Shown: in pieces, positions 1-56,043 of the stretch
Layout: each line of letters opens with the position of its first letter
Numbering within the stretch: position 1 is the first letter of the stretch
From: Thermotogae bacterium
GTDB lineage: Bacteria; Thermotogota; Thermotogae; Mesoaciditogales; Mesoaciditogaceae
Reading direction: 5' to 3'
NCBI GenBank assembly: GCA_026988035.1
Contig: JALSLY010000041.1
Span: 1-56,043 of the forward strand
DNA length: 56,043 nucleotides
Notes under the pieces: generated by a model
What the model was told of the DNA's origin: nothing
Seen by the model: the letters and a program-made list of their open reading frames with translations, nothing else
The model's database searches: none
Made by a program: the position numbers and the translations under genes

Positions 1-1595
1 TAGAAGGGATAATTTCGGCTTTGAAGGCCGTTCAAAACCCGAACAACGATTATCTTTTCACGCTTTTCTTCTTTTCACCGTTGGCAAACGGCGATTTGGA
101 ATCGTTCGACAAGATCGTCAGAGAAAGAGATGAAATGAGCGAAAGAGGAGAAAAACTTTCCCTTTTTAAAGCTTACGAAGCCCTCTTAAACGTTCTTTCA
201 CCCGATTTGGTAAAAGCACATGATGTTTTGAAAAAATACGCCGATTTGAAATATTTCATAAGGCCAACTGAAATAGTCAGAGGACTCGTGAAGGATCTCG
301 ATTACGTCGCAAAATTGAGTAAATGGAAAGACAGGAATATCGCCCTTTACAATTTGAAAAAACTGCTTAGCGGTGTGGGAGATTTCGATCAGATGGCGAG
401 CTCTTTTTCCGAACTTATACGTCTCATCTCTAAAATAAAGGAAAAAAGTGAAGAGGAAGCCACCTTGGAAGACGATCGATCAGACAGCGTAAAGCTCATG
501 ACCATCCACAAATCAAAAGGTCTTGAATTCAAAGTGGTGTTGTTGGGTGGAACTTTTAAAGAACGTTCTTCAAAGCAAAATGACGAAGAGATTCAATTTT
601 CCCTTCCGAAAGCCGGAGTGAGGTATTTCATGATGAAAGACCTCATTTCAGATAACCTCAAGGCCAAAGAAGAAGAGATCATGAAAGACTTTTACATAAA
701 CGCTTTTATGAACTACACGGAAGAACGGCGCCTTCTTTATGTGGCCGTTACAAGGGCTTCTGAGCTTTTCATCCCGATCTTCGTTGTTGATTCGGATGAA
801 AGCATCTTCTCGCAAAAGGAATCTTTTTCCAATTATCTGAACGTGAAAAGTGAATTCTACGATCTCGTTCGCGCTGAAGAGATAAAAGTACCAGCGATGG
901 AAAACAAAGGCGTCGAAGAGAAGATCGTGTTTCAAAAAGTGCCCGAGGAAAATTTAAAGAGCTTTGATTCCCTTTCTTACAAGATGTACATCGCTCCGAC
1001 GTTTTTGAAGAACATAAAAGACGGTAAGGAAGAAAGTGATGACGTGAAAGAGCTTACCGGCGAAGATCTGCCTGTTATTTCCATCAAAGACGTTTTCAAC
1101 AGTGATGAAAAAGGTGAAGGAAAGAAGATCCATTCGCTTTTATCGTCTGTTCAAAGAATAAGCGATTTGAGATATTTGGAAGAAGAGAAGATCATAAATC
1201 CAACACGCTCCCTTTCCGAAAATCCAATCATTCAGAGGTTGTTTTCTTATCCCATTTCAAAAACCGAATGGAGGCTCATGAAACCTTTGACCGTTGAAGG
1301 AAAAACTTACATGCTGTTTGGCATCCCGGATAGGGTGTTCATGAAAGATGGAAAGATAGAAATCTTGGATTACAAGCACTCTTATCTCAAAGGAATTAAC
1401 AGAAAGGAAAGAATAGAGAATTACGCGTTTCAGATAAAATTCTACCTGTACCTTCTTTCGGATTTTGGCACACCTGAAAAAGGGTACATAGTCAGCACAA
1501 AAAGTGGCGAGATAATAGAGGTGAATTACGAAGAAGATTTTGAATCTCAAATAGTATCCTCCATAGAAAATTTTGAAAGGATAGAAAAGGTATGA
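1..1595 (+). CDS. addA: AddA/RecB-like UvrD-family helicase-nuclease, C-terminal part (5' end outside window)
   Basis: This is the C-terminal part of a superfamily 1 helicase-nuclease acting in double-strand-break end processing. The reading frame is open from the first bases, so the true start lies upstream. Helicase motif V-like TIHKSKGLEF is encoded near 498-530 and motif VI-like RRLLYVAVTRA near 722-757. A PD-(D/E)XK nuclease domain follows, with GIPDR near 1320 and ILDYKHS near 1362, then a QIKFYLYLL segment. Presence of both helicase and nuclease signatures fits AddA/RecB rather than plain UvrD/PcrA. The stop overlaps the start of the next gene by four bases (ATGA), so the two are translationally coupled as an AddA-AddB pair. 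The assignment to AddA rather than RecB rests on this partner. Confidence 0.88.
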   Translation, partial: EGIISALKAVQNPNNDYLFTLFFFSPLANGDLESFDKIVRERDEMSERGEKLSLFKAYEALLNVLSPDLVKAHDVLKKYADLKYFIRPTEIVRGLVKDLDYVAKLSKWKDRNIALYNLKKLLSGVGDFDQMASSFSELIRLISKIKEKSEEEATLEDDRSDSVKLMTIHKSKGLEFKVVLLGGTFKERSSKQNDEEIQFSLPKAGVRYFMMKDLISDNLKAKEEEIMKDFYINAFMNYTEERRLLYVAVTRASELFIPIFVVDSDESIFSQKESFSNYLNVKSEFYDLVRAEEIKVPAMENKGVEEKIVFQKVPEENLKSFDSLSYKMYIAPTFLKNIKDGKEESDDVKELTGEDLPVISIKDVFNSDEKGEGKKIHSLLSSVQRISDLRYLEEEKIINPTRSLSENPIIQRLFSYPISKTEWRLMKPLTVEGKTYMLFGIPDRVFMKDGKIEILDYKHSYLKGINRKERIENYAFQIKFYLYLLSDFGTPEKGYIVSTKSGEIIEVNYEEDFESQIVSSIENFERIEKV

Positions 1596-4500
1596 GAAAA
1601 AGCGTTGAAGTGGAAGCCAAAAACGGAATTTTTTCGGAAATAGCCGATTTCATCAAGCCACTCTACGAAAAAGATCCTTTATCTTTCCTGTTCGTAGGGC
1701 CGACCGGTTTCTACGTTAAACAAGTGGCGGATACACTTGCTTTGAAGCTCTCAAAAACCATCAACAGAGACGCCTTTATAGTGATAAACCAGTGGGCAAC
1801 CGAAACGCTTAAAAGGTTCAAACCAAACGCTTTGACTTTTGACAGAAATTTTTTCGAGGTTTTCATATCCAGAGAAATAGAGTTGATCTCAAAGGAAGCC
1901 CACAGAAAGGAAAACGATGAAAGGTATGTGAGTTTCCTTAAGTCCATATCTCACTCCAACACATCTCTTTCGTATATACTTGAAATTTTCGAAAAAACGT
2001 GGGAGCTTCTTTATGAAGAAAAATATTCTTACGGCATGTACAAAGTCGTCGACGATATCATGAACGGAGAATCTTACACCAAACGTCTCATAGCAGAATT
2101 GATAGAAAGATCGAAAAAACTCTTCGAAAACAGGGAAAACGTCTACGATCCTTTAAGCGTTTACAAGTGGTACATCGAAGAGCTTCCAAAAATTCAAAAA
2201 GAAAAATTCGGTAGCACTTTGGTTGTGAGCGGATTTTTCGATCTCACACCGACGATAGAGAAGATGCTATCCGTGATGTTCGACCAGTTTGAAGATGTTT
2301 ACGCTATCCTTTGGAAGAGGATGGACGATCCCTCATTCGGTCAACTTGACAACGTGCGTGAATTCTTTGAAAAAAATGGCTTTGATGTTTCTAAAGATAA
2401 AAAGAGAATTTCACCTTATCCCAAAAACGTTGAGGTTTTGAAGTTCAAAGATCGCTTTCAAGAGAACTCAATCGTTTCGAAGATGATAAAAAAGCTTTTG
2501 ATAGCAAATGAAAAGCCAAGTGACATAGCTGTCATAGCTCCAAATCACCAAAGCATGGACGCGATCGCGGAACAGTTGAAGGATTTGGAAGTACCCTATC
2601 GTTTTAAGGATGACGTACTACTGAGTGAGAGTAAGGTGGTTAAAATACTTTTACAACCTTTGAAAACTTTTGTGAGCCGCGATGTTGAAGATATTTTAGC
2701 GATGATCGAAGCCGGCTACGGAGGACAAACTTCTCTCACGATGGATGAAGTTGAAGAGCTCTTCGTCGATCTTTCGTTTATGAACGATTATGAAGATCCG
2801 AACACGAGAGAGGAAAGATGGTTTTCACGAATAGATGAAAAGATGAAGAATTTAAAAGACATGTTGAGTGAAGAGGATACGCGTGAGATGATTCGGAATC
2901 GGATCGATTCGCTGGAGAATTTAAAAGAGGTGCTGAAGGGCGTTTTTGCAACTTTGGAAGAAGTGAACAGAAAAAGAAAATCCAAAGATGTGGGATGGTA
3001 TCGAAAGCTGATTCAAAATTACATCCATGAAAGGCAAGTGGTAAACGAAGAAACGCTGCAGAAGTATTCGAACGAAAGTAGCGTTGCAAAAGAGTTGAAC
3101 GCGCTCATGAAATTCGAGGATGTACTTTTGAAAGTTGAAGATAGCATTTTTAACACTTACAAAAAAGTAAGCTTTTCCATGTTCTACAAGATACTCATCA
3201 ACGTGGTGAATGTCGAGCGCTTTCATGCGAGTGAACGTTATTCGAACACTGTTGAGATCATGGATGTGAACAGCGCGAGGTTCGTCGAGAAAAAGTACAA
3301 ATTTTTCGTCTCTTTCACCGACTCTTACTATCCTTCTCTTAAGATAAATCCTTTGATCATGCAAGCAAGCGAAGACATGAATTTCTTGGTCAAAAGTCAA
3401 GAACACATCGAAAAAGGCGATATGCTTCTTTCGATGTTGATGGCCGATAAGGTGTACATCTCTTACCCAATAGCGGACGTTGAAGGAAAACCCATTCTTC
3501 CCTCTTTTTACGTGAACGAAATAGCGAAAGGAAAAGAAGAAAACGATTTTACGAATGTTGAAAGGGACTTGATTCCCTCGAATCCAAATGAAATTTATTC
3601 AAAGAGTGAAAAAAAGATCTACGAAATAGTCAATTCCGCACTTAAAAGAGATGAAAATGAGTTTTCGTGGCGTACCGTTAAAACGAACGTTGGTGTGATC
3701 AGCCACAACAAGTTGATGAATTACGCCGATTGCCCTTTCAAATACTATTTGAAATTCGTCGCGCAGGTTAAGGGAAAATTCGATTACAACCGATTCAACG
3801 ACGGACTTATAAAACACAGAGTGTTGAAAGAAATTTACGCTTTGGGTAAAGCTCACACAGCCTCTTTTGAGGATGTAAAGGAGATCGTCGAGAAAAATTG
3901 GGACGGCATATACCTTAACGGCCTTTACACTTACAAAATGCCAAAAGAAGTTGAAGTGGAAAGGATAACGAAAGAGCTCAGCGAATTTCTTGAGTACAGG
4001 AAAAACAACGGTTGTTTCAAGCTGAGAAAAAATAAGAGCATCTTCAGAAAGCGTACCATCGGAACGGAAATGACATTCCAAGCAAAGGTTAAACTGAACG
4101 CCAAAGAGTACAAAATGGAAGCCAGAATAGACAGATTTGACGAAGTGGATGAAAATTTCTTCTTCGAAGTGTCTCAAGGAAAAAATGGGAATTTGGTGGT
4201 AAATCCCATTTCCACAGATAAAAAAGCTTACATGTTGGTCGATTACAAAAGTTCTTTCAACTCCTTAAAAAATGAGCAGCTTCTTCTGTACGATCTCGTC
4301 TTGCAAAACTCGCGTGAATGGAAAGAAAAGCTTGAAGATAAAGACGTTTTCATGGTCTTTTTTGAGCTAAGACCCTCTAAAAAAGAAAAGCGTTACAAAT
4401 CGAAATTCATGAAAAGGCAGGGAACGGAATACATAACGAAGACGAACAAATGGGAGAAATACGAAGTTTTCGATTTCAAAAAGTGGCTTTCAAACGTGAT

Positions 4501-4666
4501 CAATTCTTTGGAAAATTCGCATTTCCTTCCGATAGCTGTGGAAAGGAAAATAGACGGTTTTTTGGGTGCGAACAAACAGAAATGCACGAATCCCAAATAC
4601 AGTTGTGAATACGTGGAAATTTGCTCTTTGTTGAATAGATTGAAAGATTTTAAACTCGTAAAATGA
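1592..4666 (+). CDS. addB: AddB-like PD-(D/E)XK nuclease subunit with Fe-S cysteine cluster
   Basis: A 1024-residue protein, the usual size for an AddB/RexB partner of the helicase-nuclease. The C-terminal third carries a PD-(D/E)XK nuclease: ISHNKLMNYADCPFKYY around residue 700-720, EARIDRFDEV around 850 and LVDYKSS around 883. One cysteine at about residue 714 together with Cys 998, 1005 and 1011 matches the four-cysteine iron-sulfur staple that closes AddB-type nuclease domains. The N-terminal segment GPTGFYVKQV sits where a Walker A loop would be but lacks the GKT lysine, so ATP binding by this subunit is doubtful. It starts with ATG inside the stop of addA. The product would act with AddA on broken DNA ends before RecA loading. 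Confidence 0.82.
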   Translation: MRKSVEVEAKNGIFSEIADFIKPLYEKDPLSFLFVGPTGFYVKQVADTLALKLSKTINRDAFIVINQWATETLKRFKPNALTFDRNFFEVFISREIELISKEAHRKENDERYVSFLKSISHSNTSLSYILEIFEKTWELLYEEKYSYGMYKVVDDIMNGESYTKRLIAELIERSKKLFENRENVYDPLSVYKWYIEELPKIQKEKFGSTLVVSGFFDLTPTIEKMLSVMFDQFEDVYAILWKRMDDPSFGQLDNVREFFEKNGFDVSKDKKRISPYPKNVEVLKFKDRFQENSIVSKMIKKLLIANEKPSDIAVIAPNHQSMDAIAEQLKDLEVPYRFKDDVLLSESKVVKILLQPLKTFVSRDVEDILAMIEAGYGGQTSLTMDEVEELFVDLSFMNDYEDPNTREERWFSRIDEKMKNLKDMLSEEDTREMIRNRIDSLENLKEVLKGVFATLEEVNRKRKSKDVGWYRKLIQNYIHERQVVNEETLQKYSNESSVAKELNALMKFEDVLLKVEDSIFNTYKKVSFSMFYKILINVVNVERFHASERYSNTVEIMDVNSARFVEKKYKFFVSFTDSYYPSLKINPLIMQASEDMNFLVKSQEHIEKGDMLLSMLMADKVYISYPIADVEGKPILPSFYVNEIAKGKEENDFTNVERDLIPSNPNEIYSKSEKKIYEIVNSALKRDENEFSWRTVKTNVGVISHNKLMNYADCPFKYYLKFVAQVKGKFDYNRFNDGLIKHRVLKEIYALGKAHTASFEDVKEIVEKNWDGIYLNGLYTYKMPKEVEVERITKELSEFLEYRKNNGCFKLRKNKSIFRKRTIGTEMTFQAKVKLNAKEYKMEARIDRFDEVDENFFFEVSQGKNGNLVVNPISTDKKAYMLVDYKSSFNSLKNEQLLLYDLVLQNSREWKEKLEDKDVFMVFFELRPSKKEKRYKSKFMKRQGTEYITKTNKWEKYEVFDFKKWLSNVINSLENSHFLPIAVERKIDGFLGANKQKCTNPKYSCEYVEICSLLNRLKDFKLVK

Positions 4667-4775
4667 TGAATCCTTTCTTTTCGAGAAAAAGGCAAAATGT
4701 AAGACTATGTCCCGTGTGCATAGTCACGCGGTAGCCATGTTTTGAGAGAAGTTTTGCCAATTTTGGGGCCTTCAT
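4650..4775 (-). pseudogene. Possible HicA-like toxin remnant
   Basis: A 41-codon frame on the minus strand begins MKAPKLAKLLSKHGYRVT and continues with HTGHSLTF. This resembles the N-terminus of HicA mRNA interferases (pattern K-LLxKxGYxVxxxxGSH with the catalytic His), but the GSH order is disturbed and the rest of the fold is missing. It overlaps the last 17 bases of addB, which converges on it. No recognisable HicB partner lies alongside. I read it as a decayed fragment; a chance frame is also possible. Confidence 0.22.
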
Positions 4776-5063
4776 ATTCCTTGTATCTTGTACAGTTTAC
4801 CTTCTCAACGGAAGGATTTTTTTTGGCCGTAAGAGACTTTCTTACAGAAATTATGGGGACTTTGACTTTAAAACCTTGCGGTCGTATAATGGAAAAGCAG
4901 ATAGCGTACAATAAATGCTGTAAAAGTTGAAGAAGGAAAAAGTTCCTGATCCTAAGAAGAAGCTAAAGCTCAGGTAGGTGTTCTGCCTTGAGACATGTCG
5001 TATGTGAGAATGAATCTATCAACCAGATAACGCTCCCAGGCACAGATACAAGTCTTACCGGCA
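4776..5063. other. Gene-poor stretch downstream of addB
   Basis: No convincing gene is visible between addB and the ChrB-domain gene. A 62-codon plus-strand frame (4742-4930) and its 68-codon minus-strand mirror show no family pattern. A hairpin with arms GACTATG/CATAGTC lies at about 4703-4725. The stretch may be a decayed accessory insertion, in line with the HicA-like fragment next to it. Confidence 0.4.
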
Positions 5064-5093
5064 TTGATGAACAAATACGAAAAATGATATGAT
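5064..5093 (+). promoter_or_regulatory. Candidate promoter for chrB-domain gene
   Basis: TTGATG at 5064-5069 and TATGAT at 5088-5093 are separated by 18 bp, a good housekeeping promoter pair. Transcription would start near 5100, giving a leader of about 45 nt with the AAAGGAG ribosome site just before the ATG at 5145. Confidence 0.5.
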
Positions 5094-5144
5094 AACGTTA
5101 GGATCACGAACTTCTACAATTCCAAAACAAAGGAGTTAAAAGCT

Positions 5145-5564
5145 ATGAAATGGGTGACAAGAGAAAAGGTTCACGTGGACCGGGTCGCATGTCCGTGGCT
5201 TATTAAGAATTTTGTGGACAAAGACGCGGAATTTGTATTTGTTCCAAGGGATACCGATCCAAAGACCATCAAAGATGGAATTCCATTCGACATGAAAGGT
5301 GTGGAACTTGGACATCACGGAAACAAGTGTTCTTTTGATGCCATTGTGGAAAAGTATAACATTAAAGATCCAGCATTGGAAAAAGTTCAAGAAATCGTGA
5401 GAGGTGCAGACACGAACGTTGAAAATCCATCTCCACTTTCAATATCACTTGATGTACTGGCAAGAGGTTACAGAATGATATGCAAAGACGATTATGAAAC
5501 CTTGGAAAAGGAATTTTATCTTTACGATGCCTTATATGCCTATTTCAAAAAAGAAACAGAATAA
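5145..5564 (+). CDS. ChrB C-terminal-domain (chromate resistance) protein
   Basis: A 139-residue protein matching the ChrB C-terminal/chromate-resistance domain: it opens MKWVTREKVHVDRVACPWL, has FVFVPRDTDP, a GVELGHHGNKCSFDA segment and EIVRGADT followed by SLDVLARG and LYDALYAYF. Classic ChrB has an N-terminal extension; this protein is only the C-terminal domain. Its biochemical role is not established in the family beyond association with chromate resistance. It is followed 44 bp later by an MFS transporter, so the pair may be an oxyanion or metal resistance unit, although no ChrA chromate transporter is in the window. The start follows an AAAGGAG ribosome site. Confidence 0.82.
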   Translation: MKWVTREKVHVDRVACPWLIKNFVDKDAEFVFVPRDTDPKTIKDGIPFDMKGVELGHHGNKCSFDAIVEKYNIKDPALEKVQEIVRGADTNVENPSPLSISLDVLARGYRMICKDDYETLEKEFYLYDALYAYFKKETE

Positions 5565-5608
5565 CACCTACAACTTTTCGCCAATTATTGAATTTCAAGG
5601 GGACAAAA

Positions 5609-6793
5609 TTGAAAAATCGCAGAGTTAGCAGTTTTTTTGCCATTAACTCTTCTGTTCTTTCGATGTTAATATTGGTTATGCTTGTCGGGATGGGACAGTA
5701 TATGGCAGACAAATTCTTGCCTCTTTACCTCATAGCATTTGGTGGTGGTGCCATTGCGATAAGCAGTTTAAATGGTATGCAAAATCTATTGGGCGCTGTG
5801 TACTCTTTCCCGGGAGGATATCTCAGTGACAAAATCGGGTACAAAAAATCTCTGATTGTTTTCACTCTTATGGCAATAACTGGATACACAATCGTTATAT
5901 TCTTTTCATCGTGGCAATCAGTCCTGATTGGAGCCATTTTCTTCATCGCTTGGTCTGCCATATCTTTGCCGGCTGTGATGAGCTTGATCTCGGACGCCGT
6001 TCCAAAAAACAAAAGAGTCATGGGAATTTCAATGCACTCACTTTTCAGAAGAGTTCCAATGGCGTTAGGCCCGATTTTCGGCGGAGTTCTGATAGCCCTT
6101 TACGGAACGAAAAGTGGAGTGAGAATTGCTTTCGTTTTTGCAACAGCTTTTGCGATTGTCTCCATATTAATCTTCGATAAATTTGTAAAGGACAGTAAGA
6201 AAAAGTCAGAATCCATAAATCTAAAAAAGATGTTGAAAAATATAAAAGGGAATCTTAGAATATTACTTATTTCTGATATACTTGTGAGGTTTTGCGAACA
6301 GATACCATACGCCTTCGTGGTCGTATGGGTTGTGAAAAACAACGGTTTTACGGCGTTAGAATTTGGTTTCTTAACCGCAATAGAGATGGCGGTAGCTGTA
6401 ATGGTTTACATTCCAGTTGCGTACTTGGCAGATAAGTACAAGAAAAAACCCTTCGTTGCGATCACATTTGGCTTTTTCACGATTTTCCCGCTTATTCTTC
6501 TCTTTTCAAAAAGCTTTGAAATGCTCGTGATAGTTTTTATCATACGAGGATTGAAAGAATTCGGAGAGCCTGCGAGGAAGTCCATGATAATGGATTTCGC
6601 GCCAGAGATGGAAAAAGCAGGCACATTTGGAGCGTATTACTTTTTGAGAGATAGCGTAGTTTCCATTGTGGCTTTTTTAAGTGCCTTTTTGTGGCAGACG
6701 TCTCCTGCTGTGAACTTTCTAACTGCATTCGCTTTTGGAGTTGCTGGCACCATGTTTTTCATTGTAAGGCGTGGATCACCCGCAACATGTTGA
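5609..6793 (+). CDS. MFS transporter paired with ChrB-domain protein
   Basis: A roughly 395-residue polytopic membrane protein of the major facilitator superfamily with about 12 hydrophobic segments. The loop after the second helix reads GYLSDKIGYKK, the MFS motif A pattern (G-x-L-x-D-x-x-G-x-[KR]), and a second version YLADKYKKKP occurs mid-protein. I chose TTG at 5609, which follows AAGGGG with about 6 bases spacing, over the in-frame TTG at 5588, which has no ribosome site. It lies downstream of the ChrB-domain gene in the same orientation and is probably cotranscribed. The substrate cannot be read from sequence; export of a toxic ion or drug is likely by context. Confidence 0.8.
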   Translation: MKNRRVSSFFAINSSVLSMLILVMLVGMGQYMADKFLPLYLIAFGGGAIAISSLNGMQNLLGAVYSFPGGYLSDKIGYKKSLIVFTLMAITGYTIVIFFSSWQSVLIGAIFFIAWSAISLPAVMSLISDAVPKNKRVMGISMHSLFRRVPMALGPIFGGVLIALYGTKSGVRIAFVFATAFAIVSILIFDKFVKDSKKKSESINLKKMLKNIKGNLRILLISDILVRFCEQIPYAFVVVWVVKNNGFTALEFGFLTAIEMAVAVMVYIPVAYLADKYKKKPFVAITFGFFTIFPLILLFSKSFEMLVIVFIIRGLKEFGEPARKSMIMDFAPEMEKAGTFGAYYFLRDSVVSIVAFLSAFLWQTSPAVNFLTAFAFGVAGTMFFIVRRGSPATC

Positions 6794-6864
6794 ATAGCTT
6801 AATTTACGTTAAGGCGCAATAAAAACACAGATAAAAGCTTTGTCTGAGAATTGTTTACAACATG

Positions 6865-7671
6865 CTATTTGAATATGTGAGCTTTTTCTATCATCTGGTT
6901 GAACACCATAAATGTTGCGAATGCTACGACACTGGCATATATTGGCCAGGTAACGGTTTTTAGATGATTTCCATTCAATGTTGGCACAAGATCTTTTAAT
7001 CTGTCTTCGTTGATTTTCCGCAATTTCTTTAGCAAAGGTATGATAACAAACAGTGACAACATTGAGATTATCAAAAAAGTGATCGTTGAAGTTATGAAAT
7101 GCCGAGGTGACGATGTTGTACTTTTCTTATCGTTAAATGTGAAATAACCTAACGTGAATACCACTGAATTGTTAAGAAAGTGGACGATCATGGAGGAGAA
7201 GATAGAATCTGTAATTTTAACAAGATAAGCAAGGATTATGCCTAAAACAAATGTGTAGAAAAACTGTTCCGGATTCATATGGAACACACCAAAAAAGAAA
7301 GCGTTTGCCATAACCGCGCTTTTAACGTCGACGTTTTTGTACCCGGATAAAATCACGCCTCTCATTGCTGTTTCTTCGCATATTGCTGGAGTTATTCCTA
7401 TTGCGAATAATCCTTCCCAATATGGCAGAGAATAGAACTGTTGAACTTGTCCTCCTATGAAATTGCGATAAAGCGTATTTGATACGAACGCTACTGGCAA
7501 ATTTAGGAAAATTGCCAGCAAACCGATCAATGTGACTAATAGTACAGATGGTAATTTTAAATATTTTAAGCTCAGGTTGTTTTTCAGTGATCTGTTAAGA
7601 GTTAAAAAAATAAGCGAAGGAATAAAGATGAATCCATATTCATTTATGATGAACCAATTGTAAGACGGCAC
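6865..7671 (-). CDS. CPBP-family intramembrane metalloprotease
   Basis: A membrane protein of the CPBP (CAAX protease/bacteriocin-processing) family. The diagnostic EExxxR motif appears as CEETAMRG, followed by the helix FFFGVFHMNPEQF with a conserved His and by IVHFLNNSVV with the second His/Asn motif. These residues form the metal site within the membrane. The listed start is the first standard codon (GTG), but it leaves a hydrophobic, in-frame stretch of about 35 residues upstream and has no ribosome site. A strong AAGGAGG at about 7775-7781 precedes that stretch, where only non-standard start codons (ACG or ATC) are in frame. The real N-terminus may therefore lie near 7770. The substrate is unknown. 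Confidence 0.8.
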   Translation of the reverse strand: MPSYNWFIINEYGFIFIPSLIFLTLNRSLKNNLSLKYLKLPSVLLVTLIGLLAIFLNLPVAFVSNTLYRNFIGGQVQQFYSLPYWEGLFAIGITPAICEETAMRGVILSGYKNVDVKSAVMANAFFFGVFHMNPEQFFYTFVLGIILAYLVKITDSIFSSMIVHFLNNSVVFTLGYFTFNDKKSTTSSPRHFITSTITFLIISMLSLFVIIPLLKKLRKINEDRLKDLVPTLNGNHLKTVTWPIYASVVAFATFMVFNQMIEKAHIFK

Positions 7672-7930
7672 ATTGATAACCCTGCTTAGGCTTCTAAAAA
7701 AGAACGCACTTATGAATTCACTGATTATAAGGTAAAAGAAAAATAAATTAGATTTTGAGATGGTAGTCGTGAATAGCCTCCTTGAAAATTATACATGTGA
7801 TTGCAAAAACGAATTTCGATTGAGTCTCGAAGACACGGTTAAATTCTACCATACAGAATCTACAGGAGCTATTTTACTCTGGCTTTTTAAATATTCTTTA
7901 CTTAGAATTTATATTTTTTGATTTAATAAG

Positions 7931-7959
7931 TTGACAAATCAATTTATTTGATTTATACT
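7931..7959 (+). promoter_or_regulatory. Consensus promoter with a palindromic operator in its spacer
   Basis: TTGACA (7931-7936), a 17-bp spacer and TATACT (7954-7959) form a near-perfect promoter. The spacer is almost exactly filled by a 7-5-7 palindrome, AAATCAA-TTTAT-TTGATTT (7936-7954), and further TTTGATTT half-sites lie at about 7917 and 7969. This is the layout of a repressor-controlled promoter. The first plus-strand gene downstream is the MFS gene at 8367, with repeat R1 in between. Confidence 0.6.
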
Positions 7960-8020
7960 TTAATAAATTTGATTTTTATAAAAAGATTTTAATATGGTCA
8001 GAGCTTTCGAATATTTATTC

Positions 8021-8345
8021 ACTCACGTTGGGCATCAACTTTACAACCTATAAGCATTTATCAAATAAACATCGCTTTTCGAGCGATAAAAGAATTTTTT
8101 TCGAAGTCTTATCAAGCCTGATTCGCTCGTTTATCCATCTTCCAGTTCACATCGTGAGGCACGCTCAGACACTCATCCATGAGTGCTTCGCTTTCTCGAC
8201 ACGTCCGTGTGTCTTCCAACCGCACTCTTGTGAACTTGGCGATGGCGAGCTCATATGTCTTGATGAAAACTTCGAGGGAGATATGAAAAATCTCTTTCCT
8301 TAAAGAGTCCGAATCGTCTTGTAAAGTTTGCACACAATATGAGAT
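8021..8345 (+). repeat. Dispersed repeat element R1 (MITE-like)
   Basis: A non-coding element of about 325 bp whose two ends are related inverted repeats: the left end carries AACTTTACAA and the right end TTGTAAAGTT with flanking CTCA/TGAG. The left 90 bp match, in reverse complement, the mgsA-side end of R2 (18948-19040); the right 110 bp match the other end of R2, R3 and R4. The interior (8125-8250) is a long imperfect palindrome: GCTCG…CCATC…CCAGTTCACA at 5' pairs with TGTGAAC…TGG…GATGGCGAGC at 3', enclosing hairpins CACTCAT/ATGAGTG and ACACG/CGTGT. It carries no transposase, so it would have been mobilised in trans, if at all. Confidence 0.65.
8071..8101 (+). terminator. Hairpin plus T-run inside R1
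   Basis: ATCGCT and AGCGAT form a 6-bp stem with a TTTCG loop (8071-8087), followed by AAAAGAATTTTTTT. The same hairpin with a compensating loop change is conserved in R2 (18972-18988). It could end transcripts entering R1 from the 7931 promoter. Confidence 0.4.
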
Positions 8346-8366
8346 ATTGAAATGGGGGTTAGAACT

Positions 8367-9584
8367 ATGATCGAAGTTCCGAGTCTATGGAGAAGTAGAA
8401 ATTTCCTGCTCTTATTCTTTGGAAGATTTGTTTCAACAGCGGGTTCTGCCATATTCTTCATAGCGATAGTATGGGGTGCTGCAACTAAATTGGGCAGCGT
8501 AGGTGCTATCAGTCTCGTACTTATGGCAACGGCCATACCTTCAGCAATATTGTCACCATTTGCTGGAGTTCTTGCGGATCGAAAAAGCAAGAAGAACATA
8601 ATAGTCTTTACAGATCTCGCAAGTGGCATTCCTCTTTTGATCATGATCTTGTTTCTTAAAGTGAGTTTCTTTCAACTGTGGACTTTGATCAGCATCATTT
8701 TTTCCATTCAAATCCTTTCAACCTTTTTCAGTCCGGCGCTTCAATCGCTCATCCCTGTTATTGTAAAAGATGAAGAACTTTCTCATGCAAATGCGCTCAT
8801 TTCGATGAGTTCCAACTTTTCTCAACTCATAGGAATGGCAGTGGGCGGAGTTTTGATCGCATTATTTGGTCTTCACGGAGCGATCTTTATTGATGGAATG
8901 AGCTTCATACTCTCAGGGATATCCGAAATTTTCATAGTGGTAGATGAAAAAAGGAAAAGGCCCAATAAGAGTCTTAGAAAGATATTCTCAGATGTAAAAG
9001 AAGGTTTTGGGGTGGTCTTCAAGAAACCGGAACTGGGTGGACTGATCACAATTGAAGCGATTGTTGATTTCTTTGGAACTCCTATCTTCATTTTTTTACC
9101 GGTGATAGTGAGTAAGTATTTAGATGTAGGAGCTACCCAATATGGTATCATGCAAGCTGCGATGGGAGTTGGAACTGTGCTCGCTTCCATACTGTTTTCC
9201 TTTATACCAGAGCCAAGGAATAAATACTCATTACTCGCGATCATGACATTTTTGTTGGGTGCATGTTTGATCTTCATCGGAGTAAAACCCATTTATTTCG
9301 TAGTTCTCTTTTCCTTGCTGTCTATAGGTTTCCTTGCTGGTATCGCAAATGTGATACAGAACGTGATACTTCAACGAAATTCGCCAGAAAATACAAGAGG
9401 ACGCGTTTTTTCATTTCGTTCAACTCTGAATTCCGGAATGCGGCCTTTGTCTTACGGATTTGCCGGACTGATGAGCACATTTTTCCCTATAACGGATATT
9501 CTTATCTTTTTTGGAATCGCTTCTGGACTTCCAGGATTTTTTTATTTTTTTGTAAGACGAAAAGTTTCTCAAAAGGCAAGTTGA
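8367..9584 (+). CDS. MFS_3-type efflux transporter
   Basis: A roughly 405-residue major facilitator protein of the EntS/macrolide-efflux type: the N-terminus reads LWRSRNFLLLFFGRFVSTAG, typical of this subfamily, and motif A is GVLADRKSKKN. About 11-12 hydrophobic helices are visible. I prefer the ATG at 8367, preceded by GGGGG at a good distance, over the ATG at 8352, whose first bases form that ribosome site. The right end of repeat R1 lies immediately upstream, between this gene and the operator-bearing promoter at 7931. The substrate is unknown; drug or siderophore export is the family role. Confidence 0.8.
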   Translation: MIEVPSLWRSRNFLLLFFGRFVSTAGSAIFFIAIVWGAATKLGSVGAISLVLMATAIPSAILSPFAGVLADRKSKKNIIVFTDLASGIPLLIMILFLKVSFFQLWTLISIIFSIQILSTFFSPALQSLIPVIVKDEELSHANALISMSSNFSQLIGMAVGGVLIALFGLHGAIFIDGMSFILSGISEIFIVVDEKRKRPNKSLRKIFSDVKEGFGVVFKKPELGGLITIEAIVDFFGTPIFIFLPVIVSKYLDVGATQYGIMQAAMGVGTVLASILFSFIPEPRNKYSLLAIMTFLLGACLIFIGVKPIYFVVLFSLLSIGFLAGIANVIQNVILQRNSPENTRGRVFSFRSTLNSGMRPLSYGFAGLMSTFFPITDILIFFGIASGLPGFFYFFVRRKVSQKAS

Positions 9585-9676
9585 TGATGCTGAAAAGAAA
9601 AAGTTGAAAACTGCGAAGTGGGAAGCTGTATGCACATCTATAGTAATTAAAGGCAATTAAAGCATAGTATTTGTGT

Positions 9677-9682
9677 TATAAT
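9677..9682 (+). promoter_or_regulatory. Candidate -10 box
   Basis: A perfect TATAAT lies 44 bp upstream of the next start codon, in the local context GTTATAATTCAC also seen before mgsA and lpd. No clear -35 box is present at 17 bp. Confidence 0.35.
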
Positions 9683-9725
9683 TCACTTGAGAAACTGAAC
9701 ATTTTTTGAAAGGTGGGAGAGTAGA

Positions 9726-10001
9726 ATGGTTGAAAAAACTGCTGTCAAAACCGTTATGGCAGTATTGATTGATAACAGAAAGATGGCTGCGACTCAAGTG
9801 CAAAAGATTCTTACAGCGTGGGGGTGTATCATAAAAACCCGTCTTGGTCTTCATGAAGGTACCCTTGATGATTGTTCGGATTTTGGTCTTTTAGTACTTG
9901 AAATTGTTGGTAGCAAGGAGCAAAACGAGGAAATGTGCAGAAAACTGAACTTAATCAAGGGTGTCACAGCGAAATACATGGATCTTTCGTTTGACGAATA
10001 G
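9726..10001 (+). CDS. TM1266-like (iron-only hydrogenase system regulator family) protein
   Basis: A 91-residue protein resembling the TM1266/iron-only hydrogenase system regulator family, an ACT/NikR-C-like ferredoxin fold: an initial strand KTVMAVLIDNR, helix AATQVQKILTAWG, strand CIIKTRLGLHEG, a strand FGLLVLEIVGS and a C-terminal GVTAKYMDLSF. The central LGLHEG…D..GLLVLE pattern is what I recognise. Family members are often found near FeFe-hydrogenase maturation genes, but none is next to it here, so a ligand-sensing role is inference. An AAGGTGGGAGAG ribosome site precedes the ATG. Confidence 0.7.
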   Translation: MVEKTAVKTVMAVLIDNRKMAATQVQKILTAWGCIIKTRLGLHEGTLDDCSDFGLLVLEIVGSKEQNEEMCRKLNLIKGVTAKYMDLSFDE

Positions 10002-10021
10002 ATCAAGATCCTTCTTTTTTG

Positions 10022-10855
10022 TTATTCTTTTACAGCTCCTTGTGTAAGACCAGCGACTATGTATCTTTGAGCGACCGCGAAAACCAGGATAGTGGGTAAA
10101 AGCGCAACGATTAATCCGGCGCTCATGACATTCCACTGTATACCCGCTTTAGATATGAAAGAGTAAAGTGCGACAGGTACGGTCAACTTGGAATTGCTAC
10201 TCAAAAACAGAGCCGCTGTGAAGAGCTCGTTCCATGTGTTGACGAATGAAAAGCTAAAGATCGCCGCCAATCCTGGAAGAGAAAGTGGTATCGTAATTCT
10301 AAATATTGCTCCGACTCTCGAACATCCATCCATTAGTGCAGCTTCTTCAAGAGATCTTGGAATCCTTGAGAAAAATCCACGTGCCATTATAGTACTAAAA
10401 GACACTGCAATGTTTACGTAAACAATTATCAGTCCCCAAAGGTTGTTTATAAGTCCAAAGTCTGAAAACATCTTGTACTGAGGAATCATGATCAAGTACG
10501 CTGGTATCATTTGTGCAAAGAAAAGGAAGACGATGAGGGTCTTTTTGAACTTGAATTTATAGCGTGCCATTATATAGCCACTTAAGGTGGCAAAGGACAT
10601 CGCGACAAGGGATGAAATAATCGAAACGAACAAACTGTTCTTGAAGTATTGTGAAAAGTTGGCAAAAAGGAAAAGAAATTTGTAATTTTCAAGTGTGAAA
10701 TGCTTAGGCCAATAAATGAGAGGATATGTGTAAACCTCTGTTGAGGGTTTAACTGAAGTTATAAAAATCCAAAACAAAGGTACAACAGCGGCAAGAAGAT
10801 AAAGAGAAAGAAAGAAAAATCTAAAAGATTTTGCCAGTATATGTTTTTTTCTCAT
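10022..10855 (-). CDS. ABC sugar-type transporter permease (MalG-like)
   Basis: A 277-residue inner-membrane permease of the MalG/carbohydrate uptake type 1 family, with six predicted helices. The cytoplasmic EAA loop, which contacts the ATPase, reads EEAALMDGCSRVGAIFRITIP. It is the last gene of a minus-strand set of binding protein, MalF-like permease and this gene. Its ATG shares a base with the upstream stop (TAATG), so translation is coupled. No ATPase gene is near, as is common when one shared ATPase serves several importers. The substrate is not readable; a sugar or polyol is likely. Confidence 0.88.
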   Translation of the reverse strand: MRKKHILAKSFRFFFLSLYLLAAVVPLFWIFITSVKPSTEVYTYPLIYWPKHFTLENYKFLFLFANFSQYFKNSLFVSIISSLVAMSFATLSGYIMARYKFKFKKTLIVFLFFAQMIPAYLIMIPQYKMFSDFGLINNLWGLIIVYVNIAVSFSTIMARGFFSRIPRSLEEAALMDGCSRVGAIFRITIPLSLPGLAAIFSFSFVNTWNELFTAALFLSSNSKLTVPVALYSFISKAGIQWNVMSAGLIVALLPTILVFAVAQRYIVAGLTQGAVKE

Positions 10856-11769
10856 TACAATTCTCCCATTTCATAAGAAGAGGTCAATTTGAGATAGAAC
10901 AGTGTGTATAAAGTCAGGGCACTTATGATGACCAATCCAACAGCAGAAGCCTTGCTATAATCGGACTCAAAATATACAATATTTATCATGTAAGTGGCAA
11001 GTATGTTTGTTGTCCCAGCAGGACCACCGCGGGTCATTCCGTAGATAATATCAGGGAAATTCATAACCCAAATGATCCTCAAAAGCACAGTACTTACAAG
11101 AGTCGGTTTTATGTACGGAACAGTTATGTGAAAAAACTTCATGATAGATCCAGCTCCGTCTATTTCTGCCGATTCGTAGAGAGAAGTAGGGATGGACTGA
11201 AGCGCAGCAAGTATCATAATGGCAAAAAACGGTATGCCATACCAAACGTTAACTGTGATCACAGATATGAAAGCATACTTAGGATTGGCAAGAAAGTTTA
11301 TGCCGTGATCCAAAATGTGCATCTTTATCAAAATATCGTTTATCAACCCAAATTGCCCGTTTAAAAGCCAGGACCAAAGTATTCCAATGGCAAAACCTGA
11401 CAATGCCCAAGGATAGAAAACTATACCAGCGTAAAGTCCACGTCCTTTGAATGGCTTTCGCATAAGTAAGGCCAGTGCAAATCCAAGAATCAACTGAAGT
11501 GTCACGGAAAATGCTATCCACCAGATTGTATTCCAGGTGGCAATGGCAAATTCTGGACCTTCAAAAATGGTTTTAAAATTGTCAAGACCTACAAAATGAA
11601 TGTTTTGAAAGTTGAAGACACTGTAATCTTTAAAAGCGAGAATTGAGCCTTCTACAGTTGGATAATATGTTAAAATCAGTACAATCACAAACGTTGGTAA
11701 AAGCATCCAGAAGATAAATCTTTTGAGTTTTAAACCAACTTGCCTTGAAGAATTTGACAATTTCATCAT
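10855..11769 (-). CDS. ABC sugar-type transporter permease (MalF-like)
   Basis: A roughly 304-residue permease of the MalF/UgpA type with an EAA loop YESAEIDGAGSIMKFFHITVP and a conserved MTRGGPAGTTNILATYM segment before the last helix. I place the start at the ATG at 11769, since the alternative GTG at 11790 lies inside a stable hairpin; a TTG at 11760 is also possible. It sits between the binding protein gene and the second permease and is coupled to the latter by a TAATG overlap. Confidence 0.87.
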   Translation of the reverse strand: MMKLSNSSRQVGLKLKRFIFWMLLPTFVIVLILTYYPTVEGSILAFKDYSVFNFQNIHFVGLDNFKTIFEGPEFAIATWNTIWWIAFSVTLQLILGFALALLMRKPFKGRGLYAGIVFYPWALSGFAIGILWSWLLNGQFGLINDILIKMHILDHGINFLANPKYAFISVITVNVWYGIPFFAIMILAALQSIPTSLYESAEIDGAGSIMKFFHITVPYIKPTLVSTVLLRIIWVMNFPDIIYGMTRGGPAGTTNILATYMINIVYFESDYSKASAVGLVIISALTLYTLFYLKLTSSYEMGEL

Positions 11770-11780
11770 CCTTATGAAAG

Positions 11781-11802
11781 GAGCAGTCACGCAGGACTGC
11801 CC
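11781..11802 (-). repeat. REP-like hairpin between binding protein and permease genes
   Basis: GAGCAGTC and GACTGCCC form a stem around ACGCAG, within a GTAGGGGCAG context typical of short palindromic repeats seen in many genomes. At this place it could stabilise the upstream binding-protein message and damp permease expression. Confidence 0.45.
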
Positions 11803-11815
11803 CTACAAAGTCAAA

Positions 11816-13084
11816 TTACATTCCAAAAGACTTTTTCCAGTACTCATACCACTTATCCGTCATTTGTTCTATGCTTAACCTTCCAAGCAAGCATTGTTGC
11901 ATAGTATCTTGTTGGTATTTTGTCCATTTCGTCCACCCTGGATTTGCAAGTGGGTAAGATGTAAACACATATTTTTTGGGATTCTTGAACATTTCTTTCC
12001 ATCCTTCAAACACACCCGTACTGAAGTATGGATCGTTTTCATAAACGGATTTCAGAACTGGGAGTGCTCCATATTCTTTACAGAAGTATGCAGAGATTTT
12101 GGGTGTCGTGAAAAATTTGATGAACTCCCAAGCTAATTCCTTATGCTTCGAGTAGTTGGGTATCCCCCATCCACCAAAGCCGTAACTTGGATACACCTTT
12201 CCAGATGGACCTACTGGAAGCGGTGCAGTTTTATATTCTCCTTTCTTAAGTAATTTGTTGAGAAGGCCAGTGGTGTCAGGATCTTGAAACAAAAAAGGCG
12301 TGATTCCGGAAACAAATGCGTTGACTTGCTCATCAAATCCCCAATTTATAGAATCTTTAGGAGCGGTATTCTTGTAAAAATCCAAATACAGTTTAAGTCC
12401 CTCTATTGCTCTTGGATCTTTAAACCAGAGCTTTCCATTTGTGAGCTTGTACATATTCGATGGATCAATGTCATTTATGTAAGAGGTTGTTATTATGTCG
12501 ATGAAGTTCGTAGGAAGGCCTGTTCCCCTAAAATCGAAGCCGTACTGATTTTTGTCAGGATTCGTGATCTTAACGCTATCTGCATATAGTTCGTGCATGG
12601 TTTGAGGAACCTTGGTTATACCATATTTTGCGAGTATGTCTGGTCTGTAGAAGAGAGCTTTGGCGTAAACTCCGTTTGGAATTATGTAGGCTTTACCTCC
12701 CGTCGCTCTTACCGCCTTCAAAAGACCCGGAACGAGCTCCTTCGCACCACTCCAATTTTTTATGTACGGTTCCAAGTTCTCCATTCTGCCAAGTCGTACC
12801 ACACCTTCTAAAGACCAGTCTCCAACTTCAACTATATCCAACGGTTGCTTAATGCTAAGCATTAGATAGACTTTTTGATATGCAGTTTCGTAAGGCGGAG
12901 AAATGAGATTTATTTGTACATTTGGATGTAATTTTTCAAATTCTTTGATGATGTTCTGAAGTATTTGTGTCCTTTGTGGACTGGTAAACACTTGTATCAT
13001 GTTAAGTGTTACCTTCTGAGCGATTCCAATACTGACTAACATGAGAATCGCTAAAGTTAGAATGATCACAAGAAATCTTTTCAA
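11816..13084 (-). CDS. ABC transporter extracellular sugar-binding protein
   Basis: A family-1 extracellular solute-binding protein of about 422 residues. The N-terminus is a signal peptide (basic LKRFL, hydrophobic core, cut near IGIAQ). The body has the usual pattern: FTSPQRTQILQNIIKEFEKLHPN early, DIVEVGDWSLEGVVRLG, then GGWGIPNYSKHKELAWEFIKFF late. I prefer TTG at 13084, five bases after GGGGGTGA, over the GTG at 13093, which lies in that ribosome site. It is the first gene of the minus-strand importer set and diverges from rapZ. It would capture a sugar or related solute outside the membrane. Confidence 0.87.
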   Translation of the reverse strand: MKRFLVIILTLAILMLVSIGIAQKVTLNMIQVFTSPQRTQILQNIIKEFEKLHPNVQINLISPPYETAYQKVYLMLSIKQPLDIVEVGDWSLEGVVRLGRMENLEPYIKNWSGAKELVPGLLKAVRATGGKAYIIPNGVYAKALFYRPDILAKYGITKVPQTMHELYADSVKITNPDKNQYGFDFRGTGLPTNFIDIITTSYINDIDPSNMYKLTNGKLWFKDPRAIEGLKLYLDFYKNTAPKDSINWGFDEQVNAFVSGITPFLFQDPDTTGLLNKLLKKGEYKTAPLPVGPSGKVYPSYGFGGWGIPNYSKHKELAWEFIKFFTTPKISAYFCKEYGALPVLKSVYENDPYFSTGVFEGWKEMFKNPKKYVFTSYPLANPGWTKWTKYQQDTMQQCLLGRLSIEQMTDKWYEYWKKSFGM

Positions 13085-13197
13085 TTTGCTCACCCCCTGA
13101 TGAATAATTTGTCACAACAATATTTTACCATATCCTTTGCCACATTAGTGGAAAGCCTGTTAGAAGGGGTACGTGTTTGTGAAAAGATGGTGTAATG

Positions 13198-13203
13198 TAT
13201 AAT
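13198..13203 (+). promoter_or_regulatory. Candidate -10 box upstream of rapZ
   Basis: A perfect TATAAT lies 40 bp upstream of the rapZ start in the 150-bp divergent gap. The -35 region is weak, so the call is tentative. Confidence 0.35.
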
Positions 13204-13243
13204 TGATCGTCTCTTAAGAAACATTGAAAAGAGGGGTGAAGAT

Positions 13244-14101
13244 ATGGAAGTTGAAATAACTATCATCTCTGGAATGTCTGGAGCTGGTAAATCAACAGTG
13301 CTTGGTGTGTTGGAAGATACGGGATACTTTTGCATGGACAATGTCCCACCCGATCTTCTTCTCGAATTAGTTGCTCTCATGAAACACCCTTCCATGGGGA
13401 AAAAGAGGCTTGCGGCGGTCGTGGATGTTAGGACCGGTAAGTCATTTGAAGGAATGAAAGAAGTTATCCTGAAATTAAGAAAAATGGGAGTAAGGGTTCG
13501 CATAATATTTTTAGACGCTAAAGATGAAGTACTTTTAAACAGATACAACTTAACGCGTCGGCGTCATCCGCTTTCGAATGGCCGTAGCTCTTTGAATGAA
13601 CTTATAAAGAGAGAACGTGTTCTTTTATCTGATATAAGAGACTTGGCGAATTATAAATTAGATACATCCCTTGTAAATCCTCATGAATTAAGACGAAAGA
13701 TTGTAGAGATAGTTGAAGGTAAAACTGACAGATCGTTAAAGCTCGTTTTGGAATCTTTCGGCTTTAAATATGGAATTCCTATGAGTGCGGATTTTGTTTT
13801 CGACGCGCGTTTTTTGCCTAATCCTTATTATATAGAAGAGCTCAAATCGAAAAACGGTACCGATCCCGAAGTAGCTACATATTTCGAAAAATTCGATGTG
13901 ATGACAAACTACATTTCAGATATCGCGAATTTGATCGATCTTGTAATTGAAAATTATTCTAAAGAAGCAAAAGATGTGCTTTATATTTCGGTAGGTTGTA
14001 GTGGAGGAGTACACAGATCCGTGTATATCGTTCAAAAGCTTGCTACCATCTTTAAAGGTAAGGTAAACGTTAGTATTTCGCATAGGGATCTGTCAAGATA
14101 A
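13244..14101 (+). CDS. rapZ: RapZ/YvcJ-family nucleotide-binding protein
   Basis: A 285-residue protein of the RapZ (YvcJ/YhbJ) family. The Walker A loop is GMSGAGKS at residues 9-16, followed by the family hallmark GYFCMDNVPPDLL. Walker B-like VRIIFLDAKDEVLLNRY and then RRRHPLS follow, and the C-terminal half ends with CSGGVHRSVYIV and SHRDL, both typical of the family. In enterobacteria RapZ is an adaptor for RNase E in glucosamine-6-phosphate control; in Gram-positives the homologue has nucleotide hydrolase activity. Here there is no whiA or yvcK neighbour. A GAGGGGTGA ribosome site precedes the ATG. Confidence 0.93.
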   Translation: MEVEITIISGMSGAGKSTVLGVLEDTGYFCMDNVPPDLLLELVALMKHPSMGKKRLAAVVDVRTGKSFEGMKEVILKLRKMGVRVRIIFLDAKDEVLLNRYNLTRRRHPLSNGRSSLNELIKRERVLLSDIRDLANYKLDTSLVNPHELRRKIVEIVEGKTDRSLKLVLESFGFKYGIPMSADFVFDARFLPNPYYIEELKSKNGTDPEVATYFEKFDVMTNYISDIANLIDLVIENYSKEAKDVLYISVGCSGGVHRSVYIVQKLATIFKGKVNVSISHRDLSR

Positions 14102-14183
14102 TGTAGTGAGAAGCTTCATCTTGTAACACTTATGGTAATTTTTTGCAAGAAATGAACCGAATAGCCTATAAGGCAACTTATGC

Positions 14184-14212
14184 TTGACAAATTTGTTTAA
14201 AGATGATAATAT
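14184..14212 (+). promoter_or_regulatory. Consensus promoter of candidate small RNA/leader
   Basis: TTGACA at 14184-14189, a 17-bp spacer and TAATAT at 14207-14212. Transcription would begin near 14219, just before a compact structured segment ending in an intrinsic terminator. Confidence 0.6.
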
Positions 14213-14218
14213 ACTATG

Positions 14219-14272
14219 GAAGGCCGGTAGAGCCTAAGAGAAAACCGCCAAAAGTTTTTTGGTGGTTTTTTT
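14219..14272 (+). ncRNA. Candidate small RNA or attenuator leader
   Basis: A promoter followed by only about 54 transcribed bases and a strong terminator delimits a possible small RNA. Its 5' part can fold as AGGC…GCCT (near 14221-14235). The GGCCGGT at 14222-14228 could instead pair with ACCG-CC of the terminator's 5' arm, with one bulged base, which would disrupt termination. That is the arrangement of a conditional attenuator for the downstream Ugp-like operon (first start 14396). I do not recognise a known riboswitch class. The gap 14102-14395 holds no gene. Confidence 0.45.
14244..14272 (+). terminator. Intrinsic terminator of the 14219 RNA
   Basis: ACCGCCAAAA (14244-14253) pairs with TTTTGGTGGT (14257-14266) across a GTT loop, with one G-T pair, and runs into seven Ts. 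Confidence 0.8.
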
Positions 14273-14395
14273 GATCTAATGCAAAGATAACACTGAGTTA
14301 AAGAAAACACGTTATATTCCCTCTGTGATGATGATACATCAAGCAAATAGAAGTTAAAACGCCCGAAGGGCGAATATCAAGTGGGGGTGATTTTA

Positions 14396-15715
14396 GTGTG
14401 GCGTAAGTTAATGGTTCTCAGCATGATTCTAATCTTCCTCGTATCGTTCATATTTGCAGCGCCAGTAACTATCCGATTTTGGCATGCGATGTCTGGCAGT
14501 AGGATCAAGTTGATTCAGAATCTTGCTAATGAGTTCATGAAGACCCATCCCAACATAATTGTGAAAGTTCAGTACACGGGTTCCTACAACGATACTCTCA
14601 ATAAGACGATCGCGGCTGTTAAAGCAGGGAATCCGCCTGACATTGTTCAAGTGTACGACATAGGAACTCAGATGATGATCGATAGTGGAATCATAATTCC
14701 AGTTCAGGATATGATAGCTAAAGACAAAACGTTTGATATCAATACTTTGGTTCCACAAGCTCGAGGGTATTATACGGTAGGTGGCAGACTTTACAGTATG
14801 CCTTTTAATTCTTCCAATCCTGTGATCTTCTATAACAAAACGCTTTTCAAAAAGGCAGGCTTAGATCCCAATGATCCGCCAACAACATGGAGTGAGTTCA
14901 TCGCAGATGCAAAAAAGCTAACTGTGAAAGATAGCAAAGGGAATACCATTCAATACGGGTTCACGTCAGGGCTTATTGGATGGTTCTTTGAGCAGTACAT
15001 GGCTGTTCAAGATGCTCCTATGTTTAACAACGACAACGGTAGAGCGAAACGTGCAACAAAAGCTGTGTTCGATAGTCCTGCGGGATTAAGGATATTCAAT
15101 TTCTGGAATGATATGGTTCAGTCTGGCATAATGCTCAACGCTGGGCCCGGATGGTCAAATCCAAGACAAATTTTCATGTCACAGAAAGCTGCTATGTTGT
15201 TGACATCCACATCTGATGTTGAGATGATGTTGAAAGCTGCAAAAGACAACCATTTTGAATTAGGTGTTATGTTCCTTCCGCATCCAAGTGGAGTGCCTTA
15301 TGGTGGAGTCATCATAGGTGGTGCAAGCCTTTGGATGATCAATACCCATAACGTGCAAAAGGAAAAAGCAGCTTGGGAATTCTTGAAATGGTTGGCTGGT
15401 GTCAAACCACAAATAGAGTGGAGCACAGGAACCGGATACTTTCCAATCAATAAAAATGCCATTCAGAAATTGCTGTACGAGGGATATTATGCAAAATATC
15501 CACAGTATCTTGTAACCATTTTGCAGCTTCTGATGTCTAATGTTACCCCTTCGACTCGCGGGGGAGTTGTAGGACCATTCCCGAAAGTTAGGGCCACCAT
15601 AGAAAATGCACTTGGTAAGGTCTTCAATCATGAAATGACAACTGCTCAAGCCTTGAAATGGGCTCAAGATCAGGCAAATCAAGCGATAGAAGAATATAAT
15701 TCGCTTTACCAATAA
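14396..15715 (+). CDS. Glycerol-phosphate/sugar-type ABC extracellular binding protein (UgpB-like)
   Basis: A roughly 439-residue family-1 extracellular solute-binding protein with a signal peptide (LMVLSMILIFLVSFIFAAP). The opening of the mature part, VTIRFWHAMSG, and YTGSYNDTLNKTIAAVKAGNPPDIVQVYDIG closely follow the UgpB pattern. I chose GTG at 14396, which follows GGGGGTGA with five bases spacing, rather than the GTG at 14381 that forms part of that site. Two permease genes and an exported glycerophosphodiester phosphodiesterase follow in the same direction, which supports glycerol-3-phosphate or a glycerophosphodiester as substrate. A small hairpin (CGCCC-GAA-GGGCG) lies in the leader near 14360. 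Confidence 0.87.
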   Translation: MWRKLMVLSMILIFLVSFIFAAPVTIRFWHAMSGSRIKLIQNLANEFMKTHPNIIVKVQYTGSYNDTLNKTIAAVKAGNPPDIVQVYDIGTQMMIDSGIIIPVQDMIAKDKTFDINTLVPQARGYYTVGGRLYSMPFNSSNPVIFYNKTLFKKAGLDPNDPPTTWSEFIADAKKLTVKDSKGNTIQYGFTSGLIGWFFEQYMAVQDAPMFNNDNGRAKRATKAVFDSPAGLRIFNFWNDMVQSGIMLNAGPGWSNPRQIFMSQKAAMLLTSTSDVEMMLKAAKDNHFELGVMFLPHPSGVPYGGVIIGGASLWMINTHNVQKEKAAWEFLKWLAGVKPQIEWSTGTGYFPINKNAIQKLLYEGYYAKYPQYLVTILQLLMSNVTPSTRGGVVGPFPKVRATIENALGKVFNHEMTTAQALKWAQDQANQAIEEYNSLYQ

Positions 15716-15734
15716 AACAAAACAATATAATGTC

Positions 15735-15755
15735 GGGGTGCCGGTGAGGCACCCC
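15735..15755 (+). other. Intercistronic stem-loop after binding-protein gene
   Basis: GGGGTGCC and GGCACCCC make a perfect 8-bp stem with a GGTGA loop. No T-run follows, so it is more likely a message-stabilising or partial attenuating structure that keeps binding protein in excess over permease. Confidence 0.6.
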
Positions 15756-15776
15756 ATTTCCAAGAGGTGGTAAATT

Positions 15777-16646
15777 TTGTCAAGAAAGATTATTCCATAT
15801 ATACTGCTATTGCCAACTTTTATAATAATCACGTTTTTCATTTACTATCCTGCTGCCATGACTTTCAAACTCAGCGCGTACAGAGTATCCCCATTTGGCA
15901 ACAGGATTATGTTTATTGGGCTAAAAAACTTCAAGTTTCTCTTTACTTCGCAAGAATACGCACATGTTTTGTACACCACTCTGATCTTTGTAAGTGTCAC
16001 AGTTGGAGTGGGACTTGTTATTTCTTTACTCATTGCTTTGCTTTTGAATGAAAAGGTTCCAGGTATAGGGATCTTTAGAACATTGGTTTTTGCGCCTTAT
16101 GCTATTTCTCCAGCGGTTGCAGGAACTCTTTGGGCGTTTCTTCTGAGCCCAGCTGCAGGATACGTGAGTTATCTATTCTTGATTTTATTTGGCACACAGC
16201 CTCAATGGCTTACAAGTTTTCCATTGGCATTGGTTTCGATAATGATAGCAACAATATGGAAAAATCTTGGTTTTAACATTATCTTTTTCTTAGCTGGAAT
16301 ACAGTCCATTCCCAAGAGTTATTACGAAGCTGCAACTATTGATGGCGCAGGTGCGGCAAAAAAGCTTTTTAACATTACAATTCCACTGATTTCGCCAGTA
16401 ACTTTTTATTTGGTGATTATGAATATCATTTTCACTACCTTCTCGGTTTTTGGAACGATCGATATCATGACGCAAGGAGGCCCTGGCGGAACAACAACAA
16501 CTTTGATATACAAACTTTACAGAGATGGATTCGTAAACTACAGAACCGGTTTTGCATCTGCGGAGTCTATAATCCTTCTTGCCATAATGGCGGTCTTCAC
16601 GTATTTGTATTTCAAATTTGCCCAAAGGGCGGTGCACTATCAATGA
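15777..16646 (+). CDS. ABC transporter permease (UgpA/MalF-like)
   Basis: A 289-residue permease with six helices and an EAA loop YYEAATIDGAGAAKKLFNITIP. The segment FGTIDIMTQGGPGGTTTTLIYKLYRDGF is typical of UgpA and relatives. It starts with TTG at 15777, six bases after AAGAGGTGG. Its stop overlaps the ATG of the next permease by four bases. It forms the channel with that permease. Confidence 0.88.
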   Translation: MSRKIIPYILLLPTFIIITFFIYYPAAMTFKLSAYRVSPFGNRIMFIGLKNFKFLFTSQEYAHVLYTTLIFVSVTVGVGLVISLLIALLLNEKVPGIGIFRTLVFAPYAISPAVAGTLWAFLLSPAAGYVSYLFLILFGTQPQWLTSFPLALVSIMIATIWKNLGFNIIFFLAGIQSIPKSYYEAATIDGAGAAKKLFNITIPLISPVTFYLVIMNIIFTTFSVFGTIDIMTQGGPGGTTTTLIYKLYRDGFVNYRTGFASAESIILLAIMAVFTYLYFKFAQRAVHYQ

Positions 16647-17482
16647 AAAGAAGACAAAGAAAGATACTGAGAACAATTATAGTAGAAATCGCCTTGATAA
16701 TAGTGACATTTGTAATTCTCATGCCAATATTTCTTGCGCTAACGATGAGCTTTAAAACTCCCGGAGAAGTGTTTACATATCCACCCAAGATATTCCCCAG
16801 CAAATTTTATTTTGAAAACTACATTAAAGCGTTTCAAAGTGTTAATATGGGAAGACTTATGCTCAACAGTACGATCATGGCGTTAGTTATAATGCTCGGA
16901 AAGACAATTTTCGGAATCTTTTCCGGTTACGCATTTTCCAATTTTAAGTTTAAGGGTTCATCCTTACTTTTTGCAATTCTTTTCATAACTTTGTTCATGC
17001 CAGCTGAAATGATAATGATAGTACCGCTATTTCAAGTTATGAAATCACTTCACTGGATAAATACTTACTGGGCTCTTACGGTTCCCTTCTTGGCGAGTGC
17101 AACTACCACATTCTTAATGCGACAGCACTTTATGACCGTACCCAAAGAATTGGAAGACGCAGCGAGGATCGATGGAGCCGGGCCATTTGGTTTTCTTTTC
17201 AAGATACTTGTGCCACTTTCAAAATCCACGATTGGTGGAGTTGCCGTCATCAATTTCGTGTATGCGTGGAACTTGTATCTCTGGCCATTGATCGTGACGA
17301 ATAGTGATAACATGAAAACTGCTCAAATAGGACTAAGGATGCTTATGAACGTTGAATCAGCTAATGATTGGGGAGTAATAATGGCAGGAACTTTGATGAT
17401 TCTTGCACCAACATTGTTGCTTTTCTTTGCTGTACAAAAACTCTTCGTTCAAGGAATCATAACAACGGGATTGAAAGAATAA
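16643..17482 (+). CDS. ABC transporter permease (UgpE/MalG-like)
   Basis: A 279-residue permease with an EAA loop LEDAARIDGAGPFGFLFKILVP and the typical YAWNLYLWPLIVTNS segment in the penultimate helix region. The ATG lies within the stop of the preceding permease (ATGA), indicating coupled translation and a heterodimeric channel. No ATPase gene follows; the exported glycerophosphodiesterase starts 38 bp downstream. Confidence 0.88.
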   Translation: MKRRQRKILRTIIVEIALIIVTFVILMPIFLALTMSFKTPGEVFTYPPKIFPSKFYFENYIKAFQSVNMGRLMLNSTIMALVIMLGKTIFGIFSGYAFSNFKFKGSSLLFAILFITLFMPAEMIMIVPLFQVMKSLHWINTYWALTVPFLASATTTFLMRQHFMTVPKELEDAARIDGAGPFGFLFKILVPLSKSTIGGVAVINFVYAWNLYLWPLIVTNSDNMKTAQIGLRMLMNVESANDWGVIMAGTLMILAPTLLLFFAVQKLFVQGIITTGLKE

Positions 17483-17520
17483 AGTATTTAAGCAAAAACA
17501 CGCCCAAAAGGGGGATTTTC

Positions 17521-18492
17521 ATGAAACGTTTTATAATGTTAGTTCTCATGATTGCCTTTGTTTTCCCCATTACTGCTTTCTCTTTAACACCAAGAGATGT
17601 TGGGTGGCCTTTCGATCTTGAAGGACACAGAGGCTGTAGAGGCTTGAGACCTGAGAACACATTAGCCGCTTTCAATTTTGCCATTAGTGAGGTTGGAGTT
17701 ACAACTATTGAACTTGACCTTGGAGTCACAAAAGATGGAGTTCTTGTTATTTCCCACGATCGAGCGTTAAATCCCAAAAAAGTGAAAAAGAACGGAAAGT
17801 TTATAAACGCCCCTATTCTCATACATAGTTTGACTCTAAAAGAGCTTCTTCAATATAATGTTGGCACTACAAGATCAGATTATTACTGGCCTTATCAAGT
17901 GCCAGTTCCAGGTGAAAAGATTCCCACTTTCGAACAAGTCCTAAAATTAGTCAAAAATTATGAAAAAAAGAGTGGAAGAAAAATATTTTTGAACGTGGAG
18001 ACCAAAATATCTCCCTACAAGCCTGAAGATACCGTAGATGCAAAAACATTTGTAAATCTCATACTTAAAGAGGTTAAAAAGTATAACATGGAAGATGAAG
18101 TTATGATCCAATCTTTCGATTGGAAAGCGCTTGTACTCATAAAAAAGATAGATCCAAAGATAACCACAGTTGCTTTAACACGAGAATATCTTTTGAGAGA
18201 TCCGAACTGGACAGCTGGCTTGAAAATATGGAATTTTGATAACAACGCGGCAAAAATGGTTAAATCAATTAATGCGTCTGTTGTTTCACCCTATTACAAA
18301 GATTGCAACAAAGATCTTGTTGAGAAATACCACAAACTTGGTATTTTAGTTGTTCCCTGGACAATTGATGATCCAAAAGATATGGTAAAATTCATTAATA
18401 TAGGTGTGGATGGAATAATAACAGATTATCCAAATGTACTGAGAGCTGTTCTTATAGTCAAGGGAATCAAAGTGCCCGATCCAATTAAATAA
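17521..18492 (+). CDS. Exported glycerophosphodiester phosphodiesterase
   Basis: A 323-residue GDPD-family enzyme with a signal peptide (MKRFIMLVLMIAFVFPITAFS), so it acts outside the inner membrane. The first catalytic motif is EGHRGCRGLRPENTL, followed by IELDLGVTKDGVLVISHD, the metal and acid-base residues of the family; NVETKI and DGIITDYP complete the TIM-barrel motifs. It would split glycerophosphodiesters to glycerol-3-phosphate and an alcohol. Placement right after a UgpB-A-E-like importer implies that the product is then taken up. The ATG at 17521 has AAGGGGG ahead of it; a longer frame upstream lacks this and would bury the signal peptide. Confidence 0.9.
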   Translation: MKRFIMLVLMIAFVFPITAFSLTPRDVGWPFDLEGHRGCRGLRPENTLAAFNFAISEVGVTTIELDLGVTKDGVLVISHDRALNPKKVKKNGKFINAPILIHSLTLKELLQYNVGTTRSDYYWPYQVPVPGEKIPTFEQVLKLVKNYEKKSGRKIFLNVETKISPYKPEDTVDAKTFVNLILKEVKKYNMEDEVMIQSFDWKALVLIKKIDPKITTVALTREYLLRDPNWTAGLKIWNFDNNAAKMVKSINASVVSPYYKDCNKDLVEKYHKLGILVVPWTIDDPKDMVKFINIGVDGIITDYPNVLRAVLIVKGIKVPDPIK

Positions 18493-18511
18493 ACAAAAGG
18501 CAAAAACGTTT

Positions 18512-19040
18512 ATAACTCAGACTGTGCACGAATATTACACGACGATCCAAACCTATAAAGAAAGAGATTTTACATCTTACTCGAAGTTTTCATCAAGACA
18601 TATGAGTGGGCCATCGAAGATAGAGGGTGGTGTGATTTGTATAAAACACACCCCACTTTTCAGGCATCCCTCTTAATAGAGGGGACTAAAAGCAAAGGTT
18701 GTCCTTCCTTGAGGAGTGGGATTGCACGGTGTGCAATGTCTTTCCCACTTCCATGACCGAAGCGATAGCTGAGAAGGGGGACCGCATAGCGGTGGAAAGT
18801 GTTAGGTATGCAGTGTGCTTTAACAGAATCTTTGACCATAATGTCATTCCGGCCTACGAGCCGTTGAATAGAGTCCTTGACCCTACCCTGTGGTCAGTCC
18901 GGGACGGTCTACGGTCGGTTCAGGATGACGTTAAAGAATAAGTCTCGTAAGACTTCGAAAAAAATTCCTTTATCGCTTGAAAAGCGATGTTTATTTTTAA
19001 ATGCTCATAGGTTGTAAAGTTAACGCACAACGTAAGTTAT
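18512..19040. repeat. Dispersed repeat element R2 with hairpin-rich cargo
   Basis: A non-coding block between the GDPD gene and mgsA. Its left 105 bp (18512-18617) are the reverse complement of the right end of R1, and its right 90 bp (18948-19040) are the reverse complement of the left end of R1, so R2 is R1 in opposite orientation with a different interior. The interior (about 18620-18945) contains several hairpins: CCCTCT/AGAGGG near 18667, ATTGCAC-GGT-GTGCAAT near 18720, GACCGC/GCGGT near 18780, and a GTCATTCC…GGATGAC pair near 18842-18932. These resemble short palindromic elements common in other bacteria. No real gene is seen in the block. Confidence 0.65.
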
Positions 19041-19071
19041 AATTCGATTGACAGTGGACAAAGGAGGCTTT

Positions 19072-19458
19072 ATGAGAATACCGCATGTTGCTTTGATAGC
19101 ACATGACAAAAAGAAGATAGACATGATCATGTTCGTCAAAGAAAATATAGGAGTGCTTTCAAAGTGTGAACTTTACGCAACCCATACAACTGGAAGTATC
19201 ATAGAAGATAAGCTGAAATTGAATATAAATAAAATGCTCTCTGGTCCAATGGGTGGTGATCTTCAAATTGGTGCAATGATAGCGTCTTCTAAGATAGATT
19301 ATGTGTTTTTTCTGAGAGATCCTCTTACTGCGCAACCACATGAACCTGACGTTTCAGCTTTACTGAGAGTGTGCGATGTCCATAATATCCCGCTTGCAAC
19401 CAATATTGCGAGCGCAGAAGCAATGATAAAAGAAATAGCAATGGAAATAGAAAATTGA
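19072..19458 (+). CDS. mgsA: Methylglyoxal synthase
   Basis: A 128-residue methylglyoxal synthase, converting dihydroxyacetone phosphate to methylglyoxal and phosphate in the cytoplasm. The fold hallmarks are present: [10 protein letters not shown] at the N-terminus, ATHTTGSII (phosphate loop), [15 protein letters not shown] with the catalytic Asp, [32 protein letters not shown]. Length is close to the usual 130-150. The ATG at 19072 follows AAAGGAGG; earlier in-frame codons do not. The bypass could handle phosphate-limited glycolysis, which fits the neighbouring glycerophosphodiester scavenging genes, but this link is inference. Its stop overlaps the TTG of the next gene. Confidence 0.93.
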
Positions 19459-20513
19459 AGAGAATACCCAAAATTTTAATTTTTTCTCTTGAAAATCTCT
19501 ATCTTGTCGGTGGAGCAGTGCGAGATCTTATATTAGGGCTTGAGCCAAAAGAGTATGATTTGATAACCACTACCCCACTTGAAAGAATCCGCTTAAAAAC
19601 TTTTGCTGAATCGAATAACGGTCAAACGATCGGATTTTTTTCAAAAGGTGTAAAATACGACATTTCACATTATTCTTCTTTAATCGAAGATTTGGAACGG
19701 CGCGATTTTACGATCAATTCAATGGCCCTGCCCGTGAAAAAAAATGGGACAATATCTCTCAAAGAGATTGTAGATCCGTGTGGCGGATTGGATGATCTCA
19801 AAGCAGGTCTTCTCAGATCTTTTAACCCTTTGGATAGTTTTTTCTCGGATCCTGTTAGAGTTGTAAGGGGCTTAAGATTTATTTCTGAATATGATCTCAA
19901 CGTTGAGCAAAACACACTGGATGCCATGAAAGGTGCTCTTAAAGAAATAGATAAAGTGGCACGCGAACGTATCTTTTCTCCGCTGAGTAAGTTTATAGAG
20001 GGAAAGTACTTTCAAAAAGCCGCAAAAGTTGCTGTGAAAATAGGCCTCGACAAACTTCTTTTTGTTCCATTAGAAAATATTGATGCCATTGAGATCTTAG
20101 ATCCTTGTTGCAGATGGCCCGCAATTTTTTGGGAGAAAATGGATGTCTTTAGCAAGTTTATAAATGTGGTGTTTCCACCTAAGCACTTGATCAGATGGAT
20201 AACACGTCTAACAATTTTTTCTGAAGAAGTGAAGCATAGAAAGTTTGGGTGGACCGTAAGAATATCTAAGGAAGAGAGTAATTGTCTTCTTTCTCTTTTA
20301 AAAGTTTTTAAACTGAACAGTGACATCGTTGAGAAATATGCGCGATTGGATCTTGCCGTTACACCTCAAGAGTTGATTTTTATTGGTGCAAAAGGACGTG
20401 AGATATCGATAATAATGACTGAAATCTGGAAAAGTGTTCTCACTTCAAAGCTCCCAAACGAGAAAAACCACTTGTTGAATTTTGCTCGTGAGATACTTAA
20501 AAATTTACATTGA
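19455..20513 (+). CDS. CCA tRNA nucleotidyltransferase/poly(A) polymerase family protein
   Basis: A 352-residue class II nucleotidyltransferase of the CCA-adding enzyme/poly(A) polymerase family. The nucleotide-binding loop [12 protein letters not shown] lies at residues 17-28; the [10 protein letters not shown] motif is near residue 80 and VVRGLRF follows near 140. The metal-binding DxD motif reads E33-Y-D35, a conservative change of the first Asp. A C-terminal HD domain is not apparent. It starts with TTG in a TTGA overlap with the mgsA stop. It may add all of CCA, only A, or only CC, as some deep-branching bacteria split the activity; sequence alone does not decide. Confidence 0.82.
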
Positions 20514-20649
20514 ATCATATGAAGTTCACTGTGATTGTGATATGATGAATCTGAGCTGCTATTTAGCATATCTTGTAAAGAATCAACCGCTCTGATCCAA
20601 GAGCCCAAATCAAATTCGGGACGGTGTTTTTCGAGGAGGATGAAAAGAT

Positions 20650-20922
20650 ATGGAAGAAGATTTGATGGAAAAATATGTCAAAGCTATTCAATCAGCCATT
20701 GAACAAGCACCCATTAAAAAGGGAGGAAGCGTAGATGTTTCAGATCTGTGGGTGATAACTTCTCTTCCAATGGATCTCATAATAGAATGCTTTAAATCTT
20801 TTGATATAAAGATTCCATCAAATATTCGTAGCATTACCAATAAAGGGAAAGTCATAGCAAAAAATCCGAATTATTTTCGCGATGACGGAAAAGATGAAAA
20901 CTCAGAAGGTCTCGATCTCTAA
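20650..20922 (+). CDS. Conserved-looking small hypothetical protein
   Basis: A 90-residue, soluble, acidic protein that I do not recognise. It begins EEDLMEKYVKAIQSAIEQAP, likely helical, and has a LWVITSLPMDLIIECFKSFDI segment that looks like a small winged-helix or helical domain (SLPMDLIIECF resembles a recognition helix), then an acidic tail. An AGGAGG lies about ten bases before the ATG. It stands alone, convergent with the next gene. The 136-bp gap upstream holds only a short GCTC/GAGC hairpin. Confidence 0.6.
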   Translation: MEEDLMEKYVKAIQSAIEQAPIKKGGSVDVSDLWVITSLPMDLIIECFKSFDIKIPSNIRSITNKGKVIAKNPNYFRDDGKDENSEGLDL

Positions 20923-20945
20923 TAGAGTTGTGTCCGCACAAAGGT

Positions 20946-21209
20946 CTATCGTCCATGCTTTTCATTCAAATCAGAAATTCTTCTCTTTCCACGTTTGAAC
21001 AAAAAGATGGAAAGCCATACCAAAGAGACCATAACAACGGCAACAACAAACATTTTGAAAGCATTTTGGGATATAGACATCTTCCACAACGCGAATTCCG
21101 AATAAACCAATAGCGAGACCAGCAACCAAATAACAATTTGTGCAAGTAACACCGATACCACGTATATTGCTCTGGCATTGATTTCCACGTTATCATCACT
21201 GTTTTTCAT
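20946..21209 (-). CDS. Small two-helix membrane protein
   Basis: An 87-residue protein with two hydrophobic helices (AIYVVSVLLAQIVIWLLVSLL and MFVVAVVMVSLVWLSIFLF) separated by a short loop and ending in a basic tail RGKRRISDLNEKHGR. No family is recognised. It overlaps the end of the endonuclease V gene by 14 bases and is the last member of the long minus-strand gene string. Confidence 0.6.
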   Translation of the reverse strand: MKNSDDNVEINARAIYVVSVLLAQIVIWLLVSLLVYSEFALWKMSISQNAFKMFVVAVVMVSLVWLSIFLFKRGKRRISDLNEKHGR

Positions 21210-21855
21210 CTAAATTCACCTCTTTTTTCAATTTTTTTGTGTAAAGATCTGCTATACGTGTAGGCTCTGGTAATCTATACCCTTTGCATGTTTTAAGCGT
21301 GTACTCTATGCAGTCTTCAAAATCAACATAACTACCAGGGGAGACGAACAAGGGCTTCACATTGTTTTTGGTTCTCAAGACTACACCCACTTTTCTATCT
21401 CCATCGTATAGGTATTCAAATCCTCCACGCATGGCTCCAGGCATTTTGTATGAACCGTAAAGATGTGATTTTGCTACCCCAATAGAGGGTTTCTTCAGAT
21501 TTAATGCCATGTGCGCAGCCAAACCAAGTCCTCGCGGATGTGCAATACCCTGACCATCGAAAAAGAGAAGATCAGGATCGTTGTCCAAAAGTGAATAAAC
21601 TTTTTCTATCGCTGGTCCTTCTCTAAAGCTTAAAAGACCAGAAATGTACGGAATATCTATTTCTTTTGTTATCCACTTCATCTCTATCACTTTAAGTTCC
21701 GGGTATTTTAACACCACTCCAACAGCAAGAGCTATATGCTTGCTCGGAAATGAAAGGTCAAATCCTGCAACGAGTCTAGGAACATTTTCTAATTTTCTCA
21801 GCATTACTTTCGAGGAAAGTTCACGTTGAAGAGCTATCAAATCTGATATTTTCAT
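21196..21855 (-). CDS. nfi: Endonuclease V
   Basis: A roughly 219-residue endonuclease V, which nicks DNA 3' to deaminated bases such as hypoxanthine. The catalytic pattern is intact: GFDLSFPSK (first Asp), SFREGP (Glu), FFDGQGIAHPRGLG (Asp and His) and IGVAKSHLYG, then FVSPGS and LPEPTRIADLYTKKLKK. I place the start at the ATG at 21855, in an ATGA overlap with the upstream gene, although an in-frame ATG seven codons earlier exists. Repair of deamination is in keeping with growth at raised temperature. Confidence 0.92.
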   Translation of the reverse strand: MKISDLIALQRELSSKVMLRKLENVPRLVAGFDLSFPSKHIALAVGVVLKYPELKVIEMKWITKEIDIPYISGLLSFREGPAIEKVYSLLDNDPDLLFFDGQGIAHPRGLGLAAHMALNLKKPSIGVAKSHLYGSYKMPGAMRGGFEYLYDGDRKVGVVLRTKNNVKPLFVSPGSYVDFEDCIEYTLKTCKGYRLPEPTRIADLYTKKLKKEVNLDEKQ

Positions 21856-22475
21856 GAAATCCAGCTTATTGCCCATCGTAAATATTTGTAAGGCTGACCG
21901 GTGGCTGATGAAACTACCCTCATCACAACTATGTCACGCTCTTCACTCTTTCCGTTATCAAATTTAAGGGCGACTTTCAGTTTATAAGCTGAAAATTGCG
22001 GGAGTCCTTTCCTCGTTGAAAGCATCGTTTGAACAGTTGCGATATTATAATTGTCAAGGGTTGAATTTATCTTTTTGTAATCAGTGTCTTTAATATAGCC
22101 ATCTTTTTTCAATATCTCGGCGGATTTAGAACTCACAAACACGTACTTTGAGAAAAATGAGTTCAAATCTTTTTTGTTTATTAAAGACTTTTTTAGAATC
22201 TTAACGTTCACAATTTTTCGGTCAAAATATGTGTACCAAAAAACCTTGGAAATTTCTTTTGGTGTCAAATTTTTGCTGAATATACCATATGTTCCTGCAG
22301 TTACAAATGCAGTGGTATATATTGGATCCAGATGATCTATGTTACAATTTTGCCCAGACATGAGCGTGCTAACAACAACCTTGTTCATGTTATCACCTGA
22401 AGAGAATATGAACCACATCACAGCTGCCACTGCCAAGAGAACGATCAATATTTTTAGTTCGATAGAAAGCTTCAA
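21852..22475 (-). CDS. Hypothetical membrane-anchored protein
   Basis: A 207-residue protein I do not recognise. One N-terminal membrane helix (LKILIVLLAVAAVMWFIFSS) is followed by an extracytoplasmic domain of about 180 residues with repeated lysine-rich stretches and a terminal beta-rich part (KLKVALKFDNGKSEERDIVVMRVV). Starts with TTG after AAGGAGG, in a TTGA overlap with lepA, and ends in an ATGA overlap with nfi, so it is clearly part of the string. Confidence 0.7.
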   Translation of the reverse strand: MKLSIELKILIVLLAVAAVMWFIFSSGDNMNKVVVSTLMSGQNCNIDHLDPIYTTAFVTAGTYGIFSKNLTPKEISKVFWYTYFDRKIVNVKILKKSLINKKDLNSFFSKYVFVSSKSAEILKKDGYIKDTDYKKINSTLDNYNIATVQTMLSTRKGLPQFSAYKLKVALKFDNGKSEERDIVVMRVVSSATGQPYKYLRWAISWIS

Positions 22476-24289
22476 TTTTTGTCCTCCTTTCCAACACTTA
22501 AAATCGATAAAAAAGCTTCTTTTGGAACTTCCACATTACCAAGCATTCTCATTTTTTTCTTCCCCTCTTTTTGTTTTTTTAGAAGTTTCATTTTTCTTGT
22601 TATATCTCCTCCATAACATTTGGCAATCACGTCTTTTCGGTAAGCTTTAACGGTAGCACGAGCGATTATTCTGCCATGCGCAACAGCTTGAACCGGTATC
22701 TCAAATTGGTGCCTTGGAATCTGTTCAGCTATCTTTTCTACCAACGATTTTGCAATTCTGTAAGCTTTCTCTTCATGGACAATTATACCAAGAGCTTCTA
22801 CCGGCTCTTTATTTATAAGAATTCCAACTTTCACAAGTTTTGATGGTCGGTAACCGGAGATCTCGTAATCCATTGATGCGTATCCATGGCTGATGGCTTT
22901 AATCTTATCAAAAAAATCGAAAATCATTTCAGCCATCGGCATCTTAAAATTCAAAGCCACCCTGTCTTTACCGGCGTTGTCGGTAGATATAAATTCACCA
23001 CGCTTTTCATTTTGAATGAATCCAACTATTGCTCCCATTGAACTTGTGGGCGTTATAACCGACAGATCGACATAAGGTTCACGAATCTCAACATACTTTC
23101 CTTCATCTGGCATTTTCGCAGGATCTGTGATCCGTTCAATTTTCCCATTCATCATTACCACCTTGTAAACGACGTTTGGGGCTGTGGCAATCACATCAAG
23201 GTTAAATTCACGTTCAAGACGTTCTATTACTATTTCCATATGTAAAAGGCCAAGAAAACCACATCTAAAACCGAATCCCAAAGCGGATGAGTTATCAGGT
23301 TCGTAGGCAAAAGCGGCATCATTTAACTTAAAGCGTTCCAATCCCTTTCGAAGATTTTCATAATCTTTAGGATCAACTGGATAAAGCCCCGAATACACTA
23401 CCGGTTTCGCTTCTTTGTAGCCAGGAAGCGGTTTGTCAGCTGGATTATTTGCCTGAGTTATCGTATCACCCACACGCGCTTGATTTGCTTCTCTCATAGA
23501 AGCAGCAATATATCCAACTTCTCCAGCAGAAATGCTGTCCACCGGAATCATTTCTGGGACGAATATTCCGATTTCTATTACTTCATGAGTCGCACCAGTC
23601 GACATCATCTGAATAACGTCTCCTGTGGAAACTCGTCCTTCAAAAACTTTCACATGCGCCACAACACCTTTGTAAGGATCGTAATTCGCGTCGAATATAA
23701 GAGCACGCATTTTCGCATTTTCATCACCAGATGGTGCTGGTATTCTATGAACAATCTCTTCCATGAGCTCTGGCACTCCCTGACCAGTTTTTGCACTGAT
23801 CAAAAGAATTTCTTCCGGCTTTATACCAAGAGTGTCGTACAGTTCTTTTTTTGTTTCCTCAATGTTTGCGTTTGGCATGTCTATTTTGTTTATAACTGGG
23901 ATGATCTCTAGATCGTTCTCTATGGCAAGATAAGCATTTGCCACGGTTTGTGCTTCAACTCCCTGAGATGCATCAACAAGCAAAACTGCTCCTTCACAAG
24001 CAGCAAGGCTTCTCGAAACCTCATAGGAAAAGTCCACGTGGCCTGGTGTATCTATGATGTTGAGCTCGTAAGACTTACCATCTTTTGAGTCATACATAAC
24101 TTTAACAGGTTGTGCCTTTATCGTTATGCCACGTTCTTGCTCAATATCCATGGTATCGAGATATTGAGCGTGCATTTTTCTCACTTCAACAGTATGAGTA
24201 AGTTCAAGTATCCTGTCAGCTAAAGTGGATTTTCCATGATCTATGTGTGCAATGATCGATATGTTTCTTATAAGAGATCTGTCGTACAT
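22472..24289 (-). CDS. lepA: Elongation factor 4 (LepA)
   Basis: A 605-residue translational GTPase, the normal LepA length. G1 is AHIDHGKSTLADRI, G3 DTPGHVDF and G4 NKIDMPNA; the LepA-specific C-terminus includes PRHQFEIPVQAVAHGRIIARATVKAYRKDV and GDITRKMKLLKKQKEGKK. It can back-translocate ribosomes and helps initiation or assembly. It lies two bases after smc. Confidence 0.97.
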   Translation of the reverse strand: MYDRSLIRNISIIAHIDHGKSTLADRILELTHTVEVRKMHAQYLDTMDIEQERGITIKAQPVKVMYDSKDGKSYELNIIDTPGHVDFSYEVSRSLAACEGAVLLVDASQGVEAQTVANAYLAIENDLEIIPVINKIDMPNANIEETKKELYDTLGIKPEEILLISAKTGQGVPELMEEIVHRIPAPSGDENAKMRALIFDANYDPYKGVVAHVKVFEGRVSTGDVIQMMSTGATHEVIEIGIFVPEMIPVDSISAGEVGYIAASMREANQARVGDTITQANNPADKPLPGYKEAKPVVYSGLYPVDPKDYENLRKGLERFKLNDAAFAYEPDNSSALGFGFRCGFLGLLHMEIVIERLEREFNLDVIATAPNVVYKVVMMNGKIERITDPAKMPDEGKYVEIREPYVDLSVITPTSSMGAIVGFIQNEKRGEFISTDNAGKDRVALNFKMPMAEMIFDFFDKIKAISHGYASMDYEISGYRPSKLVKVGILINKEPVEALGIIVHEEKAYRIAKSLVEKIAEQIPRHQFEIPVQAVAHGRIIARATVKAYRKDVIAKCYGGDITRKMKLLKKQKEGKKKMRMLGNVEVPKEAFLSILSVGKEDKN

Positions 24290-24291
24290 CT

Positions 24292-27200
24292 TTAAGCCTC
24301 CGCATTTGTTTCCGAAAATTCGGAGAGTTCAACTGGTATGACTGTAGAAGAGCCGTTTACCATTGTAATGCCATAAAGTGTATCCGCCTTCTCCATAACG
24401 ATCTTATTATGACTCATGATCAAAAAGTTTGAGCTTTTCGAGTATTCGCTCAGCAAATTCACAAATCTTTGAGTGCTAAAGTCATCAAGAGCTGCGTCCA
24501 CTTCGTCGAGTATGTAAAAAGCACTCGGAGTTATCATAAGAAGCGAAAATATCAGTGCAAGCCCAACGAGTGATCTTTCACCTCCAGAAAGTGTGTACAG
24601 CTTTTGAACACGCTTACCTGGAAGCTTTATGTTAATTTCCACAGGAGAATCTAAAACATCTCCTTCTCCTACGAAAGAAAGGTATCCACTTCCCTCCATG
24701 AAAAGAATCGAAATCATATTTTTGAAATTCTCGTTTATTTTATCAAGAGTTTTGATCAAAAGCGATCTGGCTTCCTCATCTGTACGCTTGATCACGTCCT
24801 CAAGAGAAGAATACGATTTTTCAAGATCACTTTTTTGTGTCATAAGATCGCTATGCCGTTTTTCAACAGTTGCATATTCTTCTATTGCTGAAAGATCAAC
24901 TGGACCAAGAAATTTCATCTTTCGTTCGTACTCTTCTATTTCTGAAGCGAGAACCTGAAGTTCTTCTTCACTTATAGTCTGTACCTCATCTTTCGAGCCA
25001 CCAGCCTCAATTAACTCTTTTAGCGAATTTTCGACAGAGGAATCAAGCGAAACTTTTTCTAATTCAAGAACATGTAGTTTTTCTCTGAGCTTTTCTAACT
25101 TCTTGCGCCTGCTGTTGGCCCCTTTTTCGAGACTTTCAAGCTTTTTGAGAGTCTCATTTCTGCTTCCCTTTGAGCTTTTGGACCGTCTAAACAACTCCTC
25201 AGTATCGCGGCGCACTGAGTTCAAATCACGCTCTACGGCTCCTAAACGCTCTTGAGTTTGTTCTATATCTTTGGCTATCTTTTCTAACTTCACATTTGTT
25301 TCAGAAACTTCGATATTTATCTCATCAACGCGATCAGACAATCTTAAAGACTCTTTTCGATACCCAGAAGCGCGTTCAAGTACTGAGTTGATCTTCATCT
25401 TTAAGTCGATCATTTCCTCTTGCAATTTTTCTATTTCCTGGTGCCTGCGCAAACTTTCGGTTGAATCACCTTTGAGTTTGTTCTCCAATTCTGAAGTTTC
25501 AAGATCGATCTCTTTAATCCTTTTGTCGGAGCTATCAACTATCGTTTTGCCCTTTTCAATTCTTCTCGTATAATCTTTTTTAAATTTTTCAAGTTCTTCC
25601 ACCTCTTTTTGAAGAGACGCAAGTTGTGCAAGCAACCCTTCTCGATCATTACGAGAATTGTTAAGTGCCAAATTTTCCTTGAGAAGAGCACGCTCCAAAT
25701 CATTTTTCTCTTTGAACGCGATCTCTCTACTCACTTCCATGTCTGCTATTTTAGCATCCACTTCTTTCAGTTCTGCAGATATTCTTAGGAGCTTTGATTC
25801 TATGTCTTTAAGAAGGCGTCTGTGTGAAACGAGATCTGTGCGTTCGGCACTCCCGCCTGTAATAGTTCCGGATGATGCAATTAACTGTCCATCCAAACTG
25901 ACAATTCTTGCTCTAAGATCTTTCATTTTTCTTAGTGAAATTGCATGGTCAAGAGTTTCTACTATCAAATCTTTTCTAAAGAGAAAATTTACAAGTTTTT
26001 CATATCCCTTGGAAGCTCTGACAAGTTTGAACGCGTATCCTATCATACCAGGTGCGGACATGATGGAAGCTTCCATGGAAGGCTCTCTTAAGTCTACAAT
26101 ATCTAATGGTATAAATGTCGCTCGACCAGCATTTGCCCGCTTCAGCACTTCCACACACTGCTTTGCTGCATCTGAACTTTCCACCACTATATTCTGTGCG
26201 CGCCCGCCGAGGAGAACAGACACGGCCATTTCTATATCCCTTGGAACATCAATCAAATTGGCAACAACATCTACTACCCCATCGACATGAGTACTCATGA
26301 CAGTTCTCACGGCTTTAGAATATCCTGCATATTCTTCAACATTGCGCTTCAGTATCTCTCGCTTGGAGGTCAGCTCCATTCTCTCAGAATTAAGAGAATC
26401 TCGTCTTTTTCTGAGTGCCATAATGGCATTTTCAATCTTTTTGCGTTTATCGTCTAACTCATTCAGCTTTTTGTTGTGTTTTTCAAGTGTAGAAATAGCC
26501 CGTGATTCCTCAGAAGTCACGTTGTCAAGGTCTTTCTGAAGTTTTTCACCCTTCGCTCTTTTTTCAATTATTTGGGATTCGACAACCTTAAAGCGTTGAG
26601 TTAGATCTTTAATGCTTTCCATCGCTTTGTCTTTTGCCACTTCCAAAGAGTTGCGCTCTTTTGTTAATCTGGATATCCTTGTTTCAATTTCAGTACGTTC
26701 CCTTTCACTCCGACTGATTTCCTCTGTTTTATCAGAATGAATCTTTTCGAGTTTCTTAAGTTGAGATGAGAACTTTTTATTTTCTTCTTCGAGACTGTTT
26801 ATTAATCTTTTTAATTCTTCAAGACGCTTAAAGTTTCTATCCAATTCTGATCTCATCGAATCTTTTTTCGTTCCAAGCTCCACGTAAACCGATCTATCTC
26901 TCGAAAGTTTAGAGGAATACATCTCTTTTAAATTAGACAGTGTTTTCTCGCGTTCACGATACTTTTCAAGTTCACTCTCAAATCTTTTTATTTCCTCTTC
27001 TACGCTGGAGGACAATTCTTTCAATTCAGAGAATTGAATTTCAAACTCGTAAAGTTCTTTCTGGAGCGTTTCTATAGTTTCTGATATCTTGGTCATCTCT
27101 CCCTCGACTTCCTTTAATTTAGCAGAATTCAAGGAAAAAAAGTGACCAAAATATTTTCTCTTTCTAAGGTTAAGTGCTTCCTCATATTCTCTGTATCTCT

Positions 27201-27816
27201 TAGCACGTTTAGACTTGAGATTAAGGGATCTCATTGTTCGCTCTACCTCTGAAATCACATCGTTCAATCTGTTCAAGTTTTCTTGCACTTCAGCAAGCTT
27301 TGAAAGTGTTTCCAACTTTCGAGCTTTATAGACCGCAACGCCCGCCGCTTCCTCAACAAGTGTTTTTATTTGCTCAGGAGAGGAATTGACCAGCTGAGAG
27401 ATCTCACCTTGGCCAACGATGGAATAAAGATCCCGACCTGTGCCAGTTCCCATGAAAATCTTGGAAATGTCTTTTAATCTTGAAGGAGAACCATTCAAGA
27501 AATACGTGTTTTTGCCCTCCGCGTTGTACACTCTTTCAACAACTATTTCTCGAGAACCATCAGAGAAGAAAGCCTTGACAGACGCCTTTTCGGCTCGCTT
27601 AATGTTGGGAGATCCAGCATAAAGCACATCTGCACTTGTAGACATTCTTAAACGAGTATTGGCTCTTTCACCAAAAAGCCATCTCACAGCATCTACCACG
27701 TTAGACTTGCCAGAACCATTTGGCCCAACAATACAGGTTATGCCTTTTGGAATTTCAAAACTTGCTGTTGTGCCAAATGACTTAAATCCGCTAAGTTCTA
27801 ATTTCACAAGTCGCAT
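24292..27816 (-). CDS. smc: Chromosome segregation protein SMC
   Basis: A 1174-residue SMC ATPase. Walker A is GPNGSGKSNVVDAVRW near residue 32, the hinge lies around residues 500-640 (VDVVANLIDVP, TGGS), two long coiled coils flank it, and the C-terminal head has the signature YTLSGGERSLVGLAL and Walker B FYILDEVDAALDD. It condenses and aligns chromosomes with ScpAB, which are not in this window. The ATG overlaps the radical SAM gene by 13 bases; rnc and smc adjacency is widespread in bacteria. Confidence 0.97.
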   Translation of the reverse strand: MRLVKLELSGFKSFGTTASFEIPKGITCIVGPNGSGKSNVVDAVRWLFGERANTRLRMSTSADVLYAGSPNIKRAEKASVKAFFSDGSREIVVERVYNAEGKNTYFLNGSPSRLKDISKIFMGTGTGRDLYSIVGQGEISQLVNSSPEQIKTLVEEAAGVAVYKARKLETLSKLAEVQENLNRLNDVISEVERTMRSLNLKSKRAKRYREYEEALNLRKRKYFGHFFSLNSAKLKEVEGEMTKISETIETLQKELYEFEIQFSELKELSSSVEEEIKRFESELEKYREREKTLSNLKEMYSSKLSRDRSVYVELGTKKDSMRSELDRNFKRLEELKRLINSLEEENKKFSSQLKKLEKIHSDKTEEISRSERERTEIETRISRLTKERNSLEVAKDKAMESIKDLTQRFKVVESQIIEKRAKGEKLQKDLDNVTSEESRAISTLEKHNKKLNELDDKRKKIENAIMALRKRRDSLNSERMELTSKREILKRNVEEYAGYSKAVRTVMSTHVDGVVDVVANLIDVPRDIEMAVSVLLGGRAQNIVVESSDAAKQCVEVLKRANAGRATFIPLDIVDLREPSMEASIMSAPGMIGYAFKLVRASKGYEKLVNFLFRKDLIVETLDHAISLRKMKDLRARIVSLDGQLIASSGTITGGSAERTDLVSHRRLLKDIESKLLRISAELKEVDAKIADMEVSREIAFKEKNDLERALLKENLALNNSRNDREGLLAQLASLQKEVEELEKFKKDYTRRIEKGKTIVDSSDKRIKEIDLETSELENKLKGDSTESLRRHQEIEKLQEEMIDLKMKINSVLERASGYRKESLRLSDRVDEINIEVSETNVKLEKIAKDIEQTQERLGAVERDLNSVRRDTEELFRRSKSSKGSRNETLKKLESLEKGANSRRKKLEKLREKLHVLELEKVSLDSSVENSLKELIEAGGSKDEVQTISEEELQVLASEIEEYERKMKFLGPVDLSAIEEYATVEKRHSDLMTQKSDLEKSYSSLEDVIKRTDEEARSLLIKTLDKINENFKNMISILFMEGSGYLSFVGEGDVLDSPVEINIKLPGKRVQKLYTLSGGERSLVGLALIFSLLMITPSAFYILDEVDAALDDFSTQRFVNLLSEYSKSSNFLIMSHNKIVMEKADTLYGITMVNGSSTVIPVELSEFSETNAEA

Positions 27817-28787
27817 CGGGCCATCTCCTTAAGTGAATGAACGTACTTCAAAAGCCATTCGTCAAAAGCAATCTTACCAGCTTTTCCCTCAACTATAATT
27901 CGATCAGATGGTAAGAACTCCAGCTCGAGATCACGATTTCTTCCAATGATTTGGGATCTTAAACGCGGAGGCCCAAAAACTCTTTTGGCTTCAGTTAAGA
28001 TCAAATATTTCCTATAAAGCATAGATCTTGCCATTTCACCAAAAGCTGGGTGAAATGGACCCCCAACAACATTTTTTAAGGTTTCTGCATCTTGATACAT
28101 TCCGATTCTTTCGATAAGTATTTTACCATTCAAAAAGACAGCTATCATGTCAGAGACCCAATCTAAAGCCTCTTTAAGAGATTGTGGAACATAGTAACCG
28201 TTCAAGTACTTTTGTTCCAACTCTGTATTTTTTAAAACAAGAGTAGGATGAATACGCACGCCATTTGGCATTAAACTCGCAACTTCGAAGGATGAGAAAA
28301 GGGACTTGGATTTGGTATCCTTAGGAAGGGCAGTCATGAGATGAACGGAAACCTTAATGCCAGCGTTTTTCAACATTTTCACGGCTTTTTGAACATCTTC
28401 AGCAGTATGTCTTCGCCTTGAAGCATTTAAGACATCTTGGCACATCGACTGTGCTCCAATCTCAACACTTACTACACCATTGGCTTTCAAAAAATCCACG
28501 TCTTTTATCTCATCCGGACGTGTAGACAGCCTTATACCTCTCATTCCCAATTTCTTAACACATTTGTGTGATTTCTCCAATATATCTCTCCAATTTTCAA
28601 TAGCAGTAAAAGTACCACCGTAAAGTGCAAGCTCGGAATTCTCATCTCCGTGATAGAATTTGTACGCTTTGTAAATCTCATCTGTCACAGATTTGGGAAA
28701 GGATTTCATTGTCGCCATCCATTCATTGCAAAAGACGCACCTATACTGGCATCCTGCATTTGGAAAAAAGATCGGAACAACTTTCAA
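27804..28787 (-). CDS. Elp3-like radical SAM protein without acetyltransferase domain
   Basis: A 327-residue radical SAM enzyme. The cluster motif C13-x3-C17-x2-C20 (GCQYRCVFC) is at the very N-terminus, followed by LALYGGTFTAI and a glycine-rich SAM region; VSVEIGAQSMCQDVL and GIKVSVHLMTALPKDT match the Elp3/YhcC-type barrel. The GNAT domain of Elp3 is absent. The position between rnc and smc suggests a tRNA or other RNA-linked modification, but the reaction is not known. It overlaps rnc by four bases and smc by thirteen. Confidence 0.85.
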   Translation of the reverse strand: MKVVPIFFPNAGCQYRCVFCNEWMATMKSFPKSVTDEIYKAYKFYHGDENSELALYGGTFTAIENWRDILEKSHKCVKKLGMRGIRLSTRPDEIKDVDFLKANGVVSVEIGAQSMCQDVLNASRRRHTAEDVQKAVKMLKNAGIKVSVHLMTALPKDTKSKSLFSSFEVASLMPNGVRIHPTLVLKNTELEQKYLNGYYVPQSLKEALDWVSDMIAVFLNGKILIERIGMYQDAETLKNVVGGPFHPAFGEMARSMLYRKYLILTEAKRVFGPPRLRSQIIGRNRDLELEFLPSDRIIVEGKAGKIAFDEWLLKYVHSLKEMARCDL

Positions 28788-29479
28788 AGCCCTTTAAGCC
28801 TCCTAAGAGCTATCTTTGCTGCCATTTGTTCAGCAGATTTCTTGGAGCGACCGTTTCCACGTCCGTAAGAGACTCCCTCAATTTTTACCTCAAATGTGTA
28901 AGTTTTTTTATGCGCAGGGCCTCTTTCATCAATCAATATGTATTCCGGCAAAACGCCAAAATGTTCTTGAGTGTACTCTTGAAGATCGGTTTTATAATCG
29001 AAAAAGAGCCTTCTCTCAGCGACAGCTTTTATTTTTTCTGTGAGAAGTTTTGAAACAAGAGTGTAAGCAACTTCAAATCCGTAATTTAGAAAAACGGCAG
29101 CTACCGTTGATTCAAAAACGTCTGCAAAAATAGATTCCATATCCTCTTCAGATGCCGATTCTAAACTCTTACCCGTAAGGATCATATTGGAAAGACCGAT
29201 CTCTTTGCTCACGTCAGATAATACTGGTTCGCTTCCAACTACTGCTTTTATTTTAGCCATTTCTCCTTCTGGCATGTGGGCGAAAAGCTCAAAAGTTCGA
29301 TGAGCTATGACAAATCCAACAATAGAGTCTCCGAGAAATTCCAAACGCTCGTATGAGGCTGTTCCCTTTTCGTTAGCATACGAACTGTGAGTCAATGCCC
29401 ATTCAAAATAGTGAGGGAATAAGGGCGTTTCTTTTAGTCCAAGCAACTTAAGTATGCGAGAAAGTAATTCGGGGTTCAT
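28784..29479 (-). CDS. rnc: Ribonuclease III
   Basis: A 231-residue double-strand-specific RNase. The catalytic signature ERLEFLGDS spans residues 44-52 and the second metal-site segment FADVFESTVAAVFLNYG is near residue 120. A dsRNA-binding domain follows from about residue 157 (DLQEYTQEHFG…YTFEVKIEG…GRGNGRSKKSAEQMAAKIAL). It processes rRNA and mRNAs. Start and stop overlap neighbouring genes by four bases each. Confidence 0.97.
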   Translation of the reverse strand: MNPELLSRILKLLGLKETPLFPHYFEWALTHSSYANEKGTASYERLEFLGDSIVGFVIAHRTFELFAHMPEGEMAKIKAVVGSEPVLSDVSKEIGLSNMILTGKSLESASEEDMESIFADVFESTVAAVFLNYGFEVAYTLVSKLLTEKIKAVAERRLFFDYKTDLQEYTQEHFGVLPEYILIDERGPAHKKTYTFEVKIEGVSYGRGNGRSKKSAEQMAAKIALRRLKGL

Positions 29480-30201
29480 GCCTTTTGATCCCTTTTGAAG
29501 AACGCTGTTGCGCGTTCAACTTCATTGGTTATGATCGCATGCGCACCATGTTTTTTGGCAAATTCCATATCCATTTTTGTGTTGACATCCCAAAATACTA
29601 TTTTTATTCCATGTTTTCGGGCAAATTCAAGAAAATTATCAAAACCTTCAAAATTCGCAGCGACAATGGGTATGTTATAGGAAAAAGTCTTGATTTTCAA
29701 ACTGAGTTCCATGCAAGCTTTTAAATTCTTCGCATGCTCCTCGCCAAAAAGCATTCCTATTTTCGCATTTTCATCCATTTCTCTCACGTGCACAAGAGTT
29801 GAGTGATTGAAAGATGAAAACCAAACCCTTTCCGGATTATTTCGATTGGTAAGTTCCAGAACTTTTTCCACAAGAGAAGGATAAGATACAACGTTCGTTT
29901 TCAATTCGATGTTAATGATCGAGTCTAAAGGTAGCACTTGAAATACTTCATCAAGAGTAGGCATTTTTTGACCCATGGAATTATGCCTTTCGATCTCATC
30001 AAAAGTTGCTTCCTTTATATTTATATGTTTGTTGTACGTGCGGTACAAACTTTCATCATGGCACACAACCATTTTGCCGTCTTTTGTGAGATGTACATCC
30101 AATTCTACACCATCTGCTCCGTAATCGATAGCTTTTTCGAAAGCTAAGACGGTGTTTTCTGGATACATTCCAGAATATCCTCTATGAGCCAGTACGATCA
30201 T
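29476..30201 (-). CDS. Cytoplasmic glycerophosphodiester phosphodiesterase
   Basis: A 241-residue GDPD enzyme with no signal peptide, unlike the exported relative at 17521. Motifs LAHRGYSGMYPENTV, GVELDVHLTKDGKMVVCHD and INIELKTN carry the catalytic His pair and metal ligands; a late VFWDVNT and AIITNEV complete the barrel. I start at ATG 30201, preceded by GGAGGTGTG; a 22-codon upstream extension of the frame lies within thyX. It would release glycerol-3-phosphate from internal or imported diesters. Confidence 0.9.
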   Translation of the reverse strand: MIVLAHRGYSGMYPENTVLAFEKAIDYGADGVELDVHLTKDGKMVVCHDESLYRTYNKHINIKEATFDEIERHNSMGQKMPTLDEVFQVLPLDSIINIELKTNVVSYPSLVEKVLELTNRNNPERVWFSSFNHSTLVHVREMDENAKIGMLFGEEHAKNLKACMELSLKIKTFSYNIPIVAANFEGFDNFLEFARKHGIKIVFWDVNTKMDMEFAKKHGAHAIITNEVERATAFFKRDQKA

Positions 30202-30203
30202 CG

Positions 30204-30833
30204 TCACACCTCCAAAACATTTCCTTTGTATGCATAGCGAATAAAAGACTCGTACGTCAACGGACAATTTTCATTGAAGAATTTTGCAATCGCCATCGCA
30301 TATTTCCTAATTTCGTACTGCGCATGTTTATCAGCGCGAAGATTTAGAAAATTCATGAGACTTCGCGCATTAACAGTCCAGTACCATTGAGTGTACAGGC
30401 TCATGGGGAGTACCATACGCGCCACTTCGCGCTTTACTCCAGATCTTAGAAGAATTTTGTAAGTTTCAAAAGCATCGTGCATGGCACTTCTCATAATCTC
30501 TACACTCTCGCCGGCTCTCACCTTGTCTGGAAGATAGAATTCCTCTTCAAACTCTGTAAAACGGCCTGAACGCTCAGAAAATGAACCAATTCTATGTCGA
30601 AACCATTGTCTTGCCACAAATATTGGAGCTTTCACGTAAAAAGTAAAGACGATATGTTCAAATGGGGATTCATGTCCGTTCATCATTAAAATTTTTATGA
30701 GATTCTTATCTCCCTCAGGACTTGATTCAGACATATACGATATCCTTGCAGCCCTTATAGCAGCTTTATCACTTCCGAAAATGTCGATCAATTCAACAAA
30801 ACCTTTGTCTAAAACGTCAATCTTTTTCTGCAC
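30204..30833 (-). CDS. thyX: Flavin-dependent thymidylate synthase ThyX
   Basis: A 209-residue FAD-dependent thymidylate synthase making dTMP from dUMP with methylenetetrahydrofolate and NADPH. The ThyX signature RHR-x7-S is present as [14 protein letters not shown], with Ser in place of the usual Asn in the NE part. [17 protein letters not shown] and [18 protein letters not shown] are the other conserved blocks. GTG start after GGAGGG, overlapping the regulator gene by 17 bases. Confidence 0.94.
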
Positions 30834-32142
30834 TTTCTTCCCTCCATTGATTCAACTTGTTGTGCAAGGTACTCAATCCAATGCCAAGAACCTTGGCACT
30901 TTGAGTTTTGTTTCCATTGAAATGCTCAAGAGTAGCTTCTATTAAAAGCCTTTCCGCATCTTCCAATTTCATGCCAATGGGTATTTGAATATGACTTGTT
31001 TTAGATCCCATAACCTTGGGAGGAAGGTCATTCACATCTACCTTGTCGTTTTTTGAAAAAACTATCGCAGATCTCACTATGTTTTGAAGCTCACGTACAT
31101 TACCAGGGAAAGGATATTCTTTTAAAACTTCTACGGCTCTTTCGGTGAAGGGCTTAAATTTCATCCCCATTTGATTCGCAAAAATTCGCGAAAAGTGATC
31201 GACAAGCATGGAGATATCTTCAGTTCTCTCTCTAAGAGGAGGTACTTCTATCTTAACTACATTAATTCTGTAATAAAGATCTTCCCTGAAGTTCCCACTT
31301 TCAACTTCTTCTTCAAGTCCTTTATTAGTAGCAGATATCACACGAACATCCACTTGATTCGACTTAACGCCTCCAAGCCTTTCTATTTCTGAAGTTTCGA
31401 GCACTCTTAACAGTTTAACTTGTACTGCCTTAGGAAGATCACCGATTTCGTCCAAAAAAAGCACGCCTTTATCCGCAAGTTCAAATTTCCCGGGTTTTGA
31501 TTTTGTTGCACCAGTAAAGGCACCCTTTTCATATCCAAAGAGTTCAGATTCAAAAAGATCCGACGGTATCGCTCCACAATTCACCGCCACGAAAGGACCT
31601 TTTGATCGGTCGCTTAGCTCCCATATGGATCGTGCTACCAGCTCTTTGCCTGTTCCGGATTCTCCTTCTATGAGAACGGTGATATTTCTCGAAGCGATAG
31701 TTTTAATCTCGTCTCTCAGCTTCCTCATTGCTGGACTTTCACCCACCAATTTCGTCGGCAATTTTAAAGAAAGGTTTTCGATCTTAAGAGCACGGCTTTC
31801 CAAAGCACGGCCAACTTCAGTTGTGAGACTAGCAAGCTCAAAAGGTTTAGGCATGAAATTGAAAGCTCCCATTTGTACAGCTTTAACCGCAACATTTATG
31901 TCCCCATGTGCACTGATGACGATGACTGCTGATCTCTCAAGTAATTTTTCCATAATGTCCATCCCATTACCATCTGGAAGCATAATATCCAGAATAACAA
32001 GGTCATAATCGCTTTCACGTATGGATTTCAAAGCATCAGCAATAGTTTTCACACCTTTTACTTTGTACTTCTCTATTTTTAAAGCTTTACATATCAATTG
32101 ATTTAAGCTTTCATCGTCTTCGACAACAAGTATCTCAGCCAT
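30817..32142 (-). CDS. NtrC-family sigma-54-dependent response regulator
   Basis: A roughly 441-residue three-domain activator. The receiver domain has the acidic pair near residue 9-10 and phospho-acceptor D52 ([12 protein letters not shown]). The AAA+ domain has Walker [16 protein letters not shown], the sigma-54 contact loop GAFTGA and Walker [12 protein letters not shown] Fis-type helix-turn-helix closes it ([23 protein letters not shown]). The intact GAFTGA loop implies that an RpoN exists in this organism. ATG at 32142 follows GGTGA; the frame overlaps the kinase gene by 8 bases. The kinase is its probable partner. Target promoters were not identified. Confidence 0.93.
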
Positions 32143-33499
32143 CTTCATCACCAACTATTGGAATTTGCATTTCCACGACGGTTCCTTCACCTTCTACGCT
32201 TTTCACATTAACTTTACCACCATGAGAGTTTATGACTCTCTTAACTATACTCATTCCCAAGCCTGTTCCTCCTCTTTTGAGAGTGAAAAACGGTTCGAAA
32301 ACATAATCAACGGAATCCGGAGGTATCCCAATGCCATTATCCGCGAAGGTTAGAAGAGCACTGTTCGAATCTTTCCTAACTTTCACCTCGATTTTTCCTT
32401 TTTCCTTACAAGCATCCATTCCATTCACGAGCACATTTAAAAAAGCAGAATTCAGTGCGTTTACATCTCCAAGTACTGGTATCGTTTCTTCTTCTTGATT
32501 CAGCTCAATTTCAATTTTGCGATCTCGAGCACGTATCCTAGCTAATTTCACAGATTCCTTCACCACATCCACAATATTTATGGGTTTAAGCTCAAAGTGA
32601 GGATTCGAAAACTCAAGAAATCCTCTGGATCTTTCTTCAACACGTCTAACTTCTTTATCCAAAACTTCGAGTGTTTCAGCCACGTCTGGATCTACATTAC
32701 CAAGCTGGCGTTTCAAAAGCTGAACAGAGAGTTTGAGAGAAGCTATAGGAGTTTTTATCTCATGAGCAACTGAAGCGGTCATTTTCCCCAAAAGAGCAAG
32801 ATTTTCAGCCCGCGTTAGAGCATTTTCAAGATTCGAAACCTCGGTAACATCATTTAAGACATAAAGCGTGGCAAACTTATTGGATAGTTCCATGGGCACT
32901 TCACGAACCACAAGTCGTTTCCCGATTTTTTTTGCCAGAATAACCCTTTTTGTTTCGTCAAAGATTATGCCGTAAAATCTTAAGAAATCGTTGAATTTTT
33001 TGTTTTTCCATTCGGATCTGCGAGTCGAAAATATCTTTTCCGCTCCCCCGTTCATCATAAGAATCTCCCCTGTATCCATTGCAATGATAAGTCCCTCTTC
33101 CAAAGATTCGACTATGTTTTTATATTCGTTATATGTTTCTAAAAGTCCGCCACGCTCTCTGTTCAAAGTCTCAGCAAGTCTGTCCACTTCTTTAAGAATA
33201 TCACCCAGTTCACCGGTCAGTCCAAACACTCGTGCTGGTTTCAGTGTAAGAATTGTGCGTCTTACACGGTTCATAAGGGATATTAACGGCCTATCAAGAA
33301 ATTGAAAAACAAAAATAGCCGAGACGAAATATACGACAAAATCAAGCGCAGCAATGATTATCCAATAAACAAGGGAAGGAGGGAAAAACGCAATATAGAT
33401 GAAGAATTCCACCGCTACAACAAGTGAAATCGAAAAAACAAGCGTCTTTATCCCCACGGATGTGTGACTTTCGGCTTTAGAAAAAGGCCATAGTCTCAC
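32135..33499 (-). CDS. Membrane histidine kinase (NtrB-like, PAS domain)
   Basis: A 454-residue sensor kinase. Two adjacent N-terminal membrane helices (about residues 18-62) leave almost no periplasmic loop, so it probably senses in the cytoplasm or membrane. A HAMP-like linker and a PAS domain follow (MDTGEILMMNGGAEKIF). HisKA has the phospho-site ASVAHEIKTPIASL, and HATPase has the N box FLNVLVNGMDA, G1 DNGIGIP and G2 GGTGLGMSIV. It is cotranscribed with the sigma-54 regulator. Confidence 0.92.
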   Translation of the reverse strand: MRLWPFSKAESHTSVGIKTLVFSISLVVAVEFFIYIAFFPPSLVYWIIIAALDFVVYFVSAIFVFQFLDRPLISLMNRVRRTILTLKPARVFGLTGELGDILKEVDRLAETLNRERGGLLETYNEYKNIVESLEEGLIIAMDTGEILMMNGGAEKIFSTRRSEWKNKKFNDFLRFYGIIFDETKRVILAKKIGKRLVVREVPMELSNKFATLYVLNDVTEVSNLENALTRAENLALLGKMTASVAHEIKTPIASLKLSVQLLKRQLGNVDPDVAETLEVLDKEVRRVEERSRGFLEFSNPHFELKPINIVDVVKESVKLARIRARDRKIEIELNQEEETIPVLGDVNALNSAFLNVLVNGMDACKEKGKIEVKVRKDSNSALLTFADNGIGIPPDSVDYVFEPFFTLKRGGTGLGMSIVKRVINSHGGKVNVKSVEGEGTVVEMQIPIVGDEDG

Positions 33500-33503
33500 T
33501 TGT

Positions 33504-34205
33504 TTACATCACCATTCCGCCATCTACATTAATAACTTGTCCCGTCACATATGAAGCTGCATCTGAAATCAGAAAGCTCACAACTTTAGCAACTTCTTCT
33601 GGTTTCCCGTATCTTCCAAGTGGAATCATTTGCAAATATTGAGATTTGTGGACTTCATCTAATCCCGAAGTCATATCAGTTTCTATGAATCCCGGAGCTA
33701 CAGCGTTAATTCGGACTTTTTTCTTGGCATACTCTTTAGCTACACTCTTTGTAAAAGCTATGATTCCACCTTTTGAAGCGGCGTAATTTGATTGTCCCAC
33801 TGAACCTACGAGCCCTACTATGGAGGCGATGTTGACGATCGCACCTTTGTTCTTAAGCATGTCGTGTATCACTGCACGTGTCATTTGAAAAGTTCCCGTA
33901 AGGTTAACATCTATGACCCTTGACCACTCGTCATCTTTCATTCGAAGAAGAAGATCATCCGCCACTACGCCGGCATTGTTTACCAAAGCTTTGATCGTCC
34001 CAAGCTCTCTTGCTGTTTTTACAGTTGCATCGACATCAGATAGATGCCTAACATCTGCTTTAATCGCATGCGCGTTTGTTCCTTCCAACTTCCCAAGTGA
34101 ATGAACATAAGTCGCAACAACAGTGTAGCCATCTTCTAACAATTTTTGAACTATGGCGAATCCTATTCCTCTACTTCCTCCTGTTACGATCGCAACATTT
34201 GCCAT
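33504..34205 (-). CDS. fabG: 3-oxoacyl-ACP reductase-type short-chain dehydrogenase
   Basis: A 233-residue SDR. The cofactor loop is TGGSRGIGFAI, the structural NNAG motif is present, and the catalytic Ser-Tyr-Lys are seen in NIASIVG and YAASK. The C-terminus GGMVM and the PEEVAKVVSFLISDAASYVTGQVINVDGG block are typical of FabG. It probably reduces 3-oxoacyl-ACP with NADPH. No other fatty acid synthesis gene is adjacent, so a different ketone substrate remains possible. Confidence 0.87.
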   Translation of the reverse strand: MANVAIVTGGSRGIGFAIVQKLLEDGYTVVATYVHSLGKLEGTNAHAIKADVRHLSDVDATVKTARELGTIKALVNNAGVVADDLLLRMKDDEWSRVIDVNLTGTFQMTRAVIHDMLKNKGAIVNIASIVGLVGSVGQSNYAASKGGIIAFTKSVAKEYAKKKVRINAVAPGFIETDMTSGLDEVHKSQYLQMIPLGRYGKPEEVAKVVSFLISDAASYVTGQVINVDGGMVM

Positions 34206-34207
34206 GT

Positions 34208-34981
34208 TTAAACCTCCAATCTAATTTCTGCCTTCGCACGAAGTTTCAGGAGATCAACTGCTTTAATGCCCCTTGAGAAAATCTCAACATATCCCCCAAT
34301 TCCTTCACGTATCACAAGTTCTCCATCTCCTCCGTCCCGCTCATCAAAGCCAACAAGTGCAGCTTTTTTGTTTACTTTGATTTGATCACCCATTTCCACG
34401 CCAATACGATTCAAAAACTCAAGAGGTACGTTTGTTTCTACACATCCCAAACCGTTTATAAAAGCAACTTCTCCTTCAATAGCGCCATTTCCCACCACTC
34501 GAGCTTGCTTGTGTTTTAAGCTATAATACGTCATGTACAGATCTCCAACTTTTCCAAAGTCCATTCCTGCTGCGAGTTTCACGGTTATTGGAACGAGGAT
34601 ATCCATCGTGGTTCGCATAAAAGAAGGAGAGAATCCCCTTGGCATATCTATTTGTCTTATCTGGTGAATTCCGAATCTTTCTATTACCGAAGTGAATACA
34701 CCATTGTCAAAACCAACAAAGATTTTTCCATCTTTTGTGATCATCGCAATTGGTACATGCGAACTTTCATTAAAACTATTAACACAGGCAAGAAAAACTG
34801 TATCTTTCTCCATGTGAAAAGCAAAACGTTCAAGTACATCTGAAGCTGTGTAAACGTCACCAACATTTATCGGATCGAAAATCCTTACCACTTTCTGATC
34901 AGGAGCAAGAGACATGAGTTTGGCACTTACGATCTCTGAGAAAAGTTCATCACGCCCATGATCGCTGACAATAGCTATCAC
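34208..34981 (-). CDS. Divergent SAM hydrolase/hydroxide adenosyltransferase (DUF62) family protein
   Basis: A 257-residue protein with the two-domain layout of the SAM hydroxide adenosyltransferase family. It opens IAIVSDHGRDELFSEIV where family members have TDFG-x-x-D; FVGFDNGVFTSVIERFG replaces the usual PDNGLL, and VNSFNESSH stands where VDPGVG is expected. The C-terminal barrel has AFINGLGCVETNVP, close to the family's D-x-F-GN-xxTNI. The changes at active-site blocks suggest altered activity. It lies two bases from both neighbours in the string. Confidence 0.68.
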   Translation of the reverse strand: MIAIVSDHGRDELFSEIVSAKLMSLAPDQKVVRIFDPINVGDVYTASDVLERFAFHMEKDTVFLACVNSFNESSHVPIAMITKDGKIFVGFDNGVFTSVIERFGIHQIRQIDMPRGFSPSFMRTTMDILVPITVKLAAGMDFGKVGDLYMTYYSLKHKQARVVGNGAIEGEVAFINGLGCVETNVPLEFLNRIGVEMGDQIKVNKKAALVGFDERDGGDGELVIREGIGGYVEIFSRGIKAVDLLKLRAKAEIRLEV

Positions 34982-34983
34982 AA

Positions 34984-36348
34984 TTAAGCCTCCTTTTTAG
35001 CCACATTTGCGGCAACCAATATGGGATCCCAAACTGGTGCAAAAGGTGGAGCATATGAAAGATCCAAACTCGACAAAGTCTCAAGATCCATGCTAGTTGT
35101 TATGGCAGATGAGAGCACGTCTATGCGTTTGGAAATGTTAGAACCAGTCATTTGAGCTCCAAGAATCTTCCCAGTTCCACGCTCATAAATGAGCATCACG
35201 TGAACGGGAGCGCTACCTGGATAATAATGTGCCTTGGATCTTGAATGTACAAGTGCCATTCCAGCTTTGAAATGCTTTGAAGCTTCCTCATAAGTCAAGC
35301 CAGTTCTGGCATATTCAAGGTCGAAAATTTTGGTAACAGTCGTTCCAAGAACTCCCTTGAACTCCTCAAAACCTCCAGCAGCATTTTTCCCGGCTATCCT
35401 TCCCATTTTGTTTGCAGTTGTTCCAAGTGGTACGTAAACTTCTTCGCCTGTCAGCCTATTCTGAGTTGTAGCACAATCACCACACGAATAAATACCTTCA
35501 AAGTTTGTTCTCATTTTCGAATCAACTGATACAGCGTTTTGAACTCCCAGCCTAATACCACACGATTTGGCAAGTTCTACTTCAGGCGTTATGCCTACAG
35601 CCACAATCAACATATCTGTTTCTATTATTCCATTTGTTGTACTCAAGCGTACAGATTTTTCCCCACCTTCAACAAATTTGAGCTGTGTAGAAGTCATAAC
35701 TTTAACATGGTTTTTATTTAATTCTTCCTCTATAAATTCACTCATTGGAGGATCAGCTTTTGGCATCACATGATTCATCATTTCAACGATCACTACGCTT
35801 ATTCCATTGGCTGCAATAGCTTCAGCCATTTCCAGCCCTATGTATCCCCCGCCCAAGATAACTGCATCCTTTGGAGCGCTATTTTTAATGAACTTCTTAA
35901 GTCTTATGGCATCTCCAAGTGTTCTAATGCTAAAGACCCTATCGTCGATTTCCAAGCCATCTATTGATGGAATAAAAGAACGAGCGCCTGTGGAAATGAT
36001 CAATTTATCAAAATGCACATAGCTTTCTTCAAGAGATTCCAAATTTTTCACACTTAAAGTTTTATTTGCTGGATCTATTGATGTAACTTCATGAAGAGTT
36101 CTTACATCTACTCCCTTACTTTTTCTAAAAGCTTCCGGTATGAATATGATGAGATCCTTATAACTTTTAGTAATTCCTTCAACGTAATATGGAATCCCAC
36201 ATCCGCCGTAGGAGATAAATCTATCCTTCTCAAATAAAACCACCTTGAGATCATTCTTTTTTCTTACCGCGGCTGCGGCAGCACTTGTCCCAGCAGCCAC
36301 CCCTCCTATTACAGCCACGTTAACTTTTTCTTCTCTCACATTCATCAC
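34984..36348 (-). CDS. CoA-disulfide reductase/NADH oxidase-type flavoprotein
   Basis: A 454-residue pyridine nucleotide-disulfide oxidoreductase. FAD site IGGVAAGTSAAAAAVR, the single redox cysteine C50 in SYGGCGIPYY, NAD site ILGGGYIGLEMAEAI and the second FAD motif YSCGDCA are all present. A single active cysteine indicates the CoA-disulfide reductase/NADH oxidase group, which handles oxygen or thiol stress. GTG 36339 after GAGGTG is a plausible alternative start. It is the first gene of the long minus-strand string. Confidence 0.9.
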   Translation of the reverse strand: MMNVREEKVNVAVIGGVAAGTSAAAAAVRKKNDLKVVLFEKDRFISYGGCGIPYYVEGITKSYKDLIIFIPEAFRKSKGVDVRTLHEVTSIDPANKTLSVKNLESLEESYVHFDKLIISTGARSFIPSIDGLEIDDRVFSIRTLGDAIRLKKFIKNSAPKDAVILGGGYIGLEMAEAIAANGISVVIVEMMNHVMPKADPPMSEFIEEELNKNHVKVMTSTQLKFVEGGEKSVRLSTTNGIIETDMLIVAVGITPEVELAKSCGIRLGVQNAVSVDSKMRTNFEGIYSCGDCATTQNRLTGEEVYVPLGTTANKMGRIAGKNAAGGFEEFKGVLGTTVTKIFDLEYARTGLTYEEASKHFKAGMALVHSRSKAHYYPGSAPVHVMLIYERGTGKILGAQMTGSNISKRIDVLSSAITTSMDLETLSSLDLSYAPPFAPVWDPILVAANVAKKEA

Positions 36349-36377
36349 CTCATTGAATTATATCATCTGCGCTCGAA

Positions 36378-36418
36378 CCATAAAAATACCACCGTGACCC
36401 TTAATGGACCTCCGGTGG
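36378..36418 (-). terminator. Terminator of the Cache chemoreceptor gene
   Basis: On the minus strand, CCACCG pairs with CGGTGG across a loop of about 18 bases and is followed by TATTTTTATGG. It separates the chemoreceptor gene from the 14-gene string. Confidence 0.55.
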
Positions 36419-36441
36419 CATAAACTATTTAAAACTCTTCT

Positions 36442-38409
36442 TTACATTTTGAAAGAATTCACAACATTATCCATTTCTTCTGCTACACTATTTAGCTCTT
36501 CTGAAAGCTTTGCCAGATTCTGTGACGCCTCAGCACTTTGTTTAATTCCACTCGAAATCGATTCGATTTTATCAGCTATACCCGCAACCATCTTTGCAGC
36601 TGTACCCATCGCACTTGCTATTTCTTCAGCACTTGCGCCTGCTTCTTCCGATGCCGCAGCTACCGATTCGATTTTGGTCATAATACCTTTTATCTGCCCA
36701 AGTATGCCAGAAATCTCTTTGGAAACTCCTTCAATCTCTTCTGATGCTTTTTCAATTGTTCCTACACTTTTCTCGGTCTCCAGAGAAACTTTTTCGGACT
36801 TATCCACTATCGCTTCTAAAATGTTTGCTATTTTTTGCGTTGACAATTTGGAATTTTCAGCCAGATTTCTTATCTCATCTGCAACTACGGCAAATCCTTT
36901 CCCGGCTTCTCCGGCCCTCGCAGCTTCTATTGCGGCGTTGAGTGCGAGAAGATTTGTCTGTTCAGCTATCTTGTTAATTTCCTCAACTATTTGACCTATA
37001 TTCTGAGTGGAATCTGCAAGCGATTTTATTTGCTCTGAATTGGCTTTGCTTGCTTCGTTTACTTCTCTAAACCTTTCCTTCATACTTTCAAGCAGTTCAT
37101 TTCCTTTTTCCGCGCCAGACGAGATTTCCTGCGCTTGATCTGATATTTCCTGAATGGAGTTAGAAACGTTTTGAGCGGCGCTCGCCACTTCTTCAGTCGA
37201 TGCAGAGGTTTCTTGTACAGAGGCAGAAACATTTTGAATTTCGGAATTTACTCCGTCAATTAAACTGGTCGCTTCTTCGACAGTTGCTGATACTTCTTCT
37301 GCTGTGGAAGAAAGCTGCTGGGACTCGCTTGACACATTCTTGGAATGTTTCACTATGTTAAAAACGGTGTTTCGAAGTGATTTGACAGTTTCGTCAAGTG
37401 CTTTACCTATTTCGGCTATTTCGTCTTTACCTTTAGTTGGAATTTTCACTCTGAGATTGCCTGCAGCCACTGCGTTAAGAGGAGGTATAAGCGCTTTTAT
37501 GGGGTTCACAAACCAATAGATGGCCGCGAGAATCCCAAAAACGACTGCGGCAGCCCCTATAATGGTTCCCACGATGATCAGAATAAGAGAAGCTTTGCTC
37601 GCGTCGGCCATGACATCACTCATTCTAACTGATATGATTAACTTATCACCGGTTGGTAGAGTTTTGAATATTCCATACTTTTTTTGTCCATTGTACGTGT
37701 AGTAGAAATTGCCGCTGTTTTTATCTTTTACCGTTTGCCACCAGTTGAATTGACTTAAATTCTCTCCGATCTTTTTCTCAACGCTTGCCAAAGATACAGT
37801 ACCGTTTGGTTCCGCGACAAAAAGCAGGCCATTTTCTCCATATTTAAAGCTTGAAATTTTACCCGTGAGATCGACTGGATTAAGATAAAATCCAGCAACA
37901 CCGATCATTTTTCCAGAAAAATCCATTATCTTTTCTGAAAAAATCACTGTGTCCGTGTGCTTTTGAGAATCGACTTCATTTTTGATCACAAGTGAATTTG
38001 CACTCAACACTTCTTGATACAGTTCAGACGACGCGATTTTGAAGTTTGATGGCGAGGTATACGTTTTGCCGCTTTTAAGGATCACAAAGATACCTTCAAT
38101 ATTAGGATATGCCTTTCTCAAATCATCAAAGGTTTTGATCGCCAATGCCACTTCGCCATTTTTGTCTTCGTACATGCCTTTTACACTCGCATCATTTGCG
38201 AGAGATGCTTCGAGTAATTGGTATTTGGCAAAATATTCCGTGACATAATCATATCTGCCTTTGAAAGTTGCACTCAATCCCCTCTCCGTTTCTTTCATGA
38301 TAGCTCCCTTTGCAGTTAGATCGGAATAAATTACAAAAAAAACTATTGGTGCAATGCTAACAATTGCGATGAGCACTAAGACTTTGACAGTCAATTTCAA
38401 GTTACTCAA
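36442..38409 (-). CDS. Methyl-accepting chemotaxis protein with Cache-type sensor (MCP1)
   Basis: A 655-residue chemoreceptor. One helix at about residues 8-28, a Cache-like ligand domain to about 275 ([46 protein letters not shown]), a second helix at about 278-303, HAMP, and a cytoplasmic coiled coil. The signalling tip [35 protein letters not shown] is interrupted by nothing unusual. TTG start with AAGGGGG at seven bases. No CheR/CheB-binding pentapeptide. It is transcribed leftward, away from the recombinase segment, and receives that segment's outward promoter in the present orientation. Cytoplasmic partners CheA/CheW/CheY are encoded at 54512-56043. Confidence 0.95.
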
Positions 38410-38438
38410 GATAAATCCCCCTTTTCTTGATATGATTT

Positions 38439-38457
38439 TTTACGTTTTGAACGTAAA
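38439..38457 (-). promoter_or_regulatory. Palindrome in the MCP1 leader
   Basis: TTTACGTT-TTG-AACGTAAA is a perfect 8-3-8 inverted repeat, 30-48 bases upstream of the MCP1 start. It could be an operator or form an RNA hairpin just before the ribosome site. Confidence 0.4.
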
Positions 38458-38493
38458 CTTTATCTTACCATTTATTCATGCAAAAATATGTGC

Positions 38494-38523
38494 ATTCTAT
38501 TAAAAATAAAAGTTGTAACTCAA
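38494..38523 (-). promoter_or_regulatory. Possible resident promoter of MCP1
   Basis: On the minus strand TTGAGT (38518-38523) and TAGAAT (38494-38499) are 18 bp apart. If used, MCP1 would have some expression whatever the orientation of the neighbouring segment. Confidence 0.4.
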
Positions 38524-38553
38524 GACACACTTTTTTACCATGTTTTTTATCAT

Positions 38554-38562
38554 TTTACACAA
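38554..38562 (+). repeat. Extra recombinase-type half-site outside the left inverted repeat
   Basis: TTTACACAA here repeats, 15 bp away and in the same direction, the outer arm of the left inverted repeat (38569-38577). Confidence 0.4.
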
Positions 38563-38568
38563 AGGTTC

Positions 38569-38588
38569 TTTACACAAGTTTATTGTGT
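38569..38588 (+). repeat. Left 20-bp inverted repeat (IRL) of the recombinase segment
   Basis: TTTACACAAGTTTATTGTGT is the exact reverse complement of 39465-39484. Within it, the arm TTTACACAA and TTGTGT flank a five-base centre GTTTA, resembling a tyrosine-recombinase core site. The -10 box of the outward promoter lies inside it. Confidence 0.8.
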
Positions 38589-38610
38589 CACAAATTGATG
38601 ATTTTGTCAA
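38582..38610 (-). promoter_or_regulatory. Outward promoter in the invertible segment, pointing to MCP1
   Basis: On the minus strand TTGACA (38605-38610), 17 bp, CACAAT (38582-38587), with an extended TGa just before the -10 box. The -35 is perfect and the -10 matches four of six. The -10 is within IRL, and transcription would start in or at the edge of the repeat and run into MCP1 after a leader of about 165 nt. Confidence 0.65.
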
Positions 38611-38652
38611 TTCTATATTTTGGCCTCTTTAACACGATCTGTCTCTTTAAGT

Positions 38653-38670
38653 CTTCTCACTTGAGTGAGA
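38653..38670. other. Hairpin inside the invertible segment
   Basis: TTCTCACT-TG-AGTGAGAA is a perfect 8-bp inverted repeat lying between the R3 copies and the outward promoter. It could limit read-through from the recombinase gene into the outward transcript, though there is no T-run on the minus strand. Confidence 0.35.
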
Positions 38671-38689
38671 ATTATTAATCCTTCCTTCA

Positions 38690-38836
38690 GATGGCGAGCT
38701 CATATGTCTTGATGAAAACTTCGAGGGGGATGTGAAAAACCTCTTTTTTATAGTTTTGGATTATCTTGTAACGTTTGTGCACAATCTGAGTTTCCTTAAA
38801 AATTTGAATCGTCTTGTAAAATTCACACACAATATG
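38690..38836 (+). repeat. Dispersed repeat R3 (one right end plus a truncated tandem copy)
   Basis: 38690-38793 matches the right end of R1 (GATGGCGAGCTCATATG, then CTTGATGAAAACTTCGAG and the CTTGTAACGTTTGTGCACAA end). 38794-38836 is a second, shorter copy of the terminal 40 bases (TTGAATCGTCTTGTAAAATT). The truncated copy runs up to the recombinase stop codon. Confidence 0.6.
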
Positions 38837-38837
38837 G

Positions 38838-39431
38838 TTACAAATTTAGGTCTATGTATATTTCATCAAGTTGTTCTTGTGTTATACCGATATAGCGCAA
38901 TGTTGTAGATGAACTTGAATGATTTAACATTTTTTGTATGTATTCCACGGACACCCCTTTTTTGTATAATTGATACCCAAATGTTTTACGGAGTGTATGG
39001 GTTCCGATACTTTCGTCTATTCCAACCATCTTTGCGTATTTGTTGAGTAAAAGCCATACGTATTGACGTGTTATAGAACGCGAGCGACCTTTTTTGTGGT
39101 TGCGAGGCGTAAAAATGTAATCGTCTCTTGAAACGTTTTTGAGTGTGTTGAGGTATCTTTCTACCGCATGATGGATCGATTTGTTCATGATAAATATTTT
39201 TGTTTTGCCTGTTTTTTGCTCCTTAATAGTTATCCTCGAGTTTACTTTTTCAATCGTTCCAAATCGATCGAGAAATAGAGACCACTTCATTGACAAAAGA
39301 TCCGAAATACGAAGCCCTGTATTTATGCCTAACACAAATAGTAAGAGGTCTCTGTAAGCCCCTCGTTCCTCCATCAAAGTTTTAATGGCCTTAATCTTCT
39401 TTTTGTCTCGAATAGGCCTAACTTCTTTCAT
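38838..39431 (-). CDS. Short tyrosine recombinase (FimB/FimE-sized), candidate invertase
   Basis: A 197-residue tyrosine recombinase made of the catalytic domain with only a very short N-terminal arm. All catalytic residues are present: R41 (TGLRISD), K73 (EQKTGK), H145 and R148 (HTLRKTFG), H171 (LNHSS) and nucleophile Y180 (TLRYIGI). The size and lack of an N-terminal SAM-like domain match FimB/FimE and other inversion recombinases more than XerC/D or phage integrases. The gene lies within a segment bounded by 20-bp inverted repeats; its TATAAT (39452-39457) is beside the right repeat, and its ribosome site is AAAGGGCGGTGA. No phage genes are nearby. I infer that it inverts the segment that encodes it. 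Confidence 0.85.
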   Translation of the reverse strand: MKEVRPIRDKKKIKAIKTLMEERGAYRDLLLFVLGINTGLRISDLLSMKWSLFLDRFGTIEKVNSRITIKEQKTGKTKIFIMNKSIHHAVERYLNTLKNVSRDDYIFTPRNHKKGRSRSITRQYVWLLLNKYAKMVGIDESIGTHTLRKTFGYQLYKKGVSVEYIQKMLNHSSSSTTLRYIGITQEQLDEIYIDLNL

Positions 39432-39461
39432 ATAATCACCGCCCTTTCGATATTATAAAAC

Positions 39462-39484
39462 TTTACACAATAAACTTGTGTAAA
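39462..39484 (+). repeat. Right inverted repeat (IRR) with full palindromic core
   Basis: TTTACACAA (39462-39470), TAAAC and TTGTGTAAA (39476-39484) form a perfect 9-5-9 palindrome. Bases 39465-39484 are the exact reverse complement of IRL. The asymmetric five-base centre is TAAAC here and GTTTA in IRL, so the sites are head-to-head and strand exchange would invert what lies between. Confidence 0.8.
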
Positions 39485-39509
39485 ATTCATACAAAGGGGG
39501 AAATGGAAT

Positions 39510-41186
39510 ATGAGTATGAGAACCAAAATCATCTTGCTTGTTGTTATCCCGATCGTGATTCTGTGGGGAGTCGGCATGTTTATCTATTTCCAACTGAATA
39601 ATGTCAGTGCAAAAGTTCATAACATGGTGGATGTTTACTCGGAGGCTCTGATAACTTCAAAGAACATCCATATAGGGGCTTTAAGGATTGAAGAAAATGT
39701 TTTTTCTTACATTGCCACGAAATCAAGTGAAGATAAGGACAAGTTGATTCAGTCCATAAGCTATTTAAAATCGAATGTTGAAGAGCTCAACAAGCTATCT
39801 CTCGCTAAGTATGCGAAGTATTTAAAAACGATGGAGGCTTCCATTTCCTCTCTTGAATCTCAGGCATCTGAAATGGATAAAGCGGTACAAAGTGGGACCA
39901 AAAATCTAACTGTCAAAGAAAATAAAATGGTAAAATCAACTAATCAGATAGTAGCAACAGCTCAAAATATGGCGAAAATCGCGGAAAACGACATGAAAAA
40001 TGTTGGAAGTGATACCAAGAGATCCATCGGAACTGTATTACTCCTTCAGCTTTATGTTCCTCTTGTTGTGCTCGCAATTTCCATCATTGTTGCCTTGTTG
40101 ATCGTAAGAGCTATGCTTGCAAATCTTAGACCTTTAATGGAAGCGGCGCAAAAACTTCAGGACAATGATCTAACTTTCGAATTTAAAGAAAAGCAAGGAA
40201 AGGATGAAATATCTAAACTATTCGAAGCGTTCAGAAAGGCTACTGTTCATTTGAAAAACAACATGAAAAATGTTCATCAGAGTGCTAATGAAGTTTCTGA
40301 TGAGATGGACAGCATCACCTCATCGGTGGAATCGGTATCGCAAGGTATGAACGAGGCAACAATAGCCGTGACAGATATTGCAAAAAAAATGCAGGATGTC
40401 TCAGCTGCTACCCAAGAAGTCACAGCCAGTGCGGAGGAGATGGCATCCACTATAAAATCAGTCGCAGACAATTCTCAGGAAGCATCTCAATTTGGTGAAG
40501 AGAGTGCAAAACTTGCTAAAGAAGGTGGAAAGAGCATAGAAGAAGTTATAAATGCCATGAAAGATATCTCTGATGTGGTCAAAGACATTCAAAGAGTCGT
40601 TGAAAACTTCAATATGGGTGCGAAAGAAATATCCAATTTCGTCATCACTGTAACATCAATAGCCGAGCAAACCAACTTACTTGCACTAAACGCTTCCATA
40701 GAAGCTGCCAGAGCGGGAGAAGCTGGAAAAGGATTCGCCGTAGTTGCAGATGAAATAAGAAATCTCGCTGAAGACAGTAAGCAGGCAGCTGCCAGAGTAG
40801 AAAAAGTTGTCGAATCTGTGAACAACGTTGCAAAGGATTCGTTAAAAGTTTCTGATAAGATTAAATCAAGCGCAGAGAAGGGTTCAAAACTCGCAGATGA
40901 AGCAAGCGAGAAACTAAAAGAGATAATTTCAAGAATAGATAAGATCACTCAAATGATGGAAAGAATAGCCGCTGCAGTTCAAGAACAGACTGCCTCAATG
41001 GATGAGGTGGCTAAGGCGATGACCAGCAATGCTCAAACAGCTACAGATATATCTGCATCAAGTGAGGAAATATCTGCCTCTGCCGAAGAAACAAATGCTG
41101 CGGCTGAGGAAATTGCGTCCGCCGTTAAGAATGTGAGGGAAAAGGTTCAAAGTTTGAAAAAGATCGTCGATACTTACAAAATGTAA
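39510..41186 (+). CDS. Methyl-accepting chemotaxis protein with four-helix-type sensor (MCP2)
   Basis: A 558-residue chemoreceptor. Helix 1 spans about residues 6-28, an all-helical periplasmic domain runs to about 180 (4HB-like, rich in Lys/Glu/Ser), helix 2 about 181-205, then HAMP, then the coiled coil with tip [30 protein letters not shown]. No CheR pentapeptide. It starts 25 bases right of IRR with a GGGGG ribosome site. No good promoter precedes it in the present orientation: the position 17 bp upstream of the CACAAT in IRR reads CCTTTC. It shares little with MCP1 outside the signalling domain. The HD-GYP gene follows after 17 bp. Confidence 0.95.
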
Positions 41187-41203
41187 TAAGAGGAAGCAGT
41201 AAC

Positions 41204-43267
41204 GTGAAAAGACAATTCGTTGTGCTATGGGTACTTTCAACACTCTTCGTTACATCTATGCTGGCATTAACAATTAAAGTGGGAGTATATTCAAACCCGC
41301 CTCTTTCATTTTACAAAAATGGGCAAGCTCAAGGCATATTTCCAGACATTTTAAACTATATAGCTAAAAAAGAAGGATGGACTATTGATTACACCTACGC
41401 GCCCTTTTTTACTCTTTTAAAAGATTTAAAGAGTGCAAAAATAGACGCCGTTTGTTCCATAGCTTATACAGAGGCAAGAGCCAAAACATATAATTTTAGT
41501 AGTGAATATCTTTTGTCAAATTGGGCACAGGTTTATGCACCATATGGAAGCAACATAAACACTCCGTTCGATTTGAATAACAAGCGCGTAGGTGTTTTGA
41601 AATCAGATGTGTTCTACGTTGGAAAGTTTGGCTTTAAATACTTTTTGGATCATCTCGGTGTACACGTTAAGTTCGTGGAATTTAACACCTATTCTGATAT
41701 ATTTAAAGCACTTAAAGAAAGAAAAATAAATGCTGGTGTTGTAGACAGAATTTTCGGTGATGCCAACAAATTCAAGTACGATTTGAAAGAGACTCCCATA
41801 ATATTCTCTCCAATTGAAGAAAGGTTTGCTTTCTCAAAAGAGAGCCTTATTGCGAAGATCGTCGCTCCAATAATAGATAAGTATGTAAAAAAGATGAAAA
41901 TGAATCCGAAATCAGTTCTCTACACATCCATAGACAAGTATCTTGGATATGCGCCTTCAAGATTTGTGATTCCCAAATGGGTGTTTTATCTCATTTACAT
42001 ATCTATCGCCGCATTTTTGGTGCTTATCGCCAACATCTTTGTCTTAAGAAAATTGGTCAAAAAAAGAACAGAAGAACTCAGAAAGAAGAACAAGGAGTTG
42101 CACGTTACCAACGAAGAATTAAACGCCTCCAACGAAGAAATAAACGCTATGAACGAGGAGTTGGAAAAAGCTTACACAACTTTAGAGGCGGCCAATACCC
42201 GGTTCCAGAGCGTGTCAGCTTTGCTTTCTCAATTAGATATGGTAGATGTGAGAGGAGAAGAGTTTTTTAATCAAGTGCTGGATAAAACTTTAGAACTTAT
42301 TCCTCAAGCAAAATATGGGAGTGTTTCCATCTTAGAGGGAGAAAACTGGAACTTTGTAGCATCCAGAGGTCATGATATGGAAATTCTAAAGAGCCTTCCC
42401 TTAAAATTAGAATACGCTTACTTTTCCGACGAAAGTCAAATAGTACCCAATATTCTAAAAGAAAAAAGGGGGTTGCTACCGTCTAAAACATTTGAACAAT
42501 TAAAGAAGGCCACCAAGCCGATCAAGCAAACTTTGATCGCACCCATGAAATTTTCGGATGAAATCATGGGTTACATAACCGTTGATATTCCAAAAGAAAG
42601 TGAAGAGTCCTTCTCGGATGAGGATTTGAAAATGATCGATAATTTTGCCAAAATAGCTTCTGCTTTTTATGTAGCTAGAAGATATCTTAGATCTCACGAG
42701 GAACTTCAAAGCAGACTCATTTTTGTTATGGTTAAGGCGCTTGAGAAGTTTCATGGGTACACAAAGGGGCATTCCGAAAATGTTGCCAGATGTTCCATGA
42801 ATTTGGCAAAAAGGCTTGGTTTGAGTGAAAGAGAACAAAAAAGGATTTACCAAGCCGGTTTGCTTCACGACATTGGAAAAGTATTCGTACCAAGGTCAAT
42901 ATTGGATAAAAATGGTAGCCTCACGGACGAGGAATACGGTGAAGTGAAAAAACATCCAATAATTGGTGCTGAATTGATCGAAGAAGGAGCAAATCTGAAA
43001 GAAATAGCATCAATAGTTCGTTATCACCATGAAAGATGGGATGGTATGGGATATCCGGATGGATTGAAGAGTGAGGAGATACCTTTAGAGTCAAGAATAA
43101 TGGCCGTATGCGATGCTTTTGACGCGATGACGAGCGACAGGGCTTACAGAAAAGCCATGAACAAAAAAAGCGCCTTGGAAGAAATAGAGAAAAATGCCGG
43201 GAAACAATTCGATCCAGCCATAGTGCAAGAATTCTTTAAGATGATAAAGGCTTTAGGTAAAATGTGA
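41204..43267 (+). CDS. Periplasmic-binding-domain/GAF/HD-GYP c-di-GMP phosphodiesterase
   Basis: A 687-residue sensor enzyme. A signal-anchor or signal peptide is followed by a family-3 solute-binding domain at about residues 22-250 (IKVGVYSNPPLSFYKNGQAQGIFPDIL), a membrane helix at about 257-280, a coiled coil rich in NEELNASNEEINAMNEEL, a GAF domain at about 345-480 and an HD-GYP domain. The catalytic residues are intact: LLHDIGK and HHERWDGMGYPDG. It should hydrolyse c-di-GMP under control of a bound small solute. GTG start after AGAGGAAG, 17 bp from MCP2, so the two are likely one transcript. Its stop codon lies at the edge of repeat R4. Confidence 0.93.
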   Translation: MKRQFVVLWVLSTLFVTSMLALTIKVGVYSNPPLSFYKNGQAQGIFPDILNYIAKKEGWTIDYTYAPFFTLLKDLKSAKIDAVCSIAYTEARAKTYNFSSEYLLSNWAQVYAPYGSNINTPFDLNNKRVGVLKSDVFYVGKFGFKYFLDHLGVHVKFVEFNTYSDIFKALKERKINAGVVDRIFGDANKFKYDLKETPIIFSPIEERFAFSKESLIAKIVAPIIDKYVKKMKMNPKSVLYTSIDKYLGYAPSRFVIPKWVFYLIYISIAAFLVLIANIFVLRKLVKKRTEELRKKNKELHVTNEELNASNEEINAMNEELEKAYTTLEAANTRFQSVSALLSQLDMVDVRGEEFFNQVLDKTLELIPQAKYGSVSILEGENWNFVASRGHDMEILKSLPLKLEYAYFSDESQIVPNILKEKRGLLPSKTFEQLKKATKPIKQTLIAPMKFSDEIMGYITVDIPKESEESFSDEDLKMIDNFAKIASAFYVARRYLRSHEELQSRLIFVMVKALEKFHGYTKGHSENVARCSMNLAKRLGLSEREQKRIYQAGLLHDIGKVFVPRSILDKNGSLTDEEYGEVKKHPIIGAELIEEGANLKEIASIVRYHHERWDGMGYPDGLKSEEIPLESRIMAVCDAFDAMTSDRAYRKAMNKKSALEEIEKNAGKQFDPAIVQEFFKMIKALGKM

Positions 43268-43330
43268 AAAGATCTCTTTCCTTAAAGGTTTGAATTAGTT
43301 TGTAAAGTTTGCTCACGATATGAGTTATAA
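43264..43330 (+). repeat. Dispersed repeat R4 (right-end fragment)
   Basis: ATGTGAAAAGATCTCTTTCC, then TTAAAGGTTTGAATTAG, TTTGTAAAGTTTGC and a CACGATATGAG end match the last 65 bases of R1. The TGA stop of the HD-GYP gene is part of the repeat. A TATAAT follows directly (43326-43331), 40 bp ahead of lpd. Confidence 0.6.
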
Positions 43331-43370
43331 TATTCACAATTAAAGTATGAAAGAGCTGGAGGAGTTAAGA

Positions 43371-44729
43371 ATGATCTATGATCTCTTTGTAGTTGGAGGT
43401 GGGCCTGCGGGCTATGTTGCCGCCATAAGGGCTTCACAGCTAAACATGAAGGTTGCCATCGCTGAGGAAAAATTCTGGGGCGGAACGTGTACAAATGTTG
43501 GTTGTATCCCGACAAAAGCGTGGCTCGCATCATCTGAACTTTTCGACAAAATCAAAGGCGCTAAAAAATTTGGAATTTCTGTAGAAAATGTATCAATAGA
43601 CATGAAAAAAATTAAAGCTCGCACTAACCGCATTGTCATGCGCAATAGGAAGGGTATAGAGTTTCTTCTTAAGAAAAATCACGTTGAATTTTTCAACGCT
43701 CATGCTGTGATAAAAAATCTTCACAGCGCCCGTGTTGGCGATAAAACTGTAGAGTTCAAAAATCTACTTCTCTCGCAGGGTTCTCATCCAATAAAGTTTT
43801 CTCCTTTTAATGTTGAAGGGATTTTAACAAGTGATGAGATATTCTCTCTTGATGAGATGCCAAAGAACTTGCTTGTGGTAGGTGGAGGAGTCATAGGGGT
43901 TGAGATGGCAACTTTCTTCTCAACTTTTGACTGTAAAGTCACGATTGTGGAAATTATGGATCACATATTGCCTACGATGGACACAGATGTGGCAGAAACT
44001 CTCACAAATACGCTTAAAAGGCGCGGAATAGACATTTACACTAAGGCTAAGACATTATCTGTTGATAGGGCAGATGAGGGTTATAAAGTCATTTTTGAAA
44101 CTGATGAGAGAATTGAAAAAAATTTTGACAAGATTCTGTTAAGCGTTGGAAGAAAGTCTAACGTTTTTGACGACCTAAAGTCTCTTGGAGTGGCGCTTGA
44201 CAATAAAGGAAATGTGATAACAAATGAACATATGCGAACTAATCTCGAAAGCATTTATGCAGCGGGAGACATAAACGGGAAATATATGCTTGCTCATGTT
44301 GCGTCAAGAGAAGGAATTGTAGCTGTAATGAATATGAGTGGCAAAGAGACTAAAATCGATTACAGTGCGGTTCCAAGTGTTATCTTCACCACTCCAGAAA
44401 TTGCAACCACGGGAAAAAGCGAAAATGATTTAAAGCATGAAGGTGTAGAATACACCAAAGGTGTTTTTCCAATGAGCGCCCTTGGACGTGCACGAACACT
44501 TGAATTCAACGATGGATTTGCCAAAGTCCTGTCAGACAAAACTGGAAAGATTCTCGGTATAACGATTGTGGGACCTATGGCTACAGAAGTTTTAATGGAG
44601 GGCGTTATAGCAGTTCAAGAAGGATACACACTCGAACAACTCGTCAAGCACATTCATCCTCATCCCACCATATCTGAAATACTGATGCAAGCTACTGAGG
44701 ATGCACTTGGAATGCCAATAGACAAATAA
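43371..44729 (+). CDS. lpd: Dihydrolipoamide dehydrogenase-type flavoprotein
   Basis: A roughly 452-residue class I pyridine nucleotide-disulfide oxidoreductase. FAD loop VVGGGPAGYVAAIRA, the redox pair CTNVGC in GGTCTNVGCIPTKAW, NAD site VVGGGVIGVEMATFF, and the C-terminal His-Glu motif HIHPHPTISEI with the catalytic base. This is the E3 pattern, oxidising dihydrolipoamide with NAD+. No 2-oxoacid dehydrogenase or glycine cleavage gene is adjacent. The ATG at 43371 follows GGAGGAG; the earlier ATG at 43347 would place that site inside the gene. Confidence 0.88.
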   Translation: MIYDLFVVGGGPAGYVAAIRASQLNMKVAIAEEKFWGGTCTNVGCIPTKAWLASSELFDKIKGAKKFGISVENVSIDMKKIKARTNRIVMRNRKGIEFLLKKNHVEFFNAHAVIKNLHSARVGDKTVEFKNLLLSQGSHPIKFSPFNVEGILTSDEIFSLDEMPKNLLVVGGGVIGVEMATFFSTFDCKVTIVEIMDHILPTMDTDVAETLTNTLKRRGIDIYTKAKTLSVDRADEGYKVIFETDERIEKNFDKILLSVGRKSNVFDDLKSLGVALDNKGNVITNEHMRTNLESIYAAGDINGKYMLAHVASREGIVAVMNMSGKETKIDYSAVPSVIFTTPEIATTGKSENDLKHEGVEYTKGVFPMSALGRARTLEFNDGFAKVLSDKTGKILGITIVGPMATEVLMEGVIAVQEGYTLEQLVKHIHPHPTISEILMQATEDALGMPIDK

Positions 44730-44735
44730 ATCACC

Positions 44736-44753
44736 ACATCCTATAGGATGTGA
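44736..44753. terminator. Bidirectional terminator between lpd and the RseB-like gene
   Basis: CACATCCTATAGGATGTG is an 18-base perfect palindrome between two convergent genes, with ATTTATTT on the right and AAATAA on the left. Confidence 0.5.
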
Positions 44754-44754
44754 T

Positions 44755-45624
44755 TTATTTGAAGACTGTGTTGACCCATTCTTTTAATTGTTTCATTTTC
44801 ATCTTTGTAGCCAATACCACGTTAACATCATCGCGCTCTATCGTAAGAGCTGTAAATCCTTTTAATTTAAACTGCGCTACAAGATCGCCAGTTGAAATAT
44901 TATCTCCACTTTGAAAAACATACGCAACTATTCTTTTGTTGAATTCCGTTTTTCCCGATACGATCGCGATTGAGATGTTGTTTATGGATATGGATGTGAC
45001 ATTTACATTGTCAAGCTTTGACACCAACTTCCAAACGTAAATTTCCATCGGGCTAGGGGGTTTTTCAATTATCTTGAACCTTCCAATTACAGCGTTAAAA
45101 TACGAAAGCGGAACAACGTTGATCCGATCATAATCTATCGTTATGCTACCCTTTTTACGCTCAATTTTCAGATATCCAATAATTAAAGATGGTTCTAAAA
45201 CCACCGCAATGTAGGTGGCGTTGGGGGTTTTGATGACGAGTTTGCAAGATTTCATTCCATGATAATAAGTCGTAGAAGTGGACACAATCGTGGAAGCGAT
45301 GGAAATATCTTTAATAAAGCTTTGTTCTGCATCAACTATGGTAGCTGGTGAGAGCTTCATTTCATTTCCAAAAACAATGTACGTCTTTTTCCCGATATGA
45401 GACCACTCGAATCGTTGAGGAGCTACGATTTTAACAATCTCATTGTAGCCGTTTCTCAGAATGTTTTCATACCTAATCTTTGTTGTGCTTCCATCTTGTT
45501 CAACGACTACCCTATGCCCTTCGATTACCTGCGAAGCATAAGATGACACTATATCATCAATCAAAGATGAAAAGGCAAACGACGCTAATAACAACAAAAT
45601 GGACAAACTAAGCAATTTCTTCAA
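44755..45624 (-). CDS. RseB/MucB-like exported protein
   Basis: A 289-residue exported protein with a signal peptide (LLSLSILLLLASFAFSS). The first 200 residues look like a LolA/RseB beta-sheet domain (KIRYENILRNGYNEIVKIVAPQRFEWS, KTYIVFGNEMKL, SCKLVIKTPNATYIAVVLEP), and the final part is a separate small domain ending KMKQLKEWVNTVFK. It follows anti-sigma and sigma genes with a four-base overlap; RseB-like proteins in that setting bind and protect the anti-sigma factor from proteolysis. Direct family evidence is modest; context carries much of the call. Confidence 0.65.
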   Translation of the reverse strand: MKKLLSLSILLLLASFAFSSLIDDIVSSYASQVIEGHRVVVEQDGSTTKIRYENILRNGYNEIVKIVAPQRFEWSHIGKKTYIVFGNEMKLSPATIVDAEQSFIKDISIASTIVSTSTTYYHGMKSCKLVIKTPNATYIAVVLEPSLIIGYLKIERKKGSITIDYDRINVVPLSYFNAVIGRFKIIEKPPSPMEIYVWKLVSKLDNVNVTSISINNISIAIVSGKTEFNKRIVAYVFQSGDNISTGDLVAQFKLKGFTALTIERDDVNVVLATKMKMKQLKEWVNTVFK

Positions 45625-46052
45625 AATTGATCACTCGCATACTTTATCTTCACAAGATAATCAAGATTCGATAGAGAATTTGCCGGTGTCGCATTATTGG
45701 AATTGAGCATTTCTATTCCGGTTGATGCCACCTTTTCATACATAACATGCCTTGCCGAAAAGGGATTCATCACGTAAAACGTGCCTAAAACTACTACTGC
45801 AGCTGTAGGAAGAGCAACCTTAAAAATCCTTTTGGTTGTATTTCTTAATCTCACTCTTGACACGATCTTGTTTTTGAGATTGCTTGAAGATCTAAATTCA
45901 GTTCGAATTTTAATAAACTCTTTCATCTGGTTGTAATTCTCCACAAAAACACGACACTCTGCGCATTTTTCCAAGTGATCGATGAACTCAGCTTGCTCTT
46001 TTTCGCTTAGATTCTCGTGAATGTATTTTTCTCTGTAATCTTCACACTTCAT
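45621..46052 (-). CDS. Zinc-finger anti-sigma factor (membrane-bound)
   Basis: A 143-residue anti-sigma factor. The N-terminal ZAS/zf-HC2 motif is CEDYREKYIH…HLEKCAECRVF, with the His-x3-Cys-x2-Cys metal site. One membrane helix is near residues 77-95 (VALPTAAVVVLGTFYVM), and the rest is extracytoplasmic. It would hold the ECF sigma factor inactive at the membrane. ATG at 46052 after GGGGAGA, overlapping the sigma gene by 11 bases. Confidence 0.85.
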   Translation of the reverse strand: MKCEDYREKYIHENLSEKEQAEFIDHLEKCAECRVFVENYNQMKEFIKIRTEFRSSSNLKNKIVSRVRLRNTTKRIFKVALPTAAVVVLGTFYVMNPFSARHVMYEKVASTGIEMLNSNNATPANSLSNLDYLVKIKYASDQF

Positions 46053-46629
46053 TATGATCTCTCCCCAACACTTCAAGATTCTTCTCGAGTATTTCTTTGA
46101 GCCTTTCTCGAGCATAGTGTAAACGACTTTTCACCGTGCCTATTGGCTTATCAACAATATCCGATATATCAGCATAGCTCATATTTTCAATCTCTCTAAG
46201 CGTTATCAAAAGGCGATCTTCTTTTGCCAAAGAATCTATAGCTTTGTGTATCTCTTCCGCTGAAGTTTCTTTCAAAAATTCATCTGAGGGACGATTGTAC
46301 TCAACTGGTTCCGGTAATGTTTTACTTTCATCCTCTTCCACGCCAAAACTCGTTAAAATTTCCCGACGCCTGCGTTTTTTGGAAAGCATATCTTTACACA
46401 CATTAACTGTTATCCGATACACCCAAGTTGATAACGCAGAATCCCCTCGAAATTTGCGAATGTTTTTATACACCCTGATAAAAACTTCCTGGATAACATC
46501 CTCAACATCGTCTACTCCAAGATAGGTTTTCGCAATTCTTCCGATTTTTTCCACATACTCCGTATAAAGTACCTCGTACGCTTTAGGTTCTCCACGCTTT
46601 AATCTGCTTACCAGATTAGAATTTTCCAA
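46042..46629 (-). CDS. ECF-family RNA polymerase sigma factor
   Basis: A 195-residue ECF sigma factor of the RpoE/SigW type. Region 2 reads EDVIQEVFIRVYKNIRKFRGDSALSTWVYRITVNVCKDML and region 4 MSYADISDIVDKPIGTVKSRLHYARERLKEIL. TTG start. It is the first gene of a three-gene minus-strand unit with its anti-sigma factor and RseB-like protein, which implies an envelope-stress response. A possible self-regulated promoter lies just upstream. Confidence 0.93.
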   Translation of the reverse strand: MENSNLVSRLKRGEPKAYEVLYTEYVEKIGRIAKTYLGVDDVEDVIQEVFIRVYKNIRKFRGDSALSTWVYRITVNVCKDMLSKKRRRREILTSFGVEEDESKTLPEPVEYNRPSDEFLKETSAEEIHKAIDSLAKEDRLLITLREIENMSYADISDIVDKPIGTVKSRLHYARERLKEILEKNLEVLGRDHNEV

Positions 46630-46650
46630 AGAAACCTACCACCCATTCTA

Positions 46651-46680
46651 TTCGACTGAGAATAACCTCATTAGGTTCAA
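46651..46680 (-). promoter_or_regulatory. Possible ECF-type autoregulated promoter
   Basis: On the minus strand TTGAACC (46674-46680) contains the AAC core of ECF -35 boxes, and GTCGAA (46651-46656) lies 17 bp on, similar to ECF -10 boxes. Confidence 0.33.
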
Positions 46681-46716
46681 TAAAACCAAAAGATCCCCGC
46701 CTACTAAACGGAGATC
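46681..46716 (-). terminator. Terminator of rpsT
   Basis: On the minus strand GATCTCCG pairs with CGGGGATC (one G-T pair) around TTTAGTAGG and runs into TTTTGGTTTTA. Confidence 0.7.
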
Positions 46717-46738
46717 CTCGCAACTCAGCATTCAAAAA

Positions 46739-47017
46739 TTATCTTATCTGTTCTTGAGAAGTCAAAGCCTTGATCCTCTTAATCAACCTTGATTTTCTGC
46801 GAGATGCTTGGTTTTTATGTATCGCGCCAATTTTGGCAGCCTTATCTATTTTAGAAAAAGCCTCACTGATCTTGAGTGGAAGATCTTCGCTTCCATTTTC
46901 TGCTGAGAGGAGTGCTTTTTTGACAGCAGTTCTGAACTTGGTTTTCGCAATTTGATTTATAATTCTTTTCCTCTCGGAAGATCTCACACGCTTTCTGGCA
47001 GATCGAGAATTTGCCAT
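46739..47017 (-). CDS. rpsT: Ribosomal protein S20
   Basis: A 92-residue basic helical protein, the size of S20. It begins MANSRSARKRVRSSERKR and contains KTKFRTAVKKAL and ASRRKSRLIKRI, the typical S20 blocks. It binds 16S rRNA in the small subunit. ATG at 47017 follows AAAGGAGG. It is monocistronic, with its own terminator. Confidence 0.95.
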   Translation of the reverse strand: MANSRSARKRVRSSERKRIINQIAKTKFRTAVKKALLSAENGSEDLPLKISEAFSKIDKAAKIGAIHKNQASRRKSRLIKRIKALTSQEQIR

Positions 47018-47095
47018 TTGCCAACCTCCTTTCATTGCTCACCGCACAATTCTACTCTTTTCGCCCTTTACGAAGGCTATTTTAACATACGAATC

Positions 47096-49717
47096 TTAAA
47101 AATTCAAGCTGACTCCGTATTTCAATTTACCTTTGGTAATATCGTAACCCAGGTATCCACTCAACTCGAAACTTCGGTATAAAAACGAATCAAAACCCAG
47201 AGCAGATTTCATCCCGATTATAGTATCCCCATTTTCGATTTGATACGAAGAAAATTGAGATATGTCAAGATATTTCAGTCCAAACTGGCCTGTTATTTCA
47301 TACAAACCGATATGAATTCGTGGAAAACTCAGAGACTGAATAAGTTTGATCGAATTGTTTTTGAACTTCACACCGATTCCCGCAACATTTGAAAAGAATG
47401 GAAAACTACTGAACAAGGTTGCGTTGTAATCTGGAGTTGATGGCTTAAGAACGGAGAAACTCACTTTCCATTGAGAATAAAAGGACTCCACACTCATGGA
47501 ATTATTCGGAACAAAGGAAGGATTCCACTCCGCAACTCCCGAAAATTCGAATTTATCGCTTAAATGTGTTCCGCTTGCCTCAATAGTATATCCAAGTGTT
47601 GGATAAAAAAGTGCGTCTCTTTCAAATAAAAGAGGTGTTATAGGCAACGAAATTTGTCCACTTAGAGATTTCACATCATCACTTAAAAAAGCTTGAATGG
47701 AAAGTATATATCTGTTATAGTTTATCATTCCAACGACCAAGTTGTCGTTCAATTCATCAGTAGAAAGAGTCCCGAGAGCGTAGAAGTTATTCTGACCGAG
47801 TTTGTCTCTCAAAATCCCAAACCCCGTCATCGAGTAGATTAAGGAAGTTCCGTTATAGGAAATCAAAGGCACAACTCCACTTCCAATGGTTTGCAAAGTG
47901 TCTGAATATGGTTTAGCTTTTTTGTCTACGCTTAAATACAGTTGTGTTATGTTTAACGAAGGAGTGTACAATTCCTTTGAAAACGTGAATCCTTCTGCAG
48001 GTTTTGCCGAATTTTTCCATCTATCTATCACAAACAGATCGTATCCATTTTTGGTGTATCCAGCATAAAATACCTTATTAGCGATCATTTCTGGAGAGAA
48101 GGCACCTTCAACAACATTTGTGAGTCTATAGAATTTTCCGGTTTTCAATTCCACTGCATAGATGTTGAAAACTCCATCACGAGTTGGTCTCGAAGCTGAA
48201 AAGATCAAGTAGTTACCGTCACTGCTCACAACCGGATCTCTTTTGAGAAAGTTCCCCGTCACGATTTTGTATAGCTTTCCGTTGTCCCATTCGTAAATAT
48301 CTTCGACACCATTTGCATTGGCGGACAAGTAAATTTTGTTTTCAAAAGTGCTAAGGGATGTGATGACCAAGGGAACCGGATTAAGAAGTGTCTTAAAAGT
48401 TCCTCTTTCCAAATTATATTCTTTTATTGAATACAATCCTCCACTCTCTTTAGAGTAAACTACTCTATCATTTGAAAGCCATGCTATTGAAATAGCACCT
48501 TCAAGTGGTAACTCTGTGATCGAGCGGTTCTCCAGATTCATCAAAAAACACTGCGTGTAATCGTGAAAACCGCCATCCTTGGCCACAAATCGAGTAAAAA
48601 TCAACGCTTTCCCATTTGGAGAAACAGCGATAGATTTGACATACCCCCCTTGATAAAGAAAGCCACCAAGTGAATATACAGGAAAGGAAAGTGCGGTAGA
48701 AATATTCAGTTTTCTTATCTCAGGCACGTCATTTCCATTTTCCGAATAGTAGTATATGTACTTACCTGTTGCTGCACTTGCAAGAGCCGTCCAACGACCT
48801 GAATGTGTGAGTTGAATTCCTTCTAAAGGTTGACCAATTGATTTTACTTTTTGAGATACATTTGCTTTGACTTTAGCAACCCAATCTGAAACTATCTTCG
48901 AGAAGGGTTTATTAATCGCTTTCGCGAAGGCATTGGAAACACCGAGAACATGCGATTTCGAAAGAAAATCAATTGCTTTTTTAAGTGCTGTCGCCCCATA
49001 AGTTTCGGCAACGTACCTTATAAAACTTCCTCCTATCATGTACGGTGCACCTATGGGATACCATCCATCTGAATTGTAAGTTGCAGCCCCACCAAGACCG
49101 TTGAATCTTCCAGATAACACAAGTCCTCGCATGTACATTTCAAAAAGTGGATCGTTAAGTCTGCCGTGGTTACCATTGAATAAAGTTTCTGAATACTCAG
49201 CAAGTCCTTCTTGAAGATATGCTGGAATGAACAGTGAATTGTAAATGGCTGATAAAGGCGCTCCATAAACCCTTACTTCTGGTGTTCCGCCAATTTGTGT
49301 TAACAATATGTGGGTGAGCTCATGCGCAAAGACAAAGTCGATCCAGCTTCTCATGGTTTGAGAAAAAAAACCAGGAGCTGCTGAGTTCATAAATATGAAG
49401 ATCACATTGTCGATTGGATCAGCCAGAGAATTTACCATATTAGTGTCGTTCTCAAAAACAACTGTTAGTTTTGAGAACGGTTGAAAGTTGTAAAAATTTG
49501 TAACACGTTCATAAATCTTGTCCCCATCGTTTAAAAACAAGTTCACCGCGTATTCGCATCCAGGTTCGTACACCACGTTTATGTATTTGGTTGAAACAAC
49601 TCGATATCCAACCGCTGGATTGGAAAATACGGGAACAAAAGGATTCATAGCCGCTAAAGCAGCAACAGACGCGAAAAGCAATGCCAATATGACAAACCGT
49701 TTCAACCAAACACGCAT
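47096..49717 (-). CDS. Surface gluzincin-like metallopeptidase with propeller and C-terminal barrel
   Basis: An 873-residue exported protein. Signal peptide (KRFVILALLFASVAALAA); an N-terminal metallopeptidase domain with FVFAHELTHILL (HExxH) and, about 60 residues later, LQEGLAEYSE supplying the third ligand, as in gluzincin/peptidase MA-like families. Residues of about 310-620 are repeated beta strands with SPNGKALIF, SSDGNYLIFSAS and similar PD40/TolB-like propeller blades. The last 250 residues are amphipathic strands ending in YGVSLNF with a terminal Phe, like an outer-membrane barrel. It probably sits in the outer sheath membrane with the peptidase exposed or periplasmic. It follows the GH57 gene by 23 bp. 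Confidence 0.75.
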   Translation of the reverse strand: MRVWLKRFVILALLFASVAALAAMNPFVPVFSNPAVGYRVVSTKYINVVYEPGCEYAVNLFLNDGDKIYERVTNFYNFQPFSKLTVVFENDTNMVNSLADPIDNVIFIFMNSAAPGFFSQTMRSWIDFVFAHELTHILLTQIGGTPEVRVYGAPLSAIYNSLFIPAYLQEGLAEYSETLFNGNHGRLNDPLFEMYMRGLVLSGRFNGLGGAATYNSDGWYPIGAPYMIGGSFIRYVAETYGATALKKAIDFLSKSHVLGVSNAFAKAINKPFSKIVSDWVAKVKANVSQKVKSIGQPLEGIQLTHSGRWTALASAATGKYIYYYSENGNDVPEIRKLNISTALSFPVYSLGGFLYQGGYVKSIAVSPNGKALIFTRFVAKDGGFHDYTQCFLMNLENRSITELPLEGAISIAWLSNDRVVYSKESGGLYSIKEYNLERGTFKTLLNPVPLVITSLSTFENKIYLSANANGVEDIYEWDNGKLYKIVTGNFLKRDPVVSSDGNYLIFSASRPTRDGVFNIYAVELKTGKFYRLTNVVEGAFSPEMIANKVFYAGYTKNGYDLFVIDRWKNSAKPAEGFTFSKELYTPSLNITQLYLSVDKKAKPYSDTLQTIGSGVVPLISYNGTSLIYSMTGFGILRDKLGQNNFYALGTLSTDELNDNLVVGMINYNRYILSIQAFLSDDVKSLSGQISLPITPLLFERDALFYPTLGYTIEASGTHLSDKFEFSGVAEWNPSFVPNNSMSVESFYSQWKVSFSVLKPSTPDYNATLFSSFPFFSNVAGIGVKFKNNSIKLIQSLSFPRIHIGLYEITGQFGLKYLDISQFSSYQIENGDTIIGMKSALGFDSFLYRSFELSGYLGYDITKGKLKYGVSLNF

Positions 49718-49740
49718 TTTATTTTCCCACCTTTCACATT

Positions 49741-51810
49741 CTACTTCACGGTGAGTTCGATCCAAAATGTCTTCTCTCCGTTAGGAACCAATTCGAACTT
49801 CCATGTGGGCGTGACAGACGTACCTTGGTAAACTTTTTCGAACCCACCCTCAGAGTAAGATATTGTGTATATAGGATACATCCAAAATTTTGCTTTTTCA
49901 CTTAACTTCATACTTACAAAAACTCCTTCGTACTCCGCAACAGCTAAAAGTTTGTCAGAATCAAATTCTCCTTTGTAGGATGCGAAGTTCTTTTCGCCCC
50001 AATCAAAGTATCTATCGTGTGTGTTACCTGCCATGAGATTTATGGTTAATTCCGAACCAAAATGTAGAGGCATCATTCGATTTGATTTGTTATGTATTTT
50101 GTAAGAAACGATGAGAGTTTTTTCTCGCAGTTTAAAAGTTTTTTCAACATCTAATGGTAGCCATTCAGCTCCAAGCCAAACATGCCCATGTCGCACAATT
50201 GTGCTTTCATCAACGATTTCGTACGGTTGATTCACGAAATCTCCTTGTTCAGGATATCTGGAAGCCGAATATCCATTCAAAGTAACACTGTTACCAAAAA
50301 AATGGTCCATAAAGGCAAATCTTTCATACCAATCCGTGTTCAGATATTTCTCCAATCCTTCTTCCTTTGTGAGTACAACATCGTGTATTGTTTTCGCTTG
50401 TCCCATCTTTTTCAATTGTTCATGAGTAATTGCCTGAGGCATAAGTTCGTGGTAAACTTCGTACCTCCTGGTGAGAGAATTAATGAGATTATATTCTTCA
50501 TTTTTAAGATCTATCTCCAGTATTCTTCCTCCATAATCTGGATCCACAACGATTCCAAGGTCACGATTCTTCATGACAATTTCTTCAAATCCATCTTTAT
50601 CGTAATCAAGTCTTTCAACCTTAACTTCGTTTAGTGAGTCTATCAATTTCTCAGCGCGAATTAGGTGTTTGTAAACAGCAGCTCTAAGGTGTGGAAGATA
50701 GAGACCCCCGAAAACTCCATGCCAATAGACATCATTACACTGTCCTTTCCAGTATTCGTCCAAAGTCTCCGGAGAAAGATTTGTTCCTCTTTTTATGAGT
50801 TCATGCAAGTAAAGTACTTTTTTGTGCATAAGATTGGATTCGGTATATTTAGCAAGAAACGTGCGCCAAAGGCCACCTTTTAAAAACATCTCCATAGAAT
50901 CATACTTTCCATCTTTTTTGAGCTCAGAGATCAGTGATTCAAAATTTGCACGCGCTCGCGTTGGCAAAGACCATTCCATCATTTCACTGTAAGAAGAAAT
51001 GGGAAGATACGTCCGACCTAAAGGCCTCGCAGAATCGACATATCGTGAAAAGTTACTCATGTGAAGCCAATCTTCGTTTTCCTCAAGAGCATTGAAAAAC
51101 GAATCTAACCATTTTTTGTTGTAGACTTGCTCGTAAGTTCCTGGCCATACTCCAAACTTCTCTCCGTCATCAAACATGACAAGCACGTTTTTCCCTTCTG
51201 GTGTGGCATAAGTTTTCAACAACTCTACCGTTTCTTTAGGATCCTCAAATGGAATTAGGTAGCGAAGTCTTTTGGATATTGGGAAAACTTTCAATGTGTA
51301 ACCTTCTTCTTCAGTTGTGTAGTATCCAACGAGTTCATCTTCATAATGTCCGGCATTCTTGAAGTGTGTGTCATCCACAACAACATATTCTATTCCAGCC
51401 AAAGCAAGAGACTTCACAATTTGTGGTTCCCAAACTCTTTCAGCAAGCCACATTCCACGCGGTCTCTTGCCAAACAATTCTTCCACCTTGTCTGAGAGTT
51501 TCTTAATTTGCCCGATTCTGTCGTCTTCCGGTATAACGGGAATTATAGGCTCGTAGAATCCACCGGTGAAAATCTCCACTTGTCCGTTTTCCACAAGACC
51601 ACGTAATTTTTTGATGTAATCAGGGTGCTTTTTTTCTATTTTTTCGAGTAGCCAACCTGTGAAATGAATGGCAACTTTTATTTTAGGATGATTCTCAAGC
51701 ATCTCGACGAAAGGCTTGTAAGATTTCTCGAAAGCATCCTCGATTACAAAATCAAAATTTCCAACCGGTTGATGATTATGGATGCCAAACAAAAAATTAA
51801 CAGTGTTCAA
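49741..51810 (-). CDS. GH57 4-alpha-glucanotransferase/alpha-amylase
   Basis: A 689-residue GH57 enzyme. All five family motifs are visible: HNHQPVG (1), GGFYEPI (2), WLAERVWEP with the nucleophile Glu (3), VMFDDGEKFG with the acid Asp (4), and SSYSEMMEWSLP (5). The C-terminal half is the beta-sandwich (DUF1925/1926-like) common to Thermococcus-type 4-alpha-glucanotransferases. No signal peptide, so it acts on cytoplasmic maltodextrin or glycogen-like chains. It lies 12 bp downstream of the RNase E/G gene. Confidence 0.92.
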   Translation of the reverse strand: MNTVNFLFGIHNHQPVGNFDFVIEDAFEKSYKPFVEMLENHPKIKVAIHFTGWLLEKIEKKHPDYIKKLRGLVENGQVEIFTGGFYEPIIPVIPEDDRIGQIKKLSDKVEELFGKRPRGMWLAERVWEPQIVKSLALAGIEYVVVDDTHFKNAGHYEDELVGYYTTEEEGYTLKVFPISKRLRYLIPFEDPKETVELLKTYATPEGKNVLVMFDDGEKFGVWPGTYEQVYNKKWLDSFFNALEENEDWLHMSNFSRYVDSARPLGRTYLPISSYSEMMEWSLPTRARANFESLISELKKDGKYDSMEMFLKGGLWRTFLAKYTESNLMHKKVLYLHELIKRGTNLSPETLDEYWKGQCNDVYWHGVFGGLYLPHLRAAVYKHLIRAEKLIDSLNEVKVERLDYDKDGFEEIVMKNRDLGIVVDPDYGGRILEIDLKNEEYNLINSLTRRYEVYHELMPQAITHEQLKKMGQAKTIHDVVLTKEEGLEKYLNTDWYERFAFMDHFFGNSVTLNGYSASRYPEQGDFVNQPYEIVDESTIVRHGHVWLGAEWLPLDVEKTFKLREKTLIVSYKIHNKSNRMMPLHFGSELTINLMAGNTHDRYFDWGEKNFASYKGEFDSDKLLAVAEYEGVFVSMKLSEKAKFWMYPIYTISYSEGGFEKVYQGTSVTPTWKFELVPNGEKTFWIELTVK

Positions 51811-51822
51811 CTAAAGCACCTC

Positions 51823-53310
51823 CTAATGCTTCTTCTTTTTTCTGGCATTCTTTGCTTTATATCTCAATTCGTATTCATATGGAATCGGATGGTCGAATGA
51901 GAGATTAAACTCCATTTTCATATCTTTTGATAGTGATTGTACCACCTTCTCGTCTATATAATTTTTTAAGCTTTCGTGCGCTTTTATTTCTACGGTGCCA
52001 ATCATACCATCCTCGTTTTTCAGATCTTCTATTTCATGGATGAGATTTCTCACGCGGTGTAGAGGTGACAATATGGCACCATCTCCCTCACACATTGGAC
52101 ACTTGACTTTGTAAAATTCCCTCAATGGGGGAGAAGTGCGTTTCCTCGTCATTTCCAAAAGTCCCAATTCTGAAAATTCTATGATGGAAGTGTGCACCTT
52201 ATCTTTCTTCAATTCCTCCTCGAGAACATGAATTACAAGTTGGCGTTCAGATTCATTTGCCATATCTATGAAATCGACAATTATTATCCCACTCTCGTTT
52301 CTTAATCTTAACTGTCTAGGAATTTCCTTAGCACTTTCAATGTTGGTTTTCAATATAAGATCCTCAGAATCAATCCCGGAAGTGTTAGAACCTGTATTCA
52401 CATCTATTACAAGTAAGGCCTCAGTTGGATCAAAATATAGTATTCCTCCACTCGGCAGTCTCACTACTCGGGAAAGAGAGGCCATTATTTGTTTTTCAAC
52501 GCCTAACTTTCTAAAAGCATCGCCCTGTATCAGACGAATTATGGGTTTGTGATTAGGCTTAAAAGACGACACGATCTTTTGAACCATGTTGTATGTCTTT
52601 CGATCATCAGTCACAATCTCGTCCACGGTGTTATCCAATCTTTCTCTTAATATATACTCCAAGACTCCAGGATCTTCGTACAAAACCTGAGGCTTCCTCG
52701 CATGACGAAACTTCTTTTGTATTTCCTCCCAACGCTTGCGTAACACATCCATTTCTTTTTCCAGTTCGGCTTTTTCGGTACCCTCAGCCGCTGTTCTAAT
52801 TATGACTCCCTGGCCGTGTGAAATGGACTTCGCTATAGAGTAAAGTCTCTTTCTCTCTTTCACATCTTCTATTTTTCTCGAAACACCAATGTTGGAAATT
52901 TGTGGCATAAACACGAGATATCTACCAGCTATACTTATGTAAGAAGTTACTTGTGGTCCCTTAAGTCCCATGGCATCCTTTTTGACCTGTATCATGATCT
53001 TTTGTTTAGGCTTAAGCATTTCTACCTTAAGTGCACTTCCATTTCTTGGCTTTGGAGCGTACAGATCACGTTCTCTGAGAAAAGCATTCTTGCCCTCGCC
53101 TATGTTAACAAAAGCTGCCTGAAGATTTGGGACAACGTTCTCTACCCTTCCAAGGTATATACTGCCAGCGATAGATTCTTCATCAGCCTCTTCCAGGTAA
53201 ACCTCAAAAAGTTGGTCATCTTCCAGCATTGCCAATCTTAAACCTTCAAACTTCGAATTACTAATAATGATTCTTTTAAGAGAAGTTCTACTCGTGACTA
53301 TGATTACCAC
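51823..53310 (-). CDS. rng: Ribonuclease E/G family endoribonuclease
   Basis: A 495-residue RNase G-type enzyme. An S1-like domain occupies about residues 40-130, the catalytic Asp pair is in VIDVNTGSN and IIVDFIDM, and the zinc-link cysteines in KCPMCEGDGA, which join dimers. There is no long C-terminal scaffold. The first start, GTG at 53310, overlaps its own best ribosome site (AAGAGGTGG); only an ATA is correctly spaced downstream, so the exact start is uncertain. A TATAAT lies in the 29-bp gap after fliP. It processes rRNA and decays mRNA. Confidence 0.92.
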   Translation of the reverse strand: MVIIVTSRTSLKRIIISNSKFEGLRLAMLEDDQLFEVYLEEADEESIAGSIYLGRVENVVPNLQAAFVNIGEGKNAFLRERDLYAPKPRNGSALKVEMLKPKQKIMIQVKKDAMGLKGPQVTSYISIAGRYLVFMPQISNIGVSRKIEDVKERKRLYSIAKSISHGQGVIIRTAAEGTEKAELEKEMDVLRKRWEEIQKKFRHARKPQVLYEDPGVLEYILRERLDNTVDEIVTDDRKTYNMVQKIVSSFKPNHKPIIRLIQGDAFRKLGVEKQIMASLSRVVRLPSGGILYFDPTEALLVIDVNTGSNTSGIDSEDLILKTNIESAKEIPRQLRLRNESGIIIVDFIDMANESERQLVIHVLEEELKKDKVHTSIIEFSELGLLEMTRKRTSPPLREFYKVKCPMCEGDGAILSPLHRVRNLIHEIEDLKNEDGMIGTVEIKAHESLKNYIDEKVVQSLSKDMKMEFNLSFDHPIPYEYELRYKAKNARKKKKH

Positions 53311-53339
53311 CTCTTGTTGGAATATATAAAATTATACCA

Positions 53340-54107
53340 TCAAAAACTGTTCAAAATACCTGTAATTACAAGGTCCCACCCGTTTACAAGTACGAAAAGT
53401 AAAAGCTTGAACGGCAAGGATACCATCACAGGTGGGATCATGATCATACCCATTGCAAGTAATATCGACGCAACAACCATATCAATTAAAATGAACGGTA
53501 TGTACAAAAGTACGCCAATTTTGAAAGCTATTTTCAATTCACTTATGACGAAGGCTGGTATTAGCACAGAAGTAGGTATATCCGAAAGACTTTTGGGGTT
53601 AGGGAGTTTTCTGTACTTGGTGAAAATCAACAGTGAATCCCCATTTTTGTGTCTGATTATCTCAGAATACATGAACTGTCTAAACGGTTGGATACCCTTC
53701 TCGATAGCTTGTTGATAGCCAATGTTGCCACTCATATAAGGTTTTAGAGCATTGTTGTACGCACTCGTAAAGGTAGGTTGCATTATAAAGAAAGTCATGA
53801 ACAAGGCTAAACCTATTAGTATTTGGTTAGGAGGAGATTGTTGAGTACCCAAGGCACTTCTTAGTAGTGAAAAGATCACGATTATTCTTGTAAACGATGT
53901 CATAAGCACCAGTATTGCTGGCGCTATAGATATGACAGTGATTATTAGCAATATGGCGAGAGTTGTCGTTAGTTGAGCATTCGTGGGAGTCCCCCCGACA
54001 GTAACTGTTACGCTCGGCAGATTAGGCAAAGTCGGAGATTTGGGTCCCTGAGCGAAAGCAGTCATATTAACAAAGAGCAGAAACAAAAGTGTGAGCTTTT
54101 TTTTCAT
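53340..54107 (-). CDS. fliP: Flagellar export apparatus protein FliP
   Basis: A 255-residue FliP. Signal peptide LTLLFLLFVNMTAFAQG, then the FliP blocks PAILVLMTSFTRIIVIFSLLRSALGTQQSPPNQILIGLALFMTFF and VLIPAFVISELKIAFKIGVLLYIPFILIDMVVASILLAMGM, each split by helices. It forms the core of the export gate with FliQ and FliR, which are not in the window. Four-base overlap with fliO. Confidence 0.96.
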   Translation of the reverse strand: MKKKLTLLFLLFVNMTAFAQGPKSPTLPNLPSVTVTVGGTPTNAQLTTTLAILLIITVISIAPAILVLMTSFTRIIVIFSLLRSALGTQQSPPNQILIGLALFMTFFIMQPTFTSAYNNALKPYMSGNIGYQQAIEKGIQPFRQFMYSEIIRHKNGDSLLIFTKYRKLPNPKSLSDIPTSVLIPAFVISELKIAFKIGVLLYIPFILIDMVVASILLAMGMIMIPPVMVSLPFKLLLFVLVNGWDLVITGILNSF

Positions 54108-54499
54108 TTCAACTCGTCTATCCTATCTATTTGACCCTTCAAAAAGTTCTTTCCCAATTTGGAAAAGAGAATTCTTGAAAACTTTGAGCCAGTTTCCTGA
54201 ACTTCAAGATCCTTTATGTCCTCTGGATCGCTTAATCTTCCAATAACATCTGTGCTTGAAGGCGTACAAGCTATGAACACATACTCATCTTTCAGCTTGA
54301 CTAAATATACAACTGTGTTTCTACCAAGTGGCAAAGAATCCAGCACTCTTATATACCTGGATTGCATACGGTGCACGTTAAATTTTTTCACGAAATACAA
54401 GATAACAAGGAGAGCGACTATTATGAGAACAGTAGAAATGAAAAAAGTCAAACTGGGAAAGCCCATAGCTGTTCCCGATGTTGGCGTGGCAGAAGCCAC
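54104..54499 (-). CDS. fliO: Flagellar protein FliO
   Basis: A roughly 131-residue FliO: a short exported N-terminus, one helix (FFISTVLIIVALLVILYFVKKF) and a small cytoplasmic beta domain (RVLDSLPLGRNTVVYLVKLKDEYVFIACT), typical of FliO/FliZ. It helps assemble the FliP ring. I prefer GTG at 54499, eight bases after GAGGTG, over GTG at 54508. Confidence 0.82.
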   Translation of the reverse strand: MASATPTSGTAMGFPSLTFFISTVLIIVALLVILYFVKKFNVHRMQSRYIRVLDSLPLGRNTVVYLVKLKDEYVFIACTPSSTDVIGRLSDPEDIKDLEVQETGSKFSRILFSKLGKNFLKGQIDRIDELK

Positions 54500-54511
54500 T
54501 TCTATCACACC

Positions 54512-54874
54512 TCACTTATCAACTTTAGAAAGTGCCTCTACCACTCTTCCTTGCTGGAAAGGCTTTACTATGAAATCCTTCGCCCCAGCTTGAATGGCTT
54601 CAACTACCATCATTTGTTGACCCATAGCACTGCACATGATAATATTTGCGTTTGGATCGATTTCCATTATTTTTTTGGTAGCTTCGATACCGTTCATATC
54701 TGGCATCGTTATATCCATGGTGACAATATCCGGTTTAACTTCTTTGTACTTCTCGACAGCTTCGGCACCGTTTGATGCTTCACCGACTACTTCGTATCCA
54801 CCTTTGCTTATTATGTCTTTGAGTAACATTCTCATAAAGGCCGCATCATCTACTATCAAAACTCTTTTCGCCAT
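54512..54874 (-). CDS. cheY: Chemotaxis response regulator CheY
   Basis: A 120-residue single receiver domain. Acidic pair in VLIVDDAAFMR, phospho-acceptor in DIVTMDITMPDMNG, the Ser/Thr switch in MCSAMGQQ and the Lys in DFIVKPFQ are present. Phosphorylated by CheA, it would bind the flagellar switch. ATG at 54874 after AAGGAGG. Confidence 0.95.
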   Translation of the reverse strand: MAKRVLIVDDAAFMRMLLKDIISKGGYEVVGEASNGAEAVEKYKEVKPDIVTMDITMPDMNGIEATKKIMEIDPNANIIMCSAMGQQMMVVEAIQAGAKDFIVKPFQQGRVVEALSKVDK

Positions 54875-54887
54875 CAAACATACCTCC

Positions 54888-55334
54888 TTAGTTCTCGTTG
54901 ACCTCGTCTTCCACAAACTTTGATACGTCGATCAGAACAAGAATTCTATCTTTTTTCTGAATTATGCCCTTGAAATATTTTGATTCTTCTACTTTAATAG
55001 AGGAATTCAAATCTGATGGATTAACCCACATAACTTCAGTTACTCCATCTACGAGAAATCCGATCTCAGTTTCATCCACTCTTGTGACAATTACATCGGA
55101 TTCATTGACATCTTCCAAATGGATATTGAGAATCTTTTTCAGATCTATGACCGGAACGATCCTCCCTCTGAGATTCATAACACCTCTTATAAAATCTTTA
55201 GAATTCGGAACTGGCGTGATCTTGGTTTTTTCGACGATCATCTCGACTATTCCAATATCAATTGCATACTCGTGATCGCTAAACTTGATTCCTAAGATCT
55301 CGAATGGGCGTTCGAGCTGTTTTAAATCCAACAT
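54888..55334 (-). CDS. cheW: Chemotaxis coupling protein CheW
   Basis: A 148-residue CheW. The strand pattern GIKFSDHEYAIDIGIVEMIVE, then RGVMNLRGRIVPVIDLKKIL and FKGIIQKKDRILVLIDVSKF, are the CheW hallmarks. It links chemoreceptors such as MCP1 and MCP2 to CheA. ATG at 55334, two bases after the cheA stop, behind GAGAGGTGA. Confidence 0.95.
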   Translation of the reverse strand: MLDLKQLERPFEILGIKFSDHEYAIDIGIVEMIVEKTKITPVPNSKDFIRGVMNLRGRIVPVIDLKKILNIHLEDVNESDVIVTRVDETEIGFLVDGVTEVMWVNPSDLNSSIKVEESKYFKGIIQKKDRILVLIDVSKFVEDEVNEN

Positions 55335-55336
55335 TC

Positions 55337-56043
55337 TCACCTCTCAAGTGCCTTTTGAACAAGGGAAGGTACGTCAATTATAAGGGCTATGGAACCATTT
55401 CCAAGTATGGCACCACCGCTAAATTCTTTTGTTTCCCTGAAGAGTTTACCGAGTGTTTTAATAACTATATCTTGTTGTCTCAGAAGTCTGTCGACGACAA
55501 ATCCATATTTTTTAGATTTGTAATTTGTAACAACCAAATCAGAATGACCGTCGAGATTTTCTGCACCAAAATAAGAACGTAGGTCTATCACCGGTACAAT
55601 TTCGCCACGGATGATCGCTGTTTTCCTTCCTTCAACATCCTTGATATCACTTTCTTTTATTGAAAGCGTACTATCCACCGCAGATATTGGAATAGCATAA
55701 ACGAATTTTTCAACCTCAACGAGGAGAGCTTGTATAATCGAAAGAGTGAGTGGAAGGCGTATGATGACCTTTGTGCCTTTCCCTTCCACACTCTCTATGT
55801 ACACAGAACCATTCAAAGATTCTATAATTTTTTTCACAACATCCATTCCTACACCACGACCAGATACTTCAGTGGGATTGTCACTCGTTGAGAACCCAGG
55901 GGCAAACGTAAGGTTGAAAATCTCTTCCTGACTCATCGTGGCTGCTTCATATTCCTGTATAATGCCTTTTTTCAATGCTCTACGGATGATCTTTTCTTTG
56001 TTGAAACCACGCCCGTCGTCACCAACTTCTATAATAACGCTAT
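55337..56043 (-). CDS. cheA: Chemotaxis histidine kinase CheA, C-terminal part (5' end outside window)
   Basis: The C-terminal 235 residues of CheA. The frame runs to the window's right edge, beginning SVIIEVGDDGRGF (G1 box of the HATPase domain), then FAPGFSTSD and SGRGVGMDVVKKIIESLNG (F and G2 boxes), followed by the CheW-like regulatory domain (RGEIVPVIDLRSYFG, GGAILGNGSIALIIDVPSL). The P1, P2 and dimerisation domains are outside. It is the kinase that CheW couples to the receptors. Confidence 0.96.
   Translation of the reverse strand, partial: SVIIEVGDDGRGFNKEKIIRRALKKGIIQEYEAATMSQEEIFNLTFAPGFSTSDNPTEVSGRGVGMDVVKKIIESLNGSVYIESVEGKGTKVIIRLPLTLSIIQALLVEVEKFVYAIPISAVDSTLSIKESDIKDVEGRKTAIIRGEIVPVIDLRSYFGAENLDGHSDLVVTNYKSKKYGFVVDRLLRQQDIVIKTLGKLFRETKEFSGGAILGNGSIALIIDVPSLVQKALER

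Follow-up and report, generated by a model that had tools for sequence, protein, structure and literature searches.

In the fimS switch of E. coli, which is served by FimB/FimE, a promoter is inverted between short repeats by recombinases of about 200 aa that lack an N-terminal domain; the fimS segment measures 314 bp, holds the promoter alone and has one target operon. The RecV switches of C. difficile likewise combine a tyrosine recombinase, short inverted repeats and an invertible promoter (PMC9286219, PMC5903667). RecV acts on several switches from elsewhere, and one of these, the pdcB switch, places an invertible promoter before a gene for a c-di-GMP phosphodiesterase of the EAL type (PMC9286219). 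In Clostridia, including Anaerotignum, Desulfitobacterium and Clostridium thermocellum, sequencing reads gave Sekulovic et al. (2018; PMC5903667) signatures of inversion close to HD-phosphodiesterase, MCP and chemotaxis genes; the same study reported an 844-bp segment of Providencia that encloses a recombinase. In the available portions of that report, the recombinase, the promoter and the control of the target are not worked out for the Clostridia inversions.

Here we describe a locus that resembles each of these systems in part. It lies in a 56,043-nt stretch of DNA from a Thermotogae bacterium (contig JALSLY010000041.1), hereafter the window, in which a 916-bp segment separates two divergent chemoreceptor (MCP) genes (Table 1). 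Like fimS, it combines a recombinase of about 200 aa that has no N-terminal domain with a candidate promoter between short repeats; like the RecV switches, it has a c-di-GMP phosphodiesterase-type gene as a prospective target, in this case HD-GYP and not EAL; and like the inversions of Clostridia, it is a small, predicted invertible segment beside MCP and HD-type phosphodiesterase genes. It differs from the Clostridia cases in belonging to Thermotogota, in carrying the recombinase inside, in its two divergent receptors and in the HD-GYP gene that stands in line with one of them. With the Xer/dif systems (XerA, XerH, XerCD) it shares the catalytic-domain sequence and palindromic arms that resemble the XerD arm, but it has no N-terminal domain, paired inverted sites rather than one dif, and no established link to the terminus. 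We consider it probable that the segment is a self-contained inversion switch, which would serve MCP1 in its present orientation and MCP2 together with the HD-GYP gene when flipped. From its anatomy and by strong analogy to other elements described below, a functional inversion switch in this species is likely.

Table 1. Features of the predicted switch locus, with positions in the window.
Feature	Position	Strand	Remarks
MCP1, 655 aa	36442-38409	-	dCache-like + HAMP + MCPsignal; 160 bp from IRL
Candidate resident MCP1 promoter element (weak)	38461-38469	-	TGGTAAGAT; kept in cassette-free G001
Accessory half-site	38554-38562	+	TTTACACAA; immediately outside IRL; kept in G001 with one change
Predicted invertible segment, 916 bp	38569-39484		bounded by perfect 20-bp repeats
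IRL, left recombination site	38569-38591		TTTACACAA-GTTTA-TTGTGTcac
Candidate outward promoter	38582-38610	-	TTGACA (38610-38605), N17, TG-extended CACAAT (38587-38582); at recombinase 3′ end
Dispersed repeat copy, ~105 bp	38686-38791	+	between recombinase 3′ end and IRL
Tyrosine recombinase, 197 aa	38838-39431	-	catalytic domain only; PF00589, E=1.7e-28
IRR, right recombination site	39462-39484		TTTACACAA-TAAAC-TTGTGTAAA
MCP2, 558 aa	39510-41186	+	HAMP + MCPsignal; start 26 bp from IRR
SBP_bac_3-GAF-HD-GYP c-di-GMP phosphodiesterase-type gene	41204-43267	+	18 bp behind MCP2

The original prediction, that perfect 20-bp inverted repeats (38569-38588 and 39465-39484) bound the segment, was borne out when the sequence was re-read. 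The longest inverted repeat in 40 dinucleotide shuffles of the region reached 13 bp (mean 9.75), and a perfect repeat of 20 bp is far beyond chance. The two sites form an Xer-like pair, with palindromic arms TTTACACAA-N5-TTGTGTAAA around an asymmetric 5-nt spacer. As had been read originally, the core is complete in IRR and one arm is altered in IRL (TTGTGTcac), and the centres are opposite, TAAAC being the reverse complement of GTTTA. Because the arms are palindromic and the asymmetric spacers stand in opposite orientation, recombination would invert the segment; this is the layout of a self-inverting switch, two identical sites in inverse orientation that share one asymmetric spacer. The accessory half-site just beyond IRL (38554-38562) had escaped the original reading. 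Strict sites in the 2.04-Mb genome were limited to this pair, the only pair found, and one lone palindrome on contig C86, while sites with two mismatches showed no excess over a reversed-pattern control. The dispersed repeat inside the segment, which had been overlooked, is probably a passenger. Tens of full or partial copies (GATGGCGAGCTCATATGTCTTGATGAAAACTTCGAGG...GTGCACAATCTGAG) occur in the genome, with others in the related genome G004; it has no Rfam match and folds no better than shuffles, and an Rfam search of the whole region returned no RNA.

The segment encodes a complete tyrosine recombinase, in agreement with the original prediction. In alignment, every catalytic residue of the R-K-H-R-H/W-Y domain that defines PF00589 is present (R41, K76, H145, R148, H171 and Y180), and we infer that the enzyme is active in this organism. 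Its PDB relatives are XerA, XerC and XerD. Similarity to the tyrosine-type invertase models is weak: the FimB/FimE-type models PRK09870 and PRK09871 scored below their cut-offs (45.6 bits vs 222 and 25.7 vs 221), as did the XerA/XerC/XerD equivalogs (XerA, 94.5 bits vs 220), with the match confined to the C-terminal part. A scan of genome contigs and viral contigs with the single protein returned no relative. A profile search yielded 80 named relatives, to which a search of the class around Pelosinus contributed about 40 more loci.

The promoter proposed just inside IRL, TTGACA-N17-TGaCACAAT reading outward to MCP1, is present, and CCTTTC indeed stands without a -35 at the matching place inside IRR. 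It is the top outward promoter candidate of both ends (score 12.8, nominal shuffle p ~0.02); its -10 is off consensus, and promoter-like sites as such are no more numerous in the region than chance would give. In the sequenced orientation it faces MCP1, with no terminator found between the two on the MCP1 strand. After in silico inversion it ends 38 nt ahead of the MCP2 start (25-45 bp in the original proposal). A genome of the same genus (G002) carries a fixed TTGACA-N17-CATAAT promoter 49 nt ahead of its MCP2, about where inversion would put the window promoter, which we count in favor of a switch. The two chemoreceptor genes were found as described, but the SBP-GAF-HD-GYP gene downstream of MCP2 had been overlooked; it is predicted to form an operon with MCP2 and would then switch together with it. 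In another genome of the genus (G001), MCP1 is present (74% identical) without the cassette and without MCP2. Homology between this genome and the window upstream of MCP1 breaks off within the IRL spacer, which fits a crossover point, and it also follows that MCP1 can exist without a switch.

Window-like anatomy recurs in Negativicutes, where we found about 20 recombinase cassettes and about 10 recombinase-less elements, nearly all beside MCP/HD-GYP genes. The cassettes, a set that looks unreported, stand before MCP/HD-GYP operons (L143/L193, L155, L157, L107, L131, L135, L158-L174), and the recombinase-less elements, of 218-488 bp, before MCP/HD-GYP genes (L195-L202, L231-L235). In all, 22 further loci have inverted repeats that span a recombinase of about 190 aa, with total lengths of 0.7-0.97 kb. 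An MCP or HD-GYP/HD gene reads outward within about 550 bp at 19 of the 23 repeat-flanked loci (window included), compared with 3 of about 96 repeat-less relatives, two of them the window's nearest kin (Fisher p = 2e-15, loci counted regardless of kinship; neighbor assignment checked with Pfam on ten proteins). The Negativicutes sites follow the consensus GTAACAYAA-N5-TTRTGTTAC, and searching 20 genomes with the spacer left free gave 72 sites, against 0 or 1 per genome for the reversed control. All 26 site pairs less than 1.5 kb apart are inverted with identical spacers, and 15 different spacers occur overall. No intact recombinase gene lies within the shorter pairs (218-488 bp), and those read with their flanks all adjoin an MCP or HD-GYP gene except for one edge-of-contig case; the 488-bp element (L202), read by eye, appears to contain a decayed recombinase remnant. 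Apparently one recombinase serves several switches in Negativicutes, and the recombinase-less switches of Pelosinus, presumably served in trans, are in this respect comparable to the switches on which RecV acts from elsewhere.

The ends of the Negativicutes cassettes show no enrichment of sigma-A-type promoters. Found in their place was an outward module, RNAGGAWWW-N11/12-RNNGWATWW, which resembles the sigma-H consensus known from Bacillus. Of 20 cassettes, 16 have it at the recombinase 3′ end (0.34 expected) and one at the 5′ end; in the recombinase-less elements, a set only partly independent because the pattern was drawn up after viewing these sequences, it lies at exactly one end in 12 of 13 and at both ends in none. 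The module is absent from the window, whose TTGACA promoter sits at the same, recombinase 3′, end. In most Negativicutes assemblies the module points away from the target, which suggests that these switches were captured in an OFF state.

Orientation differs between relatives. When P. fermentans JBW45 was compared with G122, the flanks of a cassette aligned on the plus strand with 93-95% identity and the cassette itself on the minus strand with 95.5%, the inverted stretch ending at the repeats. JBW45 and P. propionicus likewise have opposite orientations of a recombinase-less switch that adjoins an MCP gene; P. propionicus also holds a same-orientation site pair 15.6 kb apart. Several Negativicutes contigs terminate exactly on the last base of such a site; these contig ends and the P. 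propionicus pair were noted at L203, L204 (G068 C43) and L206 (G082 C29). Such ends would be expected if the reads held both orientations, and other causes are possible. Relatives in Bacillota and Planctomycetota (L083, L103, L124, L126, L142), some on plasmids, were also found; in the first four, one palindromic site precedes the recombinase gene by 130-200 bp, comparable to the single sites of Xer/dif, and these are perhaps multimer-resolution systems.

Within Thermotogota, the family of the source genome also includes Athalassotoga saccharophila and genomes labelled Mesoaciditoga. The source genome has three recombinases of the small, catalytic-domain-only kind, in the window and on contigs C46 and C86. 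The C46 copy (L029, 4210-4818) is 62% identical to the window recombinase and divergent from an HD-GYP-MCP pair; two catalytic residues are lost (R to Y, H to Q), and the locus is likely a dead switch. A relative in G005, at a locus rebuilt from two contigs with an 87-bp overlap, lies between HD-GYP and MCP genes and has lost one catalytic residue (H to E). The C86 copy (L030, 2674-5300; L032-L039) is present almost throughout the family, mostly in an operon where it follows an aminotransferase gene, and a single long palindrome, GAATTTAACACAA-N5-TTGTGTTAAATTC, lies upstream of that gene in many of the genomes. In G004 (99% complete) no PF00589 protein other than the C86-type recombinase was found, so this recombinase may with its palindrome be the family's Xer/dif pair, perhaps a single-recombinase system that lacks an N-terminal domain. 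GC skew in Athalassotoga was too irregular to place this site relative to the replication terminus. Another Thermotogota genome (G368:C1:1159263-1173187) has two recombinases 13 kb apart that are closely related (58%) to that of the window, and the relative in G055 (L031) adjoins an apparent CRISPR array. A search of the other 102 Thermotogota genomes (103 with the source genome) gave no second cassette of this kind and no closer relative.

In a tree, the window recombinase groups with its C46 and G005 kin (100/94), inside a Thermotogota clade and far from the Negativicutes cassettes, and the cassette trait requires at least three changes. Given this position, and with no other cassette found among the Thermotogota relatives examined, convergence probably explains the resemblance to Negativicutes; a single ancient gain of the trait followed by losses is possible. 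The behavior of the Negativicutes elements thus serves as an analogy for the window, its cassette apparently being of separate origin.

The anatomy and its non-randomness, the intact active-site residues, the identity of the spacers, the candidate outward promoter at one end and the flips of like elements in Pelosinus lend good support to the invertible promoter switch of the original prediction; its clean alternation between MCP1 and MCP2 is plausible. Because G001 keeps MCP1 without the cassette, a promoter of its own may drive MCP1, and control by the switch may fall mainly on MCP2 and the HD-GYP gene. In that event the segment would still invert, with MCP1 transcribed mainly from a promoter between IRL and its start codon. 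G001 shares a TGGTAARAT element close to MCP1, the Negativicutes switches usually have their target on one side only, and MCP2 starts 26 bp from its site compared with 160 bp for MCP1. The best promoter at present faces MCP1, however, with an apparently terminator-free path to it, and we regard this version as unlikely. It is more doubtful that the switch was formerly active and is now locked or decaying in the MCP1 orientation. The altered IRL arm, the catalytic residues missing from the sister recombinases of C46 and G005 and the entry of the ~105-bp repeat into the segment would fit such decay, but an intact recombinase and two repeats without a mismatch in 20 bp, spacer included, are what continued exchange would predict.

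The remaining alternatives do without a recombining pair or without a switch. The sites could act as autoregulatory operators, or could stem from duplication of one dif/res-like resolution site: in many relatives, some of them on plasmids, one palindrome precedes the recombinase gene or its operon, and Negativicutes recombinase promoters contain an extra half-site. Spacers that are identical within pairs yet diverse between loci, together with the orientation flips in Pelosinus, make this very improbable. A small mobile element with terminal inverted repeats, lying between two MCP genes by chance, would also carry its own recombinase between inverted repeats and could explain why G001 homology ends at the site. 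Yet the genome holds one intact copy, the paralogs lack such repeats, no target duplication was seen, and the coupling to MCP/HD-GYP genes is strong in two phyla; we rejected this explanation for want of further intact copies in the genome and give it hardly any weight.

In the self-contained switch that we favor, the catalytic-domain-only, Xer-type recombinase would bind both palindromic sites, and strand exchange within the identical 5-nt spacers would flip the 916-bp piece, recombinase gene included. In the sequenced state, the outward promoter would read into MCP1, possibly aided by transcription running on from the recombinase gene; after a flip, the same promoter would read into MCP2 and the adjoining HD-GYP gene. 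The promoter and its exact effect on MCP1 and MCP2 are, like recombinase activity, what we infer from this arrangement, and a two-way choice between MCP1 and MCP2 plus HD-GYP is plausible on sequence grounds. Cells of one clone would then differ in chemoreceptor and c-di-GMP output.

The original prediction knew of no recombinase switch that alternates two chemoreceptors. This has to be narrowed, as inversions near chemotaxis and HD-phosphodiesterase genes were reported from reads for Clostridia in 2018 (PMC5903667); our literature search, mostly outside subscription journals, returned no paper on a two-chemoreceptor switch or on such switches in Thermotogota or Pelosinus. It seems to us evenly balanced whether chemoreceptors and HD-GYP proteins are regular targets of recombinase-borne switches with at least two origins (Thermotogota and Negativicutes), of which the window would be the first two-way version. 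The familiar cases of phase variation concern surface antigens and restriction systems; here it is apparently aimed at sensing, through chemotaxis receptors and c-di-GMP enzymes. The Negativicutes elements, with their sites, outward module and apparently shared recombinase, offer a ready test system in culturable Pelosinus. If the two-way reading is true, clonal cells differ in their chemotactic senses, one receptor being swapped for another receptor plus a c-di-GMP phosphodiesterase, and the locus would represent a convergently evolved form of chemotactic bet-hedging, encoded in DNA orientation and countable in existing sequencing reads.
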